Part shown: positions 1 to 64,000 of the stretch, piece after piece
Layout: each line of letters opens with the position of its first letter
Numbering within the stretch: the stretch's first letter is position 1
Assembly: GCF_000170755.1 (NCBI RefSeq)
Contig: NZ_ABCK01000006.1
Span: 1 to 64,000, forward strand
From: Lentisphaera araneosa HTCC2155
GTDB lineage: Bacteria; Verrucomicrobiota; Lentisphaeria; Lentisphaerales; Lentisphaeraceae
Length of the DNA stretch: 64,000 bases
Direction: 5' to 3'
The notes under the pieces: generated by a model
Databases searched by the model: none
What the model was told of the DNA's origin: nothing
What the model saw: only the letters and a program-made list of their open reading frames with translations
Program-made: the position numbers and the translations under genes

Positions 1-696
1 GAGAGCGATAATCGAGAAGGGTTTGAGCTTCTTTAAAAAGACGTCTTTAAACCATTTTTCGCCGTGTTTTTTTATCAAAATTCGGTTTGAAAGAAAACCC
101 GCAATGAGTGGGACCAAAACAAAAATAATCACACTCATCGTTAAGGTATCCATAGGGATTTCTACTTGATTGACACCAAGTAAAAACTTAACTATGGGAA
201 TGAAGGCAATGAGCAAGATGAGGTCATTGACCGATACTTGTACCAAAGTATAAGAGGGGTCACCATCAGTTAAGTAGGACCACACAAAAACCATCGCCGT
301 ACAGGGGGCAGCGCCTAATAAAACGGCGCCTGCAAAATATTCTTGGGCTTGTTCAGGATTTAAAAACCCCTTGAAAATATTATCAAAAAAGAGCCAAGCA
401 AAAAAGGCCATCGAAAAAGGTTTGAGTCCCCAGTTGATAAATAAAGTTAGAATCAGGCCTTTTGGTTTTCGACCGGCATTTTTGATCGAACTAAAATCAA
501 TTTGCACCATCATGGGGTAAATCATAAACCACACTAAAATGGCAATGGGAATATTGACGTTGGCATAGGTGAAGTCACCCAAATGTTTTATTTCATCACC
601 CATAAAACGACCGAGTAAGATGCCGGCAACTATGCCGAGACCTACCCATATACTGAGGTACCTTTCAAAGATGCCTAAACTTTTTGTTTTATCCAT
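1..696 (-). CDS. arsB: ACR3-family arsenite efflux transporter (N-terminal 232 residues; cut by window start)
   Basis: The frame is open from an ATG at 694-696 to the window edge, so the C-terminal part is missing. The translation begins MDKTKSLGIFERYLSIWVGL and has repeated hydrophobic membrane segments. It contains YPMMVQIDF and GAAPCTAMVFVWSYL, the latter holding the conserved Cys of the ACR3 (bile acid:sodium symporter superfamily) arsenite carriers. Family role: energy-driven export of arsenite across the inner membrane. No arsR or arsC is visible because the likely downstream neighbours lie outside the window. Members of this superfamily can also carry antimonite. Confidence 0.9.
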   Translation of the reverse strand, partial: MDKTKSLGIFERYLSIWVGLGIVAGILLGRFMGDEIKHLGDFTYANVNIPIAILVWFMIYPMMVQIDFSSIKNAGRKPKGLILTLFINWGLKPFSMAFFAWLFFDNIFKGFLNPEQAQEYFAGAVLLGAAPCTAMVFVWSYLTDGDPSYTLVQVSVNDLILLIAFIPIVKFLLGVNQVEIPMDTLTMSVIIFVLVPLIAGFLSNRILIKKHGEKWFKDVFLKKLKPFSIIAL

Positions 697-803
697 AATG
701 AGAATCCTGAGGTTGAGTCGGCTTAGTCAATTGATCCGTGAATACCTAGGAACTTAATGGATCATAAGGTAAAATCAAAAATAGTTCAAAGAGAAGCGTG
801 GCA

Positions 804-839
804 CAAAAAAAGAGCGTCGTAAATGAAACGACGCTCTTT
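804..839 (-). terminator. Rho-independent terminator of the FKBP gene
   Basis: A perfect 12-bp stem is formed by AAAGAGCGTCGT (809-820) and ACGACGCTCTTT (828-839). Read on the minus strand it is followed by a run of seven to eight T (804-811). It sits just after the stop codon of the minus-strand FKBP gene. Confidence 0.85.
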
Positions 840-858
840 AGAATGTTTTTGAGGGAGA

Positions 859-1467
859 TTATTTTACAGCAATAAGCTCGATGTCAAAAACTAAAGTTTC
901 GCAAGGTCCGATTTTGGGAGGACTTCCAGCTGCACCGTAAGCGAGTTCGTAAGGGATGAAAAGTTCCCATTTGTCACCAGCTTTCATGAGCTGAAGAGCT
1001 TCCTGCCAGCCTTGGATAACGCCATTCACTGGGAATGAAACAGTTTCGCCACGCTGGTAAGAGCTATCGAAAACTTCGCCGTTGATTAAACGACCTTCGT
1101 AGTGAGTTTCTACTGTGCATGAAGCTGTAGGAGTTTGACCATCGCCACTATTGACAACGCGGTACTGAAGACCACTTGCCGTAGTTGTGATGCCATCTTT
1201 CTTGCCGTTTTCAGCGAGGAAGTCGATTCCAGCAGCTGCGAGCTCTTTAGATTGCTCAGCTTGTTTAGCTTGCATGCGCTCTTGGAGTGCACCGAAAACA
1301 GCTTGCTCATCAGCAGCAGTGAAAGGGTTTTCTTTACCTTCAGAAGCGTCGAGGAGGCTAGCTCCGAGTACTTTGAAATCGAGTTCATCTGCAAGGCCTT
1401 GGCCTTTGAGATTGTCAAAAATTTGACGACCAATCATAGTCGACAATTTTTCTTGGTCTGTGCTCAT
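859..1467 (-). CDS. FKBP-type peptidyl-prolyl cis-trans isomerase (FklB/FkpA-like)
   Basis: The 202-residue protein has an N-terminal helical dimerisation-type half (residues 1-100) rich in Ala, Gln and Glu. The FKBP catalytic domain follows (about 105-202): TTASGLQYRVVNSGDG, the YEGRLINGEVFDSSYQRG strand, the VIQGWQEALQLM segment and a WELFIPYELAYGAAGSPPKIGP loop. This order matches FklB/Mip/FkpA proteins, which catalyse prolyl isomerisation during folding. No signal peptide is visible, so it is probably cytoplasmic like FklB. It is a single-gene unit with its own terminator downstream. Confidence 0.9.
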   Translation of the reverse strand: MSTDQEKLSTMIGRQIFDNLKGQGLADELDFKVLGASLLDASEGKENPFTAADEQAVFGALQERMQAKQAEQSKELAAAGIDFLAENGKKDGITTTASGLQYRVVNSGDGQTPTASCTVETHYEGRLINGEVFDSSYQRGETVSFPVNGVIQGWQEALQLMKAGDKWELFIPYELAYGAAGSPPKIGPCETLVFDIELIAVK

Positions 1468-1694
1468 ATGTATTCCTTTTGTTTTGAGATGGCTGAGTAT
1501 AAGGGTCGAAGCGAAGCTTTCAAGCTATTGATGTCATGCTCATAAGGCCGATAAAACTGAGTCTTTGGTCGATGACTACTGGCCTCAGTTATATTGTTTT
1601 CGTTCAAAGTTTAATGCTTATGAAATTTCCCTTGTAATTCGTAGTAATCAGTATTAGCTTCATGTGAATTCAGACTATTTTATTGAGGTACTTT

Positions 1695-3458
1695 ATGAGA
1701 TTTTTATTATTGTTATTTTTCTTTTCTTTCCCAGTCTTTTCCAAAGACTTAATTGCAGTCTACCGCTTGGGCCATGTTATGGGCGAGACTTTGCCTGAGC
1801 CGGGGATTAATGAAATTCTCAATCCCGAGAAAATTCGTCCCTTAAATTTTATGCACTTACTCTCTTGCTTAAATTATTGTGTGAGTAAGGATGACGTCAA
1901 AGCCGTCGTCCTCTATGCCGAAGGCATGCGCTTGGGTTTGGCACAGAAGCAAGAGCTCTTACGCCGTATTCACGAGATCAAAAAAGCAGGCAAAAAAGTT
2001 TATCTCTATACGCATGGTTTGGATGAAGCATCGCTTCCTTTAGCGCAGAGCACCGAAATTAGCTTGTTCCCCGAAGGTGGTGTGAGCTTCCGTGGTTTGG
2101 CAATGCAACAACTCTACTTTAAAGGCATGCTCGATAAGTTGGGGCTCGAAGCCGACATCGTTCACATCGGTGATTACAAGAGTGCAGGCGAACCCTTCTA
2201 TTTAACCGCTCCAAGTGAAGAAGCAGCGAAGCAGCAAAGAGAATTGGGTGAGGGCTTATTTGTCGAAGTGACGAAGTCCTGCGCCACGAGTGAGCGTAAA
2301 GACGCAGCAGCTTACCGCGCACTCATTGATGAAGGCCTATTTTCGAGTCAGCAGGCTCTTGATCACAAGTTGGTAGATACGCTCGAATATCATAATGAGT
2401 TCATAAAGCGCTTGAAAAAGACTTATGCCAAAGCTGATTTTAAATTGAATTATGGTATGCCAAAGAGTTTTGAGCCCCCCAAGATTAATAATATGATGGA
2501 TGCGATCTCATTTTTTCAAAAATTGAGTGCCCCCAAAAAGAAATCGAATAATGATATCCTTGCACTGGTGAATCTCGATGGAACGATTGATACACGTATG
2601 GGTGAAGCCTTGCGTCGCTACATTATGCGAGCTTCGCAAAACGATAAAGTGAAAGCCATGGTCTTGCGTATTAATTCACCTGGTGGTTCGGCTCTAGCAA
2701 GTGAAATGATCTGTCAGGCAACGGAGGAATTTAAAAAGACAGGCAAAACTTTTGTTGTATCTATGAGTAACGTCGCGGCGAGTGGTGGCTACTACTCGGC
2801 GGTCTTTGGTGAGCCCATTTATGCGGAGTCCGCAACGATTACGGGTTCCATTGGTGTTTTAGGAGGGAAACTGGTCATGTCGAAGATGTTTGATAAGATC
2901 GGCATTAGTACTCACGAGTTCAAAATTGGTAAATATAGCGACATTAATAGTTCAACGAGTTTCTTTAATGAAGATCAGCGTGCGAAGATAACTGAATCAA
3001 TGAATCGCGTCTACGATGTCTTTAAGGGACGTATCATTCAAGGGCGCGAAGGTAAACTTAAGGGCGACCTCGAAGCCATGGCCGGCGGGCGTGTTTACAC
3101 AGGTCTGCAGGCAAAGGAATTGGGACTCGTCGATAAAATCGGTGGTTTACGTGAAGCGATTAATGATGCCAAAGAGCAAGCTGGACTCAAACGCTATAGT
3201 CTCGAAACTTTTCCCAAACAATTAAGCTTTGAAGAAATGCTCATGGAGAGCTTTCGCCCGCAAGAAAAAGAAGATGAATTCGTCAGTTACGATCCAATCA
3301 CAGTAAAATCAATGAATTCTGCTTGGCTAACAGAATTGATGTTAAACTTAAAAATTCATCAGCCGCAACTCACCCAAGAAATTCATAAGTTCTTCCAATA
3401 TCTGACTTTGCTTCAAGGGGAAAATACCCTCGTTTTAGACCCACGATGGGCGCAATAA
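1695..3458 (+). CDS. sppA: Signal peptide peptidase SppA (67K type)
   Basis: I chose the ATG at 1695 because GAGG at 1685-1688 is well spaced; an in-frame TTG at 1683 lies just before that site. The N-terminus MRFLLLLFFFSFPVFSK is a signal peptide or anchor. The protein has the tandem Clp/crotonase-like S49 repeats of long (67K) SppA proteins. The general-base Lys is in GDYKSAGEPF (about K162). The nucleophile Ser is in NVAASGGYYSA (about S363), after the INSPGGSALASE oxyanion segment. Family role: a Ser/Lys protease in the cytoplasmic membrane that degrades cleaved signal peptides. Both catalytic residues are present. Confidence 0.93.
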   Translation: MRFLLLLFFFSFPVFSKDLIAVYRLGHVMGETLPEPGINEILNPEKIRPLNFMHLLSCLNYCVSKDDVKAVVLYAEGMRLGLAQKQELLRRIHEIKKAGKKVYLYTHGLDEASLPLAQSTEISLFPEGGVSFRGLAMQQLYFKGMLDKLGLEADIVHIGDYKSAGEPFYLTAPSEEAAKQQRELGEGLFVEVTKSCATSERKDAAAYRALIDEGLFSSQQALDHKLVDTLEYHNEFIKRLKKTYAKADFKLNYGMPKSFEPPKINNMMDAISFFQKLSAPKKKSNNDILALVNLDGTIDTRMGEALRRYIMRASQNDKVKAMVLRINSPGGSALASEMICQATEEFKKTGKTFVVSMSNVAASGGYYSAVFGEPIYAESATITGSIGVLGGKLVMSKMFDKIGISTHEFKIGKYSDINSSTSFFNEDQRAKITESMNRVYDVFKGRIIQGREGKLKGDLEAMAGGRVYTGLQAKELGLVDKIGGLREAINDAKEQAGLKRYSLETFPKQLSFEEMLMESFRPQEKEDEFVSYDPITVKSMNSAWLTELMLNLKIHQPQLTQEIHKFFQYLTLLQGENTLVLDPRWAQ

Positions 3459-3466
3459 TAGCGTCT

Positions 3467-3488
3467 AAAAAAAATCTTTTGATTTTTT
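3467..3488 (+). terminator. Possible weak terminator after sppA
   Basis: AAAAAATC (3469-3476) pairs with GATTTTTT (3481-3488) around a TTTT loop and ends in a T run. It lies shortly after the sppA stop. The stem is almost all A-T, so its strength is doubtful. Confidence 0.4.
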
Positions 3489-3500
3489 CGAGGAAGACGT

Positions 3501-3528
3501 TTGCATAAGAAAAAAGTTTGTGTATTCT
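3501..3528 (+). promoter_or_regulatory. Candidate sigma-70 promoter for the tRNA cluster
   Basis: TTGCAT at 3501-3506 and TATTCT at 3523-3528 are 16 bp apart, and the first tRNA starts 29 bp downstream. Position and spacing fit a vegetative promoter for the three tRNA genes. Confidence 0.5.
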
Positions 3529-3557
3529 CTAAGCACGCTAAACGAAATGTTTGAAGC

Positions 3558-3634
3558 GGGGTTGTAGCTCAATTGGTTAGAGCGCTGGCCTGTCACGCCA
3601 GAGGTTGCGAGTTCAAGTCTCGTCAACCTCGCCA
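3558..3634 (+). tRNA. tRNA-Asp (GTC), copy 1
   Basis: The cloverleaf can be folded by hand: acceptor GGGGTTG/CAACCTC, D stem GCTC/GAGC, anticodon stem CTGGC/GCCAG with loop CTGTCAC (anticodon GTC at 3592-3594), and T loop TTCAAGT. CCA is encoded (3632-3634). It is identical in all 77 positions to the second copy. Confidence 0.96.
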
Positions 3635-3669
3635 CTTCAAGCACTTCTTATAGCAATATTTTTTCGAGT

Positions 3670-3746
3670 GGGGTTGTAGCTCAATTGGTTAGAGCGCTGG
3701 CCTGTCACGCCAGAGGTTGCGAGTTCAAGTCTCGTCAACCTCGCCA
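3670..3746 (+). tRNA. tRNA-Asp (GTC), copy 2
   Basis: This is the same 77-base cloverleaf as the copy at 3558-3634, with CCA encoded. The 35-bp spacer and flanks differ from those of copy 1, so it is a true tandem duplicate. It is probably co-transcribed with the other two tRNAs. Confidence 0.96.
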
Positions 3747-3760
3747 CTCTTAAAACTCAT

Positions 3761-3833
3761 GGTGGAATAGCTCAGTTGGTAGAGCAACGGAATCATAATC
3801 CGTCTGTCGTGGGTTCAAGTCCCTCTTCCACTA
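3761..3833 (+). tRNA. tRNA with CAT anticodon, probably elongator tRNA-Met
   Basis: Acceptor GGTGGAA pairs with TTCCACT (G-T wobble at the first pair). Anticodon stem ACGGA/TCCGT encloses loop ATCATAA, giving anticodon CAT. The T stem has one mismatch and loop TTCAAGT. CCA is not encoded, unlike the two tRNA-Asp genes. The overall sequence resembles elongator tRNA-Met. A lysidine-modified tRNA-Ile2 is the alternative and cannot be excluded by eye. The absence of three G-C pairs in the anticodon stem argues against the initiator. Confidence 0.85.
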
Positions 3834-3835
3834 CT

Positions 3836-3865
3836 AAGGTCGTAACGCAAGTTACGACCTTTTTT
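3836..3865 (+). terminator. Rho-independent terminator of the tRNA operon
   Basis: An 11-bp perfect stem, AAGGTCGTAAC (3836-3846) and GTTACGACCTT (3851-3861), has loop GCAA and is followed by a T run to 3865. It starts three bases after the last tRNA. Confidence 0.93.
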
Positions 3866-4059
3866 AGTGCCTCAGAACGAGGCAAGCTTCATCAATTCAT
3901 CGCTGGGCTAAAAGAGCATGTCCAATAAGTCCTCTTTAACAATCATTCTATTAATGGGCGTTCGACTTTGTTATTTATCATGTCTTTTGTATACTGGAGG
4001 GGAATTAATAAAATTTCTATTTCTATCAATAATAACTTTACCTAAAAGGGTTTATAAAA

Positions 4060-4518
4060 ATGACAATACTATCACTTCGCCCTGCGGGTAAAGAAATCAC
4101 TTATGTACTGATCAAAAACGATGATGCTGAGAAACTCACTCTCCTTGATCAAGGGGCTTTGAAGCTCAGTAAAAGTACTTCTAGAACGGCTGATATCGGC
4201 GAGCTCTTTAAACAATTGAAAAAGCTTATTGCCCTACATCAGGTTAATTTTATTTTGATCAAAGCGAGTGTCTCGACACAAGACATGAATCTCGCGCACT
4301 TACATACGGCTGAAATCAGAGGTATTTGTGTGGCCGCTGCGATGAGTACCAAAACTCAAGTCAAACTCATTAGCCCAGCAGCAACTTTTGCACAATCGGG
4401 CAAAGTTAAAGAAACGCTCAAAAATGATGATTTATTTGCTCGAAATATTGAGGGTGATTTACCCAAAACGAAACGCGATTTAGCTTTATTAACGCTCAAT
4501 CATTTAGAGAAGAAATAG
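4060..4518 (+). CDS. Small soluble protein of unknown function (possibly DUF3010-like)
   Basis: This 152-residue protein has no signal peptide or membrane segment. It begins MTILSLRPAGKEITYVLIKN, an alternating hydrophobic strand pattern. A later VNFILIKASVS strand is followed by a helix-rich half with RDLALLTLNHLEKK at the end. The pattern of short strands with 'ILIK' resembles what I recall of DUF3010 (RNase H-like fold) proteins. I cannot confirm that, and I see no catalytic motif. It stands alone between the tRNA terminator and an IS110 element. The start ATG follows an A-rich stretch with AAAAGGG (4045-4051) as a plausible ribosome binding site. Confidence 0.6.
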   Translation: MTILSLRPAGKEITYVLIKNDDAEKLTLLDQGALKLSKSTSRTADIGELFKQLKKLIALHQVNFILIKASVSTQDMNLAHLHTAEIRGICVAAAMSTKTQVKLISPAATFAQSGKVKETLKNDDLFARNIEGDLPKTKRDLALLTLNHLEKK

Positions 4519-5007
4519 TTCGACTCAACACCTTCGTCAATAGGGTCGTAAAGAGACCTCGTATGGCGATCTCGTAAATCGAGTGAATTGGCTCTTTAAT
4601 CTCAAGAAGGGCAGTACTCATATAGCTTTAATTTATACGATTATCCACTTAACGATGAGAACTTACATCGCAGAGCGATGTCACTTTAAATAGCCCCACA
4701 TGTAATGTGGGGTTTAGTACAAAGGTAAAAAATTGTGTGCCTTTAGGTACACTACTTAAGCAGCCTTCTCAGTTTCATACCTAGAGGCATGATATGTTCC
4801 TCCCTTCGTTTGTCTTAGGGCTTTTTCCTAAGCTAATTAAAGTTTAATGGTTTCACCATAATTTATATATGCTGTAGATGTATATACATCGTTAGCTGAT
4901 AGTACGCTTAGCCAATAGTACTCACGGTCAAACGTGATCTACAAAATTTGGCAAAGAAATGGCAATAACCTAAATTGTAATTCCACAAAACAAAAAAGGA
5001 TATTGCC
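4519..5007 (+). other. Intergenic region with hairpins, upstream of the IS110-family element
   Basis: No gene is seen. Two strong hairpins stand side by side: ACATCGC/GCGATGT (4665-4681) and CCCCACAT/ATGTGGGG (4694-4712). Bases 4639-4658 match 24179-24198 at 18 of 20 positions, and both lie upstream of IS110-family elements. The left end of the element probably falls in the last 200 bp, but I could not fix it. Confidence 0.5.
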
Positions 5008-6103
5008 ATGAAAATGTATACTACAAAAACAAAATTTCACTGCGGAATTGATCTTCACAAATCGATGTCTTATATCTGCGTGATGGACAAAGAAGGAAAA
5101 ATATACGTGCACACAGAGATCAAAAATAATGACTTTCAGTACATGAAGAAAATCCTCTCTCCTTATTGGGATGACCTTACTATTGCCTGCGAAACTACTT
5201 ACAACTGGTACAAATTATCTGATTTTTGTGAAACAGAGCCCGTTCAATTTGCCCTAGGCCATGCCCTTTATATGGGAGCAATTCATGGAGGTAAAGCAAA
5301 GAACGATAAAATAGACAGTAAAAAAATAACAGATTTGTTACGAACTAATCTCCTGCCCAAAGCGTATGCTTGTCCACGTCGGTTTCGTTCTCACCGAGAT
5401 CTACTACGCCGTCGAATCAAGCTCGTGAGTATTCGCTCAGGTATATCAATTTATCTTAATCTCTTCGAAGACCAAAATAATTTAAAACATAGTTCTGCTG
5501 AGCTTCGACGAAATGCAAAGTCATCACTTCAGTTCATGGATCTTCAGACATTCCTACCAGAAGATCATGCTATGGCTCGAAACTATCAACTCAACGCCGA
5601 TTTACTAAAGATGTTTACTGATCAGTTAAAACAAATAGATAAAGGACCTTGTGAAATTCACCCTTGACTCTCAGTTCAAAGAAGATTTTGAAATAGTGAA
5701 ATCAATGAAAGGTATCGGAGATATTTTAGGTATGACTCTGGTTTATGAAACTCATGATATTCAAAGATTTAAAACTCCAGGTGATTATGCAAGTTACTGT
5801 CGCGTTGTTAAATGCAAAAAAGAAAGTGCGGGAAAAAGTTATGGTTATAGTGGGACAAAAATGGGCAACCCTAACTTAAAGTGGGCCTTTGGTGAAATCG
5901 CAATGTTAGCAAAATCAGATCCAGTAATGAAATTCTTTGCCGATGAACTCGATCAACGTCACGGTAAACGCAAAGGACGATCCATCTTTATACATAAAAT
6001 ATGCCGAGCTATTTATTTTATGCTTTTACGAAAGAAACCTTTTGATCCTATCGATTTTTTCGGCAGAGAAAAATATGAGCGACTCACAAAAAAAGTTCAT
6101 TAA
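5008..6103 (+). pseudogene. IS110-family transposase, disrupted by a single-base frameshift
   Basis: Frame 1 (5008-5667) encodes the DEDD/RuvC-like N-terminal half, beginning KFHCGIDLHKSMSYICVMDK and containing KNDKIDSKKITDLLRTNLL. Frame 2 (about 5645-6103) encodes the Transposase_20-type C-terminal half, including MKGIGDILGMTLVYETHDIQ and SGTKMGNPNLKWAFGEIAML. Removing one G at 5644-5645 joins them without a gap (...IDK-DLVKFTLD...), so a one-base insertion inactivated a protein of about 365 residues. IS110 transposases act with a structured guide (bridge) RNA. No programmed +1 signal is evident. Confidence 0.85.
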
Positions 6104-6570
6104 ATAAATTTAGTACCTCAGTCATGAACCTATTGATTACCCTTGTTCCGTCGAAACAACTTAACTGATTAGGATATGGCTGAGTGTACACTTTACACTC
6201 ACAGCAATTTACTGATGATGACCCACTCCTCCCCGAGCCCCTAAAACCCTGGACAGTCCAATAGAGAAGGACTGAGCCCTAACACCCAACTGAATGGGAC
6301 GGCGAGGATATGACCGTTAGGAGTTTCTAAGGCGTTGAGCGCAGCTAAAAGAAAAAGTTGGACTGATCAACACGGTTCCTTTAAAACCGTTGACCTTATA
6401 TGGATGGCTGGAGGGCTTCACTTTTGTGAAGACTCGTACCCACAAAGTTGAAATCAAGATGGGCACAAAGTAAAGAGCTAATTCTAAGCTTCGTTTTAAG
6501 CAAAAATAACAAAAAACGGATACAATAGATTATTGTCTACTTGACAAATATGGCTAAATGGATGGGTAAT
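6104..6570 (+). other. Structured noncoding segment 3' of the IS110 transposase (candidate guide-RNA region)
   Basis: No reading frame is credible here. Several stable hairpins occur: TGAGTGTA/TACACTCA (6181-6201), ACGGTT/AACCGT (6372-6390) and CTTCAC-TTTT-GTGAAG (6416-6431). G+C-rich blocks lie between them at about 6229-6310. IS110/IS1111 elements carry their guide RNA in a noncoding end of this kind. The assignment rests on position and visible pairing only; the right end of the element was not located. Confidence 0.45.
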
Positions 6571-6682
6571 CATGTTAATTTAAGACACCGCCACAGAACG
6601 GTTTGAGGATGAGAACTAAGACTCTATGATCTTAGAGTCTATGTGAAAGATCTCTCTTTAATGTACAAATTACCGGTATGAA

Positions 6683-6850
6683 GTAGCGTGTGGTGTGAGC
6701 CACACCAAAAATAGATTTGATAAAATGAGGGCTCGCGGATGTGAGCCCGACATATATCGGACCTAAATGTGGGCACTCACAATCATGATTCTCTTAGTCA
6801 TCCTCCTCATGGTGCATCCTACAGTCTACCGAACTCACAAATGAACCTAA
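6683..6850 (+). repeat. Isolated, degenerate copy of the REP-like hairpin repeats found at 21.5-23.3 kb
   Basis: TAGCGTGTGGTGTGAGCCAC (6684-6703) matches the core unit of the 21.5-23.3 kb array. A GGGCTCGCGG-TGTGAGCCC hairpin, CGACATATATCGGACC and CATCCTCCTCATGGTG follow in the same order as the modules of the distant array, but with several substitutions. The stretch from about 6850 to the metY-like start contains nothing I recognise. Confidence 0.75.
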
Positions 6851-6939
6851 ATTCTGATTTTTATTATTTCTAAGGCATTTATCTACTCTAAAATTAGGAA
6901 AGTTTTTTCTTTGGAAGTAGTGTTTGGAGTTTAAAAAAA

Positions 6940-8238
6940 ATGAGGATGCATAAGATGCAAGACCAAAGTAAAGCTCTCCATAGTTCGTTTAAATTTGATC
7001 CTAGTACAAATGCGGTAGCAGTGCCGATTTACCAAACTTCGAGTTACGCCTTCAATTCAAGTGAACATGCGGCTAATCTCTTTTCTCTGAGTGAATTTGG
7101 CAATATTTATACTCGACTGATGAATCCAACGACTGATGTCCTCGAAAAAAGGATGGCGGATATTGAAGGGGGAACAGGAGCCTTGGCTTGCGCGAGTGGC
7201 ATGTCGGCCATTTTCTTAGCGGTCACAACGGTGGCTTCGTCTGGAGATCATATTATTTCATCAGCATCACTTTATGGTGGGACTGAAACACTTTTCCGTT
7301 ATACGCTTAAGAAATTTGGCATAGAAGTAACTTTCTTGGAAGATTTTAGCTCTGCAAATATTCAGTCTGCAGTGAAAGAGAATACCAAGCTCGTGTATGC
7401 GGAGTCCATAGGCAATCCTCAGGGTGACGTGATTGATTTTGAGGAAATTGCGGAGTCCGCACATCAAAATGGCATCGCTTTTATGGTCGATAATACTTTT
7501 GCACCCGTATTTTTTAAGCCCTTTCAACACGGCGTGGATATCGTCGTTTACTCTTGTACAAAATGGATTGGAGGTCATGGGACGAGTATTGGCGGTTTGA
7601 TCATCGATAGTGGCAATTTCAACTGGGGACAAGGACGTTATGATGACTTTACGACTCCAGATGAAAGTTATCATGGTCTTGTTTACTGGGAGGCACTTGG
7701 TGATGTGCCCGGTATGGGCAATGTCGCTTACATCATAAAGGCGCGTGTGGAAGGAATGCGCAATATAGGTATGTGCCCGAGTCCCTTTAATTCATTTCAA
7801 GTGATTCAGGGTTTGGAGACTCTGCCACTGCGTTTAGAGAAGCATGCTGAAAATGCCCTAGCGCTCGCCCATTATCTCGAATCTCATGAGAAAGTCAGTT
7901 GGGTGAATTTTACAGGTTTAGAAAATCACCCATCTCATGAAAGAGCCAAGAAGTATTTTGCATCGGGCCAATTTGGTTCCGTCTTTGGTTTTGGCATCAA
8001 AGGTGGGGTTGAGCAAGCCAAAAAGTTTATTGACTCAGTGGAAATGGCTTATCACTTAGCCAATGTCGGTGACTCGCGTACACTAGTGATTCACCCAGCT
8101 TCGACAACGCATCAACAATTGAGTGAAGAGAACTTATTGAAAATTGGTATTAAGCCCGACTTTGTTCGCGTTTCTGTGGGTATTGAAAGTATAGAGGATA
8201 TTATTGCCGACTTTGATCAGGCCTTAGCCAAGATCTGA
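6940..8238 (+). CDS. metY: O-acetylhomoserine sulfhydrylase (PLP-dependent, Cys/Met metabolism family)
   Basis: The 432-residue protein has the full Cys/Met-metabolism PLP enzyme layout: VPIYQTSSYAF near the N-terminus, YTRLMNPTTDVLEKRMADIEGG, and the cofactor-binding SGMSAIFLAV loop. VYAESIGNP and VDNTFAPVFF follow, then SCTKWIGGHG with the Schiff-base Lys at about K208. Length and the GHGTSIGG context fit MetY, which makes homocysteine from O-acetylhomoserine and sulfide, better than MetB/MetC. In-frame ATGs at 6940, 6946 and 6955 are all possible starts; GGAG at 6926-6929 favours 6940. I see no SAM riboswitch in the leader. Confidence 0.9.
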   Translation: MRMHKMQDQSKALHSSFKFDPSTNAVAVPIYQTSSYAFNSSEHAANLFSLSEFGNIYTRLMNPTTDVLEKRMADIEGGTGALACASGMSAIFLAVTTVASSGDHIISSASLYGGTETLFRYTLKKFGIEVTFLEDFSSANIQSAVKENTKLVYAESIGNPQGDVIDFEEIAESAHQNGIAFMVDNTFAPVFFKPFQHGVDIVVYSCTKWIGGHGTSIGGLIIDSGNFNWGQGRYDDFTTPDESYHGLVYWEALGDVPGMGNVAYIIKARVEGMRNIGMCPSPFNSFQVIQGLETLPLRLEKHAENALALAHYLESHEKVSWVNFTGLENHPSHERAKKYFASGQFGSVFGFGIKGGVEQAKKFIDSVEMAYHLANVGDSRTLVIHPASTTHQQLSEENLLKIGIKPDFVRVSVGIESIEDIIADFDQALAKI

Positions 8239-8245
8239 TCAGTAA

Positions 8246-8275
8246 AAACCCTGGTGATTAATTCCACCAGGGTTT
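8246..8275. terminator. Bidirectional terminator between metY and prfH
   Basis: An 11-bp perfect stem, AAACCCTGGTG (8246-8256) and CACCAGGGTTT (8265-8275), lies between convergent genes. T-rich ends occur on both strands. Confidence 0.85.
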
Positions 8276-8278
8276 CCT

Positions 8279-8890
8279 TTAGAGTTTAGCTTTGAAAGTA
8301 CGGCAGGGATTGCCGCGTTCGAGTTGATAATGCTTTTGCCTTTGAGCTTTGCTCTCTTCGCCTTCTTTTTGCGAATGATGCAAATTTAAGGCTTCGAGAA
8401 CGCGGGCCATCGCGAGCATTTTATTGCGATACTGAGAGCGCTCTTCATTACAAAGAATCGAGAGCTGAAGTGGTGCATAATAAGCTCGAATGGCCGTAGC
8501 ACATTTGTTGACATGCTGGCCGCCGGGACCCGATCCTCGTTGGGCTTCAAACTTGATTTGCGACAAATCAAGTTCAGCTTTTGCGGGGATCGCAAAAAAA
8601 CTCGCCTGCACAAACCAATTGCGTCGTTTGTGGTGGGGACGAAAGGGACTGGGAGCTCGCCAAAGTAGGCTTCCTTCCCAGTTTTTTCGCAGCGTTTCGA
8701 GCTGATTTCCTTCCAAGCTTATGAGCAAGGAGCGAAAAGAGTTTTTCTCACTACCCTTTTCCGCTTTAATTAGCTCGCATTGGATATTTTCGTCTTCAGC
8801 CTCACGGCAGAAGATTTTGAAAATATGCCAGAGTACCCGTTCACATTCACGCGGCCCTTGACCAGAAGAAAATTGAATCCAAGCATTCAT
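8279..8890 (-). CDS. prfH: Peptide chain release factor homolog PrfH
   Basis: This is a 203-residue short class-I release-factor-like protein. The GGQ motif is intact at residues 123-125 within FEAQRGSGPGGQHVNKCATA, followed by a basic C-terminal tail. It lacks the codon-recognition domain of RF1/RF2. Its ATG overlaps the stop of the upstream rtcB in an ATGA (8887-8890), which implies translational coupling. In known systems PrfH is encoded with an RtcB2-type ligase. PrfH releases the stalled peptide from ribosomes cut in the 16S decoding centre, and RtcB then reseals the rRNA. The same role is inferred here from gene pairing. Confidence 0.9.
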   Translation of the reverse strand: MNAWIQFSSGQGPRECERVLWHIFKIFCREAEDENIQCELIKAEKGSEKNSFRSLLISLEGNQLETLRKNWEGSLLWRAPSPFRPHHKRRNWFVQASFFAIPAKAELDLSQIKFEAQRGSGPGGQHVNKCATAIRAYYAPLQLSILCNEERSQYRNKMLAMARVLEALNLHHSQKEGEESKAQRQKHYQLERGNPCRTFKAKL

Positions 8891-9963
8891 TTTGACCTCC
8901 GAGTCTTGTAGCTAATGACGGGACGCAGGCTAGCAATCACTTCGATCAGGCCGAAGTCTACTAAGTCCTGAATGACCACATCAATATTTTTATAGGCCTC
9001 GGGGAGTTCTTCGTAAAGTAATTCTTTGTCTTCGCAGATAACGCGACTTCCCAAAGAAGTTTGCTGAAGATCCTTGACCCTAAAACGCGGGCTAAAGCGC
9101 GCTTTACATTGCGAGCGGTTCCACTTTCTACCTGCACCATGAGCAAGTGAGCAAGCACTGAAATCGAGGTCGCCAATGGGACGAACGATATAACTCAGGC
9201 TACCGCGAGAACCGGGGATGAGGACAATGCCTTTATCTCCAGGGGCAGCTCCTTTGCGATGCAACCAGCCCTGTTTCCAAGGAGTAAGCGTATTGTGATT
9301 AATATCGGCAATACGCTGGCCTTGACTGCCAAGTGCGTCTAAGAAACGCTTGGCGATGAGCTGACGATTCGCCTCGGCCCACTGCAGTGCATAATTGTGC
9401 TTTTGCAGATAGCTTTCGGCTTCTTCGCTGCCGCAAATGAGACCTGCGGCTCCAAAGCGCGAGGTGTGACGCCGTAGAATCGCTTGCCCTAAGCCACGAG
9501 ATCCACTGTGTACCATGAGCTGCAAGTAATCTTTACTAAGCCCCGCTTTTTCGAAGAGCTCTTGGTCAAAGACCACTTCAATTTTTTGTAGCTCAGCAAA
9601 GTGGTTGCCACCGCCAATGGTGCCGAGTGCATCGTCCCATTGTGGTAGTTTTTGCTCCTGAACAAAAGCCTCGCGATCTCCCTGCCAAGGGGAACCGAGA
9701 TTGCCAAGTTTTTGAACCCAGCGATCACGTTTGGTCTTGCGAACTTTGAGCTGGCTCTGCCAAAGACCCATGCCGCAGCCAATATCGCCTCCTACGAGGT
9801 AGGGATAAAATATCCCCTCCGAATAGAAAGTGGCTCCAATCGGATTGCCACGTCCGGGATGAAGATCGGGAAGCCCCACGGCCAGTTTCATGCCTGGCAA
9901 GCTCGCCGTTTGTTTGAGTTGCTCGAGTGCGGATCCTTCGATCCAATTTTTATTCGAAGCCAC
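8887..9963 (-). CDS. rtcB: RtcB-family RNA ligase (RtcB2 type, paired with PrfH)
   Basis: From the GTG at 9961-9963 the protein has 358 residues. It contains LPDLHPGRGNPIG, the metal-ligand Cys in GGDIGCGMGLW (C63), GTIGGGNHFAEL, VHSGSRGLGQ, and HGAGRKW with the guanylylated His (about H275). Family role: GTP- and Mn2+-dependent joining of RNA 2',3'-cyclic phosphate or 3'-phosphate to 5'-OH ends. The start is uncertain. The frame stays open upstream to a TGA at 10006-10008 and would add residues resembling the N-terminus of E. coli RtcB2. The only start-like codon with an AGGGA site before it is an ATT at 9994-9996. Confidence 0.9.
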   Translation of the reverse strand: MASNKNWIEGSALEQLKQTASLPGMKLAVGLPDLHPGRGNPIGATFYSEGIFYPYLVGGDIGCGMGLWQSQLKVRKTKRDRWVQKLGNLGSPWQGDREAFVQEQKLPQWDDALGTIGGGNHFAELQKIEVVFDQELFEKAGLSKDYLQLMVHSGSRGLGQAILRRHTSRFGAAGLICGSEEAESYLQKHNYALQWAEANRQLIAKRFLDALGSQGQRIADINHNTLTPWKQGWLHRKGAAPGDKGIVLIPGSRGSLSYIVRPIGDLDFSACSLAHGAGRKWNRSQCKARFSPRFRVKDLQQTSLGSRVICEDKELLYEELPEAYKNIDVVIQDLVDFGLIEVIASLRPVISYKTRRSK

Positions 9964-9996
9964 GAGCCGGACTTCTGTAGGTGATGAAGTATTAAT

Positions 9997-10304
9997 AACT
10001 TTCCCTCATAATCTGCTCCCAAAGCCTTAGCTTTAGGAAAAATTATTCCAATTTTGGAATCATAAATAAATGAAAAGACGAGGTCATTGACCCGTCTCAA
10101 AAAGGTATGTGGAGGAAGTTACTGGGCACCCGCCCAGCTAAAGGAGCGGGAGACTAGAAAGATCCTCTTGTGAGTTTTCTATTTTGCATGATGCGTCTCC
10201 GTAAATTTTTTAAGTACTTAGATTATAGTAAGATTTTTTTATGACACAAGTGTGTATTTTAAAAAAGTTCGCCATTAAATGTAAGAAAGGACCTTAAGAA
10301 GCAA
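9997..10304 (-). promoter_or_regulatory. Intergenic leader of rtcB-prfH with several perfect hairpins
   Basis: No gene is seen between rtcB and the HEAT-repeat gene. Four inverted repeats cluster here: AAAGC/GCTTT (10021-10034), ATTCCAA/TTGGAAT with a 2-nt loop (10045-10060), AGACG-a-GGTC/GACC-CGTCT (10076-10097) and CTGGGC/GCCCAG with loop ACCC (10122-10137). They fit either an operator plus a structured 5' leader or a small RNA. I recognise no known riboswitch core. The part from about 10160 to 10304 is A+T-rich and probably holds promoters. Confidence 0.4.
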
Positions 10305-11134
10305 TTATCCATAAAAGTTATTACAGGATTTAATCGCTCGGTTTAATTGATTTTGATAAGTTTTATCATCATCTAAATCCATGGTTTCTGCAAATGATTC
10401 AAGTCGACCTAAGAGTCGTGGGTCGGCTATTTTTTCTGCGGCTTCAATACTCAGACGCCCAATGAATTCTCGATCCCACTCCTTTAAAAGTGCTTCTACT
10501 ACTCTTCGATCGCCTCGTTCTGCTAAACCAATTAAAGCTTCTCCCCTAGCTTCATCATTTGAATCATGGAGTGAGTCAAAGAGTGCATCTCGAATTTCTA
10601 ATGTATCCGTTTCAATTTGAGTTCCCAAGCCAAAGATTGCCCAGTTGCGGACGTCTTCGTCAGAATCTTTACTTAAGTCAATTAAGCAAGAAATCGCTAT
10701 TGGATCTTCGTAAGTTAATAGACCATGAACGACCCCATAACGGACATCTTCACAGGGGTGTTTGGCGAGTTTTATTAAATGAGGAATGGCACGTGGATCT
10801 CGGCGATGACCTAAGGCAACTGCGGTGCAGTAAAGAACTTCAGTATCAGGATCCGAAAGCATAGCTAAAAGGATGTCAACAGATTCTTGTAGGAATTTTT
10901 TTTGTTACCCCAGCCCAATTGTGCAAGAATATCAGCCCCAGTAGCTCGATCCCAAGGGTCTGAACTCTGAGCATATTCTTTGCCTAGGTTAAATTCTTCT
11001 TTACCACCACGATAGTGAACCGTGGCTAGACTAACGGCCTCACTTTCATCTTCGATAACAGCTCTGTAGGCAACAACAATTTCTCGACTTGAACGAGCAT
11101 CATTTTTATATTGCTCATGATTTGGTCTGGCCAT
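10305..11134 (-). pseudogene. HEAT-repeat protein gene, split by a frameshift in an 8-A tract
   Basis: The first part (11134-10865) begins MARPNHEQYKNDARSSREIV, follows AAGGAG, and runs into ...AQLGWGNKK before leaving the HEAT pattern. The second part (10862-10305) continues in another frame with LSDPDTEVLYCTAVALGHRR and at least four HEAT-like helical repeats (AIPHLIKLAKH.., AISCLIDLSKD.., EARGEALIGLAERGD). Adding one A to the eight-A run (10896-10903, T on the plus strand) restores a single continuous protein of about 275 residues. The break is a homopolymer indel, polymerase slippage, or a sequencing error. HEAT proteins of this kind usually mediate protein contacts; the partner is unknown. 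Confidence 0.75.
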
Positions 11135-11221
11135 TACACAAGACTCCTTTTACGTGTATAAGGATATCAATTTAAAATGGTAGATAGGAAAAGCAATTAA
11201 TGAATTTATTTAAAAAATAAA

Positions 11222-11247
11222 AAAGCCTCAGAATAAACGGAGGCTTT
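11222..11247 (-). terminator. Terminator of the pseudopilin gene at 11275-12099
   Basis: AAAGCCTC (11222-11229) pairs with GAGGCTTT (11240-11247). On the minus strand the stem is followed by a T-rich run. Confidence 0.75.
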
Positions 11248-11274
11248 AAATGTAAAGGGTGTAGTGGACGAGTT

Positions 11275-12099
11275 CTAATCAAGAGCGTTCCATTGGGTAT
11301 CGTCACTATCTTGCATTTCCCACCATCCCGTCCATGTGCCTGAATAAAAATTATCGCGCCATGTGCCTACAGTTGCTGCGGGTGATTTGAATTCTACGTG
11401 ACCATCTCCGTAGAGGAAGTTCATTTTCAATTGAGTGGGTGAATGTACATAAAAACCACTTATACCACCTTTGACGTTTCCGTCTCCGGGAAGATTAACA
11501 GGTGAGTAACTTGAAGTGACATGCCCCATAGAGTGGCGACCTACACCTGTAGCTCTAGAGAAGCCCATAATATTTTGAGTGTTATGAACTTCCATCATTA
11601 CAGTAAAGTCATTGGCATCGACAATTTGAGAAGCATTAAGCGACCAAGGATCTGTCCCATTCCAACCTGCAGTACCACGAACGGCAGGACTACCGCCTAT
11701 GTCACCATAGTCTTGACCAATTGAATAAGATTTAAGTGGAAGTCCATTTCGTTGTTGAATACTACCAGGACATGAATATAAAGAATTATTTATATTTTGG
11801 TTATCGTTAATTTCTTGAAGTTCTTTTTGCACTTGAGTAAGTTTTCTACCGTCATAATCACCTAATTGATCATCCCAAGAAATATTGTCAGTGGGGCTAC
11901 CATAGACAGGGTAGTAGCCGTCGTTATCACCATGGTACATGGCAAAAGCGATACCAATTTGTTTTTCTTGGCTCATACAGGAAGCGCGGCGGGCAGAGTC
12001 ACGTGCTTTTTTGAGTGTAGGAAGGAGAAAGCTGGCAAGAATGCCAATGATAGCCACTACGACGAGTAGTTCTATGAGTGAGAATTTTTTATCTTTCAT
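11275..12099 (-). CDS. Pseudopilin-like protein with prepilin N-terminus and C-terminal DGH motif
   Basis: The 274-residue protein begins [20 protein letters not shown], the hydrophobic prepilin helix with the conserved Glu. It is followed by KKARDSARRASCMSQEKQIG and a globular domain ending MNFLYGDGHVEF, a DGH motif of the type seen in prepilin-like families amplified in Lentisphaerota and Planctomycetota. The residue before Phe is Lys rather than the usual Gly of type IV prepilins, so cleavage by a standard prepilin peptidase is uncertain. No secretion or pilus genes are nearby. A sulfatase gene lies directly upstream on the same strand. Its role is unknown; a surface or secreted structure is inferred. 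Confidence 0.85.
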   Translation of the reverse strand: MKDKKFSLIELLVVVAIIGILASFLLPTLKKARDSARRASCMSQEKQIGIAFAMYHGDNDGYYPVYGSPTDNISWDDQLGDYDGRKLTQVQKELQEINDNQNINNSLYSCPGSIQQRNGLPLKSYSIGQDYGDIGGSPAVRGTAGWNGTDPWSLNASQIVDANDFTVMMEVHNTQNIMGFSRATGVGRHSMGHVTSSYSPVNLPGDGNVKGGISGFYVHSPTQLKMNFLYGDGHVEFKSPAATVGTWRDNFYSGTWTGWWEMQDSDDTQWNALD

Positions 12100-12298
12100 T
12101 CTTGATCCATTAATTATTGATTATCTAATAATTAAACTACGTAAGCAGATAAAAATCAAGTGGCTATATTTGTCAAATCACGACATTTAATTGTCTCATC
12201 ATGACTGTGAAACAAGTGCTTTATGAACGATTTGAGCCCTGTTTTGAGCTCAAATCTATGGAATCTCGAGCCTTGTTTTTACAAGGCGCGATTTTTCT
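12100..12298. other. Intergenic region with two hairpins between a sulfatase and a pseudopilin gene
   Basis: GATTTGAG/CTCAAATC (12229-12256) and CCTTGT-TTTT-ACAAGG (12271-12286) are perfect stems just after the sulfatase stop. The second is followed by T only on the plus strand, so it is not a clear terminator for the minus-strand sulfatase. Confidence 0.4.
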
Positions 12299-14008
12299 TT
12301 AGATAGAAAAGGTCTTTTGTTTTTTTGTCTTCACCGGTTTTTCAACTTTTTTAGTTGTTGAAGATTTTTCGTAATTGCCACCAATGAAGTTTCTGTTGCG
12401 CATTTGCATTTTGCAGTGCTCAGTGGATTTACTAAAGCGAGCCATATCGGCATCATATTTTTTCTGGAGTAGGGCTTTGATCTGGGTAATTTCGGAAGCC
12501 GACTTATTTCTGGAGCGAATTTCAAGATTATTTTTATAGTTGTGTTTGGCTTCCTTCATCCAATTTGCGAGCTCCGTTAAACGAGCCTCATAGACGTCTT
12601 CGATTTTAGGAGCATTAACTTCTGAGAGGTAAGAATCCATTTCTTGAGCTAAGCGAGCCGCGATTTCTGGTTTTTCTTGAGCCAAGTTATTTTTCTCTGC
12701 CAAGTCTTCATCAATATTAAAGAGTTTGATTTCACCTGTGTTGAGTTGGCGCATGAGTTTGTATTTACCCATGATGATCGCATTGATTGGAGCGGCTGCG
12801 TAATAGGGGTAGTTAAAGACAATGCCTTCATTCGGACGTTTAACTTTCCCTGCATTACCTTTGGCAAAAACATTGCGTAGGCTACCACCATCGACATCGC
12901 TTGGGAGGGGAGCTGAAGAGTCGGAAAGATCGTGGAAAGTTGTGAGTAAATCCCACTGGATTACAGGTACATCGCAGTATTGATTTTTAAGAACTTTTGG
13001 ACCCGCAATAATTGTTGGGACACGAAGGCCACCCTCAAAGAGGTTGGCTTTACCGCCGGTGAGAACTCCGTTAGGCGTGAGTCCGCCGCCATTATCAGAA
13101 GTGAATACGATGTAGGTGTTATCAGCTTGACCATTGGCTTCAAGTGCATCCATAATGGCGCCCAAGTTCATGTCGGCTTCTTCGAGCATCGCTGCGTATT
13201 GTAAACGCCAAGTACAAGTGCGTTGACCAACAGTCATTTCTGAGGGGTCTAAATAGTCTTCGTCGCGTAGGTGTTTACCACGTTTTTTCTTGCGATACTT
13301 TTCAATCACTTCAGGACTGGCTGCGTGGGGAACGTGAACGGCGTAATGCGAAACCATCATGAAGAAAGGTTTCTCAGTTTTTGATTGTTTGTTGACAAAA
13401 TCGACAGTGGATTTTGTGAGGGAATAAATTCTTTTGGGGTTATCGACGGGAAGTTTTTCGCGTTCTTTTTCAGGAGCGATTTTAACGTAATCTCCGTGGT
13501 AGTTGCCATTATCGCCAACATCATAGGCATCGTGAACTTGGTAGCCAATTTCTTGTGGTTTAGCAATGGCAATGCCTTTGCCGAAGTGAGCTGTTGTATA
13601 ACCCGCTTCATTCATCACTTGAGCAATGGATTTATTGTCTTTGGGAATGCTTTCTTTGAGACCGCGATTATTGGCTAATACATCGTGGACAGTCGTGTAA
13701 CCGAGGCGCGCGTTTGTTTTGCCGTAGTGGATACTGATGCGTGAAGGAGTACAAGTGGGAGCTGGGGAGTAACCTTGAGTAAAAGTCATGCCTTGTTTTG
13801 CGAGTCTTTCCACATTGGGAGTTTCGTGGAAATCGCTTTTTGATTCCTCAATGCCTTTTTTCATTTCGTGAGAAGTATCGGCCCAGCCGAGGTCATCCAT
13901 GTAAAAAACGATGAAGTTAGGTTTTTCGGCCGCGTTGAGTCCGAGTCCCATGAATAATAAGAAGGCCGTCGTAAAGCCTTTCTTGAAGTTTGAAACATAT
14001 TTGAGCAT
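12299..14008 (-). CDS. Formylglycine-dependent sulfatase (family S1)
   Basis: The 569-residue protein has a signal peptide (TTAFLLFMGLGLNAAEK), so it is exported. The N-terminal metal site is IVFYMDDLGWADTS. The formylglycine motif CTPSR has its Cys at about residue 86, after SPAPT. The second part of the active site includes HFGKG, MVSHYAVHVPHAA and FTSDNGGGL. It closely resembles the sulfatases at 25958 and 37348, so these are likely paralogues. Family role: hydrolysis of sulfate esters, typically on algal or animal polysaccharides; the substrate cannot be read from sequence. AAGGA stands 7 bp before the ATG. Confidence 0.93.
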   Translation of the reverse strand: MLKYVSNFKKGFTTAFLLFMGLGLNAAEKPNFIVFYMDDLGWADTSHEMKKGIEESKSDFHETPNVERLAKQGMTFTQGYSPAPTCTPSRISIHYGKTNARLGYTTVHDVLANNRGLKESIPKDNKSIAQVMNEAGYTTAHFGKGIAIAKPQEIGYQVHDAYDVGDNGNYHGDYVKIAPEKEREKLPVDNPKRIYSLTKSTVDFVNKQSKTEKPFFMMVSHYAVHVPHAASPEVIEKYRKKKRGKHLRDEDYLDPSEMTVGQRTCTWRLQYAAMLEEADMNLGAIMDALEANGQADNTYIVFTSDNGGGLTPNGVLTGGKANLFEGGLRVPTIIAGPKVLKNQYCDVPVIQWDLLTTFHDLSDSSAPLPSDVDGGSLRNVFAKGNAGKVKRPNEGIVFNYPYYAAAPINAIIMGKYKLMRQLNTGEIKLFNIDEDLAEKNNLAQEKPEIAARLAQEMDSYLSEVNAPKIEDVYEARLTELANWMKEAKHNYKNNLEIRSRNKSASEITQIKALLQKKYDADMARFSKSTEHCKMQMRNRNFIGGNYEKSSTTKKVEKPVKTKKQKTFSI

Positions 14009-14174
14009 ATCAGAATCCTTATAAATTGTCTTTAATAAAATATCTCTCTATGGATGAATCGAGCTTATTTTGAGGATCTAACGGCAAAATAAGAAAAAAA
14101 TCATTTTTTATGAAGTATTTGCTTCCGTAGTGGAGAAGTCATGGGGGGGGGATAGAGCTCTATGCCGTTCTTTC

Positions 14175-14480
14175 AGAACTCTCTTTATCGTTTGTTTTGT
14201 TCACCTAGCTCTGGCGAGCCAGGCTAAGTTATGTCGTGCCTTCAGCACTCAAAAGCAATTTGATTGATTTCCTGATTGTTTTAAATGACTCACTTTATTG
14301 TTTGTTTTGTTCACCTAGCTCTGGCGAGCCAGGCTAAGTTATGTCGTGCTTTCAGCACTCAAAAGCAATCTGATTGATTTCCTGCTGGTTTCTAAATAAC
14401 TCCCTTTATTGTTTGTTTTGTTCACCTAGCTCTGGCGAGCCAGGCTAAGTTATGTCGTGCCTTCAGCACTCAAAAATGAT
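14175..14480. repeat. Three tandem ~110-bp repeats with internal hairpins
   Basis: A unit starting TTTGTTTTGTTCACCTAGC recurs at 14191, 14303 and 14412, so the periods are 112 and 109 bp. Each unit carries a CTGGC-GA-GCCAG hairpin and a GTGC-[CT]TTCA-GCAC hairpin (the middle copy reads GTGC-TTTCA-GCAC). Copies differ at a few bases. The stretch from 14009 to 14175 shows no gene; it would hold the promoter of the minus-strand sulfatase. Confidence 0.9.
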
Positions 14481-14526
14481 TTACTTTATTGAGGGCTATT
14501 CTATCAAACTGATTTAATACTGATTT

Positions 14527-15114
14527 TCAGGACCACTTGTCGTTGAGGATGCGGATTTCGTGACAGAGGGCATCCTTGACGCGTTGTTTATAAACGTAGA
14601 TGGTGGCTTCGGCAATGCCGGTGATTTCTGCGATTTCCGCAGTGGATTTTCCCTTGAGAGTTAAGTCAAAGCACTGCATGACTTTCTCGGAAAAGTTCCC
14701 TTGAATATTGCTGTAGGCTCGATCGGAGATATGCGCCCGCCATTCTTTTTCGGCAATATCATAGATCTCTGGATCTGAATGAGTCTCGGCGTCGGGGATA
14801 TCGACTTTTTTATTTTTCTTGGTGTTAGCCTTACGTATGTGGTCAATAACTTTATTGCGAACAATGCGGTACAGCCAGGTCCTAAATTTACAGTCTTCGG
14901 GGGAATAGTTGAAGCCGCCAATTTTTTCCCAAATCGCCAGCAGAGATGTTTGAGTTAAATCTTCGGCATCGTGGTGGTCAATTTTCATACCTCGAATCAG
15001 CAGATAGATATAACGCTTGTAGGCGTCGGTAAATTCACCCCAAGAGAGTTCGTCTTTTTCATCACTACAGAGCCTATGCAGGAGAGTCACACGTGTGTTT
15101 TTATAATCGGCCAT
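14527..15114 (-). CDS. ECF-type RNA polymerase sigma factor
   Basis: The 195-residue protein has sigma region 2 (DAEDLTQTSLLAIWEKIGGF, then TWLYRIVRNKVIDHIRKA) and region 4 (FDLTLKGKSTAEIAEITGIA, then ATIYVYKQRVKDAL, a helix-turn-helix). It has no region 1 or 3. Its ATG overlaps the stop of the upstream Ser/Thr kinase by one base (TGATG), so expression is coupled and the kinase probably controls it. Sigma factors encoded next to kinases are a known arrangement in planctomycete-like bacteria. No anti-sigma factor gene is visible. Confidence 0.92.
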   Translation of the reverse strand: MADYKNTRVTLLHRLCSDEKDELSWGEFTDAYKRYIYLLIRGMKIDHHDAEDLTQTSLLAIWEKIGGFNYSPEDCKFRTWLYRIVRNKVIDHIRKANTKKNKKVDIPDAETHSDPEIYDIAEKEWRAHISDRAYSNIQGNFSEKVMQCFDLTLKGKSTAEIAEITGIAEATIYVYKQRVKDALCHEIRILNDKWS

Positions 15115-17261
15115 CAGGGGATATCCTTATAATTGAGTATTTGAACATCGATACTTTCGAAAGTTTGTGGGTCAGTTTGTGGACTAATATAAATCGTTTT
15201 TATATTGGGGCAAAGGCTTAAATTTTCTAAAACAAGTTTGGGTGAAATCATTTCCGGCATGATCACACTTTGAGTATTTTCTCCCACAATCATCTTTGTC
15301 TTTATTTTTTTAAATTTGCGGAGGTTAAATGAAGTGACTCCTGTTTTATAGAGAACTTGGGGCATTTTCTTTTCGATGATGGGTTTGAACTTTTCAAAGG
15401 GCATTTCTTTTTGTGCATGGAATAGAATACCAAGTTCAAGCGCTAATTGACGTCGCTGCTCTTGAGTCAAAAAATGAAGTGCAGGACTATAGATTAATTC
15501 ATCGACATGGAGCATGGCCATGTTTTGTTTTTTATAGAGGTGAAACATTTTGACAATCTTTTCGTAAGTCGCTTCAGAAGGGGACGAGATCTCTTTTTTC
15601 ATTTCTTTTACGATCTTAAGAAAATCATTGCGCTTCGTTTCTGCTCTTAAAAAATATTGCTCAGCTTCCTCAAAACGAAGCAGTGCAGTTAAAATTTTTG
15701 CTTTAGTAAATTTACCTAGGGAGATATCGCTCTGCAGGGCAAGAGCTTGGTTGAGTTCTTCAAGGCTTTGAGAAAATTTAAATTCAGTGAGACTCATGCG
15801 GCCTAAGCGTAAGAAGCGGGGTGCGGCTTTATGAGAAACTTGATTTTTTTCCGCCGTCATTCTTTGCAGGTTTTCTAGAGTTTCGCGGGCCTGCTTTTCA
15901 CTGGCGGCAAGCATGGCCATGGCTTCGAGAGTTTCTTGCTCGGAAAGGCGAGCTTGCTCGGCTGCCTGAGTCGCAGAAACTTCGGACTTGAGGGCTTGCT
16001 CGGCGGCTTGATTCGCAATGGTTTCGGCTTCACGTGCTTGCTTTTCTTTGGCGCTAAGATTGATCAAAAATAAGAAAAGAGAGCTATTGAAGACAACAAA
16101 GAATATGGCGATTAAAATAGAAATTCGTTGATTGCGCTTGATGAAGAGTTTGAGGGAAGACCAGGGGCCCGCTTCTTCTGCTGCGGTGGGAAAACCGTGT
16201 TGGTATTTGAGGATATCATTCTTGAGTTCTTCCACACTTTGATAACGATCTGCGGTCTCTACGGCCATGGCCTTGCGACATATGGCATTTAGCGAGTGGG
16301 AAACGTTGGGATTAAAAACCTTTATGGGGGTGATTTCTCCGGCAATTGTCTTGCGAATGGATTGCAGTGTATCGCATTCTTCTAGGGGTGCTTTACCACT
16401 AAGGATAAAATAGAGTATGGCGCCAAGGGAGTAAATATCGGCGGTGGCGGTGAGTTCCTGCTTAGTGGGTTGGGCTTGTTCGGGTGCCAGGTAGCCCGGT
16501 GTTCCTTTAATCATGCCATCTAGGGTAACGGGAAGGAAGAATTCTTTGGTTTCTTCTTTGTCTTTCTCGCTGCTATGTTTATAGCCATGTTCACAGGCAA
16601 GCCCCCAGTCACAGACTTGAACTTCACCAAAATCGCCGATTTGGATATTATCAGGTTTGAGGTCGCGGTGTAAAATCCCCTGGGAATGCGCATAGGAAAC
16701 GGCATCACAGATTTTGACATAGACATCAATGAGGTCAGCTACAGAGCTCTCGGTCTTGGTGACTTTTTTTTGCAGTGTTTGTCCACCGAGTAAACGCATG
16801 GTGAAAAAAGGCAGGCCATTTTTATCGAAGCCAGTATCGTAAACGGGGACAATATTGGGGTGCTCGAGTGAGGCACAGATGCGAGCTTCGTGAAAGAAAC
16901 GCTCGGTTTTTTCGGGATCGTCTTTGGCAATGAGCAAGGCCTTTGCGACTTCGCGACCAGTCAAGATATCTACCGTACTCTCGATGGACTTCATGCCCCC
17001 ACGGGCAATTTCTTTACCGGGCAGGTAGCGATCGTTTTGGGAGAGTTTGATATCCTCCGCGAGGCCAAGACCTAAGGCTTCATCAAAAAAGTCACTGACA
17101 TTGCGGTTTAAGCTGTATTCATCATCATTCATGTCCTCCAAGTTAAACTTTTTGGAAGCAGAGTGCAAGACTTGGGGCGTGGATTCACTCGCCCAAGAGC
17201 TACTTTTCAATTGATTTAAAGATGAGAAGATGTTTTTTTGTGTCTTTTGAAAAATTTGCAA
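15114..17261 (-). CDS. Transmembrane Ser/Thr protein kinase (Hanks type)
   Basis: From the TTG at 17261 the product has 715 residues. An alternative start is the ATG at 17132 (residue 44), but its GGAGG lies only 2 bp away. The kinase domain covers about 75-355. The nucleotide loop IARGGMKSIEST lacks the usual G-x-G-x-x-G, the Lys is in EVAKALL, the catalytic loop is HRDLKPDN (D200), and DFG is replaced by DWG in VCDWGLA. APE is GTPGYLAPEQ. A membrane segment (about 378-402) is followed by an Ala/Glu-rich coiled coil (about 405-470) and a TPR-like C-terminal part. It lies between a pseudopilin gene and the ECF sigma gene in one operon, so it is likely a membrane sensor acting on that sigma factor. 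Confidence 0.9.
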   Translation of the reverse strand: MQIFQKTQKNIFSSLNQLKSSSWASESTPQVLHSASKKFNLEDMNDDEYSLNRNVSDFFDEALGLGLAEDIKLSQNDRYLPGKEIARGGMKSIESTVDILTGREVAKALLIAKDDPEKTERFFHEARICASLEHPNIVPVYDTGFDKNGLPFFTMRLLGGQTLQKKVTKTESSVADLIDVYVKICDAVSYAHSQGILHRDLKPDNIQIGDFGEVQVCDWGLACEHGYKHSSEKDKEETKEFFLPVTLDGMIKGTPGYLAPEQAQPTKQELTATADIYSLGAILYFILSGKAPLEECDTLQSIRKTIAGEITPIKVFNPNVSHSLNAICRKAMAVETADRYQSVEELKNDILKYQHGFPTAAEEAGPWSSLKLFIKRNQRISILIAIFFVVFNSSLFLFLINLSAKEKQAREAETIANQAAEQALKSEVSATQAAEQARLSEQETLEAMAMLAASEKQARETLENLQRMTAEKNQVSHKAAPRFLRLGRMSLTEFKFSQSLEELNQALALQSDISLGKFTKAKILTALLRFEEAEQYFLRAETKRNDFLKIVKEMKKEISSPSEATYEKIVKMFHLYKKQNMAMLHVDELIYSPALHFLTQEQRRQLALELGILFHAQKEMPFEKFKPIIEKKMPQVLYKTGVTSFNLRKFKKIKTKMIVGENTQSVIMPEMISPKLVLENLSLCPNIKTIYISPQTDPQTFESIDVQILNYKDIP

Positions 17262-17279
17262 GATTTTAAGCTCTACGCA

Positions 17280-18083
17280 TTAATCACTTAAAGAATTCCA
17301 AGGCGTATCAACAAAGTAGCTCCAGTTGCGACCACTGCCATCATAAAATGCACTGGCACCATCTCCCATTGTGCTAGGTACAGTACGGTACTTCACATGA
17401 CCATCACTAAAGAGGAAATTCATTTTATAGCTTTTTGAGTCGTGAATATAAAAGCCTTTGATTCCGCCTTTATCTTCGGCTTTCTGCTTACTTTCAACTT
17501 TAGCAACTGAAAGGCCATCGGCAAAATCTCTAGGACCACCTTCCCCCCAAGCGCCAGTGGAACCCATTTTGTTTGACCAAAATTGGACCTCGTTTAAAAT
17601 GATAAAATTGCTGGTATTGACTACATCATTAATGGCTGTCGACCACCCCGCATCATCTTTCCACCCAGCAATGCCTCTCACACTATCACCACTGTATGAA
17701 TCATTGATGGCGTAAGATTTTATGAGGATCGGGTCGCGATTTTGTATATTGGAACCACAGAGGTAGCTGCCGACACTATATTCATCTATACGTAGTTCTT
17801 CTGTAAGTTTATCGGCGTCGCTAATTTCTCTGCCATCATAATCGCTGAGCATATCGTCCCAGGAAATATCGTCTTCAAAAGTGGTACCATAAATTGGATA
17901 GTATCCTTCGTTATCATCCTGATAGAGGGCAAATGAGATGCCAATTTGTTTTTCATTATTTATACAGGTGGCTCGACGTGCAGATTCTCTTGCTTTTTTG
18001 AGTGAGGGCAGCAACAGGCTGGCGAGAATGCCGATGATGGCGACGACGACCAAAATTTCAATGAGGGTGAATTTCTTTTTCAT
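17280..18083 (-). CDS. Pseudopilin-like protein of the kinase-sigma operon
   Basis: The 267-residue protein starts [20 protein letters not shown], then has [20 protein letters not shown] and a globular domain ending [14 protein letters not shown]. It is clearly a paralogue of the protein at 11275-12099. The -1 residue is Lys, not Gly. Its ATG follows the stop of the PQQ-propeller gene directly and its stop is 18 bp before the kinase start, so it belongs to a four-gene operon. A secreted or envelope-anchored role alongside the propeller is inferred. Confidence 0.87.
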
Positions 18084-21000
18084 TTACTTCTCCACTTGTG
18101 CGTTTAACTCCTTAGCATCATCTGCGGAGTTTAAGCAAACCATCGAGCCATCTTGCAGGACGATGAAGAGTTTACCATTGGCAGCTGACATGCCGTCGAA
18201 AACTGGAGGTGCACTGATCTTATATTCAGCCACAGTTTTGCCATCTGCGGTTGAAACCGAACGCAAGATAGCGCCCATGGATCCATCGATGGCATCTTGT
18301 TGAGCTTTTATTTTAGCCACTGAATCAGGCTGACTGAAGCGACCATAGAGTTTGGTCTCATCGAGAATATCCGGCGGGCCCGCAATGAAGAGGCTCTCGC
18401 CTGCGCCCGCCATGGCACGACCAAGTAAGCCGGGCTCCGTATTGCGCCAGTTGAACTTGAGTGAAGAAAGTTTCTCTATGGGAAGTTTACTATTCTTTTC
18501 CCAGTTGGTGATCGACGCTTCTTTATTGCGGATGGGAGTAAATGTTTTTTCCCAATCGCCCGCTTTGTAGGCATTGCCTTGCGACGAAGAAATCATGTAT
18601 TCCATGATATGGGCTTGAGCAAAAAATTCTGGTTTGCGACCAAAGCTATAAACCGTATGGTCGGGTTTCACTACCATGAGGCGTCCGGTAGGAACGTATT
18701 TACCTGGCTTTTGCCAGCCACCCCAACCTGAACCGGCGCCTTTGCCGTAAATCCAGAAACTGCGGTGATGCCAAGAGTCATCGAGAAAGCCAACGGGAGC
18801 AAAGAGGTGAGTGCCTTCGCCATCTTGATCACTGCGGCTGAAAGTCAGTGTCTTGTAGTGTTTGCCATGACCATCTTTGTAAATTCTATTGCCATCGAGC
18901 CCAATGCGTTGGGAATTCATGTAGATGTGTTTGCCATCAAAACTCAGTATATCGCTATTGCCAGGGACCATTTTTTGTCCTTGGTTCTTGACCTGAACCT
19001 GAATGCCATCGCGTTCGTCTTTGTCCCCGTGAATGACTTCTTTTTTCAGTTCACCAGTGGCGGCATCGATAAGACAAAGTCGAAGTCCACCATCGAGGAA
19101 GATGGTGCGTCCGGCGAGGCAGTAAATAGTGCCATCGACAATCGGGTTGCTTCCATGGATTGGCCAAACAGATTCCATACGACCGTCAATGGTCATTTGG
19201 CGATCGCCTTTGGCACCGCGGAAGCGCCAGACTAATTCGCCATCTTCAGCATTGAGGCAGTAGAGGTAGCCATCGGCACTACCAAAGATAACACGACCTT
19301 TCCATAGTGAAGGAGAAGAGTCGATTTGACCTGCCGTATTAAAAGTCCAGAGAGTTTTACCGGTATTTTGGTCCAAAGCATAAAGAGTGTTCTTACGGAC
19401 GGCTGCAACGTAAACTCGGCCATTATTGGCCACGGGCTGTGTCAGCTTTTCTCCCGGGGCAATCTTGACTTCCCATTTCGGAGCTAATTTTGCGGAGACC
19501 GCATTTTCGTTGTAGCTTAAGCGTTTATTGCCGTAGCGGAAATGATTCCAGCCCTGAGCCTGTTCTTTAAGAGGCGTATTGAATGCGGGTCCTTTGACGA
19601 GGCGTGGACTTTCTTGGATGTCGATAACAGCTTTTTGCATGCCGGGAGTTACGAGGCCACTGAAACCACGTAGCATCGATTCGGTATTGCAGGCACAAGG
19701 GTGAGGGGTGATGTAAGTCATGCCATTGGCAGGAAGAATCCCATTGAGGCAGGCACCGCGCAACCAGTGGTGCACATCCCAAGTTTTGTTTTGCAGGTCC
19801 ACATATTCAGTCCCAGTGGCGGCAGGGATGACGTATTTTGCCGTGGCTTTTGAACGGTAACAGCGTTGGTGAAACCAAAAGTTGGATTTTACATTGGGTG
19901 GAAAAGAAGTTGCCACTTCACCTGATTTGAGGTGGTGACCATCATAGTTACCACCCTGATGCTGAATGCGGGCAATAGCGCCTGACCAAGCGAGGCCATT
20001 AATCACAAAGAGGTCATCCTGCGAACTGTGGCCTGAAGAGTGATGTTTCGAGGTCCAGATGATTTTTCCCGTGTCGATGTGATGAGCGTAGATTTTGCCG
20101 TCTTTAAAATCAAAACCTAGTGTCGAGAGTACGACGTCATCTTGGCAAAGCAGAGTCGGAGTTACAGCAGTGCCCATTTTATAACCTTTGAGCTTAAATT
20201 CTTGCCCCTTCCAGTTTTCTGAGCCATCGGGTTTCAGGGCAATAACTTGTTTACCATTGTGAAAGAATACGCCTTTATGATTAACGGCCATGGTATTGGG
20301 GACAATGGCGGAACTATAGGACCAAGTGATTTTACCACTCTTTTGTTCGATCTGCATGATTTTGTTCTTTTGATTATCTGTAAAGCGGTATTTACCTGTG
20401 GCATCACCCGCGGCACCCCAAACTTCCACATTTGAGAGCTCATAGCCTTCTTGGGCTTTCGCACTTTCGCCAGTGACCGCATAGAGTGAGCCATTATCGA
20501 AGACGACTTCTTCCAAGCCTTCAGTTCCCGCAAAAGAACGTAGAACTTTACCTGTCTTTGCATCGACTTCAGAGAGCGGAGCACCAGCTGCAAGGGGGAG
20601 ATAGAGTTTATCGCCAATAGCAATGAGGCGGCGTTGAAGTTGAGCAGGGCCAGACTTTACGGGCCATAAGTGATTGTGCCAAGTTTCTAGATCGAGCTTC
20701 CAAAGGACCTTGCCATTGAAGGCATCTTGGGCCACAAGACGCCATTTTTCGGGAAGAACTGCCGAGAGACGCGAACCTTCATCAATGATGTAATAGAGTA
20801 CGCCATTATTAGAAACCATAGAGGTTAAACTAGAAATCAATTCGTGAGAACGTGTCCAAGAAGGACCACTTCGCCACTGAATATGCTTGGGAGGGCCCAC
20901 CATTTCGTCAAAACTTACAGCATTATTATCGGCGCCATAAAAAGCCATGGGCCAGTCATCGATTGTAGAGGGTACGGGTTTGTCTTTAGCTTTCCATTCA

Positions 21001-21422
21001 CCATGAGTAGCGAAGTAAGCTTTGCCGCGAGGGGCGACAATTCGAAAGATTTCTTCTTTGGGAGTTGTTGCGGAGTTCGCAATCATCACTCGGTTGATGA
21101 GGTTATTGACCACGGGCAGGTTAGTGCCATTATAGGCGCGGACTGAGAGCGAGCCATTGCCATTTTTCTCTAAAGCTTTGCGAAGTTCGCTAACTTTGGA
21201 CGCGTCACTGATAAGGATTTGGCCATTCCATTGATCGCCATTAGTCAGCTCAATGAGCTCGCTAAGATTTTCTTTATCGGGGGCACCTAGATAGAGTAGC
21301 ATGCCACCTGGAGTATCGGAAAAGTCGGGAAGATTTCCAGCAAATAAAATCTGCGGGATTAAAAAGAGTGTTAGTAATGTCTGCCATTTTGTCATTTGAG
21401 TCAAGCCTAAATTTGAGTTCAT
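18084..21422 (-). CDS. Large exported PQQ-like beta-propeller protein
   Basis: The 1,112-residue protein has a signal peptide best seen from Met10 (MTKWQTLLTLFLIPQILFAG), so 21395 is an alternative start. Propeller blades recur with the pattern AxDxxTGKxxW: LDQNTGKTLWTFNTAGQ, LNAEDGELVWRFRGAKG, HIDTGKIIWTSKH, VDAKTGKVLRSFAG. Residues 1-170 form a separate domain. The blades resemble BamB or quinoprotein dehydrogenase scaffolds, but I see no quinone ligand set, so enzymatic function is not claimed. It is the first gene of an operon with a pseudopilin, a Ser/Thr kinase and an ECF sigma factor. It may be an extracytoplasmic sensor or binding protein. Confidence 0.85.
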   Translation of the reverse strand: MNSNLGLTQMTKWQTLLTLFLIPQILFAGNLPDFSDTPGGMLLYLGAPDKENLSELIELTNGDQWNGQILISDASKVSELRKALEKNGNGSLSVRAYNGTNLPVVNNLINRVMIANSATTPKEEIFRIVAPRGKAYFATHGEWKAKDKPVPSTIDDWPMAFYGADNNAVSFDEMVGPPKHIQWRSGPSWTRSHELISSLTSMVSNNGVLYYIIDEGSRLSAVLPEKWRLVAQDAFNGKVLWKLDLETWHNHLWPVKSGPAQLQRRLIAIGDKLYLPLAAGAPLSEVDAKTGKVLRSFAGTEGLEEVVFDNGSLYAVTGESAKAQEGYELSNVEVWGAAGDATGKYRFTDNQKNKIMQIEQKSGKITWSYSSAIVPNTMAVNHKGVFFHNGKQVIALKPDGSENWKGQEFKLKGYKMGTAVTPTLLCQDDVVLSTLGFDFKDGKIYAHHIDTGKIIWTSKHHSSGHSSQDDLFVINGLAWSGAIARIQHQGGNYDGHHLKSGEVATSFPPNVKSNFWFHQRCYRSKATAKYVIPAATGTEYVDLQNKTWDVHHWLRGACLNGILPANGMTYITPHPCACNTESMLRGFSGLVTPGMQKAVIDIQESPRLVKGPAFNTPLKEQAQGWNHFRYGNKRLSYNENAVSAKLAPKWEVKIAPGEKLTQPVANNGRVYVAAVRKNTLYALDQNTGKTLWTFNTAGQIDSSPSLWKGRVIFGSADGYLYCLNAEDGELVWRFRGAKGDRQMTIDGRMESVWPIHGSNPIVDGTIYCLAGRTIFLDGGLRLCLIDAATGELKKEVIHGDKDERDGIQVQVKNQGQKMVPGNSDILSFDGKHIYMNSQRIGLDGNRIYKDGHGKHYKTLTFSRSDQDGEGTHLFAPVGFLDDSWHHRSFWIYGKGAGSGWGGWQKPGKYVPTGRLMVVKPDHTVYSFGRKPEFFAQAHIMEYMISSSQGNAYKAGDWEKTFTPIRNKEASITNWEKNSKLPIEKLSSLKFNWRNTEPGLLGRAMAGAGESLFIAGPPDILDETKLYGRFSQPDSVAKIKAQQDAIDGSMGAILRSVSTADGKTVAEYKISAPPVFDGMSAANGKLFIVLQDGSMVCLNSADDAKELNAQVEK

Positions 21423-21464
21423 TTGCTAGATGAATCGCAAATGAGTCTTTACTCTAACACGACC

Positions 21465-21474
21465 TTTGTAAAAA
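21465..21474 (-). promoter_or_regulatory. Shared upstream element TTTTTACAAA before the PQQ-kinase-sigma operon
   Basis: TTTTTACAAA (minus strand) lies 43 bp before the annotated propeller start. The same 10-mer precedes both large paralogues at 29995 and 33723. It could be the -35 part of an ECF promoter. Confidence 0.35.
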
Positions 21475-21519
21475 AGTTATAGATTTTTTTTGGTGCCATG
21501 TACTTGAGGAATAAATGTA

Positions 21520-21985
21520 TTTGAGAACTTTAGCCCGACATAAAATATCGTATGTCGGACCCAAGTTTGGGCCCTTCGTTAATTTAAATTTTATTATCAT
21601 CCACCTCACGGTGGATGCTATTATCTGCCGGTACTCCGTACCTAAAGAGGGCTTCAGCCCGACATAAAATAGCGTGTGGCGTGAGCCACATGTCGAATGG
21701 GAAAAATAGTAGAGGGCTTTAGCCCGACATAAAATAGCGTGTGGCGTAAGCCACATGTACCGACATAAAATAGCGTGTGGTGTGAACCACATGTCGAATG
21801 GGAAAAATAGTAGAGGGCTTTAGCCCGACATAAAATAGCGTGTGGTGTGAGCCACATGTCGAATGGGAAAAACAGTAGAGGGCTTCAGCCCGACATAAAA
21901 TAGCGTGTGGCGTAAGCCACATGTATTTTTTGATAAGAGGAATAAGGGCTCGCCTGTGAGTCCGACATAATTATTCAAAAATTTG
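21520..21985. repeat. REP-like hairpin repeat array, left of the RAYT gene
   Basis: The core unit GACATAAAATAGCGTGTGG followed by a TGTGG-x4-CCACA hairpin occurs five times (near 21660, 21725, 21763, 21827 and 21892). Most are preceded by GTAG-A-GGGCTTTAGCCC, a tetranucleotide followed by a hairpin as in REP sequences. Other modules are CCCAA-GT-TTGGG, CCACC-TCAC-GGTGG and GGTAC-TCC-GTACC. Long reading frames here on the minus strand only reflect the repeats. Confidence 0.9.
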
Positions 21986-22040
21986 CGAATTATTAATAAC
22001 TATCTTATATTAGCTATAATAAAATAAATTGGAGTCAATT

Positions 22041-22457
22041 ATGTCTAAATCATTCAATCAAGTTTATGTCCATATAATTTTTCATGTAGGAAGCGGAGCG
22101 TTTATCAGAAGTGATAATGAGGCAGAGCTCTATTCATACATATCTGGGATCTCTAAAAATCTATTTTGTCACATTATGGCTATAAATGGGACGGGAAACC
22201 ATATACATCTTTTAGTTTCATTATCACAAAAAATATCTGTCGCCAATTTTGTGAGTAAAGTGAAAAGCAATTCTTCAAAGTGGATGAAAAAATATGATGA
22301 TAAGTTTAGTTGGCAACGTGGTTATGGGGCATTTTCAGTGAGTGCTAGTGTGTGTCAAAAAGTTAAAAGATATATAGAAAAACAGAAAGCACATCATGAA
22401 AAAATATCATATCAAGATGAATTACAGAGCTTTTTAGATAACTATCATTTTAGTTGA
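22041..22457 (+). CDS. REP-associated tyrosine transposase-like protein (IS200/IS605 Y1 HUH family)
   Basis: I chose the ATG at 22041 because GGAG lies at 22031-22034, and an in-frame TTG at 22029 precedes that site. The 138-residue protein has the Y1 fold: FNQVYVHIIFHVG strand, the HUH-type HIH in TGNHIHLLVSL (residues 54-56), WQRGYGAFSVS, and the likely catalytic Tyr in KRYIEKQKAHH (about Y111). All catalytic residues are present. It stands alone in the middle of about 1.8 kb of REP-like palindromes with GTAG at the hairpin base. That is the arrangement of RAYTs, which cleave and join single-stranded REP DNA. An ordinary IS200-type transposase is the alternative. Confidence 0.88.
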   Translation: MSKSFNQVYVHIIFHVGSGAFIRSDNEAELYSYISGISKNLFCHIMAINGTGNHIHLLVSLSQKISVANFVSKVKSNSSKWMKKYDDKFSWQRGYGAFSVSASVCQKVKRYIEKQKAHHEKISYQDELQSFLDNYHFS

Positions 22458-23330
22458 AGTGCCGGACCCAAGTTTGGGCCCTCGAGGCTGATCCAACTTT
22501 AGCCATACACCTTACGGTGGCATGCTACATTCTGTCGATGATATGCACCTAATTAACTTGTGTGGCTTTGCCATATTGGGCAAATCAGTAGAGGGCTTTA
22601 GCCCGACATAAAATAGCGTGTGGCGTGAGCCAAATGTAAATTTTGACAAAAGGAACAAGGGCTCACTTGTGAGTCCGAAATATCGTATGTCGGACCCAAG
22701 TTTGGGCCCTTCGTTAATTTAAATTTTATTATCATCCACCTCACGGTGGACGCTATTATCTGCCGGTACTTCGTACCTAAAAAATGAATCATCTAGGGCT
22801 TTAGCCCGACATAAAATAGCGTGTGGTGTGAACCACATGTCGAATGGGAAAAATAGTAGAGGGCTTTAGGCCGACATAAAATAGCGTGTGGTGTGAGCCA
22901 CATGTAAATTTTGACAAAAGGAACAAGGGCTCACTTGTGAGTCCGAAATATCGTATGTCGGACCCAAGTTTGGCCCTTCGTTAATTTAAATTTTATTATC
23001 TTCCACCTCACGGTGGACGCTATTATCTGCCGGTACTTCGTACCTAAAAAATGAATCATCTAGGGCTTTAGCCCGACATAAAATAGCGTGTGGTGTGAAC
23101 CACATGTCGAATGGGAGAAATAGTAGAGGGCTTCAGCCCGACATAAAATAGCGTGTGGCGTGAGCCACACGTCAGTTACGAATATTAATGAGAGGGCTCA
23201 AGCATGAGTCCGAAATATCATATGTCGGACCCAAGTTTGGGCCCTTTGCTAATTTAAATTTTATTATCATCCACCTCACGGTGGACGCTATTATCTGCTG
23301 GGACTTCGTACCTAAACACTAATCATCGTG
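22458..23330. repeat. REP-like hairpin repeat array, right of the RAYT gene
   Basis: Five more core units (near 22603, 22808, 22873, 23076 and 23142) occur with GTAG-A-GGGCTT[TC]AGCCC. Longer composite blocks are repeated almost unchanged. The block TATCGTATGTCGGACCCAAG, then a CCACC-TCAC-GGTGG hairpin, then a GGTAC hairpin, appears at about 22680, 22950 and 23220, and once on the left at 21549. All copies are in the same orientation. Confidence 0.9.
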
Positions 23331-23335
23331 GCGCG

Positions 23336-24100
23336 TTACTTACTGGTGTTCTTGTGTGAAAAAAGCCAGTCGTACATGCCCTCGACTTGTTTGGCTTGAG
23401 CTGAGGCGGTTTTGTGATTCGCCCCTTCGAAAATGGATAGCTTAACCAAATTGGAATTCACTTTGGCAAATTCGTCCTTCATTTTTGAGATGCCATCGAC
23501 ACGGGGCTGGCTATCCTTTGTTCCCACCATGGCCCAGATAGCTAAGCTCGCCATGCTTGCGGTCTTGCTATAGTCTGGGATAAAGCCTTTGGGGCTGATA
23601 GCGGCAAAACGTTTTGGCTCCAGCATAGCCCATTCCCAAGTTCCTTTACCGCCCATGCTATAGCCGACGCAATAAATGCGATTTACGTCAATATCTTTGT
23701 GCTCGCTCAAAATATAATCGAGCATTTTTGAGAGTGATTCGGGATTCCAAGTGGGATCACTTTGAGGAACGAGGATTTTGGCACCGTATTTGAGGTTTTC
23801 TGCTTTTGAGAGTTCTTTGATAATTGATGATCTCAAGCGAGATTCAACGGGTTTGGAACCACCCCCAAGGCCGTGAAGTGAAATCACTAAGGGAGATTTC
23901 TCCTTAGTGTTTTTCAGCGGATGGCAGAGTAAAACCTGTTTTTTTAGGGTTTCAAAACTAGAGCTTATGTTGTCGGGGATAGTGACGAATTCCATTTTGA
24001 AAGCCGTTTTTGGACTTCCGCCTTTACCCTTTTTTTGGCCATAAGCCGTCGTTGCCAAGATTCCACATATCAAAACTGCACACATTAATACTTTATTCAT
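23336..24100 (-). CDS. Exported alpha/beta-hydrolase (carboxylesterase or dienelactone-hydrolase-like)
   Basis: I chose the ATG at 24098-24100 because AAGGA lies upstream and it directly gives the signal peptide MNKVLMCAVLICGILATTAYG; an in-frame ATG 33 bases upstream is less likely. The nucleophile elbow is GYSMGGKG (G-x-S-x-G). The oxyanion strand is LVISLHGLGGG. The acid is probably the Asp in VGTKDSQPRVDG and the His in EGANHKTAS. The layout fits family CE1 / prolyl-oligopeptidase-like esterases with 'HPLKN' and 'WEWAMLEPKRFAAISP'. Such enzymes deacylate polysaccharides or plant-type esters. It stands alone between the REP array and an IS1111 remnant. The substrate is unknown. Confidence 0.85.
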   Translation of the reverse strand: MNKVLMCAVLICGILATTAYGQKKGKGGSPKTAFKMEFVTIPDNISSSFETLKKQVLLCHPLKNTKEKSPLVISLHGLGGGSKPVESRLRSSIIKELSKAENLKYGAKILVPQSDPTWNPESLSKMLDYILSEHKDIDVNRIYCVGYSMGGKGTWEWAMLEPKRFAAISPKGFIPDYSKTASMASLAIWAMVGTKDSQPRVDGISKMKDEFAKVNSNLVKLSIFEGANHKTASAQAKQVEGMYDWLFSHKNTSK

Positions 24101-24349
24101 ATCACCGTCCTTAGTTGATGGATTTATAAGCATTACGTGAGTCGTGAGTGGGATATAACATTATTTTAAAGTTTAGATGATTATTCAGTTAACGATGAAT
24201 CTCTTGATGCTGAGTCAAGAAAGAGGCCGTGCCGAAGGTACGTAGCATAACTCAGATAGTATGAGAAGGCAGCCCTCGGCAAAGTCCACTTGCTAGCAGA
24301 CCTTGCCTGATATTAGTTAAGTTAACGAAAAAACTAACGGAGAACTGCC

Positions 24350-25429
24350 ATGTCTAAAATTACTATCGAAGTACCTGAAATCACAATAGGAATTGATCTT
24401 GGAAACAAAAAACATGATATTTGTGTTTTGAATTCCGCTGGAGAGAAAATTGATCAAACAAAAATTGAAAATAATATTGTCTGCTTATAAGAGTATTTTG
24501 AACAATATAAAGCTTGCTCAAAGGTGCGTGTCGCAATGGAGGTTGGTGCCAGTTCACTATGGATTTCTACGAAGCTTAAGGATATGGGTTTTCATGTCAT
24601 TATAGCCAATGCCCGCAAACTACGAATGATTTGAGCTGACACAAATAAATGCGATGAAAGAGATGCTGAAAAGATTGCGCGTGTAGCTCGAATGGACCCA
24701 ACGCTACTTCACGGAATTAAACATCGAAGTATATCAGCCCAACAAATGCTTTCCGTAATTCGTGCCCGTGAACACTTTGTTGTAGCTCGTACAAAATGTA
24801 TCAACTGTGTGCGTGGATTATTAAAAAGCCTTGGTGCCACCAATTTACCTAGTTGCGCATCAAATCGTTTTGGCGAAAGAATGTTTGAATACCTTCCTGA
24901 TGAGTTAATTCCGACTCTTGGAGAACTTCTCGAAGAATGTAAAGATTTAACAGATCGAATCAATAGATTAGATGATCGGATTCTTCAAATAAGTGAAGAG
25001 TCATGTCCAGAAGCTATAAAACTTCAGCAAATACCAGGTGTTGGTCCCATTACAGCTTTATCTTTTGTCTTAACTATTGATGACCCTAAACGCTTTCACA
25101 AAAGTAGAGATCTAGGACCTTTTCTTGGCCTTACTCCAAAAAGAGATCAATCAGGAGAGTGTGATAAACAGCTGAGTATTACAAAACAGGGAGATCGCTA
25201 TCTGAGATCATTGTTAGTAGGATCGGCTCAATTTATATTAAGCGATCGTTCACCCGATTCTGACCTAAAAAGCTATGGACTTAGAATAACTGGCCGCGGA
25301 GGTAAAATAGCTAAGAAAAAGGCTGTAGTTGCAATTGCAAGGAAGCTCGGGATTCTGATGCATCGAATTTGGATTAGTGGAGAAAACTATGATCCCTTAC
25401 ATAAAAAAACCTTTAAAAAAGTTTCATAA
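24350..25429 (+). pseudogene. IS1111-type transposase with two in-frame stop codons
   Basis: From the ATG at 24350 the frame would encode 359 residues but has TAA at 24488-24490 (codon 47) and TGA at 24632-24634 (codon 95). Around the stops the reading is ...ENNIVCL*EYFEQY... and ...ARKLRMI*ADTNKCDERD. Related proteins usually have Trp where the TGA stands, so both are probably point mutations (CAA to TAA, TGG to TGA). The DEDD N-terminal part (ITIGIDLGNKKHDICVLN) and the C-terminal LQQIPGVGPITALSFVLTID, then LGLTPKRDQSGE, are otherwise well preserved. The decay is therefore recent. Confidence 0.92.
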
Positions 25430-25743
25430 TCATCCACCAATCCAGCCAACCTCCCCACCATTTTATTGAATCACAAATAAGGAAAGAATTTAAAAAGAAA
25501 AAAGTTTAACAAATGTCTTATTAGATGACTGCGGACCATAGGTAGAACAAGAGCTTAGCCAAATCTTTTTAAAGTTCGTAACTCAGATAGCAGCATCAAA
25601 TAGGATACAATCATGCACCGGATTTGGCGATCCACAAAAAAGAGTGCGAATGGAAGCAAGACAAAATTTTATCGACATTTGAAAACTGATTTTCTCAATT
25701 ATCTAAATAATATATAACTTTAATGTAAACCGTAACTTGTAAA
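25430..25743 (+). ncRNA. Candidate guide (seekRNA/bridge) RNA region of the IS1111 element
   Basis: This noncoding segment lies 3' of the transposase, where the IS1111 group carries its guide RNA. TAACTCAGATAG at 25579-25590 is identical to 24248-24259 at the element's left boundary. ACCATAGG at 25535-25542 is complementary to CCTATGGT at 25760-25767, just beyond the right end. These are the two kinds of match expected of left and right guides. RNA boundaries and folding were not computed. Confidence 0.45.
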
Positions 25744-25759
25744 TGCCTTCTCATGGGAG

Positions 25760-25800
25760 CCTATGGTTTTCAACCATAGGATCTTAGTTTTTTTCTCATT
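25760..25800 (+). other. Hairpin with T tract at the right flank of the IS1111 element
   Basis: CCTATGGTT-TTC-AACCATAGG (25760-25780) is a perfect 9-bp stem followed by ATCTTAG and a T run. It could be a terminator, and as a palindrome it is a plausible target for an IS110-family element. The rest of the gap to 25957 shows one more hairpin (CCGTTC-TGAAG-GAACGG, 25801-25817) and no gene. Confidence 0.6.
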
Positions 25801-25957
25801 CCGTTCTGAAGGAACGGAGCATAGACCAAGGTGCATCGTTAAGGGCTAATCAAAAAAGTTTATTTTGCTGCTTTTTTGAAACGCGTGATGTTAGAAGGGC
25901 CGAACTTTCTCGATTGATCAATGAAGACATTTTTATGAATCAATACTCGAGGTAATA

Positions 25958-27430
25958 ATGAAATTTAACTTACGTACTCGCTCAATCATGGCACTCAGCG
26001 TGTTTTGCTCTACCCTTTCTTTTGCGACATTCGCAAAGGATTCTGAGAAACCCAACTTCATTATCTTTTATACCGATGATCTAGGCTATGGCGACACGTC
26101 GGTACCCATGATGAAAGATCGTCCTGACTTGACCAAGCCACTTTATAAGACACCACACCTGGAACGCTTAGCTCAAGATGGTATGCGTTTTTCCAATGCG
26201 TATTCACCTGCACCGACTTGTACACCTTCGCGCATTAGTCTGCAGTTTGGTAAGACCACTGCTAAGACAAAAGTGATGAATGTTCACGACGTTATGGCCA
26301 AAAAGAATGGCATAGACCTTAAGAATCACAAGGGCATGGCGGAGTTTGTCAAAGAAGCTGACCCCAATTATGTAACGGCACATTTTGGCAAGGGCATGAC
26401 GATTCGTCGCATGGATGACATTGGTTATGATATTACGGATAATATTGATGATATCAAAGAGGGCAATGGGAATTTTCATGGTGATTGGCTCAGTATAAAA
26501 AATAGGAAGCCCATTCCTGACGATGACCCCAAACGCGTTTTTAGTCTGACCAAGAGCTCGGTGGATTTCATCAATACTCAAGCAAAAGCCAATAAACCGT
26601 TTTTTCTGATGGTATCTCACTATGCGGTTCACGTTAAACATGCGGCTTTGGAAGAAACGATTAAAAAATATCAGATTGGTGATGTGGACTACAAAGACGC
26701 TAGATATGCGGCCTTGATTGAGCATTTGGACGATAGCTTAGGAGCGATGTTAAAAGCACTTGATGACAACGGCATCGCCGATAATACTTACGTGATTTTC
26801 ACTTCAGACAATGGCGGTGGTCACGGTGGCAATCCTAGTTTACAGGGTGGTAAAGCAAAAATGATGGAAGGTGGACTACGTGTTCCCACAGTCGTACGTG
26901 GTCCAGGTATACCTGCCGATTCCCAGTGTGATGTACCGATTGTTCAGTACGACTTCCTCGCGACACTTCACGAACTTTCCGGTAATCCCAATCCACTCCC
27001 TGATGATATCGATGGTGGCAGCTTAGTGGATGTTTTCCGCAATGGTAATGAAGGAAAAGTGGAGCGCAATACACCTTTCCTCGTTTTTCATTACCCCTAT
27101 TACGCAGGTGTGCCCGTTTCGGCCATTCGCATGGGTGACTATAAGTTCATGCGCCAACTCAATACCGGAGAAACGCGCCTACATAATGTGGCGACTGATA
27201 TGGGAGAGGAAAAGAATTTAATCAATAGCATGCCCGAAAAAGCCGCCGAAATGGATAAGCTCCTCAAGGTCTATGTGGCAGAAGTTGGAGCTTGGGATAT
27301 CGACGATGTTTATGCTGAACGTTTAGGTGAACTGAAGAAAAGACTTAAGCCGGACTCATCGGATAATACTAAGGTGAGTTCTCAAATAGAAAGAACAAAA
27401 GCTAACCAAGCGAATAAGAAATGGCTCTAG
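25958..27430 (+). CDS. Formylglycine-dependent sulfatase (family S1)
   Basis: The 490-residue protein begins with a signal peptide (IMALSVFCSTLSFATFAKD). Metal-site strand IIFYTDDLGYGDTS and formylglycine motif CTPSR (about C88) are intact. HFGKG, MVSHYAVHVKHAA and FTSDNGGGHGG complete the active site. It is a shorter paralogue of the enzyme at 12299-14008. GAGG precedes the ATG by 5-6 bp. A second, distantly related sulfatase gene follows 10 bp downstream, so the two probably form an operon acting on one sulfated polysaccharide. Confidence 0.93.
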   Translation: MKFNLRTRSIMALSVFCSTLSFATFAKDSEKPNFIIFYTDDLGYGDTSVPMMKDRPDLTKPLYKTPHLERLAQDGMRFSNAYSPAPTCTPSRISLQFGKTTAKTKVMNVHDVMAKKNGIDLKNHKGMAEFVKEADPNYVTAHFGKGMTIRRMDDIGYDITDNIDDIKEGNGNFHGDWLSIKNRKPIPDDDPKRVFSLTKSSVDFINTQAKANKPFFLMVSHYAVHVKHAALEETIKKYQIGDVDYKDARYAALIEHLDDSLGAMLKALDDNGIADNTYVIFTSDNGGGHGGNPSLQGGKAKMMEGGLRVPTVVRGPGIPADSQCDVPIVQYDFLATLHELSGNPNPLPDDIDGGSLVDVFRNGNEGKVERNTPFLVFHYPYYAGVPVSAIRMGDYKFMRQLNTGETRLHNVATDMGEEKNLINSMPEKAAEMDKLLKVYVAEVGAWDIDDVYAERLGELKKRLKPDSSDNTKVSSQIERTKANQANKKWL

Positions 27431-27440
27431 AGGAAACATT

Positions 27441-29165
27441 ATGAAATTTATCTATTTTTTAATTACTGCACTAATTTTCAATAGTTCTTTTGCGGAAGAT
27501 GCAAAGAAACCCAATGTACTTTTTATCTCCATTGACGACATGAATCACTGGATTAGTGCCATGCGAGAGTATCAGGCTATATATGATTATCCTGCTTATA
27601 AAACACCTAATATTGATCGGCTCTTGGCGCGCGGCATGTTTTTTACCAATGCTCATGTTCCAGGGGGCTCATGTAAACCATCCAGGGTTTCGGTCTTTAC
27701 CGGTGTCGCCGTTTCTAAACATGGGGTGTATCGCAACCCCCATACCTGGCAATTAGCGCCGATGTTTAAAAATCGCGATGATGTGAGCATTATGCAACGC
27801 TTTCGCAAAGAAGGTTATTTTGTAGCTGGTGGTGGCAAAAACTTTCATACCTATCACCCCGATTCATGGGATGAGCACATCCAAACTGAAGAGCGCGATC
27901 CCAAAGGTCGTGAAGCAGACATGGTTTTAAAAAAGCAGTTTCACGAGGCTAATAAGGCATATGAAGTTGAGCGTAAACGCCAAATGAAAGCGCTCACAAT
28001 TAAAGATAAAAGCAAGGCAGATGCCATTAAGTGGGGGCCTTTGGACTGCCCACCAGAGGCCATGCCAGATGCTTTCATGGTAGATTACATCATTCGCAAA
28101 CTCAATGAAAAGCGAGACCAACCCTTTTTCCTCGGCTGTGGTTTTACTAAGCCTCACCTAGCATGGGCGGTGCCACGCAAATACTTCGATATGTATCCTT
28201 TGGATGAAATTCCCACACCAGTTGTTAAAGAAAATGACATCGATGATTTGGGAAAACAGGGTCAAAGTATGGCTGGTGGGCAGACTCATGACTTTATGGT
28301 AAAATCGGGTCTTTGGACAAGCGCTATTCAGGGATACTTGGCTTCTTGTACCTTTGTTGATGATCAAATTGGGCGTTTGCTGGATGCTATTGATGCTTCA
28401 CCTGAGAAAGATAACACCATCATTATGTTGTGGAGTGATCATGGTTGGCACTTTGGTGATAAGGGTCATTGGAAGAAGTTCGCAACTTGGGAAGAAACTA
28501 CCCATATTCCCATGGGGATTATCGCTCCAGGGCTTAGCAAAGCTGGTCAAAAAACTCATCGTCCAGTCAATGCTATCGATCTCTACCCAACTCTTTTAGA
28601 TCTCTGTGGTTTTGAGCCCAACCCTGAATTAGATGGTCACAGTTTGGTGCCTTTACTAAAGAATCCAGATAGGGAATGGGATTATCCATCGCTAACAACT
28701 CACAGTCGTGGGTACAACACTGTAAGAACTGAGAAGTGGCGTTTGATTGAATACCCCAAAGATAATGAAATGGAGCTCTATGATCATAGCAATGACCCCC
28801 TCGAGCACAATAATTTGATCAATAATCCAGAGTACGCCAAGGTAGTTGCTGAGCTTAAAGCAATGATGCCAAAAACAAATGCTCCCGAAATTGTAGAAAT
28901 AGAAAAAACCATTGATAACATCCAAAGAGACCTTCTTGGGAAAAAGATTAGGGGCCCTATTTACACCAAAGCTAGTAAAGCAGGACGTGAGGCAGCGCTA
29001 TCCTCTGAACGCGGTAAAGAGCATGCCGCCGTCAAAAAAGTAATTTTGGATATTATTAGCCAAGCCAAAGCTGATGGGGCTTATGATGAATCCAAAATAA
29101 GGACGGAACTAGTCGGGACAAATAATAATAAAAGGTATTACGAGAAGGCTGGGGATAAGAAGTGA
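27441..29165 (+). CDS. Sulfatase of the iduronate-2-sulfatase-like type
   Basis: The 574-residue protein has signal peptide MKFIYFLITALIFNSSFAED, metal-site VLFISIDDMNHW and formylglycine motif CKPSR (about C78, in VPGGSCKPSRVS). Later motifs are GCGFTKPHLAW, GYLASCTFVDDQIG, LWSDHGWHFGDKGHW and TTHSRGYNTVRTEKWRLI. This C-terminal set is that of iduronate-2-sulfatase-like S1 enzymes, unlike the other three sulfatases here. It is translationally close to the preceding sulfatase (GAGGAAACATT before ATG). The basic C-terminal 60 residues are an extra tail of unknown role. Confidence 0.92.
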   Translation: MKFIYFLITALIFNSSFAEDAKKPNVLFISIDDMNHWISAMREYQAIYDYPAYKTPNIDRLLARGMFFTNAHVPGGSCKPSRVSVFTGVAVSKHGVYRNPHTWQLAPMFKNRDDVSIMQRFRKEGYFVAGGGKNFHTYHPDSWDEHIQTEERDPKGREADMVLKKQFHEANKAYEVERKRQMKALTIKDKSKADAIKWGPLDCPPEAMPDAFMVDYIIRKLNEKRDQPFFLGCGFTKPHLAWAVPRKYFDMYPLDEIPTPVVKENDIDDLGKQGQSMAGGQTHDFMVKSGLWTSAIQGYLASCTFVDDQIGRLLDAIDASPEKDNTIIMLWSDHGWHFGDKGHWKKFATWEETTHIPMGIIAPGLSKAGQKTHRPVNAIDLYPTLLDLCGFEPNPELDGHSLVPLLKNPDREWDYPSLTTHSRGYNTVRTEKWRLIEYPKDNEMELYDHSNDPLEHNNLINNPEYAKVVAELKAMMPKTNAPEIVEIEKTIDNIQRDLLGKKIRGPIYTKASKAGREAALSSERGKEHAAVKKVILDIISQAKADGAYDESKIRTELVGTNNNKRYYEKAGDKK

Positions 29166-29994
29166 ACTTTCTTCGAAAGTAGAGCGCGCTTTGCGCTATG
29201 AGACCGCTACGCTGAAAGACCGCTACGCTATGAGACCGCTACGCTATGAGACCGCTACGCTATGAGACCGCTACGCTATGAGACCGCTACGCTGTAAGAA
29301 CTAAGATTTTTCTGGGAGCGCAGGAGTCCTTCCTGCTTTACAAAAGAGATGAGTAGTTCTGTGAGTATGTAGTCCACGCTTCAGCGTGTGGGAGAATAGA
29401 GTTGTCAGATCGCTTCGCTTGCAGATCGTTCCCTTAGCACACTGCAGATCGGCCTTCGGCCTGCAGTTTTATAAGTTGTGAGAATATGTATGTAGTCCAC
29501 GCTTCAGCGTGTGGGAGAATAAAGAGGTCAGATCGCTTCGCTTCCAGATCGTTCGCTGTGCTCCCTGCGCCTCAGCGCGAAACTTGTATGAAAGCAGATT
29601 CAAAAGTCAATGTTTTTCACTTCCCCAAATCCCCAAATCCACAAATCGCTTATCACTCAGAAAATATTTATCTCGCGCAGAGCCGCTGAGTTCGCAGGGT
29701 AGCTTATTTATAATTCCCACGCAAAGACGCCAAGTCGACTAAGTTTTAGACATAGAAGTTGGGTGCAATGAGCCGAGAGGAGTCTAATCTGTCGGAGATT
29801 TAAGCAGACTCCGAGTTGAGAGAAAGAGCTTATTAGATTTACTTAAAGAAGCACTTTTTTCCCTCTGTGTTCCCTGCGGCTCAGCGCGAAACTTTTATGA
29901 AAGCAGATTCAAAAGTCAATGTTTCTCAAATCCCCAAATCCCCAAATCCTCAAATCCTCAAATCCTCAAATGCTTAAATCCCCAAACAGACGGA
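29166..29994. repeat. Gene-free 0.8-kb stretch of mixed short repeats
   Basis: No gene is credible. Contents in order are the 16-bp tandem array (29196-29291), two copies of GTAGTCCACGCTTCAGCGTG (near 29371 and 29492), and a GATCGGCCTTCGGCC palindrome (about 29447). A direct duplication of about 65 bp follows (29562-29626 and 29871-29935, beginning TCCCTGCG). The octamer-like CCCCAAAT/CCTCAAAT repeats stand at 29625-29650 and 29926-29987. Part of the first 300 bp recurs at 39.1-39.3 kb. Confidence 0.8.
29196..29291. repeat. Six tandem copies of a 16-bp unit
   Basis: The unit CTATGAGACCGCTACG starts at 29196, 29212, 29228, 29244, 29260 and 29276. Only the second copy differs (CTGAAAGACCGCTACG). 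There are no spacers, so this is not a CRISPR array. Confidence 0.95.
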
Positions 29995-32900
29995 TTAAGG
30001 TTTAATCCACTTCCTTTTTTCTTGGTCCCACTTTAAAGTCGACATTATTTCTTCAATTTCTTGGACAGATTTAACTTTTTGTTTGGTTACTTTTTGGAAA
30101 AATCTGAAAAGATATTTTGGAGTTAGAAGAGCATCATTGTCCTTGTCTCTTTTATCTAATAATTTAATTAATAGCTTTAATCCATCTCTGTTACCATGTT
30201 CAAAAGAACTGTACATGACTTGTTTATATATTAAGCAGTGCCTGAAATCGTTTAGGTCAATTTTTGGACATATCTCAAACATCATTTTGTTTAAGAATTT
30301 TTGATACTTTTGATAATCATTCGAGGCACTTTTTAGATGAGCTTTATTGCATAAATAGAGGATTTCACGGGATTTATACTCTAAACGATAACAGAGATCA
30401 TATAAAACTGAATAGTATTGATTGAGTTTATTTTTGATGATAATGGAACAAAGATGGTATTCCATATGGGCTTCTGATTGTATGGCCCAAAAATTGTTTT
30501 CAAAAATTTTTATGGCTTCATTTTTATCAAGTTTAAAGGCCAATGTTGCAAAGCTCTGATTCTTCCTGAATGCATCTAGTATTATGTGTTTGTTTTTCTG
30601 TGACGCCATTTTTTCAATCAGCCATTCTGTGACCTGTTTATTAGCTGAGGGTACAGAATAATTTAAGTAGCGAATAAATTGAGGTAAACTCTGATCAGTA
30701 TGTTTATTGATGAAACGTGTTAAATGATCTTGTATTTTAGTTTTAGTTTTGGTTGTATAAAAAGACCCTTGATTAAATTTGAAAGAATGAACAGTGTTAA
30801 TGATTTCAGTAAAATCTTGTCTAACTTCAGGTGTGAATACATCCAACGCAACAGTGGAAGTAGCGAATCCAAAATTAGTCGTTATGTCAGGCACCTTTAG
30901 TTCTTCCCATGTACAAGTATATGTTCGATTAGGGTTTAATGATTCTATTAGGCTTATTTTTCGTGGTAGATAATCCTTAATTTCCTGAGTGTGAACTTCC
31001 CCATCTATGGTATTGGCCCAACGAGATAATCGCAGTTCTTTGTACATTTGTAAAGCCTTCAACATGTCACCACGATAAAACGCTAAATCAGCTCTTCGTA
31101 TTGCGATAATAAATTGAAGTTCTTCGGTATTGGGTTTCACTTTTTCACAAATGGTCACAAGTTTTTCGACTTCATCCAAGAGTCTATAACGAAAGCACGA
31201 TTCAATAAAAACACGGTTAACAGTGAAAATTTCTCCAGAAGATATCATATAATTGGCAGCTTTTCGGTAAGTTTCTTTTGCATCGTAATTGTAGCGCCAC
31301 ACTTGCATCCACCAGTTGGCTTTTGCTGAAGTAGGGTAGCGACTACTTTTAATGATCTCTTCTGCCGTTTTAAAATCGCCAATGATACACATTATATCTT
31401 TTGCCTGAAAAGGTTTGAAAAGGTGCCTGGACTTATAACAAAGAGATTTAATTTCATCGTTGATTTCGGCATTAGGAAGTATGTCCAAGCAGTATAGAGC
31501 CCTATAAAATCTGTCCAATTGAATATCTGGTATATTCCCTTTTTGTGCTTCGTATTTAAAAACATCAAAAAATTTATATAGATTTTTGGTATGTTTTAAC
31601 TCAGGATTACTCATGGGGATTTCCGGCCAATTCATATTTCCAAATGGGAGCACCTTTATTGCGTCATCGCTGAAATACAACCACCTTGAACTTAGATCAC
31701 TGACTTGCCAGTCGTTTCCTCTAGTTCCAATATGGCCATTTTTAATAATAGGTATAATGCCAGTATAAGTATATGTTGAATAACTATTTCTATCCTGCTT
31801 TACTTGAGAGGAGTACAATTCTTCAAGAGCATCGTTTTTAAGTTTAAAAGCACAAAGCCATTTCCAGTAATTAATACTGCACGTGATTTTATTAGGTACA
31901 TTGAGGCTTTTAAAATGAGCTGAATGTAAGTCATTGAATTGTTGTAAGGCTTCGTGATACTTTTTATTTCTAATTTTTTCAATAGCTAAATTATAAATGT
32001 ACGCATACTGTGTTTCGAGTGAATTATTTTTGAATGGTTTCAAACTTTTTAAAATATCCTGATGTTTGAAAGAAAGAAAACGTATATCATGAAACGAGAA
32101 CTCATTATGTGGGGAGCCAATAAGTCCACCATTATCTTGAATCTGATATTTATGTGTTAATTCCCAAGATGGGAGCTCTTCTTTGGACGCTCGTTTAAGA
32201 ATCTCTTTCCATAGGTGCTCTCTATGATGCATAGTTCTGTAAAAACTCATGAGACGCCATATGTCTTCTGATGAGCCTTCTTTGTTCATAAGCTGTTGGA
32301 TCAGGTATGCCAAGTACTCGTGTTGGTTACCTTTTGTATAGGAAGTGATTTTGGGCTTATTTTGTGAAGGGTTATCATTAAGTTTTTTAATTTGATCTGA
32401 ATCATTTAGGGACTTGAGTTTTTCGATGACTTTACTGAAATCTGAGCTGGTGAATTCAGTGAGTACCTTATTGGATATGGAATCAATGATTGTTAAGCGG
32501 TAGTTCTGCTTGTTATCTAAATTCAACTTAATAGTATAGGCCGAAAGGTAGCTGCTCAATTGGGCAATCTGACTGCCTTTGATGTAGCGCCAATGCTGGA
32601 GGTCTTTTTCCAGGTCCAGTTTTAATAGACTTTGAGGGCTTAAAGTATAGAAGCCTAATTTTTCGATCTCGTTTTGAAGGCTTTGAAGAGCATTGTTAGG
32701 TAGTGATTGACCGTGAACTAGGTAGACGCCTTTGAGCTGGTTCTTATTGAGAAGAGAAGGGGAAGTACTTTCGATTGATTCCGCAATTTTAAGGTAATTA
32801 TATTTTCTAAAAAAGCTGGCTAGCCAGTAATAAGGGATCGTAAAATTGGGGCTGTTGTGAGTGATGTAAATGAGTTCACGTATGCCTTCGGCTTCTCTTT

Positions 32901-33456
32901 GTTCTGTTATTAAGTTGATCGCTTTGTAGAATTTGAATAGAGTAATGGCATCGAGGAATTGTTTTTCGTTTTCAATGGGAATATCAACAGCTTTTTTGTT
33001 TGCGGAAGCAGCAATTTTTTGTCCAATTAGGCGTGCGAAAATTTCGATTTCTACAGCGAGCTGATCTTCGTCTTTAACTTGCTTCTGCTGCTTAGTGAGA
33101 ACCTGACCATTTTTTACATTGGTGACTGAAACTTGGACAAAGAGTCCCTTGTCAGAAACAGGATTCACTTGACCAGTAATAATGAAATCCGCCTGGCTCC
33201 ATTGACCTTTTTTGGTTGAGCTTTTTGTGAAATTTGCGTCAGCTAAATCAACTTCTCCTGTCATGGCAGAGAGTGAATCACGGTTTGCTATTTTTAAGCC
33301 TTGTTCCTCTAGGTAAAAGCTTAGCAGGTCAGATGCCCCAAGTGACCACAGGGAGTCGTTCTCTTGTTGATTTTCGATTATAACCGTTTGTGCAAAGGCT
33401 GTAAATGAAAACATACAGGCAAATAAATAAAGGCATTTTCTATAAACTAAGGTCAT
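29995..33456 (-). CDS. Large exported protein with CsgG/LpoB-like N-terminus and TPR-like body, paralogue 1
   Basis: I chose the ATG at 33454-33456 because its context GAGGGAATG and its signal peptide (MTLVYRKCLYLFACMFSFTA, then FAQ) align with paralogue 2; an in-frame ATG 30 bases upstream is less likely. This gives about 1,153 residues. Residues 20-150 (SLWSLGASDLLSFYLEEQG..ADFIITGQV..GLFVQVSVTNVKNGQV) resemble the nucleotide-binding-like fold of CsgG/LpoB proteins. The rest is helical with TPR-like pairs (YHEALQQFNDLHS; GDMLKALQMYKELRLSRW). It is a tandem paralogue of the gene at 33723, with a 721-bp tract (32240-32960) showing no difference by eye. The function is unknown; a periplasmic or envelope role is inferred. 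Confidence 0.8.
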   Translation of the reverse strand: MTLVYRKCLYLFACMFSFTAFAQTVIIENQQENDSLWSLGASDLLSFYLEEQGLKIANRDSLSAMTGEVDLADANFTKSSTKKGQWSQADFIITGQVNPVSDKGLFVQVSVTNVKNGQVLTKQQKQVKDEDQLAVEIEIFARLIGQKIAASANKKAVDIPIENEKQFLDAITLFKFYKAINLITEQREAEGIRELIYITHNSPNFTIPYYWLASFFRKYNYLKIAESIESTSPSLLNKNQLKGVYLVHGQSLPNNALQSLQNEIEKLGFYTLSPQSLLKLDLEKDLQHWRYIKGSQIAQLSSYLSAYTIKLNLDNKQNYRLTIIDSISNKVLTEFTSSDFSKVIEKLKSLNDSDQIKKLNDNPSQNKPKITSYTKGNQHEYLAYLIQQLMNKEGSSEDIWRLMSFYRTMHHREHLWKEILKRASKEELPSWELTHKYQIQDNGGLIGSPHNEFSFHDIRFLSFKHQDILKSLKPFKNNSLETQYAYIYNLAIEKIRNKKYHEALQQFNDLHSAHFKSLNVPNKITCSINYWKWLCAFKLKNDALEELYSSQVKQDRNSYSTYTYTGIIPIIKNGHIGTRGNDWQVSDLSSRWLYFSDDAIKVLPFGNMNWPEIPMSNPELKHTKNLYKFFDVFKYEAQKGNIPDIQLDRFYRALYCLDILPNAEINDEIKSLCYKSRHLFKPFQAKDIMCIIGDFKTAEEIIKSSRYPTSAKANWWMQVWRYNYDAKETYRKAANYMISSGEIFTVNRVFIESCFRYRLLDEVEKLVTICEKVKPNTEELQFIIAIRRADLAFYRGDMLKALQMYKELRLSRWANTIDGEVHTQEIKDYLPRKISLIESLNPNRTYTCTWEELKVPDITTNFGFATSTVALDVFTPEVRQDFTEIINTVHSFKFNQGSFYTTKTKTKIQDHLTRFINKHTDQSLPQFIRYLNYSVPSANKQVTEWLIEKMASQKNKHIILDAFRKNQSFATLAFKLDKNEAIKIFENNFWAIQSEAHMEYHLCSIIIKNKLNQYYSVLYDLCYRLEYKSREILYLCNKAHLKSASNDYQKYQKFLNKMMFEICPKIDLNDFRHCLIYKQVMYSSFEHGNRDGLKLLIKLLDKRDKDNDALLTPKYLFRFFQKVTKQKVKSVQEIEEIMSTLKWDQEKRKWIKP

Positions 33457-33546
33457 TCCCTCGACTCTCTCAATAATAAATTTCATTCAATATCTTCTGA
33501 GAGTAATTCACAATGACGTACAGAGGTAGATCCAGTATGTAATTTT

Positions 33547-33556
33547 TTTGTAAAAA
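33547..33556 (-). promoter_or_regulatory. Shared upstream element TTTTTACAAA, paralogue 1
   Basis: CTTTTTACAAAAAAATTACA (minus strand) lies 91 bp before the chosen start. The near-identical CTTTTTACAAAAAAGTTACA precedes paralogue 2 at the same distance. GATCTA follows in both. Confidence 0.45.
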
Positions 33557-33660
33557 GCCCTTTTTGTTGAAAAGAAGATATATATACAATCACACCATGC
33601 CGTAGTTTCAGAGAGGACACGAGGTTTATGTCCTCTCAGTGAACTCTGAGATCATTGTGG

Positions 33661-33712
33661 ATTAAATCCCCAAATCCCCAAATCCCCAAATTCTCAAATC
33701 CTCAAATCCCCG
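33661..33712. repeat. Short tandem repeats (CCCCAAAT/CCTCAAAT) between the paralogues
   Basis: Six to seven imperfect 8-bp units run up to the 3' end of the gene at 33723. A matching run stands at the 3' end of the gene at 29995, so the repeat was probably duplicated with the gene. Confidence 0.85.
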
Positions 33713-33722
33713 AACAGATAAA

Positions 33723-36700
33723 TTAAAGTTTAATCCATTTCCTTTTTTCTTGGTTCCACTTTAAGGTCGACATTATTACTTCAATTTCTTGGATAGATTT
33801 AACTTTTTGTTTGGTTACTTTTTGGAAAAATCTGAAAAGATATTTTGGAGGTAGAAGAGCATTGTTACCATTGACGGTTTTGTCTAATAATTGAATTAAT
33901 AATTTTAATCCTTGTTTGTTACCATGTATAAAGGAACTGAACATTATTTCTCTATATATTATACTTTGCCCAGAATGTTTTAAATCAATTTCTGGGCATA
34001 CCTCGGACACCATCTTGTTTAAAAATTTTTGATACTCTTGATAATCGTTAGGAGCACTACTTTTTTGTGCTTTATTGAACAAGTAAACAACATTTGGTGC
34101 AGCAGTATCTAAGCCATAACAGAGATTATATAAATGAGGGTAATACTCCGTAAGATGATTATCGATAATAATGGCATATAAATTAGGGTAAAATGAGATT
34201 CTTGGAAGTGTGGACCAAATATTGTTTTCAAAGATTTTTATAGCTTCTATTCTATCAAGTTTAAAAGCAATCTTTGCAAGATCTTGGTTTTTTCTAAATG
34301 AGTCTAATATAATTTCTTTATTTTCTTGTGAAGCCATTTTTTCAATCAACCATTCAGCTGCCTGTTTATTGAACCTGTGTATAGGATAATCTAAATAGCG
34401 AATAAATTGAGGTAGAACTTGATCCGTGTGTTTATTTACAAAACGCGTTAAATGATCTTGGATTTTTTTTTCGGTCTGATTCTTGGCCCACACACCCTGA
34501 TTGAATTTGAAGGAGCGAATGGTGTTCATTATTTCTGTGAAATCCTTCCGGACTTCTGGGGTAAATACCTCGAAAGCAATAGTTGAAGTAGCGCGTACAA
34601 ATTCAGTTGATATTTTGAATGTTTTAAACTGTTCCCATGAACGAGTGTAAACCCGATTTGGATCTAATGATTCAATGAAGCGTGTTTTTCGTGGTAGGTA
34701 ATCTTTGACTTCCTGATTGTGAATTTCACCGTTTATGGTGTTGGACCATCGTGATAAGCGTAGTTTTTTGTACATTTGTAAAGCCTTCAGCATGTTGCCA
34801 CGATGAAAAGCTAAATTAGCTCTGTGTATGGCAATTGTAGCCTCCATTTCTTCGGAAATAGGTTTAACTTTTTTACATATATCGATAAGTTTTTCGGCTT
34901 CATTAAATAGTCTATAACGAAAGCAAGATTCAATAAGATTACGGTGTACAGTAAAAGTCTCATTAGAAGATATGATATAATTGGCAGCTTTTCGAATGAC
35001 TTCTTTCTTATCGTAATTGTAGCGCCATACTATCATCCACCATTTGGCTTTTACTGAAATCGGATAATTACTATTTTTGATAATATTTTCAGCTGTTTTA
35101 AAATCACCGATGATACACATTATCTTTATCAAATAATCACTCGGCTTAAAAAGGTGCCTGTATTTATAACAAAGAGATTTTATTTTTTCGTTTATTTCGG
35201 CATTGGGCAATGCGTCTAAACCGTACAAAGCATAATAAAAATCACCTAATTTCTCACGAGGTATGTCACCTATTTGTGCTTTATGTTCAAAAACATCAAA
35301 AAATTTATATAGATTTTTGGAATGTTTTAATTCAGCATCAAGAGGTATCTCTGGCCAGTCCATCTTACCAAAAGGAATCATTGTGATAGAGGAGTCTTTG
35401 AAAGCTCGCCAGATACATGTTATATCACATATCTGCCAGGCAATTCCTCTTTGTTTAAAGTGGCCATTTCTAATAAACGGTATAATACCTGTATAAATGT
35501 CCCCTTCTGTTTTTAAGTGAGTCGAATATTGTTCTCGAAGTTTATTGTTTTTAAGCTTGAAAGCACAAAGCCATTTCCAATAATTAATACTATAGGCAAA
35601 TGCGTCAGGTAGGCTTAGCTTTTGAAACTGTACTGAATTTAAGTTGTTTAAGTGTTGTAATGCTTCGTGATATTTTTTATTTCTAATTTGTTCAATAGCC
35701 AAATTATAAGTATACGCATACTGAGCTTGCAATGAACTGTTTTTATAAGATTTTAAACTTCCAAGAATATCCTGATGTTTTAATGAGAAAGTACTAAATT
35801 CGTATATCGAAAATTCGATATCGGGAGAACTAAATAGGCGATCTATGGGAGATCCAATAAGGCCCTCATTATTTTTAATTTGATACTTGTGAGTTAATTT
35901 CCATATTGGAAGTTTTTCTTTGGGAGCTCGGTTTAGAATCTCTGGCCAAAGGTGCTCCCTGAGATGCATGGTTCGATAAAAACTCATGAGACGCCATATG
36001 TCTTCTGATGAGCCTTCTTTGTTCATAAGCTGTTGGATCAGGTATGCCAAGTACTCGTGTTGGTTACCTTTTGTATAGGAAGTGATTTTGGGCTTATTTT
36101 GTGAAGGGTTATCATTAAGTTTTTTAATTTGATCTGAATCATTTAGGGACTTGAGTTTTTCGATGACTTTACTGAAATCTGAGCTGGTGAATTCAGTGAG
36201 TACCTTATTGGATATGGAATCAATGATTGTTAAGCGGTAGTTCTGCTTGTTATCTAAATTCAACTTAATAGTATAGGCCGAAAGGTAGCTGCTCAATTGG
36301 GCAATCTGACTGCCTTTGATGTAGCGCCAATGCTGGAGGTCTTTTTCCAGGTCCAGTTTTAATAGACTTTGAGGGCTTAAAGTATAGAAGCCTAATTTTT
36401 CGATCTCGTTTTGAAGGCTTTGAAGAGCATTGTTAGGTAGTGATTGACCGTGAACTAGGTAGACGCCTTTGAGCTGGTTCTTATTGAGAAGAGAAGGGGA
36501 AGTACTTTCGATTGATTCCGCAATTTTAAGGTAATTATATTTTCTAAAAAAGCTGGCTAGCCAGTAATAAGGGATCGTAAAATTGGGGCTGTTGTGAGTG
36601 ATGTAAATGAGTTCACGTATGCCTTCGGCTTCTCTTTGTTCTGTTATTAAGTTGATCGCTTTGTAGAATTTGAATAGAGTAATGGCATCGAGGAATTTCT

Positions 36701-37193
36701 CCTGAGTTTCATTGACTTCATTATTAAGTTTCCGATTAGCATTGGAGGCGATCTTTTTGCCAATGAGGCGAGCAAAGACTTCGATTTCGACTGCGAGCTG
36801 ATCTTCGTCTTTAACTTGCTTTTGTTGCTTTGTAATGACCTGAGCATTTTTCACATTAGTGACTGAGATTTGAACAAAGAGTCCCTTATCGGGGACAGTT
36901 TTAACTTCACCAGTAATAATGAAATCAGTTTTATACCAATCACCCTTTTTTATTGAGCTTTTGCTGAACTTTGCTTCGGCTAAATCGACTTCTCCTGTCA
37001 TGGTAGATAGTGAGTCGCGATTAGCCATTTTTAAACCTTGTTCTTCCAGGTAAAAGCTCAGTAAATCAGAGGCGCCAAGTGACCATAGAGACTCATTCTC
37101 TTCACGGTTTTCAATAAGAATCGTTTGCGCAAAGCTAGTCAATGAAAACAAAAAGATTAATAAATAAAAGTACTTCTTATATAATGTGGCCAT
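33723..37193 (-). CDS. Large exported protein with CsgG/LpoB-like N-terminus and TPR-like body, paralogue 2
   Basis: The 1,156-residue protein has signal peptide MATLYKKYFYLLIFLFSLTS, then FAQ. Its order of domains is the same as in the neighbour at 29995: CsgG/LpoB-like residues 20-150, then a long helical TPR-like region to the C-terminus (QKVTKQKVKSIQEIEVIM). The two proteins differ at many positions at both ends. About 240 residues (roughly 170-410) are identical, encoded by 35977-36697. The shared upstream element and the shared CCCCAAAT repeat behind each gene show that the whole transcription unit was duplicated. No enzymatic motif is seen. Confidence 0.8.
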   Translation of the reverse strand: MATLYKKYFYLLIFLFSLTSFAQTILIENREENESLWSLGASDLLSFYLEEQGLKMANRDSLSTMTGEVDLAEAKFSKSSIKKGDWYKTDFIITGEVKTVPDKGLFVQISVTNVKNAQVITKQQKQVKDEDQLAVEIEVFARLIGKKIASNANRKLNNEVNETQEKFLDAITLFKFYKAINLITEQREAEGIRELIYITHNSPNFTIPYYWLASFFRKYNYLKIAESIESTSPSLLNKNQLKGVYLVHGQSLPNNALQSLQNEIEKLGFYTLSPQSLLKLDLEKDLQHWRYIKGSQIAQLSSYLSAYTIKLNLDNKQNYRLTIIDSISNKVLTEFTSSDFSKVIEKLKSLNDSDQIKKLNDNPSQNKPKITSYTKGNQHEYLAYLIQQLMNKEGSSEDIWRLMSFYRTMHLREHLWPEILNRAPKEKLPIWKLTHKYQIKNNEGLIGSPIDRLFSSPDIEFSIYEFSTFSLKHQDILGSLKSYKNSSLQAQYAYTYNLAIEQIRNKKYHEALQHLNNLNSVQFQKLSLPDAFAYSINYWKWLCAFKLKNNKLREQYSTHLKTEGDIYTGIIPFIRNGHFKQRGIAWQICDITCIWRAFKDSSITMIPFGKMDWPEIPLDAELKHSKNLYKFFDVFEHKAQIGDIPREKLGDFYYALYGLDALPNAEINEKIKSLCYKYRHLFKPSDYLIKIMCIIGDFKTAENIIKNSNYPISVKAKWWMIVWRYNYDKKEVIRKAANYIISSNETFTVHRNLIESCFRYRLFNEAEKLIDICKKVKPISEEMEATIAIHRANLAFHRGNMLKALQMYKKLRLSRWSNTINGEIHNQEVKDYLPRKTRFIESLDPNRVYTRSWEQFKTFKISTEFVRATSTIAFEVFTPEVRKDFTEIMNTIRSFKFNQGVWAKNQTEKKIQDHLTRFVNKHTDQVLPQFIRYLDYPIHRFNKQAAEWLIEKMASQENKEIILDSFRKNQDLAKIAFKLDRIEAIKIFENNIWSTLPRISFYPNLYAIIIDNHLTEYYPHLYNLCYGLDTAAPNVVYLFNKAQKSSAPNDYQEYQKFLNKMVSEVCPEIDLKHSGQSIIYREIMFSSFIHGNKQGLKLLIQLLDKTVNGNNALLPPKYLFRFFQKVTKQKVKSIQEIEVIMSTLKWNQEKRKWIKL

Positions 37194-37283
37194 TCCCTCA
37201 ATTTCTCCGTCATGGTGTTTTTAATATTACCTTCTGAGAGTAGCTCATAAATAAATTGAGGGATAGATCTCGGATGTAACTTT

Positions 37284-37293
37284 TTTGTAAAAA
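37284..37293 (-). promoter_or_regulatory. Shared upstream element TTTTTACAAA, paralogue 2
   Basis: CTTTTTACAAAAAAGTTACA (minus strand) lies 91 bp before the ATG, as in paralogue 1. Confidence 0.45.
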
Positions 37294-37347
37294 GGTTTTT
37301 TGAACTTATGCACGGGCCACTTCGCGGATTTCGCAAATTTTTCTGCT

Positions 37348-39015
37348 TTACTTCTTAGAAAGAATTGTGCCGTCTTTTTTGACGCCGAGGCGCTTCACGG
37401 TGTCGTTGGCGCGGCCTCTATGCCATGAAGCTGATGTGCGCTGATCTTTAATCATTTCGCGCTTCAGCATATTAGAGCGCAATTTTTTCTCATGGGCTTC
37501 TTTGAGTGTTAGTTTTTCTGCGTCAGAACTAGCTTCTGCTAATTTCTGTTCGTAGTTCACGATAGATCGATGGTCAAATTCATCAAAGAGTTCAATCGCG
37601 GCCTGATAAACATCCTCAATTTTTCCGCCATCTACACTTTCAACATATTCGCTTAAGGCTTTTTTCATTGTTGCGACTTTCTCCGGCATCTCACTAGCGA
37701 GATCATTCTTTTCGCGATAATCCGTTTTGACATTATAGAGGCGAATTTCATCGGTATTTAGGTTGCGCATAAATTTAAAATCTCCCATGCGGATAGAGCT
37801 GATCGGGGGCTGATAATAACTGGGGAAATGGAAGACCAAGCCAGGAGCGTGACGTTCAATTTCCTGAACTGAATTGCCACGTGTGAAAACTTCTTTTAAA
37901 CTGCCACCATCAACGCCATCGGGTAGAGCGGCTTCACTTCCAGCTAAGTCGTGAAAAGTGGGGAGGAGATCCCATTGCACAATCGGTGTATCACATTGCT
38001 TCCCGGCAGGGATACCAGGACCGGCAACGACAAATGGAATGCGTAAGCCACCTTCAAAAGGGAAGTATTTTCCCTCAGTTAGAGGACCATTGTAGCGATG
38101 ATTTTTTTCATTTCGTGGAGCCCATTCGGCGCCGTTGTCAGAAGTAAAGATAATATAAGTATTATCCAAGACACCTTTTTCTTTTAATGAGTCGATGAGT
38201 TTACCAAGGTGGGTATCAGACTCTTCGATCATCGAAGCAAATACGGGTGTGTGAAGTCGATAAAAGACATCTTTTTCACGGCCTTTTTCGGGCTTGTTGG
38301 GCAGAGCGTCATATCTTGCTTGCCATTTCTTTAAGACATCGGGCGACGCAACATGCGGGCCGTGAACGGCGTAGTGAGAGATCATCATGTAAAAGGGGCG
38401 CTTGCCAGCATGGTCATCAAGAAATTTGAGTGATTCTTTAGTGAGTGAATAAATGCGCTTTGGGTCATCTTCGGGCAAGGACTCTTTGTTTTTGATATTG
38501 ATGTACTCGCCATGGAAATTGCCATTGGGGGCAATTTCTTCGTATTCATCAGTGATATCGTAGCCCACATCTTTGAGTTGCTCGACGCCAATGCCTTTGC
38601 CAAAGTGAGCGGTGATATAGTTTTTATTGGCGGCTTTGAGCATTCCTGCAATAGAGACTTCGTCCTTATAACCCTCGGGGCGTTGCTTGTAAGATAAAAC
38701 GTCATGGACAAAACGGTATTGCATACGAGCTGAGGTCTTGCCAAACTGAATGCTGACCCGTGAGCCAGTGCAAGTTGGCGTAGGCGCGTAGGCATTGGAA
38801 AATTTCATCCCCCTAGCGGCGAGTTTTTCTAGATTGGGAGTTTCGTAGAACTGACTCACAGAGAGGGGCTCGGAATCCATCATTTTTACAGAAGTCTGCG
38901 CCCAGCCGAGATCATCCATGTAAAAAATAATAAAGTTGGGAGCTTTGGTCTCGGCCAAAAGTAGGGGGCTCGCAAAGCTGAGCATTAAACAAGAGAAGAG
39001 AAGTTTGCGTATCAT
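37348..39015 (-). CDS. Sulfatase family S1 with unusual CTGSR motif
   Basis: I chose the ATG at 39013-39015 because it gives signal peptide MIRKLLFSCLMLSFASPLLL; an in-frame TTG 36 bases upstream is less likely. The protein has about 555 residues. IIFYMDDLGWAQTS, HFGKG, MISHYAVHGPHVA and FTSDNGAEW are all conserved. The formylglycine site reads C-T-G-S-R (about C82) where the other sulfatases here have C-T-P-S-R or C-K-P-S-R. Known recognition needs C/S-x-P/A-x-R, so conversion to formylglycine is uncertain. The protein is otherwise an intact paralogue of those at 12299 and 25958, with a basic C-terminal tail. Confidence 0.9.
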   Translation of the reverse strand: MIRKLLFSCLMLSFASPLLLAETKAPNFIIFYMDDLGWAQTSVKMMDSEPLSVSQFYETPNLEKLAARGMKFSNAYAPTPTCTGSRVSIQFGKTSARMQYRFVHDVLSYKQRPEGYKDEVSIAGMLKAANKNYITAHFGKGIGVEQLKDVGYDITDEYEEIAPNGNFHGEYINIKNKESLPEDDPKRIYSLTKESLKFLDDHAGKRPFYMMISHYAVHGPHVASPDVLKKWQARYDALPNKPEKGREKDVFYRLHTPVFASMIEESDTHLGKLIDSLKEKGVLDNTYIIFTSDNGAEWAPRNEKNHRYNGPLTEGKYFPFEGGLRIPFVVAGPGIPAGKQCDTPIVQWDLLPTFHDLAGSEAALPDGVDGGSLKEVFTRGNSVQEIERHAPGLVFHFPSYYQPPISSIRMGDFKFMRNLNTDEIRLYNVKTDYREKNDLASEMPEKVATMKKALSEYVESVDGGKIEDVYQAAIELFDEFDHRSIVNYEQKLAEASSDAEKLTLKEAHEKKLRSNMLKREMIKDQRTSASWHRGRANDTVKRLGVKKDGTILSKK

Positions 39016-39079
39016 TATAAAGTAATCCTTAGTTTTATAATGAATCGCCAAGAATCACGAGCTCTAACAGGGGAGGTGA

Positions 39080-39330
39080 AGGAAAGTGGTCAGATCGCTA
39101 CGCTCACTGTAGATCGGCCTTCGGCCTGCAGTTTTTGCTGGGAATGCAGGCATCCTTCCTGCTATTAAAAAGTAGGTAGAAATTAGAACGCACTTCGCGC
39201 TGCAAGACCGCTACGCTGTAAGAATTAAGAGACTTGACTTAATTTTTTGCCGGGAGCGTCGATTGTTAATCGGCATTAAGTCATGCCTGTAGTAAGCGCT
39301 TCAGCCTGTGGAATAAGGAACTTGTTCAAT
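39080..39330. repeat. Dispersed intergenic repeat shared with 29.2-29.5 kb
   Basis: GATCGGCCTTCGGCCTGCAG (39113-39132), CCTTCCTGCT, GACCGCTACGCTGTAAGAA and CGCTTCAGC.TGTGG recur from the 29.2-29.5 kb stretch in the same orientation, with a single copy of the 16-bp unit. The whole gap 39016-39377 holds no gene. Confidence 0.8.
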
Positions 39331-39377
39331 GCTTCGTTCAAGTTATGAACATTACCGTCAATTTCTAAACATGATTT

Positions 39378-40037
39378 TCAGTAAGCTCCACGACCGTTAA
39401 TAACTGCTGGAATTGTGAGAACAAGTAGTTTTAAATCTGTAGTAATGTTTCTTTCACAGATGTAAGTATAATCCATGATGACTTGTTCGTTAAACGGTAT
39501 ATCACCGCGTCCATTAACTTGCCAAGTACATGTTAAGCCCGGTTTTACACTTAGGCGCTTACGTTGAAAAGGAGTGTACTGAGCCACTTCATCGAGTGTG
39601 GCGGGGCGTGGGCCCACTAAGCTTAAATCTCCGGTGAGGACTAAGAAAAGTTGGGGTAATTCATCAATGCTGTACTTTCTGATGATGCGACCGATGGGCG
39701 TAATTCTAGGATCATCTTTCATTTTAAATGTAATGGAGTCTTGATGCATGTTTTGAGCTAATAAATCAGCTTTCCTTTGTTCAGCATCTTGGTACATAGA
39801 TCTGAATTTTGGAAATAAAATAGTTTCACCATTCAAACCGGCCCTTTTTTGCCAAAATATAATAGGCCCTTTGGAACTCATTTTAACGCAAATGGCTGTA
39901 ATGATGAGTAGGGGGCTTAAAGCCAGTATGGCAGTGGTAGAAACTGTTACATCAATTAATCTTTTTAACTGAAGGTAGGCAGTGCTTTGTGAATAGTTTT
40001 GTTCTGTTACGCCAGACATGACTTTGGTTAGTTGCAT
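39378..40037 (-). CDS. Polyprenyl-phosphate sugar-1-phosphate transferase (priming glycosyltransferase, WcaJ/PglC-like)
   Basis: The 219-residue protein is a minimal bacterial sugar transferase. It has one membrane helix (TVSTTAILALSPLLIITAIC), then GPIIFWQKRAGLNGE, FPKFRSMYQDAE, DPRITPIGRIIRKYSIDELP, GDLSLVGPRPA and PGLTCTWQVNGRG. These are the conserved catalytic elements of the family. It lacks the large N-terminal membrane domain of WcaJ. Family role: transfer of a sugar-1-phosphate from a nucleotide sugar to undecaprenyl phosphate, the first step of repeat-unit assembly for the exopolysaccharide encoded downstream. A TGTGCGGTTT motif lies about 130 bp upstream. Confidence 0.93.
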   Translation of the reverse strand: MQLTKVMSGVTEQNYSQSTAYLQLKRLIDVTVSTTAILALSPLLIITAICVKMSSKGPIIFWQKRAGLNGETILFPKFRSMYQDAEQRKADLLAQNMHQDSITFKMKDDPRITPIGRIIRKYSIDELPQLFLVLTGDLSLVGPRPATLDEVAQYTPFQRKRLSVKPGLTCTWQVNGRGDIPFNEQVIMDYTYICERNITTDLKLLVLTIPAVINGRGAY

Positions 40038-40161
40038 TATTATACTCCGTATGTTTTTGGAGTATTTTAAAAAAGTATGTTCCAGAATTATAAATAATTA
40101 TACAAGCATATGAAAAATAGCAAGTTATATATATTAACGTATTATTAACAAAGGTGGTCAG

Positions 40162-40171
40162 TGTGCGGTTT
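40162..40171 (+). promoter_or_regulatory. TGTGCGGTTT motif upstream of the sugar transferase
   Basis: This is one of three TGTGC[GA]GTTT sites in noncoding DNA of the exosortase locus. It lies about 125 bp upstream of the minus-strand sugar transferase, a distance usual for an enhancer site. Confidence 0.3.
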
Positions 40172-40201
40172 ATGTGAAGTTGCTGTGCGTATAAGTAGTC
40201 A

Positions 40202-41569
40202 TTATTTAAAGTCTGCGGGTTTTATATCGTACTTTTTCATTTTGTCGTATAAAGTTTTACGTGGGGTTCCTAAAGATGCGCAAGTATTGACCACTGAGCC
40301 ATTCTGAGCGCGTAGTTCTTCTTCAATAATATGTTTTTCATATTGCCCGACTCTGTCTCCAATAGGAAGTCCATTAGAAGTGGTGAAATCAGAAATACTT
40401 TTAGCATTATTTGACGTTGGTGAATCACCTAGGTTTTCCGGAAGGTTACCTGTTATGACATAGCGCTCAGCTATATTGCGAAGTTCTCGAACATTTCCTG
40501 GCCAACTGTAAGCAATTAATTTGTTTAAAATAGTTTGGGGGACTTCAATAAGTTCTCTTTTATAAAGTGTACAAAATTGGAATAAAAAGTGATTGTAGAG
40601 AATGGGAATATCATCTGGGCGTTCGCTAAGGGAAGGTATTTTTACAGGGATCACATTGAGACGATAATAAAGGTCTTCCCGGAAGTCGCCTTTATCGACA
40701 ACTTCTTTTAAGGGGATTTGTGAGGCGGCGATGATACGTACATCTAGAGGGATCAATTTGTTACTCCCTACTTTTTCAATGACCCGTTCTTCTAGAAAGC
40801 GAAGGAGTTTCACCTGCATGCTCATGGGCATTGAATTGACCTCGTCTAAGAAGAGTGTGCCTCCATTGCATTCTTCGAATTTACCTTTGCGAGAGGTCGT
40901 AGCGCCAGTGAAAGCTCCTGCTTCGTGACCAAAGAGCTCAGAATCCATCAAGTTCTCTGGAATAGCCCCACAGTTAATGGCAATAAATTTTTTATTTTTT
41001 CTATTTGAACATTGATGGATATAATTTGAAATGACTTCTTTTCCGGCACCCGTTTCGCCAATGAGCATGACGCTGGCATCTGAGAGTGCTACAGTTTTTA
41101 GCGTATCTTTGAGGCGGAGCATACTCGCAGATTGACCAATGAATTCTTGAACGCCGGAGCTTTTTTTTATCTGTTGACGGAGAGTTTTGTTTTCAATGGT
41201 CAGTTGTCGCTTTTCGAGGGCTCGATGAGCAGAAGACAGGAGGTATTCTTTGGAAAGAGGTTTTTCTAAAAAATCGTAAGCACCCGCTCTAAGTGCTTTC
41301 AGTACATTTTCGACTTCGCCATTTCCAGTTAAGACAATGACGGGAATTCCATCATCTATTTTTTTGAGTCTATCTAAGACTTCGAAACCATCGATTAGAG
41401 GCATATTAATGTCTGTAACGACGACCCCTTGCCAACCCGCTTGGATCTCGGCGAGCATTTCTAACGGCTCAGAAAAAGTTTTTATTTTAAAGGCTGTTTT
41501 ACGCATGATTAGTTTCATGGCATGCAAAAAGTTTTTATCGTCATCGACAAAATAAATTTCTTTACTCAA
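40202..41569 (-). CDS. Sigma-54-dependent response regulator (NtrC family, PrsR-like)
   Basis: The 455-residue protein has a receiver domain (residues 1-120; DD at 10-11, phospho-Asp D53 in VVVTDINMP, Lys in FLEKPLS). An AAA+ sigma-54 activator domain follows (about 140-375) with Walker A GETGAGKE, the sigma-54-contacting GAFTGA, and GGTLFLDEV. The C-terminal Fis-type helix-turn-helix is NTCASLGTPRKTLYDKMKKY. It is divergent from the histidine kinase at 41795. In PEP-CTERM bacteria such a regulator (PrsR) with RpoN drives exosortase-system and exopolysaccharide genes. The same role is inferred here from context. Confidence 0.92.
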   Translation of the reverse strand: MSKEIYFVDDDKNFLHAMKLIMRKTAFKIKTFSEPLEMLAEIQAGWQGVVVTDINMPLIDGFEVLDRLKKIDDGIPVIVLTGNGEVENVLKALRAGAYDFLEKPLSKEYLLSSAHRALEKRQLTIENKTLRQQIKKSSGVQEFIGQSASMLRLKDTLKTVALSDASVMLIGETGAGKEVISNYIHQCSNRKNKKFIAINCGAIPENLMDSELFGHEAGAFTGATTSRKGKFEECNGGTLFLDEVNSMPMSMQVKLLRFLEERVIEKVGSNKLIPLDVRIIAASQIPLKEVVDKGDFREDLYYRLNVIPVKIPSLSERPDDIPILYNHFLFQFCTLYKRELIEVPQTILNKLIAYSWPGNVRELRNIAERYVITGNLPENLGDSPTSNNAKSISDFTTSNGLPIGDRVGQYEKHIIEEELRAQNGSVVNTCASLGTPRKTLYDKMKKYDIKPADFK

Positions 41570-41642
41570 GACTCGGCTCCTAATTTCTTAAATACCCCTT
41601 AAGATATGAGCTTCACTTAATTGACACAATTTTTTATGCGAA

Positions 41643-41652
41643 AAACTGCACA
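41643..41652 (-). promoter_or_regulatory. TGTGCAGTTT motif between the regulator and kinase genes
   Basis: This is the second of three TGTGC[GA]GTTT sites, in the divergent promoter region of the two-component pair. A perfect hairpin GTCTCTT-GCT-AAGAGAC (41741-41757) lies nearer the kinase start. Confidence 0.3.
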
Positions 41653-41794
41653 CTTTTATAGTATTAGTGCAGATTATTGCTTAAAAAAGTTTTTTAGTTT
41701 TCTTTTTAAACATGATAGTTTAGTAAATTCAGCAATTATAGTCTCTTGCTAAGAGACAAGATGTCAGTATGACGAAATATTTAAGGCGAGGTTC

Positions 41795-43690
41795 ATGAGA
41801 ATAAGTTTTTATACAACGATACTAGTTAATTCTTGTATGTTAGTAGGGCTTACAGCTGTTGGTATAGTTTTCTTTAGAGCAAATACGATTAATAATGAGC
41901 AAGCAAGGGTGCAATTGCTGCGTCAGGATATGGTACAAACTAAAGAGGCCTTGATTCTTGTTAATCAATGGAAGAAAACTTTGGATATATTTCTTCAAAA
42001 TCCTGAGATTGGCTTAGATAGGAGTTTGGAGGAACAAATTCAAGCTGTGAGCTATATAAATCAGCAATACTCCGGCAATGAAAATATTCTAAAAGTTAGT
42101 CAAGCCATGCACGAGATTTCGGATAAGTGTCAAAAACTATCCATCAATTCATCAGCTAAGGATTTAGATAAAAAAATACTTGATATCAAAGCCTTAGCTA
42201 AAGATCTCAATAAGCCGGTCCTAAGTTTACAAGAAGATTTAAAGTATAGAATTAGGCGTAATGAACAATATTTGGAAGAACTCCAGAAGTTTTTTTCCCT
42301 AACAGTTTATGTATGTCCTATATTATTTGTGATTTTTACTTGGGTGATGCTAAAGTGGTCAAATCGTACGATTGTTCAGCCTCTAAAAGAATTAACAACT
42401 CAAGCAAGAAAAGGTGGCATTGAGCAAGCGGGCTTTTCTTATCGACCTCCAATGGAAGTGAGACATTTGGCAGAAAGCTTAAATGAGTATGTAAGCGCTT
42501 TGGTAGAGGCAAAAGAATTGGCTTGGCAAGAAGCTAGGCAGAGTGAGTATACTAATGCACGAATTGTCAATATTATGGAGACAGCTGCGGATGCGATTAT
42601 ATGTACGGACTCATCCGGCAATATCATTCAATACAATGCTTCTTTTCGTCGTTTGACGTTTTTGACTGAAGATTATCAAGGTGAAATGAGCTGTCAGGGT
42701 TTTTTGCCCAATTTAGAAATTGATGACTACACGCATGATGTGATGGAAACGTTTATTAGTGTTGAACAGACTCAACTTAAGAATACTAATGGTGAGTTGA
42801 TTGCGATTGAATTATCTATCAGTCATTTTAAATACGAAGATGTCACCTATTTTACGATGGTGATACGCGATATTCGAGAACGAGAAAGAATGCAACAGCA
42901 AATTCTGCAAGCACAAAAAATGGAATCAGTCGGTACACTTGCCGCGGGGGTGGCGCATGAGATCAATACTCCTACTCAGTATATAAGAAATTATTGTAAT
43001 TTTCTTCAAGAAACTTTTGACGATATAAAGAAATATTTATTGTTAGGTAAAGAACTTAAGGACCCCAAGCTATCATCGCTTGCGGAAGAAATAGATGTTG
43101 ACTTCATTTTGGAAGAAGTTCCTCAAGCTTTAAAAGGCAGTATGGAAGGATTAGATCGAGTTGGTGAAATCGTTAAATCTATGAAAGTTATGGCTCATCC
43201 ATCTAAAGCGGAGAAGATACCTTACAATATTAATTCCTTACTCAAAGAAGCGACAGTATTAACGAAAAGTCAATGGAAGAAGGTCGCAGAAATTAAATTT
43301 TTACTTGATGAATCTATGCCTGAAATCCCTTGTTACCCAGGCTTACTCTCACAAACCTTTATCAACATTATTGTCAATGCGTCACAGGCGATTGAAGAAC
43401 AGATAAAGAAGCAAACTTTTGAAACTATGGGTGTGATAACGATAAGGACTTCAATGAAAAGACGAAATATTCTTATCAAAATTTCCGATACGGGTATAGG
43501 AGTGGACTCCAAGTTTAGTACAAAAATTTTTGATCCCTTTTTCACAACTAAAGAAATAGGGGTGGGTACTGGTCAGGGCTTGGCTTTATCTCATGATTTT
43601 GTTGTAGGTAAGCACGGTGGAAGTATAAGTTTTGATTCAAACCCTGGACTTGGTTGTAGCTTTACCATTATGATTCCTTTTGTGAATTAA
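41795..43690 (+). CDS. Membrane-bound sensor histidine kinase with PAS domain
   Basis: The 631-residue protein has two membrane helices (about 5-27 and 170-190) bounding a coiled periplasmic domain. A HAMP-like linker follows, then a PAS domain (about 255-365, TAADAIICTDSSGNIIQYNA). The HisKA domain has its phospho-His in AAGVAHEINTPTQY (about H388), and the HATPase domain has N box NIIVNASQAIE and G boxes DTGIGVDSK and GTGQGLALS. It is divergent from the sigma-54 response regulator, which is its likely partner. It plays the part PrsK plays in other PEP-CTERM loci but has a different N-terminal architecture. Its stop overlaps the stop of the converging ATPase gene. Confidence 0.92.
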   Translation: MRISFYTTILVNSCMLVGLTAVGIVFFRANTINNEQARVQLLRQDMVQTKEALILVNQWKKTLDIFLQNPEIGLDRSLEEQIQAVSYINQQYSGNENILKVSQAMHEISDKCQKLSINSSAKDLDKKILDIKALAKDLNKPVLSLQEDLKYRIRRNEQYLEELQKFFSLTVYVCPILFVIFTWVMLKWSNRTIVQPLKELTTQARKGGIEQAGFSYRPPMEVRHLAESLNEYVSALVEAKELAWQEARQSEYTNARIVNIMETAADAIICTDSSGNIIQYNASFRRLTFLTEDYQGEMSCQGFLPNLEIDDYTHDVMETFISVEQTQLKNTNGELIAIELSISHFKYEDVTYFTMVIRDIRERERMQQQILQAQKMESVGTLAAGVAHEINTPTQYIRNYCNFLQETFDDIKKYLLLGKELKDPKLSSLAEEIDVDFILEEVPQALKGSMEGLDRVGEIVKSMKVMAHPSKAEKIPYNINSLLKEATVLTKSQWKKVAEIKFLLDESMPEIPCYPGLLSQTFINIIVNASQAIEEQIKKQTFETMGVITIRTSMKRRNILIKISDTGIGVDSKFSTKIFDPFFTTKEIGVGTGQGLALSHDFVVGKHGGSISFDSNPGLGCSFTIMIPFVN

Positions 43691-44538
43691 AAGGCTTGAA
43701 CTGGCATGCAGAGTTTTTGCTGCTGTATATCACTTATAATCATGTCGATTAATTCATTTGAGAAGCATAGCGTATCTTCACGCTCCATGTATTCGAATGC
43801 AATTTTGCAAACTTTATTAATTTCCCTTGGGCAGCCGCGAGAAAATCTGTAAATCATTGATATTGCTTCTGATTGTATTTCAGATTTTTTATCTATTTTG
43901 TTTAATCTAAATTCTATATAAGGTGCTATATCGTCCTCTTTGAGGTATGGCAAATAATACATGAGTCCGACTCGTTGAGCAACTGTGGGGCATTGATTTA
44001 GTGTTTGGTTAAACTCAGGCTGTCCACAGAAAATGAGTGATACACTGGAATGAGCTTCATTGCTATTGGTTAAGCATTTAAGGTTCTTCAAGCATTCAGT
44101 TGAAATCATTTGGCATTCATCAAGCACAATAATTAAATGGCTACCTGTGGCTATGATGTAATCATTTAGTATTTTTTCGAACTCATTATGAATTAGATAA
44201 CGATCCATCTGCAGTTCAGCGGCCTTACGCACACCGCTTAATTGATAGATTATGGTGTCTAGGATAGCCTCGTAAGAAATATTTGATGAAGGTATGTAAA
44301 CGATACGACTCGAGTAATTTATTGATCTAGCAAGTAGTTTGCACAGTAAAGTTTTTCCTGAACCAATTTCCCCCGTAAGCACACCAATGTTGATGCCTCT
44401 ATCATTACTGATGAATTTCAGTCTTGATATAGCCTCAGTATGTTGTGTACTTTCGAAAAAAAAATTCGGATCTGGATCCGTTTCAAAAGCACAGTTTAGT
44501 TTGTTTTGAGTTAAGTTCATTTGTTTACCAATTTTCAT
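43687..44538 (-). CDS. ExeA/GspA-like AAA ATPase of the exosortase/EPS locus
   Basis: The 283-residue protein has Walker A GEIGSGKT (after NIGVLT), Walker B LIIVLDECQMI, sensor NLKCLTNSN, and the ExeA-family SLIFCGQPEFNQTL and YLPYLKEDDIAPYIEFRL segments. ATPases of this type occur regularly beside XrtA/PEP-CTERM exopolysaccharide genes. It lacks a C-terminal peptidoglycan-binding domain and a membrane segment. It is the last gene of a four-gene minus-strand operon with the polymerase and two glycosyltransferases. The precise role in polysaccharide production is unknown even in studied relatives. Confidence 0.88.
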   Translation of the reverse strand: MKIGKQMNLTQNKLNCAFETDPDPNFFFESTQHTEAISRLKFISNDRGINIGVLTGEIGSGKTLLCKLLARSINYSSRIVYIPSSNISYEAILDTIIYQLSGVRKAAELQMDRYLIHNEFEKILNDYIIATGSHLIIVLDECQMISTECLKNLKCLTNSNEAHSSVSLIFCGQPEFNQTLNQCPTVAQRVGLMYYLPYLKEDDIAPYIEFRLNKIDKKSEIQSEAISMIYRFSRGCPREINKVCKIAFEYMEREDTLCFSNELIDMIISDIQQQKLCMPVQAF

Positions 44539-44569
44539 TTGATTTTTACTAGAAAACCGCGAGCCATAA

Positions 44570-45982
44570 TTAATTATTTAGTGCTAAGCCATTACTTTCA
44601 AGCGATTTATGTTTATTAGAGTGATGTACTGCTACAACGATAGAACTGATAATTATCATTAAAAAGTACTGAGGGCTCTGACGAAACCCAAGTTGTAACA
44701 TACTTTGGAAGTGAAGTGCTAAGCAAGCTCCCAAACATGAGGCGCTTACTGTAAGTAAAAAAGGATCCTTTCTGCTAGTAAATATATTTTTAACTGCGAT
44801 AGCAAAAAATCTTAGCCAAATAAGCATAAAGGCTAATAGTCCAGGGTAGCCGAGTTCTCCTAAATTAATAAACCATAAATTATGTGGGGGAGTTCCGGGA
44901 GGTAGTTCTTCATCTACTTCTGAAGCATATTTTAACCATGACCAAGCGGAAAAATTGCCTATACCAACTCCAAAGACTTTGTCAGCTGCCATCATTTTAG
45001 CTTTCATGTTATATTTTCCTCTGTAAGCCATATCTTTTTCAGCATCCTGTTTTCCAAAAAAACGATTGATAAGAGTATCCGATGATTTATAAAGTACTAC
45101 ACAAGTCATGAAAAAGCCTAGAGTAAGTAGAATTATATTTTTAACTTTAATTGTTTTGATAAATAGAATACTTAAACAAACAAAAATCCCTAATCCCATA
45201 GCAACTAAGCCTCCCCGGGAAACCGTTAGAATAACGCACAGTCCGCTACAGGCGACTAAGAAAGAGTAGAGTCCTGATCTGAACCATGATTTTGAGTAAA
45301 GAATGAGAGGGAAAAACATGGTGCCTAGCATGGCCATATAAGTTGAAAAGGAGTTAGCATGACCAAGATTTGTCTTAATTCGGTGGAATCCAAAGAGGTA
45401 GCGATCTCGTAAAGCAAGTAAAGTTAGGTAGAGCACTGTCATGGCAAGACCCCAGTAAATAATTTTAATATATTCAGAGTCTTGTAAATAATTGACAAGT
45501 ATCCAAAATAGAAAAATTCCCCGCATAATTTTACTAATTTCAAATAATGGGTACAACCAAAGTTCAAATTGAGCATAGGGTGGGGGGTAAACGGTATATT
45601 TATTGGTAGTGACGGGATCAGGAGTTGCAATGTTTTGACAGTTTAATGCCCAAGAAATTAAAGTAATACTTAAGTAGATAAGATAGGGACAGGACAATGC
45701 TGGTAAGAGAACTTTTTTATGTTTGTTCCAGTTTACAAGTAGGTTGCCAGCTAAAATAAGAGCACAAATATCGATTAAGCTGAGTTCAAAACCACGAGTA
45801 GAAGCTCTATAGAATTCTCTAGAAAAGAAGTTGATTCCAAGTTTGTCAGGTTCACAACTCGACCAAATCAACAGAACAAAGAATATCTTGGTAAAAGTTT
45901 TATGAACTTGGCAGAGCAGCACTCCGAGGGGAACGCCCGCACAGAGGACTGCGAAGAAGATTATGTACTTATATTCTGACAA
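44570..45982 (-). CDS. O-antigen ligase/polymerase family membrane protein (Wzy-like)
   Basis: The 470-residue protein has ten or more hydrophobic helices and one large loop (about 310-370) holding GKYNMKAKMMAADKVFGVGI, then GNFS and PPGTPPHNLWFINLGELGYP. The 'GxGxxNF...HNxxLxxxxExG' arrangement is the hallmark of the Wzy/WaaL family. Family role: polymerisation of undecaprenyl-linked repeat units at the outer face of the inner membrane. It lies between a glycosyltransferase and the ExeA-like ATPase. A polymerase role is favoured over ligase because flippase, Wzz-like and Wza-like genes are in the same locus. Confidence 0.88.
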   Translation of the reverse strand: MSEYKYIIFFAVLCAGVPLGVLLCQVHKTFTKIFFVLLIWSSCEPDKLGINFFSREFYRASTRGFELSLIDICALILAGNLLVNWNKHKKVLLPALSCPYLIYLSITLISWALNCQNIATPDPVTTNKYTVYPPPYAQFELWLYPLFEISKIMRGIFLFWILVNYLQDSEYIKIIYWGLAMTVLYLTLLALRDRYLFGFHRIKTNLGHANSFSTYMAMLGTMFFPLILYSKSWFRSGLYSFLVACSGLCVILTVSRGGLVAMGLGIFVCLSILFIKTIKVKNIILLTLGFFMTCVVLYKSSDTLINRFFGKQDAEKDMAYRGKYNMKAKMMAADKVFGVGIGNFSAWSWLKYASEVDEELPPGTPPHNLWFINLGELGYPGLLAFMLIWLRFFAIAVKNIFTSRKDPFLLTVSASCLGACLALHFQSMLQLGFRQSPQYFLMIIISSIVVAVHHSNKHKSLESNGLALNN

Positions 45983-45990
45983 AATAAATC

Positions 45991-47211
45991 TCAGATCGCA
46001 AGCAGCTTTTGCTGATGATCTGTAACCACCGCTTCTAAATGACCTACGAGTTTATTGATGTAATTATCGAAGTTGTATTTATCATTTACAAATTTCCTTC
46101 CAGATTGTCCTAGTTTTCGCGTTAATTTTTTATCATTGAGTAAGAGGTCGATTTTATCGGCCATCGCTTGTATATCCATCCATGGAATGAGGAAGCCTGA
46201 TGTGTCATCAATCAACCAATCTTTAATGCCACCAGCATCAAAGCCAATGACTGGGAGTCCATGTCTTAAGAATTCAAGACCCACGGTGGCAATAGGTTCG
46301 GGCCATACGGAAGGCACAGTTCCCATGACTGCCGATGCATAGATGTTGGACAGCTCTTCTTGACTCACAAAGCCTTTGAAAATTATTTTATCTTCTAAGT
46401 TAAGGTCTTTGACGAGTTGTTGGCAGTACTCCTTGTGTGATCCACTGCCAAAAACATAAAGTTTAAAGTCATTTTTAACTAATGAAAGAGCATTAATTAG
46501 GCAGTCTAAGCCTTTCCCTCGAATAATTTGTGTGGCGAAAACAATAATATTTTCATCACTATATGTATTAATAGGGACTTGGCGTTTGGGGAGTGGGACA
46601 GGTGGGAAAATCTTAATTTTTCTTTCTTCAAAACCTTGAGTAATAAGCTCATCTTTCATGTACTGACTTACGACAAAAACTTCGTCAAATGATTGATTGA
46701 TTTTGATTTGTTGCATCTGCTTAGTATAACTTACCCAAGCGATTTTACTTCCAGATTCATCACGCTCGCGTTTGAGGGGGGCCATGCAGGGCACGATGCA
46801 AGCTATGCCTGCTTTTTTGGTACAAATTTTACGGGTGAGAGGGTTATATTTGTAGCTTCTCATACAATACATATCGTGGTCATGTTGCATGCGGATCAGA
46901 GGGCAACCGTAATCTCTGAAGGCCTGCAACATGCCCACGTTCATGCATTTGTGAACGTAAATGACATCGGGTTTTTCATTGTTTAAGAGCTTCCAGCACT
47001 GTTTATATGCGCGGTGATCTTTGGCATCAAAATCATATAAATGCTTTGTGGAGATTAATTCATCTAGAGTTTCGGAATCTTTGTTTGTATCTTCATTATA
47101 AATAAATTGGACATCAAAATTTTGACTAATGAAGGGAAGAGTCACATAGATATGTTGTTCAGCGCCGGAGTAGCGCCCAAAGCGTTCGTTGACTAAGAAT
47201 AATTTTTTCAT
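45991..47211 (-). CDS. Glycosyltransferase family 4 (GT-B fold)
   Basis: The 406-residue protein begins MKKLFLVNERFGRYSGAEQH, with an acceptor-side N-terminal domain. The C-terminal donor domain has NIIVFATQIIRGKGLDCLIN, YVFGSGSHKEYCQQL, VSQEELSNIYASAVMGTVPS and EPIATVGLEFLRHGLPVIGF, the E-x7-E region of GT4 enzymes. A Cys-rich segment (about 115-150: CPLIRMQHDHDMYCMRSYKY, then KICTKKAGIACIVPC) could bind metal and occurs in some EPS GT4 enzymes. Its start codon overlaps the stop of the upstream GT2 gene, so it is part of the operon. Sugar specificity is unknown. Confidence 0.92.
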   Translation of the reverse strand: MKKLFLVNERFGRYSGAEQHIYVTLPFISQNFDVQFIYNEDTNKDSETLDELISTKHLYDFDAKDHRAYKQCWKLLNNEKPDVIYVHKCMNVGMLQAFRDYGCPLIRMQHDHDMYCMRSYKYNPLTRKICTKKAGIACIVPCMAPLKRERDESGSKIAWVSYTKQMQQIKINQSFDEVFVVSQYMKDELITQGFEERKIKIFPPVPLPKRQVPINTYSDENIIVFATQIIRGKGLDCLINALSLVKNDFKLYVFGSGSHKEYCQQLVKDLNLEDKIIFKGFVSQEELSNIYASAVMGTVPSVWPEPIATVGLEFLRHGLPVIGFDAGGIKDWLIDDTSGFLIPWMDIQAMADKIDLLLNDKKLTRKLGQSGRKFVNDKYNFDNYINKLVGHLEAVVTDHQQKLLAI

Positions 47212-48320
47212 TATGATGCCTTCTCAATTTTAGTTTTAAGTTGAATTAATGAGTCAGCTTCGCTCGCCATTTTGGTGCTATGGGTATCTTTCCAAATATT
47301 TTGGATATGTGAATTCTTGATCTTCGAGTTACTCACGAAAATTACAGGTAAGTCAATAAGCCAAGCCGCACAAGTAGGTATAAACATTTTGATTTTTCCC
47401 ATTGTGTTGAGACGAGAGAGTCTTTTGAAACGTACGTTTAAAGCTCCCTTGAAGACAAACCAACGCTTACCTTTCATATGTTTATCAAACTCCTGTTTCA
47501 ACCAATCAGGGTTATTAGTGATTGCTGTTCTAACAATTTGAATGGCATTTGCTTTTGATTTATTTTGCTTAATAATTTCTTTAAACATTCTCCACATGGA
47601 AAAGGCGACAGTTTGGCGTACTTGATTGTTAAAGTAATTTCTGGGTCCCGTATAGGCTTCAAAAACATGTGATACGGAATAGTTGTTAATGATTTTTGAG
47701 TTATCTACTGCGCTTGTTAAGCCATTTGTACAGGCCATGAATTTCAGATAAGTATCGTCAACTAAAATTTCCTTAGGAATGAAAATCTTTCTCAAGAATG
47801 AAGCGCGAGCACAATAGAGTTGTCCACATAGTTGCCCAGCACCTTTTTGAGTAATTTTAGAAAAGCCTAAGGAAAATCTTTTTAGGAAGTTATTCGACTT
47901 AGAGAAATGAATGTCCTTAATAGGTAGATCAGTGGAAATAAGTGCTTGCGGATTATTCTCAAGGCTTTGTATCAAAGTTTCGAAATTATTTTTTTGTTGA
48001 AGCAGGATATCGCCATCCATCATGATGATGTATGATTCCTGAGGGCTTGAGTATTTATGGATGAGATCATTCCAAGCAGGTATTTTACCCGGTTCGTCTT
48101 TATCGATAACTTTGTATTCTAAGTTATGAACTTTGCGACTAAATTTTTCGAGCTCCCTCTCACATATTGCGGAACTATTATCAGAGCAAGCATTAGCGAT
48201 TATTATGATCTCAACTTGGTATTTGTAAGATCTAAAAATATTTTGCTGGAAAACAGTTTTTAAAGTTTTAGCTATGATGGCTTCTTCATTGTGAATCAGC
48301 ATTCCGATTAAAATATTCAT
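47211..48320 (-). CDS. Glycosyltransferase family 2
   Basis: The 369-residue protein has the GT-A start MNILIGMLIHNEEAIIAKTL, the strand IEIIIIANACSDNSS-like segment VEIIIIANACSDNSS, and the metal-binding D-x-D in IIMMDGDILLQ. QLYCARASFLRKIFIPKEIL, then VDDTY gives the acceptor-site acidic residue. No membrane helix is certain. It is the first gene of the four-gene operon (GT2, GT4, Wzy, ATPase) and has a sigma-54-type promoter candidate 30 bp upstream. Substrate unknown. Confidence 0.9.
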   Translation of the reverse strand: MNILIGMLIHNEEAIIAKTLKTVFQQNIFRSYKYQVEIIIIANACSDNSSAICERELEKFSRKVHNLEYKVIDKDEPGKIPAWNDLIHKYSSPQESYIIMMDGDILLQQKNNFETLIQSLENNPQALISTDLPIKDIHFSKSNNFLKRFSLGFSKITQKGAGQLCGQLYCARASFLRKIFIPKEILVDDTYLKFMACTNGLTSAVDNSKIINNYSVSHVFEAYTGPRNYFNNQVRQTVAFSMWRMFKEIIKQNKSKANAIQIVRTAITNNPDWLKQEFDKHMKGKRWFVFKGALNVRFKRLSRLNTMGKIKMFIPTCAAWLIDLPVIFVSNSKIKNSHIQNIWKDTHSTKMASEADSLIQLKTKIEKAS

Positions 48321-48350
48321 GTATCAACCCTTTAGTTTTTAGGGAAGTAG

Positions 48351-48368
48351 TTGCGGGTCTTATGCCAA
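48351..48368 (-). promoter_or_regulatory. Candidate sigma-54 promoter of the GT2-GT4-Wzy-ATPase operon
   Basis: On the minus strand TTGGCATAAGACCCGCAA has GG and GC exactly 10 bp apart and a TTGGCA -24 box. The -12 box is CCGCA against the usual TTGCA. It ends 30 bp before the first start codon. The locus encodes its own sigma-54 activator. Confidence 0.45.
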
Positions 48369-48444
48369 AAAATAAAATAATAATCATAAGTTATTTATTT
48401 ATATGTATTTATGTATTGTTTTTAGTGTTAAGTAGGCTGTAATT

Positions 48445-50118
48445 TCACTTTTTGGTGACGGCATTTTGCGGAAATTCACACTTTTTATCCACTAAACTTA
48501 TTAAGCTTGCTGAGTTGATAGGAGGAATGATTTTAACGAAATTTTCTAAATGATCCAAGTCATCTGACCAAACGATAACTAATTTCCAGAGAGATTTCTT
48601 CCCTTGAATTCGAAGGAGAGTATCTTGACTGATAAATTCGCTATAGGAAGCACATTGACTGTGCTCACTTTGGAACCAATAAATAAACTCACGTACTAAG
48701 TCATCTCTAACAAGCTTTAATTTGGAGACAGATTTTTCATGCGAGTTTGCATCTGAAAAAGTAATTGTTTCACGTGATAAAACATCCCATCCGATACCAA
48801 ATTGACAATATTCAGGAGTATGAATATTTTGACGTTTACCTTGGGATGAGATGACCATAAGACCTGCAGCGAGGTCATCCTTTTTGTACAGTCTATTGAG
48901 AACTTCATTACCTTCAGAATTCAGATCAAAACCTTCCCAATCATTTATATAATAGGGGTAATAAATTTTTTCTTCGAGAGACTCTGTATTGACCTGTTTT
49001 AAATGATACAGTTGAACTCCAAGCAACAAGCTACTGAGTAAAAAAATAAAGTTATAGCTTGTTTTGGGTAGCGGGGGAGTACAGGTAAAAACTTCTTTTT
49101 TATATTTTAAAAGGACTACAGTAAAGAGTATGAAACAAATGCAGAATTTAATGATCAAAACCTGATCAATGTGCAGGTTAAGTAGCTCCATTATCTTTTC
49201 ATTTGTTTTGGGAAATCCGCAAAAAATGATTAATAAGAGAGGTGATTTTCGGTAGGTGTTTTGACTCCCGAACTCAATTAAGTTAAGCGAGCTAATTAAT
49301 AATAGGAACGCTATGCCGAGAACGTAATTGCTGGGACTATGAAAGTAGACGAAAGATGTGCCTATTAGTGTAAAGCCTGCTGCAAAAAGTCCGTATCTAA
49401 ATTGACTATGATTTTTTGAGCTTAGCTTGGCGTGATAGATATAAGCAAGAGTCCCCCACAAGAAAAAAACAAATGACCATTGATCGTTGGTATTATAAGA
49501 GGTTCCTTGCCAGTCACGCAAGCAAGCGGATAAAAAAGGAATCATGCAAATGATTAGGAGAAGTAGACTCGGAAAGAACAAGGAAAATTCCCGTAAACCC
49601 TTTTGTTTTGAAATAATTTGATCACTTAGTTTTGTCAAAATATAGATAGACAAAGCGAAAAAAATGAGTCCCAAGACGGTGTGCATAGGGGTGTCGGCAT
49701 GAATGATCACCCCACTCCAAGAGCTTAATGCAATGAGCGCAGAAATCCGCAGACCATTCAAAGTAACCGCCAGGGGAAGACTTAGGGCAATTAATTTTAG
49801 TTTACTTATAGGATTTAAATCTTTTGTAATAACTGCCATCAAACATGAGCAAAGCATCGTCACCTTAATGGCTTTCGAGCCATTGCATGCAGGGATAATA
49901 TCAAAAGTCATATCAGCTACTTTTAGAATTGTGAAATCTCTTTCAATATTGAAACCGGTAAAGGCTAAAATATTTTCTGCAAAAATAGCAGAGATTAAAC
50001 GCAATTGGGTTCCCCATAGTTCATTGGCGAAATCAATAGTTTCTGATATTGCTAGGAATGAGCAAAGAATGATGCCTAAAGCAGGGATTAAAGATCTTCC
50101 GTAGAGTTTTTTAAACAT
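48445..50118 (-). CDS. Exosortase fused to a C-terminal EpsI (DUF3485) domain
   Basis: The 557-residue protein has an N-terminal eight-helix exosortase domain. The catalytic Cys is in IIPACNGSKAI (C78), the Arg in NGLRISALIA (R124) and the His in MHTVLGLIFF (H146). More membrane helices follow (about 175-370). The soluble EpsI-type domain (about 385-545) has WEGFDLN, HTPEYCQFGIGW and VREFIYWFQSE. Family role: the exosortase cleaves PEP-CTERM sorting signals in the membrane, and EpsI is the usual partner, here fused. The start is set by GGAGG 7-8 bp upstream and overlaps the TPR gene by 31 bp. The target is probably the PEP-CTERM protein encoded two genes upstream. Confidence 0.92.
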   Translation of the reverse strand: MFKKLYGRSLIPALGIILCSFLAISETIDFANELWGTQLRLISAIFAENILAFTGFNIERDFTILKVADMTFDIIPACNGSKAIKVTMLCSCLMAVITKDLNPISKLKLIALSLPLAVTLNGLRISALIALSSWSGVIIHADTPMHTVLGLIFFALSIYILTKLSDQIISKQKGLREFSLFFPSLLLLIICMIPFLSACLRDWQGTSYNTNDQWSFVFFLWGTLAYIYHAKLSSKNHSQFRYGLFAAGFTLIGTSFVYFHSPSNYVLGIAFLLLISSLNLIEFGSQNTYRKSPLLLIIFCGFPKTNEKIMELLNLHIDQVLIIKFCICFILFTVVLLKYKKEVFTCTPPLPKTSYNFIFLLSSLLLGVQLYHLKQVNTESLEEKIYYPYYINDWEGFDLNSEGNEVLNRLYKKDDLAAGLMVISSQGKRQNIHTPEYCQFGIGWDVLSRETITFSDANSHEKSVSKLKLVRDDLVREFIYWFQSEHSQCASYSEFISQDTLLRIQGKKSLWKLVIVWSDDLDHLENFVKIIPPINSASLISLVDKKCEFPQNAVTKK

Positions 50119-52814
50119 CTCAGGGCCTCCTGTTTTGTTGCGTCATCCCAATTTAAATTACGATTTGTCAGCAATCTCGTAAGTGACAGTTTATATTTTT
50201 TGACTTGTTTTGCTTTATAGGTTTCCGCTAAGATCAGTTCTTGTTCAAGACTCAAATTTTCTCGGCCTTCAAGAAGAGTTTGTAATTCTTGTTGTTTATC
50301 GGAAGCTTTCAAAATTTGTACAAGAGTATCTAAAGTTTGTCGTGTGGGTAAACGTTCAAAATTTGCTTTTGCTTGATTCGCAAAAGTAGCTAAATTTTCT
50401 ACTTCAGCACGAATAAGACAGGAAAGTAAATTATTGGAAATAAGAACGTTGTTTTGGTTTAAAATCAAAGCACTTTTATAGCATTCAGCAGCGCCTAAAT
50501 AATCGTTTTTTGCAATGGAAAACTGAGCTAAAGATTGCCAGATCACAACTTGATTTTTTTGCACTTTTATGAGGTCATCGCGTTTGTCATGCAAGGACAA
50601 AGCATGGTAACAAAGTGTTTGAAAATAGAATGATTTTGAATCGGTGTTCTTAGGAAGCAGCTCGAGTGCTTGCTGAAATTTTTCAGCTTGAATTAAATGA
50701 GCAATTTCAAAATACTTCATTTCTGATTTAGTGAATAGGCCTGGGTCGTTTTTTAAAATATCACTCCAGGTATTTTGGGGTTTGGAGATGAGCATTTTTG
50801 CCAGGTTTTTCTTGATAAAGCTACGGTGCTCAGCAAGTCGTGCATATTCTAGTGAAGTTGCATAGTTTTGAAGAGAGTAATTCAATTCACTTAAGAGAGC
50901 TAAAAGTGATTGATTTTTATTCACCTCAAGGCTTTCAATTTGCTGAAGTACTTTTTGCAAGAGGGCTTTATTCTCATGATTCGGTAAATCTTTAAATATG
51001 GCTAGAGAAGATTTAGCTTTAATGACGATAGCTTGATAAAAGTTCCCCTTGGCGAGGATGAGCTTTTGGGAATATTTGAGGGCATCCGTGTAGTTTTGTA
51101 ACTCATAGGCTTTTGTCGCTAATAAAAAAATTGCCTCTAAATCATTCTGTGCAATGAGTGGCTCAAGATGAGTTTTCATAGCTTTGTAATCATTATCCTG
51201 AGCTTTAATCCATGCCTTACAGAGTAAAATGGCTCGTGGAGTCGACCCCGCTTGAGAGTGACTTTTTAGTAATTCTAGAGCAGGTATTGACTGCCCTTGA
51301 GATTGGAGGTAAAGAGCGAGATCAGTGGTGGCAGCAATGCTTCCTTTAGAATGAAGTTCTTGCCAAATTTTCACAGCTTGTTTCGGGTCGTTTTTTACCA
51401 GTTGATTAGCTTTGAGAAGCATTTGGTCATCTTCATTATCCAATGAAAGTTCATTAATTTTGGAATCGAGTTGTTCAGCTGTGATTGATTTGTTAAGAGT
51501 AAGATTCTTAGCCTGCAGTTCTTGTCGGAGAGCTGACGAAAAAATTTCTTTGCCCGGCTGAAGTATCTTCATATTCTTTTGGTAGAGAGCCAGTGAAGCT
51601 CTAGAATATTTCTCCTTGTGTATTTGTGCAAGAATTTTTAAAGATGATTGATAACGTCCAGAAATATGTAAAATCTGCGCTGTATTTAAGAGATAGTGAT
51701 GGGAGTTGAGAAAGCCATAATGAAGTCCCTCAATTTGATCAATTTGACGATTGAATTCAACCCTTTTCATGATACCCACTGCAAGTGCACTCTGATTAGT
51801 CGAAATCAGCATGCGACTATACAAATAATTTTGCACGAGGTGGCTAGAGTTATTTAAAGAAATTTTACCCTTATTTTCATTATTAAGCGCTTCCTTAAAT
51901 ATCTTATAAAATTTAATTTCTTTTTCGATTGTTTTTTGATTAATAAAAAGTTTAAAATGTTGACTTCTTCCAGAAATATTGAAAATAGCGCGGCTATCTT
52001 TGCTTGCGGACATCACAATATCGTCGATATAAGCCTCAGCTCCTTGCCGCATGATGCGCAGGAGAAACATATACATTCTGGCATTGTGGGCACAAGCGAG
52101 AGCATTCACATCTAACTTTTGACAAAAAATCATTTCTGTCAGTTGATCTTCAGCTTGGCTCGAATTGCCAGTCTTGAATTCCATGAGGATATTTTTAAGT
52201 TGCCATTCCAGATTTTCTGGGTATAAATTGGTGATTTCTTGCCGAGTTTGATTGGCCTGGTTCTTAAGGTTTTGAACGAGTTCAAGTGAATAAATTATAT
52301 TGAGAGTTTCAAAGTTTTTAAAATTCTCAATATCTCTAAGTTTATTCAAGAATTCGTAAGCTTCTTTAAATTTATATTCCCTTATAAAACTACGGGCAAT
52401 GAGGTTTTTGGCTTCGATACGAGCACTTTTTTGCCAACAGCTTCTAGCTTCGTTAACTAAACCCATATCTTGATAGATCATGCCTAGCTTAATTTGCTGA
52501 ACTTCTTGATTTGCCAAACTATTTATGTATTTCAAAGCCTCGGGCTGAATAGAGGTTTTCTGGCTCAAATCTCTGAGGATATAAATCGACTTTAATTTTC
52601 CTAGAGAAATCGGAGCTGAAGTTTGTTGCGTAAAAACTTCCTTCACAGCCTCTAAACTCAATTCCTTATGATCAATTTTATCTAGGTATTGAATCGCCTC
52701 AATAGTTTTATCCTTAGATTTGGAAACCTTAGGTTTGTCTTCTTTATCTATAAGAAAAAAAGCTAGGCTTCCTAGAGAAAGAAGCCCAATGGTACTAATG
52801 ACAATTAAACGCAT
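50088..52814 (-). CDS. Large TPR-repeat protein of the exosortase system (PrsT-like)
   Basis: The 908-residue protein starts MRLIVISTIGLLSLGSLAFF, then LID, a signal anchor. At least ten TPR-like helix pairs follow (LGMIYQDMGLVNEARSCWQK, LLATKAYELQNYTDALKYSQ, QFSIAKNDYLGAAECYKSAL and others) to the C-terminus. It lies between the exosortase (31-bp overlap) and the PEP-CTERM gene (3-bp gap), so the three genes form an operon. TPR proteins of similar size (PrsT) accompany exosortase and exopolysaccharide loci in other bacteria. A scaffold role in the periplasm is inferred. It differs in sequence from the two large proteins at 29995 and 33723. Confidence 0.87.
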   Translation of the reverse strand: MRLIVISTIGLLSLGSLAFFLIDKEDKPKVSKSKDKTIEAIQYLDKIDHKELSLEAVKEVFTQQTSAPISLGKLKSIYILRDLSQKTSIQPEALKYINSLANQEVQQIKLGMIYQDMGLVNEARSCWQKSARIEAKNLIARSFIREYKFKEAYEFLNKLRDIENFKNFETLNIIYSLELVQNLKNQANQTRQEITNLYPENLEWQLKNILMEFKTGNSSQAEDQLTEMIFCQKLDVNALACAHNARMYMFLLRIMRQGAEAYIDDIVMSASKDSRAIFNISGRSQHFKLFINQKTIEKEIKFYKIFKEALNNENKGKISLNNSSHLVQNYLYSRMLISTNQSALAVGIMKRVEFNRQIDQIEGLHYGFLNSHHYLLNTAQILHISGRYQSSLKILAQIHKEKYSRASLALYQKNMKILQPGKEIFSSALRQELQAKNLTLNKSITAEQLDSKINELSLDNEDDQMLLKANQLVKNDPKQAVKIWQELHSKGSIAATTDLALYLQSQGQSIPALELLKSHSQAGSTPRAILLCKAWIKAQDNDYKAMKTHLEPLIAQNDLEAIFLLATKAYELQNYTDALKYSQKLILAKGNFYQAIVIKAKSSLAIFKDLPNHENKALLQKVLQQIESLEVNKNQSLLALLSELNYSLQNYATSLEYARLAEHRSFIKKNLAKMLISKPQNTWSDILKNDPGLFTKSEMKYFEIAHLIQAEKFQQALELLPKNTDSKSFYFQTLCYHALSLHDKRDDLIKVQKNQVVIWQSLAQFSIAKNDYLGAAECYKSALILNQNNVLISNNLLSCLIRAEVENLATFANQAKANFERLPTRQTLDTLVQILKASDKQQELQTLLEGRENLSLEQELILAETYKAKQVKKYKLSLTRLLTNRNLNWDDATKQEALRCLKNSTEDL

Positions 52815-52817
52815 AGT

Positions 52818-53696
52818 TTATCCGAAGTTAAATTCTGTATCTTCTGAATATTTCTTGTAGAGAATGAAACCGGCAATTAATACGAGTAAGTAAAACTCAG
52901 GTTCAGGTGCCCCTGCAGGTACAATCGGAACTTTGGAGAAAGATCCAGCTTCGATAAATACTGCAGAATCCCATACTCTGTCTCCAGCATCTGCTACAGC
53001 TAATTTTAAACTGTAAGTTTCTCCAGCTTCTAATCCGGTTAATTTGGCAGTAAAAGTATTGGTAAAACCATCAAATGAAAAATCAAAATCCTCATTATTA
53101 CTAGGATCATGATGAGGATCATTGTTATTAAAATAATCAAGGTTTTGATCTGGGTTGATACTATTAATAGCAACAATGTCATCTCCACCCGGGATGAGTG
53201 CATAATTTTCACCGTTTATGAAGAATCCAAATGTATCATTATATGAGCTTCCCACCCACTCGGTGTATTCCTCAGAAGCAAAGGCATAATTAAAATAAGC
53301 ACTATCCCCTTGAGTCGTAAAATCAAATTCTAAACTTGTAGCATCAAAGGTATTATATCCCGGTATTAAACTGTTTAGATCACTATCTCCAGCTTGTCCT
53401 AAATTTGTGGATGTTCTACCAGAAGTATTATCGGCTGTAATACTATTTACATTCCCAGAAGATAGAATAATACCGCTATTCATCCCAAGCCCCGCATCTA
53501 GACCATTATTGAAATAACCAAGGCCTCGTTCATCGCCATTATAAGTGATATTGCTGATGGTAACACCGGGATCTATGTAAGCCTGTTCATCTATCAATGT
53601 ATTAACGAGGTTGTTTACATTATCGAATTCAGAAATGATAATTTCTGCTTTGAGGTTAAAACTGCCTATGAGTAATAAGCTGAGTAGGGTTTTCAT
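52818..53696 (-). CDS. PEP-CTERM surface protein with choice-of-anchor L domain
   Basis: The 292-residue protein has signal peptide MKTLLSLLLIGSFNLKA. The body has the choice-of-anchor L signature FNYAFASEEYTEWVGSSYND, then TFGFFINGENYALIPGG and an Asp/Asn-rich loop. The C-terminal sorting signal is PEP in AGAPEPEFYL, a short hydrophobic stretch LLVLIAGFIL, then YKKY. An acidic tail SEDTEFNFG follows the basic residues, which is unusual because most PEP-CTERM proteins end with Arg/Lys. It is the likely substrate of the exosortase in the same operon and would be anchored at the envelope or released into the polysaccharide matrix. Confidence 0.92.
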   Translation of the reverse strand: MKTLLSLLLIGSFNLKAEIIISEFDNVNNLVNTLIDEQAYIDPGVTISNITYNGDERGLGYFNNGLDAGLGMNSGIILSSGNVNSITADNTSGRTSTNLGQAGDSDLNSLIPGYNTFDATSLEFDFTTQGDSAYFNYAFASEEYTEWVGSSYNDTFGFFINGENYALIPGGDDIVAINSINPDQNLDYFNNNDPHHDPSNNEDFDFSFDGFTNTFTAKLTGLEAGETYSLKLAVADAGDRVWDSAVFIEAGSFSKVPIVPAGAPEPEFYLLVLIAGFILYKKYSEDTEFNFG

Positions 53697-54024
53697 GTGA
53701 GCTCCTTTATATTTTAGCTTGTAGGAGAATAAAGAAAGATAAGTGCTTTTATTATTTTATTTTTTATAAATATCTAATTTTAAGTATTTTATAAAAAATA
53801 ATTTATCTCAGTAAAAACCCCTGTGCGGTTTTCTTTACATATATTTGTAACAAAATGTAGACAATATTTGATAATCAATTCAATGACTCGGAATCCCTAA
53901 GTATTCTTTGCATAGATCAATGATTTTATTTTTTATAAAGCATTATAATAAAGTAACTTATGTATTGTTTATTTTTTGTGTTCCAGCTTTTTGCTAGAGT
54001 CCTTCAAAACCAAGGAGTTATAAA
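53697..54024. promoter_or_regulatory. A+T-rich divergent promoter region
   Basis: No gene is seen. It separates the minus-strand PEP-CTERM operon from the plus-strand polysaccharide genes. TGTGCGGTTT at 53822-53831 is inside the inverted repeat AAAACC-x7-GGTTTT, the third copy of the locus motif. AAGGAG (about 54013) is the ribosome binding site of the GT2 gene. I found no GG-N10-GC promoter here. Confidence 0.45.
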
Positions 54025-54879
54025 ATGAATATGAAACGTGTCGCCATCATAATGAGATCCAAAAATGAGCAACCCTATGTGCGAGCTGCATTAGAAAATT
54101 TACTTTTGCAGACTTATTCCTGTTACAATTTATACAATGTTGACTCAGGTTCTACAGATGGCACTTTAGAAGTCGTAAAAGTTTTTAGTGAATCAGTTAA
54201 GAAAATTTCTTCAGATAGTTATGTTCCAGGAACCGTTTTAAATGAGATGATTGAGCAATGTGATGAAGACATAATTGTCTTCCTTAATGCAGATGCGATA
54301 CCTCAAAATATCGACTGGTTGAAGAACTTGCTGAAGCCAATTTTGGATCAAGAAGTAGATGCAACTTTTAGCAGGCAGTTAGCCAGGCAGGATGCACATT
54401 TTATTGTAAAATATGATTACTCTCGCGCATACAGAAAATCAGATGATACAGATGATGATTACAAGGCTTTCTCAGCCGTAGCCTGTGCATTCAAACGTGA
54501 GGTTTGGGAGTCAGTCAAATTTTATGCTGATGGTTATGCGGAAGATTTAGTTTGGGCCACTCAGTGCCATAGAAGTGGTTTTAAATTTCAATATGTACAC
54601 AATGCCGTTGTGGAACATTCACATAACTACGAGATTAAGAGTTTATTTCGAAAGAAATTCAGACATGGCATTGTGTACTATCGCTTAAAGATGTTAAAGC
54701 CTTCAGTATTTCGCCAATTTTATTATTGTTCTCGTGAAGTGGCACGTGACCTGCTCAAATCATTTCAGAAATTAAACATAAAAACAATCCCCTATAATAT
54801 ACTTTATAGAATTACGATTCATTTAGCGGTTTATCGGGGTGTTAAAATTGCGGCTAATCGCAAAGAGGCGGAACTATGA
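54025..54879 (+). CDS. Glycosyltransferase family 2 (rhamnosyltransferase-like)
   Basis: The 284-residue protein has MKRVAIIMRSKNEQPYVRAA, a YNVDSGSTDGTLE nucleotide-binding strand, and IIVFLNADAIPQN in the D-x-D position (N-A-D). The acceptor-side motif YAEDLVWATQCHRSGFKFQY is followed by the HSHNY signature of rhamnosyltransferase-like GT2 enzymes. Its stop overlaps the next start in an ATGA, so it is the first gene of a coupled four-gene set (54025-58652). Donor and acceptor sugars cannot be told from sequence. Confidence 0.9.
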   Translation: MNMKRVAIIMRSKNEQPYVRAALENLLLQTYSCYNLYNVDSGSTDGTLEVVKVFSESVKKISSDSYVPGTVLNEMIEQCDEDIIVFLNADAIPQNIDWLKNLLKPILDQEVDATFSRQLARQDAHFIVKYDYSRAYRKSDDTDDDYKAFSAVACAFKREVWESVKFYADGYAEDLVWATQCHRSGFKFQYVHNAVVEHSHNYEIKSLFRKKFRHGIVYYRLKMLKPSVFRQFYYCSREVARDLLKSFQKLNIKTIPYNILYRITIHLAVYRGVKIAANRKEAEL

Positions 54880-56000
54880 GTAAGTATACTGTTAATGCAG
54901 GGGGCAAGTTTGATTTACTTGTGGACCAAGATTTGTGTCGCATTGTAGCGGCTTGTTTGAAATCGAAATATTCTCAAAATATCAAAGCAATTGTTCTCAT
55001 GGGTTCATACGGACGAGGAGAAGGCACGGCATTTCAAGGTTCAGAGGGTTTACAACCCTTTAATGATTATGATTTAGTTGTGGTAGGCAATGCTATGAAC
55101 GAGTGGAAACGCCGAAAAATCCAAAAAGAGTTTCATCGCTTAGAAAGAGAATTAGGAAGTGAAATCGGGATTACGGTCGATCTTTTTTTACATACTGAAA
55201 ATAGTTTGCGTCGAGCAGATGCAAGTCTAATGAATTATGAAATGAAGTACGGTCACATGGTTGTGTATGGTGATCCTGATATTTTGAGTTTGATGCCAGA
55301 ATACAGTTCCGTTGATCTATCCGAAGCGACTCGTCTTCTACTTAATCGAGGTAAGCTATTGCTCGATATTTCTCGTAGTCTTAGGAAAAAAACATCAGAT
55401 GAACCCGATAAGCTTAAATTCAAAAAATTTCTTAATAAAGTCGTTCTTGCTATGGGTGATGCGGCACTAATGGCGTCCGGTTACAGAGGGATTTACTATA
55501 AAGATAAGCTTGATGAAATTGAGAAAATTCAGGGCTTTCACAATTGTGAATGGCTGATAGAAGAATATCAATCGGCGATTGCCTTTAAATTTATAGGTGA
55601 TGAAGAGTTACTGCCTAAAGATATAGAGGCTTATTATGAAGAGCTCCAAGTGAAATTCCTAGAATTTTATTATGATTTTGAAAGTATAAGACTGAAAAAA
55701 GATGTGCATGAATTCAGTCATTACTTTGATGTCATGTCTCATAAATCTAGAAAATCATCCTTCCAAAAATACATACAAAATTTCTATCTCAATCTTCGTG
55801 GTTTTGGATTATCCAGTTTAAACCATCGTTCGTGGTTGGGGCGGCATCCGCGAGAACGGTTATTTACAGTGTTTCCACTTTTGTTTAAACCAAAGCTTAG
55901 CTTAAATGAATCCATTTTAGTAAGTCGTCTCCAAGGCTGTGAGAAAAATCAAGAGAATTGCCAACAAAAATTTTATCAACTAAGAGAGAAATACCTATGA
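54876..56000 (+). CDS. Pol-beta superfamily nucleotidyltransferase-like protein of the EPS locus
   Basis: The 374-residue protein has the nucleotidyltransferase signature at residues 36-70: IVLMGSYGRGEGTAF and then NDYDLVVVG, with a third acidic position in GITVDLFLH. The C-terminal 250 residues are mostly helical and unlike any family I recognise. It sits between a glycosyltransferase and an alkaline-phosphatase-superfamily gene with ATGA overlaps on both sides. Either AMP/NMP transfer to a protein or formation of an activated substituent for the polysaccharide is possible. Antitoxin-type MNT proteins are much shorter, so a toxin-antitoxin role is unlikely. Confidence 0.75.
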   Translation: MSKYTVNAGGKFDLLVDQDLCRIVAACLKSKYSQNIKAIVLMGSYGRGEGTAFQGSEGLQPFNDYDLVVVGNAMNEWKRRKIQKEFHRLERELGSEIGITVDLFLHTENSLRRADASLMNYEMKYGHMVVYGDPDILSLMPEYSSVDLSEATRLLLNRGKLLLDISRSLRKKTSDEPDKLKFKKFLNKVVLAMGDAALMASGYRGIYYKDKLDEIEKIQGFHNCEWLIEEYQSAIAFKFIGDEELLPKDIEAYYEELQVKFLEFYYDFESIRLKKDVHEFSHYFDVMSHKSRKSSFQKYIQNFYLNLRGFGLSSLNHRSWLGRHPRERLFTVFPLLFKPKLSLNESILVSRLQGCEKNQENCQQKFYQLREKYL

Positions 56001-57154
56001 AAAAAGAAAAATTAGCCCTGTTTTTGTTTGTAGATGCCTTTGGGTGGGAAATTCTCCAGAAAAATTCTTTTTTCTTAAAAGATAAAATCATAGATAAAAG
56101 AAAGTTGGAGACGGTTTTTGGATACTCGAGTGCTTGTGATCCCTCAATTATTTCAGGTAAGAGCCCAAGTGAGCACGGCCATTGGAATTCCTTTTATTAC
56201 GCTCCTAAAACGTGTCCTTATAAATGGTTGAAGTATTTGAGCTTTTTACCCAACAAATTAATGAACCATCACCGCGTGCGCTCAAAATTAAGTTCCTGGA
56301 TTAAGAAAATTCATGGTTTTACAGGTTATTTCATGCTTTATAATGTTCCCTTTAAATACTTGCCTTTTTTCGATTATGCCGAGAAAAAGCGCATTTGGGA
56401 ACCCGGTGGCCTGAATCATGGAGAAAGCATTTTTGATGAGCTCCAGAAACGGAATGTCAATTTTCATACACACCATTATGGGCAGAGTGATGACGCTAAG
56501 ATCTCAAAACTTGAAGATAAAATTAAAAATCAGAGTATTGAGTTTGCTTACGTTTCTATGGGAGGTTTGGACTCCCTCATGCATAGCGTGGGAACTCAAC
56601 ATAAAAAAGTTGAAAAACAAGTTCGCTGGTACGATAAACGTCTAAGAAAAACCTTAGATTTAGCAGAAAATCATTATCAAGAAGTGAAATTTTACGTCTT
56701 TACTGATCATGGGATGCACAACACTCAATCTATTTATGACCTCCAAGCTGCAGTTGGTACTTTAGATCTTCAATATAATAAAGATTATGTGGCTGTATAC
56801 GATTCAACAATGGCGCGTTTTTGGTATTTTAATGATAAAGCTAGACAGGAAGTCCGATCATTACTCAATGGCTCCGGGAGAGGGCGGATTCTAAGTGATG
56901 AGCAATTAAAAAGTATGGGAGTGTATTTTGAGGATCAAAAATTTGGCGAAGATATTTTTCTGATGAATTCAGGTGAGCAAATCTGCCCGAGCTATATGGG
57001 AGAGAATTTTACGCCAGGTCTCCATGGCTATGATCCCAAAGATAAAGATTCCTATGCTCAAATTTGCGGTAATCGCACCTTGAGAAAGGACTTACAATCG
57101 ATTAAGGATATTTATAAAGTTATGGTGGATGAAATGAATTGGCTACTTAGCTAA
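55997..57154 (+). CDS. Alkaline-phosphatase-superfamily phosphoesterase (type I phosphodiesterase-like)
   Basis: I chose the ATG at 55997, which overlaps the previous stop as ATGA; an in-frame ATG 39 bases upstream is less likely. The 385-residue protein has LALFLFVDAFGWEIL (first metal Asp), YSSACDPSIISGKSPSEHGH (nucleophile region), VSMGGLDSLMHSVG, FTDHGMHNT (metal ligands) and LHGYDPKDKD (late His). These are the positions used by nucleotide pyrophosphatase/phosphodiesterase proteins. No signal peptide or membrane helix is visible, so it is probably cytoplasmic. Together with the nucleotidyltransferase it may handle a phosphate-containing polysaccharide substituent. That is inference. Confidence 0.82.
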   Translation: MKKEKLALFLFVDAFGWEILQKNSFFLKDKIIDKRKLETVFGYSSACDPSIISGKSPSEHGHWNSFYYAPKTCPYKWLKYLSFLPNKLMNHHRVRSKLSSWIKKIHGFTGYFMLYNVPFKYLPFFDYAEKKRIWEPGGLNHGESIFDELQKRNVNFHTHHYGQSDDAKISKLEDKIKNQSIEFAYVSMGGLDSLMHSVGTQHKKVEKQVRWYDKRLRKTLDLAENHYQEVKFYVFTDHGMHNTQSIYDLQAAVGTLDLQYNKDYVAVYDSTMARFWYFNDKARQEVRSLLNGSGRGRILSDEQLKSMGVYFEDQKFGEDIFLMNSGEQICPSYMGENFTPGLHGYDPKDKDSYAQICGNRTLRKDLQSIKDIYKVMVDEMNWLLS

Positions 57155-57155
57155 A

Positions 57156-58652
57156 ATGTCTAATGTATTTACAGCTAAAGCCTTGCGTTCGGTACCGTGG
57201 ATGGTGTCGGCAAAAGCAATAAGTTTCATCGTCTACTTTTTTGTGTCTATAATGATCGTTAAGGCTTTAAGCCCAGAAGATTATGGCGTATTAGCTCTGT
57301 CAAAAAACTTTGGTCAATATCTTATAATCTTTTGTGCACTAGGATTAAATACCTGTATTTTACGTTACTTACCTGAGATTGAACTTGGCAAGGATTATTC
57401 GGGTATAAAAACTTTTTTACTTAGAAGTTTAATGTGTCAGTTAGCAAGTTGGCTACTGGTGATCTCTTTTATCTATTTTATAAAAGCCCATGTTTTTAAC
57501 TACTTAAGTAGTAGTTCAGAGTTACTACTAATTGCTGTATTTGTATGGATATTGGCATGGATAGTCAAGAATACTGTTACTGATAGTTTAACGGCCTTAT
57601 TTGAAGCTAAGACAGTGGCAATGATTGCCGTATTACAGTCCGCTTTGGTATTAGGTGCTATACTTTGGGTGTGTGCTCAGGAGAGAATACGCATTGAATA
57701 TATTTTGGTTGCAGAATTTTTAGCATTAGGTGCGACAGTTTTTTGTGGCTTATATCGTTTAAAACAGTGTTTGAAAAAGCCAGGGTCTGTAGAAAAATCT
57801 CTTATACCAGCACGACGCGTATTAAAGTTGGCAAGCCCCGTTTGGTTTAATGGTTTATTGCGTTCATTAATGTTGCAATATACCGAAGTTTTTGTTTTAG
57901 CATATTGCTTCATGCCGGCGGTTGCGGGTTTCTATGAGTTGGGATATAGCCTTCCGCTCTTAGCTATTACATTTATCCCCATGGCCCTACAAACTTTGTT
58001 TTCCTCTGCCTTTGCCGAGGCATATCAAAGAGATAAAAAACTGTTACCAAAAATGGTAAGTTCGATGTTCAAAGTCTTAATTCTCTTATCAGTACCTCTT
58101 GCAGCTACAGGCTTTTTATTTTCCGAAGCCTTAGTTCAAAAATTATATGGAGAAGATATGCAAGCGGCAGGAGTTGTTGCGAAGTATTTCAGTTTAATAC
58201 ATATATTACCATTAATATCTATGCCTTTATCTATGGCTGTTACCACATTAGAAAAAAATTCTCGTACAGTGGGCCTTCTTATCTTACAAGTGACCGTAAA
58301 TATTGCTTTAGATATTATTTTAATTCCACAATATGGACTAATGGGTGCAGTGTCAGCAGTATTCCTAACTTTTATCCTAACAATACCTATTAGATTGAGT
58401 GTTATTCGCCGATTAATTGGTGGCATTTGGTTTCCTATGAAGTTTTTTACTAAGGTTATTCTTGTGGTTACAACTTTAACTTATTTAGCTTCTTTATTAC
58501 CGAGTCATTCCAGCTTATGGGCTAGTTTTGCCCTCGCGTTATTATTTGTAGTGAGTAATTGGTTGGTACTTTGGCGCTTTAATTTACTTGGGCCTTTATT
58601 GGAAATGATTAGGAAAAAAGCAAAATCATCTACAGAAAAACAGTGTAACTAA
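57156..58652 (+). CDS. Polysaccharide flippase (Wzx-like, MOP superfamily)
   Basis: The 498-residue protein has about 12-14 hydrophobic helices evenly spread. The N-terminus (RSVPWMVSAKAISFIVYFFV, then SIMIVKALSPEDYGVLALS) has the typical 'LxPxDYGxxxL' of the polysaccharide-biosynthesis MOP family. Family role: flipping undecaprenyl-linked repeat units from the cytoplasmic to the periplasmic face. It is one base after the previous stop and closes the coupled gene set begun at 54025. The next gene starts 169 bp later after a new A+T-rich promoter region. Confidence 0.9.
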   Translation: MSNVFTAKALRSVPWMVSAKAISFIVYFFVSIMIVKALSPEDYGVLALSKNFGQYLIIFCALGLNTCILRYLPEIELGKDYSGIKTFLLRSLMCQLASWLLVISFIYFIKAHVFNYLSSSSELLLIAVFVWILAWIVKNTVTDSLTALFEAKTVAMIAVLQSALVLGAILWVCAQERIRIEYILVAEFLALGATVFCGLYRLKQCLKKPGSVEKSLIPARRVLKLASPVWFNGLLRSLMLQYTEVFVLAYCFMPAVAGFYELGYSLPLLAITFIPMALQTLFSSAFAEAYQRDKKLLPKMVSSMFKVLILLSVPLAATGFLFSEALVQKLYGEDMQAAGVVAKYFSLIHILPLISMPLSMAVTTLEKNSRTVGLLILQVTVNIALDIILIPQYGLMGAVSAVFLTFILTIPIRLSVIRRLIGGIWFPMKFFTKVILVVTTLTYLASLLPSHSSLWASFALALLFVVSNWLVLWRFNLLGPLLEMIRKKAKSSTEKQCN

Positions 58653-58821
58653 AAAGTGAATTGTGTGTGAATTAGTGCACAATTAATGGTTTTCCAAGCT
58701 TCTTATATTTATATATATATTTAATTATTAAGTACTTATGTATTTAATACTAGGCTTTGCACGCGGTCTTATATAATTCCCCTACAAACAATGAATCAAA
58801 GAAATAAAGGGAAATTATAAA

Positions 58822-59913
58822 ATGATACTAACATGTACAGATATTTTTGGGATCCCGGTTTCGACTTTAGGTCATAAAGAAACCGTTAAAATCCTTCCGG
58901 AACTTCTCAGACGTTATAAGAAAGATAATAAGTCACAATATATAGCGACACTTAACATGGATTTTTTATCCAATTGTTTTCACACTTTTAGCCTGAAAGT
59001 TAAAAATAATGAACTCTATGATACTTTAAAAAATGCTGATCTTGTAACTGCAGACGGTATGCCAATCATTTGGTTTGGTAAAATGAATAATTCTAGAATT
59101 CATGAGCGTGTTACCGGGGCGGATATGATTTTTGATGTGGCGCGTTATGCGTCTCTTTTAGGACACAAAGTTTATTATATTGGAGAGAGTACACAACTCT
59201 GCCGCAAAGCGCATAATAAGTTAAAAACTATTTATCCTCGCTTAAAGTCAGCGGGTTATGCATCACCTATGGTGTCTAATGAGGGGGAAATACTAGATGA
59301 CGATGAATTACTAAGTAAAATTAATAATTCTGGAGCTAAAATTTTACTTCTTGGACTTGGTAACCCAAAACAAGAAATGTTTTTTAGACGTTACAAAGAT
59401 CAGTTGGAAATACCGATCACTATTGGTATTGGGGGCACATATAATTTTGTTACGGGTCATGTTAATAGAGCCCCAAAATTACTACAGAAAGTTGGTATGG
59501 AATGGGTGTATCGCCTGTGTAGAGAGCCAGGGAAACTATGGAAAAGATATTTTCGTCAAATACTTTTGATGTCATCATTTGCACTTCATGGCCGCTTAAA
59601 TATAATGCAATATTTGTCCTACAAAGTATTTGGCTTGACGGATCAGTGGGAAGGTTTAAAGGGATCAATTAAAATCATGGGGCGATTCAATGAAAAAATG
59701 TTGAATCAAGTTAATCGTTTAGTCAATGAAACATCTTTTAGTCAACTTGATATTAAAGATGTTACAGTGGCAGAAGGAAGGACTTTAGCCGTATTGAAAA
59801 AGACTTGTCAGATTCACCAAATTCCCTTGATAAGCAATGACTTAAATGCTGAAAAACAAAAACCAACTCAATGGCTTAGAAGAACGAAGTCAATGATTAC
59901 TAGACTTATGTAG
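58822..59913 (+). CDS. WecG/TagA/CpsF-family glycosyltransferase with C-terminal STAS-like domain
   Basis: Residues 1-240 are a WecG/TagA/CpsF enzyme: TLNMDFLSNC, NADLVTADGMPIIWFGKM, RVTGADMIFDVA, KVYYIGES, KILLLGLGNPKQEMF and GIGGTYNFVTGHVNRAPKLL. Family role: transfer of a sugar such as N-acetylmannosamine (uronate) to a lipid-linked acceptor. Residues 270-345 (GSIKIMGRFNEKMLNQV, then DIKDVTVAEGRTLAVLKKT) look like a STAS domain, a regulatory module fused at the C-terminus. AGGGA precedes the ATG. It leads a second plus-strand transcription unit with the Wzz-like and Wza-like genes. Confidence 0.9.
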   Translation: MILTCTDIFGIPVSTLGHKETVKILPELLRRYKKDNKSQYIATLNMDFLSNCFHTFSLKVKNNELYDTLKNADLVTADGMPIIWFGKMNNSRIHERVTGADMIFDVARYASLLGHKVYYIGESTQLCRKAHNKLKTIYPRLKSAGYASPMVSNEGEILDDDELLSKINNSGAKILLLGLGNPKQEMFFRRYKDQLEIPITIGIGGTYNFVTGHVNRAPKLLQKVGMEWVYRLCREPGKLWKRYFRQILLMSSFALHGRLNIMQYLSYKVFGLTDQWEGLKGSIKIMGRFNEKMLNQVNRLVNETSFSQLDIKDVTVAEGRTLAVLKKTCQIHQIPLISNDLNAEKQKPTQWLRRTKSMITRLM

Positions 59914-59925
59914 GTTTCAGTCGTC

Positions 59926-62034
59926 ATGGAATTTAGAAAAAACAATATTGATCGTCCTGTTCAAAAGTCATTAAGCTTCAATAGTTTAATTAAATCTAAG
60001 GGACATGACGATTCCCATGAAGGCAGTGTGGTTGATAAAGGTTTAAATATTCCTAGAACTCAACACACTGACATGGGTATGAACTCTACAAAAGATATTT
60101 TGACAGATATTTCAGGTCGTCATCCTTTTCAAGATAAAGTGTTTAAGGGTTTCGATAGAAAAAATATTTTTGCCAACTTTGATTGGATGAGCATTCTCAT
60201 AGATATCAAAAAAAGACTTCCTTACTTGATCGTCTTTATCATTATGATGACTGGGGTAGCAATTTATTTTACTTATACAAAATGGGGAAGTAAACAGGTT
60301 TATGTTGCGCATAGTAAAATGCTGTATAAAGAGATTAAATTTGAGAGTAAGCAGGTTCTACCTACTAGTACGAGCTTAGCTATGCTTCAACATAAAGAAC
60401 TTCTTAAAAATGCACTTATACGTTTGCCGGAATATAAAACAATTAGTGAGTTAAAAGCCGCGATCAATGTAATTTTTGATAAGAAATCAAAACTCATCAA
60501 TATTGAAGTGACAAGCCGCAATGAAGGTCAAGCTATTAATACGGCGAATATTTTGGCTGAGCTAGGTATTGCATCAAGTAAAAACTACTACTATCGCCAC
60601 TTTCAAGAAAAATACAGCAATCTCTCTAATCAGGTTAAGCTAACTGAACAAGACATGATTGTACAAGATCGACTGATTGCTCAGGCAATGAAAAAAAATG
60701 GAGCACTTAATACGCGTGGTCAATACCGTATTATTATGGAAGCAATGAGCTTACAAGAGCGCAACCTACTCGAAGCAAAAATTGATTATAAGAAGCAACA
60801 AGTTCAATTGGAAGTTTTGAAAGCTGAATATGCAAAAATGCCAGATGAAGTGGTACGTAATTCCTATGAAGATAACCCATTAAAAGCCCAATTAACTAAT
60901 ACAAAAATGTCTTTGTTTAATGCGCAATCAATCTACGGTGAAGGCAATCCTAAAATCCTTGCCATTCAAGAAAAAATTGAAGGTCTCAAAAAACAATTGG
61001 CCTCCCAGGATATTAAATCGACACTTCAAAAAGTTTATATGCCTAATACCCGCAAACAAGAAGTTTATATGGAAATTGCAAGATCCGAGGGACAGTTGAA
61101 ATCAGCAATGAATCGCATCGAATCAATTCAGCTAAATTTAGAGCAACAGAAAAAAGAACTCTACGCGGTACCTGAAAAAGAAATGAAACTCGACGATACC
61201 CTTCGCAAAAGAGAAGCGACTGCACAACTTTTAGATGTTTTGCGTAAAAAGCAACAAGATGTTGAGATTATGATGAAAAGTGAGATTAAAGATTTAACTC
61301 TTTATGAATTTTCAGATCAAGCTTCGTTAATTCAGCCGATAAAGCTTCTTGCCTTGGTGCCAGGAACAGTAGTTTTAACTTGCCTCATCAGCTTTATGTA
61401 TCTTCTCATTAATTGCGTTTTAGATCAATCGATCAAAACAAAGAAGCAACTAGACATTAATTTCAATATTCCCTGTGTCATGCAATTAACCGAAAGTCAT
61501 AACTTAGAAAAAAATATGTTCAAAGAATTTGCCAAATTAGTAGGGATGAATAATCCACAGTCTCTTAATAACGTGATCTGCCTTCAATCTCAAACTGATT
61601 GTGATGCATCAGAAAACTTGGTGAAGTTTTTGACAGCAAAAAACAAATCAGTATTGATGATCACTTACAGCCATAATTTTGAGGCAAGTGACCGTACGCC
61701 TTCATGGGATCTCGCAATGGATTCTAACGAGGAGTCTTTGATTGACACGGCACACATCACCAGCGAAGGACAAGTCTTGTTCACTGGCCTGCTGGACCGT
61801 TTAAAGAAATTGAGTTATGACTATGATTTTATCATTGTTTCTTTGACGACCGAAGAAATTGATAAAGCCCAATTAGGAATTATTAACTTTGCAGATTGGT
61901 ACTTCTATGTGGTCGATGCTTGCCATACTAAGCGTGCAAATTTACTTCAAAAACTTAAAGAAATGGAATTTAAGGGCATCTGCCCAGAAGGCTTCATTTT
62001 GGATAAAGTTAAAGAACCATTATTGCAGGTATAA
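59926..62034 (+). CDS. Polysaccharide co-polymerase (Wzz/GumC-like) with degenerate BY-kinase-like domain
   Basis: The 702-residue protein has a cytoplasmic N-terminal 90 residues. A first membrane helix (about 104-122, LIVFIIMMTGVAIYFTY) is followed by a periplasmic coiled coil (about 200-450). The second helix is LALVPGTVVLTCLISFMYLL (about 472-495). The C-terminal 180 residues have the fold pattern of CpsD/Wzc kinases (YDFIIVSL; WYFYVVDACHTKRANLLQ), but the Walker A position reads QSQTDCDASENL, with no Gly-Lys-Thr. No Tyr cluster is at the end. It probably sets chain length without kinase activity. Confidence 0.88.
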   Translation: MEFRKNNIDRPVQKSLSFNSLIKSKGHDDSHEGSVVDKGLNIPRTQHTDMGMNSTKDILTDISGRHPFQDKVFKGFDRKNIFANFDWMSILIDIKKRLPYLIVFIIMMTGVAIYFTYTKWGSKQVYVAHSKMLYKEIKFESKQVLPTSTSLAMLQHKELLKNALIRLPEYKTISELKAAINVIFDKKSKLINIEVTSRNEGQAINTANILAELGIASSKNYYYRHFQEKYSNLSNQVKLTEQDMIVQDRLIAQAMKKNGALNTRGQYRIIMEAMSLQERNLLEAKIDYKKQQVQLEVLKAEYAKMPDEVVRNSYEDNPLKAQLTNTKMSLFNAQSIYGEGNPKILAIQEKIEGLKKQLASQDIKSTLQKVYMPNTRKQEVYMEIARSEGQLKSAMNRIESIQLNLEQQKKELYAVPEKEMKLDDTLRKREATAQLLDVLRKKQQDVEIMMKSEIKDLTLYEFSDQASLIQPIKLLALVPGTVVLTCLISFMYLLINCVLDQSIKTKKQLDINFNIPCVMQLTESHNLEKNMFKEFAKLVGMNNPQSLNNVICLQSQTDCDASENLVKFLTAKNKSVLMITYSHNFEASDRTPSWDLAMDSNEESLIDTAHITSEGQVLFTGLLDRLKKLSYDYDFIIVSLTTEEIDKAQLGIINFADWYFYVVDACHTKRANLLQKLKEMEFKGICPEGFILDKVKEPLLQV

Positions 62035-62035
62035 G

Positions 62036-63070
62036 ATGAAAATTATTATGCTCATAGGGACTCTATGTTTTATGTTTTCTTGTACCACACATAGAAAGCC
62101 AATCAAGATCACGGGTTATCCTAAACTCCAACAAGAAACAACTATCAAGCGTAAAGCGATTGACCCAAAATTTTTCTCTCCATATAAGACAGAAAGAAAT
62201 CTAGTAGAAATAGGAGATGCGCTGGAAATTTCGATCTTCGGACAAAGTAACACACTTAGCACTGTGACGGTCGCTCCCGATGGTAAGGTTTATTACCTCT
62301 TCGGAGTCACGGTTCAAGGAGAAGGATTGTATGTTGAAGAAATTTCTGAACAAATTAAAAGCAAGGTTTTAAAGTTATTCAATAATCCCGAGGTTTCAGT
62401 TCTCCCAGTAAAAAGTACTAGTAGTAGCTTCTCAATTATAGGTAAAGTGAAGTCGCCAGGGCAGTATAATTTATTGAGTTCACTTACTTTAAGACAAGCG
62501 GTCACTCAGGCAGGAGGCTTGATGGACGGCGTTTTTCGAGGCACGACCATTCAAGTCGCGTCGCTTAAAAAATCATTTATTATCCGTGAGGGAGAGGCAA
62601 TCCCCGTAGATTTCCATGCCCTTATTGAAAAAGGTGATGCGAGCCAAAATATATACGTTCATCCAGGTGATTATATTTATATTGCTTCGGGGCTATCTCA
62701 AGAAGTCTACATCTTAGGTGCAGTGAATGCGGCTTACCCAGCGGCTTACAACGACGAAATGACAATCATAAGTCTACTTTCTGAAAGTGGTCGTGGCTTG
62801 AATAAAGACGCTTATTTAAAACAGGTTTTGATTATTCGTGGCGACCTTCAAGATCCTGAAGTTTATGAGGTAAACCTTGAGGCCATTTTATCGGGAGAAG
62901 AACATGATCTTTACCTTCAGCCAGGCGATATCATTTTTGTTCCTGAGAAGCCTTACAAATTCCTTGCGGAACTCACACGCTTGGCCTGCAATGTATTCGC
63001 CTCATCATTTGGCCGACGCTTGGGACGTGATTTTTCTGAAGATGTACTTGGTTTGGAGGATGATAGATGA
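62036..63070 (+). CDS. Polysaccharide export lipoprotein (Wza-like)
   Basis: I chose the ATG at 62036, directly after the previous stop; the frame extends further upstream but overlaps that gene. The 344-residue protein begins MKIIMLIGTLCFMFSCTT with a lipobox Cys, so it is a lipoprotein. A poly-export domain (about 55-135: VEIGDALEISIFGQ, VTVAPDGKVYYLFGVTVQGE) is followed by two SLBB domains (FSIIGKVKSPGQYNLLSS; VYILGAVNAAYPAAYNDE) and LYLQPGDIIFVPEKP. Family role: an outer-membrane channel for exopolysaccharide. It overlaps the next, paralogous gene in an ATGA, so two export proteins are produced together. Confidence 0.92.
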   Translation: MKIIMLIGTLCFMFSCTTHRKPIKITGYPKLQQETTIKRKAIDPKFFSPYKTERNLVEIGDALEISIFGQSNTLSTVTVAPDGKVYYLFGVTVQGEGLYVEEISEQIKSKVLKLFNNPEVSVLPVKSTSSSFSIIGKVKSPGQYNLLSSLTLRQAVTQAGGLMDGVFRGTTIQVASLKKSFIIREGEAIPVDFHALIEKGDASQNIYVHPGDYIYIASGLSQEVYILGAVNAAYPAAYNDEMTIISLLSESGRGLNKDAYLKQVLIIRGDLQDPEVYEVNLEAILSGEEHDLYLQPGDIIFVPEKPYKFLAELTRLACNVFASSFGRRLGRDFSEDVLGLEDDR

Positions 63071-64000
63071 GGCAGTTTTTATTAATAATTTTCAGCTTAG
63101 TATTTGTGAGCCTTGCAGCAGAAACAAATACAGAAAAAGTTGAGGCTACTAGTCAGCAACAAGAAGAAATCGCAGGCGAGCAAAAGGCTCAGAAGTCAGA
63201 ACCAAAGAATCCAAAAGAAGCGGCTCAAACTCAAGAGTATGTCCTTGGCAATGGCGACACCATCAAAGTAAGTATTTACGGTAACTTTCAGGCGGAGAGA
63301 AACCTAATCATTGACTCTCGTGGTTACATTTCATTCTTGTTGACTGGACCAGTGAAAGCAAGTGGGAAAACCATCATGCAACTTCGTGAAGAAATTCAAG
63401 CCATCATTCAGAAAAAAAGGAAACACATCATTGTTAGCGTTGTGCCCCTTTCCTTTAATAGCCAAAGTTACACAATCGGCGGACAGATTAAATTTCCTGG
63501 TAAAAAAGTTTTAAATGGTAATGTGTCCATCTTAGAAGCGATCGCCAATGCAGGTGGATTCAAGAGTGGTGAGTTTCGTAACTCTACAGTAGATTTAGCC
63601 GATCTCGAACACGCCTTTCTGATGCGCGATGGTGCACAACTTACAGTGGATTTTAATGCGCTCGTTTTAAAAGGAAAAACAGAGTTTGATTTAACACTCA
63701 AAAATGGTGATTACCTCCATATCCCCAGCGCGCTATCGAAGAAAATTTATACATTGGGCGAGGTGAACTACCCAAGGCAGATTATGTACCTTAATAGCCT
63801 GACACTTATCCAAGCCATTACTGAGTCAAGAGGGATTAAAGAATATGCCTCTCCCAATGTGGTGGTTATTCGCGGCTCTTTAAGTAAACCCGAAAAATTA
63901 GTTTTTAATATAAACGATATTTTACATGGAGATAGCCCCGATGTGCTGCTTAAGCCCGGTGATATCGTTTATGTCCCAGAAGATTCAACTGCAGATCTAG
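63067..64000 (+). CDS. Second polysaccharide export protein (Wza-like; cut by window end)
   Basis: The frame is open from ATG 63067 to the window end (311 codons seen). A cleavable signal peptide (MRQFLLIIFSLVFVSLAAET) without a lipobox Cys distinguishes it from the preceding lipoprotein. A Glu/Lys/Gln-rich linker (about 20-58) is followed by the poly-export domain (YVLGNGDTIKVSIYGNF) and SLBB domains (YTIGGQIKFPGKKVLNGN; IYTLGEVNYPRQIMYLNS). The arrangement PGDIVYVPED recurs near the visible end. It probably forms part of the same export channel or a distinct periplasmic component. Confidence 0.9.
   Translation, partial: MRQFLLIIFSLVFVSLAAETNTEKVEATSQQQEEIAGEQKAQKSEPKNPKEAAQTQEYVLGNGDTIKVSIYGNFQAERNLIIDSRGYISFLLTGPVKASGKTIMQLREEIQAIIQKKRKHIIVSVVPLSFNSQSYTIGGQIKFPGKKVLNGNVSILEAIANAGGFKSGEFRNSTVDLADLEHAFLMRDGAQLTVDFNALVLKGKTEFDLTLKNGDYLHIPSALSKKIYTLGEVNYPRQIMYLNSLTLIQAITESRGIKEYASPNVVVIRGSLSKPEKLVFNINDILHGDSPDVLLKPGDIVYVPEDSTADL

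Follow-up and report, generated by a model that had tools for sequence, protein, structure and literature searches.

An IS1111-group insertion sequence of Lentisphaera araneosa and sister elements whose predicted RNA guides match different hairpin repeats

Insertion sequences of the IS1111 type with a seekRNA include ISEc11, ISPa11 and ISKpn4 (Siddiquee et al. 2024, PMC11187229), and the bridge RNA of IS110 has been described together with predicted bridge RNAs of the IS1111 group, in whose members the donor bases were predicted to lie in a multi-loop (Durrant et al. 2024, PMC11208160). ISPa11, ISPpu9 and ISPpu10 have been described as targeting REP palindromes (Tobes and Pareja 2006, PMC1525189). 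The element described here, a member of the IS1111 group of the IS110 family, was found in a 64,000-nucleotide stretch (the window) of the Lentisphaera araneosa HTCC2155 genome (6.02 Mb, 81 contigs), where it occupies 1,504 bp of the forward strand. The noncoding end that follows its transposase gene very probably encodes a bridge RNA or seekRNA that guides insertion. It resembles the seekRNA elements of PMC11187229 in the noncoding end 3' of the transposase gene, in subterminal inverted repeats extended by 7 bp and 3 bp, in the order of the two guide segments and in natural redirection between relatives, but differs from them in its sequence lineage, its Lentisphaera host and its hairpin-repeat targets; the present comparison adds donor guides. 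The pair of target guides within one internal loop, the two donor guides and the shared core dinucleotide are likewise found in the bridge RNA of PMC11208160, although in the IS110 group (IS621) the RNA lies in the left end, whereas here it lies in the right end of an element with long inverted repeats and an AG core. Insertion into extragenic palindromic repeats is a feature shared with the REP-targeting elements of PMC1525189; unlike these, three sister types within one genome use three repeat families, and the guides are visible. The kind of system is already known, and the chief value of this locus lies in a natural reprogramming series and in the covariation of donor guides with element ends.

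The ends of the element (Table 1) were placed by the rule of a 7-bp left and a 3-bp right extension that PMC11187229 gives for the IS1111 group; since AG stands at each end, the cut position is ambiguous by 2 bp. The inverted repeats of 11 bp fall within the length of about 11-13 bp typical of the group, and the long noncoding stretch 3' of the transposase gene, also typical, spans 314 nt (25430-25743). Premature stops at codons 47 and 95 disrupt the transposase gene, and the window copy could at best move using protein supplied from elsewhere. A 99% identical copy in the same genome (L002) encodes an intact transposase of 359 aa with DEDD and Transposase_20 domains (PF01548, PF02371), labelled 'IS110 family RNA-guided transposase' in NCBIfam, in which LGLTPKRDQSG corresponds to the IS1111 C-terminal motif GL-P----SG. 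At the right end, ATGGGAG of the window copy differs at one base from its own donor guide, while the end of L002 matches. Joining the flanks at 24253/25758 restores an uninterrupted repeat, and comparison with 13 uninterrupted exact repeats revealed no target duplication beyond the shared AG, in keeping with the site-specific insertion of the IS1111 group. The ends mapped from these uninterrupted copies agree with the boundaries of an initial annotation that had been made from the sequence alone. The predicted circle junction reads CATGGAAG/ATAGTATG. A spacer of L. marina was rejected as an orthologous empty site: its flanking genes are conserved, but the spacer itself is unrelated and lacks the target repeat.

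Table 1. Features of the element, its putative guide RNA and its target in the window.
Feature	Position	Strand	Remarks
Left target TAACTC and core AG	24248..24255	+	identical to left target guide
IS1111-group element	24254..25757	+	only stretch common to copies with differing surroundings; uninterrupted targets read ..TAAYTCAG/CCTATGG..
Left terminal extension AGATAGT, 7 bp	24254..24260	+	extension rule, PMC11187229
Left subterminal inverted repeat ATGAGAAGGCA, 11 bp	24261..24271	+	
DEDD transposase gene, broken	24350..25429	+	premature stops 24488-24490 and 24632-24634; intact counterpart in L002
Target-binding half of RNA	25514..25607	+	12x12 internal loop holds both target guides
Outer stem of target half	25514-25522/25599-25607	+	
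Target-half stem GATG-A-CTGC/GCAGCATC	25524-25532/25590-25597	+	
Right target guide ACCATAGG	25535..25542	+	complementary to 25760-25767
Target-half inner stem GAAC/GTTC	25545-25548/25574-25577	+	
Left target guide TAACTCAG	25579..25586	+	match continues into ATAG, 25587-25590
Right donor guide ACAATC, probable	25607..25612	+	near-complement of left end GATAGT, 5/6
Donor-half stem GCAC/GTGC	25615-25618/25644-25647	+	compensatory changes
Hairpin GGATT-TGGC-GATCC enclosed by donor-half stem	25620-25633	+	
Left donor guide ATGGAAG	25650..25656	+	equals right end of sister copies; window end ATGGGAG, 6/7
Right subterminal inverted repeat TGCCTTCTCAT, 11 bp	25744..25754	+	
Right terminal extension GGG, 3 bp	25755..25757	+	
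Core AG and right target CCTATGGT	25758..25767	+	
Palindrome of target repeat, CCTATGGTT-TTC-AACCATAGG	25760..25780	+	

Two segments of the noncoding end match the flanks of the element. The window contains the 12-nt sequence TAACTCAGATAG at exactly two places, 24248 and 25579, and ACCATAGG at 25535 faces its complement CCTATGGT at 25760. The initial annotation had reported both matches and the neighbouring palindrome, and its coordinates for all three proved correct. It had also suspected that the left match crosses the element boundary, which it does, comprising 6 nt of target (TAACTC, 24248-24253), 2 nt of core (AG, 24254-24255) and 4 nt of element end (ATAG, 24256-24259). As in seekRNAs, the segment that can pair with the top strand (25535-25542) precedes, on the 5' side, the one that can pair with the bottom strand (25579-25586), and both match the target. 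The AG core is present in the left target guide and the left donor guide; many elements also carry it in the right target guide, but the type A right target guide (below) lacks it. The left target guide may read beyond the core and cover part of the left end of the element itself (AGATAG); one loop would then recognise both the inserted junction and the empty target, a possibility that we regard as rather doubtful: the guide extension agrees with the own left extension more closely than in shuffles (bases 2-4, p=5e-4; bases 3-6, p=0.007), with common ancestry as a potential source of inflation. If true, junction reading would go some way to account for the need of intact flanks in IS1111 excision.

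Searching the genome with the element identified sister elements of three types. Type A comprises three copies: the window element (L001), L002, and L003, which is truncated where its contig ends. A sister with 80% identity, present in four copies, constitutes type B (L004, L005, L006 and the interrupted L008/L009), and a single 73% relative, L007, represents type C in this genome. Five further type C copies were found in L. marina, with guides that match their flanks as well. While the transposases of the three types are 71-77% identical, their guides and flanks differ. The type A left guide TAACTCAGATAG meets left flanks reading TAACTC/AGATAG (L001, L003) or TAATTC/CGATAG (L002), and its right guide ACCATAGG meets right flanks reading AG-CCTATGGT; the insertion site sequence is TAACTCAGCCTATGGT, with TAACTC and AGCCTATGGT as flanks. 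In type B, the left guide TCCTAAAGATAG corresponds to ACCTAA/AGATAG or ACCTAG/AGATAG and the right guide CCATGCCT to AGGCATGAT or AGGCATGGT; TGCTGA/AGATAG, which borders the interrupted copy on its left, is a poorer fit to the guide. The type C left guide TTGCCAAGATTG accompanies TTGCCA/AGATAG, and its right guide AGCACCAGC accompanies right flanks such as GCTAGTGCT and GCTGGTGCT. Reprogramming was also observed in a Granulicella genome, where L141 combines the right guide GCGCGTTT with the flank AAACGCGC and other copies combine AGCCGACTT with AAGTCGGCT. Copies whose guides are unchanged lie at an identical position within one repeat family, and sisters with different flanks carry correspondingly different guides. 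Nature has in this way tested RNA-guided transposition without an experiment, the sisters of one genome having been re-aimed at different hairpin repeats, and such compact, naturally reprogrammed IS1111 systems are candidates for programmable DNA insertion.

Some copies are damaged. In the interrupted type B copy, the transposase gene is split by another insertion sequence, which encodes a DDE transposase (PF01609) and has the ends GATGCACTCCGACA, and a 32-bp tandem duplication covers an RNA stem and the right target guide (L009 1606-1790, contig G000:C28). A lone 65-bp right end of this element in L. marina (L040, G002:C2:460049-460113), followed by a different hairpin repeat, is a remnant without transposase or RNA.

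The coupling of guide and flank extends to other genomes. A covariance model of the RNA, R1, was built from types A, B and C and three Granulicella relatives, and searches with it identified related RNAs in 16 additional genomes out of 388 from the phylum, and in 17 genomes besides the Granulicella relative among 347 of that relative's phylum. The ends of the new elements were set by the inverted-repeat motif and the extension rule, and the guides by their place in the RNA. With the core masked, the right target guide matched its own flank at a mean of 5.9/7 positions compared with 2.8 for the flanks of other elements (16 elements, p=5e-6, no shuffle in this first phylum reaching the observed score), and the left target guide at 4.7/7 compared with 1.9 (13 elements, p=5e-6); for the right target guide in the second phylum the values were 6.3/8 and 3.6 (15 elements, p=5e-6), shuffle p-values here and for the donor guides being approximate and somewhat optimistic because the elements are related by descent. 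Sisters in which both guide and flank have changed argue against descent alone. Poor right-guide matches were seen in L115, L126, L154 and L158. In L115 (about 1690-1730) a good right-guide match, CGATTATGC, lies some five bases further out than in all other elements. The viral contigs searched contained no relative of the element; plasmid IS110 elements were distant (25-34% identity over most of the match), and the RNA scaffold was not seen by eye in the five inspected.

In the predicted fold, the target guides lie on opposite sides of the 12x12 loop, between the stems GATG-A-CTGC/GCAGCATC and GAAC/GTTC. Folding by energy alone gave unremarkable values (z -0.5 to -1.5); the structure rests on covariation. 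In an alignment of 22 sequences, 90% of cells were paired and 24 of 30 pairs had changed on both sides, giving a covariation score of 0.413 against 0.172 in shuffles and at most 0.075 in slid controls, figures that lean towards the structure since the alignment was fitted to R1. The GCAC/GTGC stem, situated between the two donor guides, covaries as well (C-G to U-A, A-U to G-C). An Rfam search of the region returned no matching model, all scores lying far below the gathering scores.

Two donor guides in the same RNA had been missed in the initial annotation. The conserved 3' motif ATGGAAG equals the right end CATGGAAG, and this left donor guide matched at 7/7 positions in 16 of 20 elements of the first phylum and in 14 of 15 of the second (p=5e-6 each). 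In elements with the variant ends ATAAGAG, ATAGGAG, ATAGAAA, ATGGGAG and ATAGAAG, the RNA motif was changed identically in each case, which forms part of the natural test. The right donor guide, just 3' of the target half, can pair with the left end at 4-6/7 positions (13 elements, p=3.5e-5), so that donor guides match both element ends as in bridge RNAs, the right one more weakly. The predicted layout of target and donor guides corresponds to the four-guide bridge RNA plan. The covariation of donor guides bears on end recognition in the IS1111 group, with the protein acting on the inverted repeats and the RNA on the terminal bases.

A mechanism can be proposed on this basis. The downstream noncoding end would be transcribed into the bridge RNA or seekRNA, whose left target guide TAACTCAG would pair with the bottom strand left of the target and whose right target guide ACCATAGG would pair with the top strand to its right, jointly defining TAACTC-AG-CCTATGGT, a site that borders a hairpin of the repeat. 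In the second half of the RNA, the left donor guide, equal to the right end, and the right donor guide, which complements the left end, would engage the junction of a circular intermediate. The RNA, in complex with the protein, may then bring the circle junction and the target into contact at their common AG core for strand exchange by the DEDD transposase.

Chance likeness in AT-rich DNA is a negligible explanation of the matches taken together, although 51.5% of 1,000 shuffles that preserved the dinucleotides of the noncoding end reached the 8-nt complement at the right flank. By itself the right match does not exceed chance, and the right guide proposed in the initial annotation stands on its conserved position and on how the elements compare with one another. 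For the left match, significance holds without such comparison: its 12 nt were reached in 0 of 1,000 such shuffles, the longest match being 11. Agreement between guides and flanks in many elements of two phyla, including elements outside model building, also speaks against chance, and the sisters and this wider coupling bear out the view of the initial annotation that the segments are guides. Were the flanking bases to travel with the element, the matches would merely be internal repeats, and some 30 nt of left flank are indeed common to L001 and L003; this is highly improbable, however, given that uninterrupted repeat copies exist without the element, that the left flank of L002 differs, and that type C copies are unrelated outside the matched site.

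It is similarly very improbable that recognition of the hairpin repeat lies with the transposase protein alone and that the guide-like segments are by-products. All three element types here do lie in or beside palindromes, but transposases with 71-77% identity and the same inverted repeats use different sites while the RNA segments change to match, and type A occupies only one side of a symmetric palindrome, the side that matches the left guide. An unlikely though less remote alternative accepts the target guides and attributes the donor-guide matches to common ancestry of ends and RNA; ATGGAAG is common to most elements and the right donor guide reaches only 4-6/7, yet each variant end is paired with the identical guide variant, and donor guides were predicted for the IS1111 group (PMC11208160).

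With RNA-guided insertion as the preferred reading, the target repeats can be described further. Types A, B and C all insert into or beside hairpin-forming repeats. The palindrome that, according to the initial annotation, adjoins the target is a member of a repeat family with the insertion sequence at its edge: its pattern has 14 exact matches in the genome, the window one included, and the 13 uninterrupted repeats read ..TAAYNCAG/CCTATGGTT..AACCATAGG.., with variations. Type B inserts at the centre of an imperfect palindrome, CATaCCT-AA-AGGcATG (15 sites at no more than 2 mismatches), and type C inside the stem of GCCAAGC-TGGT-GCTTGGC, for which the count of 87 matches includes overlapping palindromic matches on both strands; backwards controls for these searches gave 0, and an Rfam search of the target repeats gave no match. 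The right-guide sequence is available on both arms of the type A palindrome, but on the side where the three type A copies sit, 5-8/8 positions agree with the left guide at most sites, compared with 0-3 on the other side; because only the used side matches well, side and orientation are set by the left guide. Three hairpins make up the type A target repeat, GTGCCGAAGGCAC, CCTATGGTT..AACCATAGG and CCGTTCTGAAGGAACGG, over about 110 bp (around 1500 in L017, L021 and L027). Type C target palindromes form runs with a spacing of about 37 bp, and many of them share a strand (L063 to L077, G000:C1:311372-311776), and about 86 matches to this target were found in a genome of the same genus (G001) that has no copy of the element. 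Elsewhere in the window, at 22577-23316, three tandem copies of an intergenic repeat of about 267 bp contain several short hairpins, and units resembling this repeat are present in the syntenic L. marina spacer.
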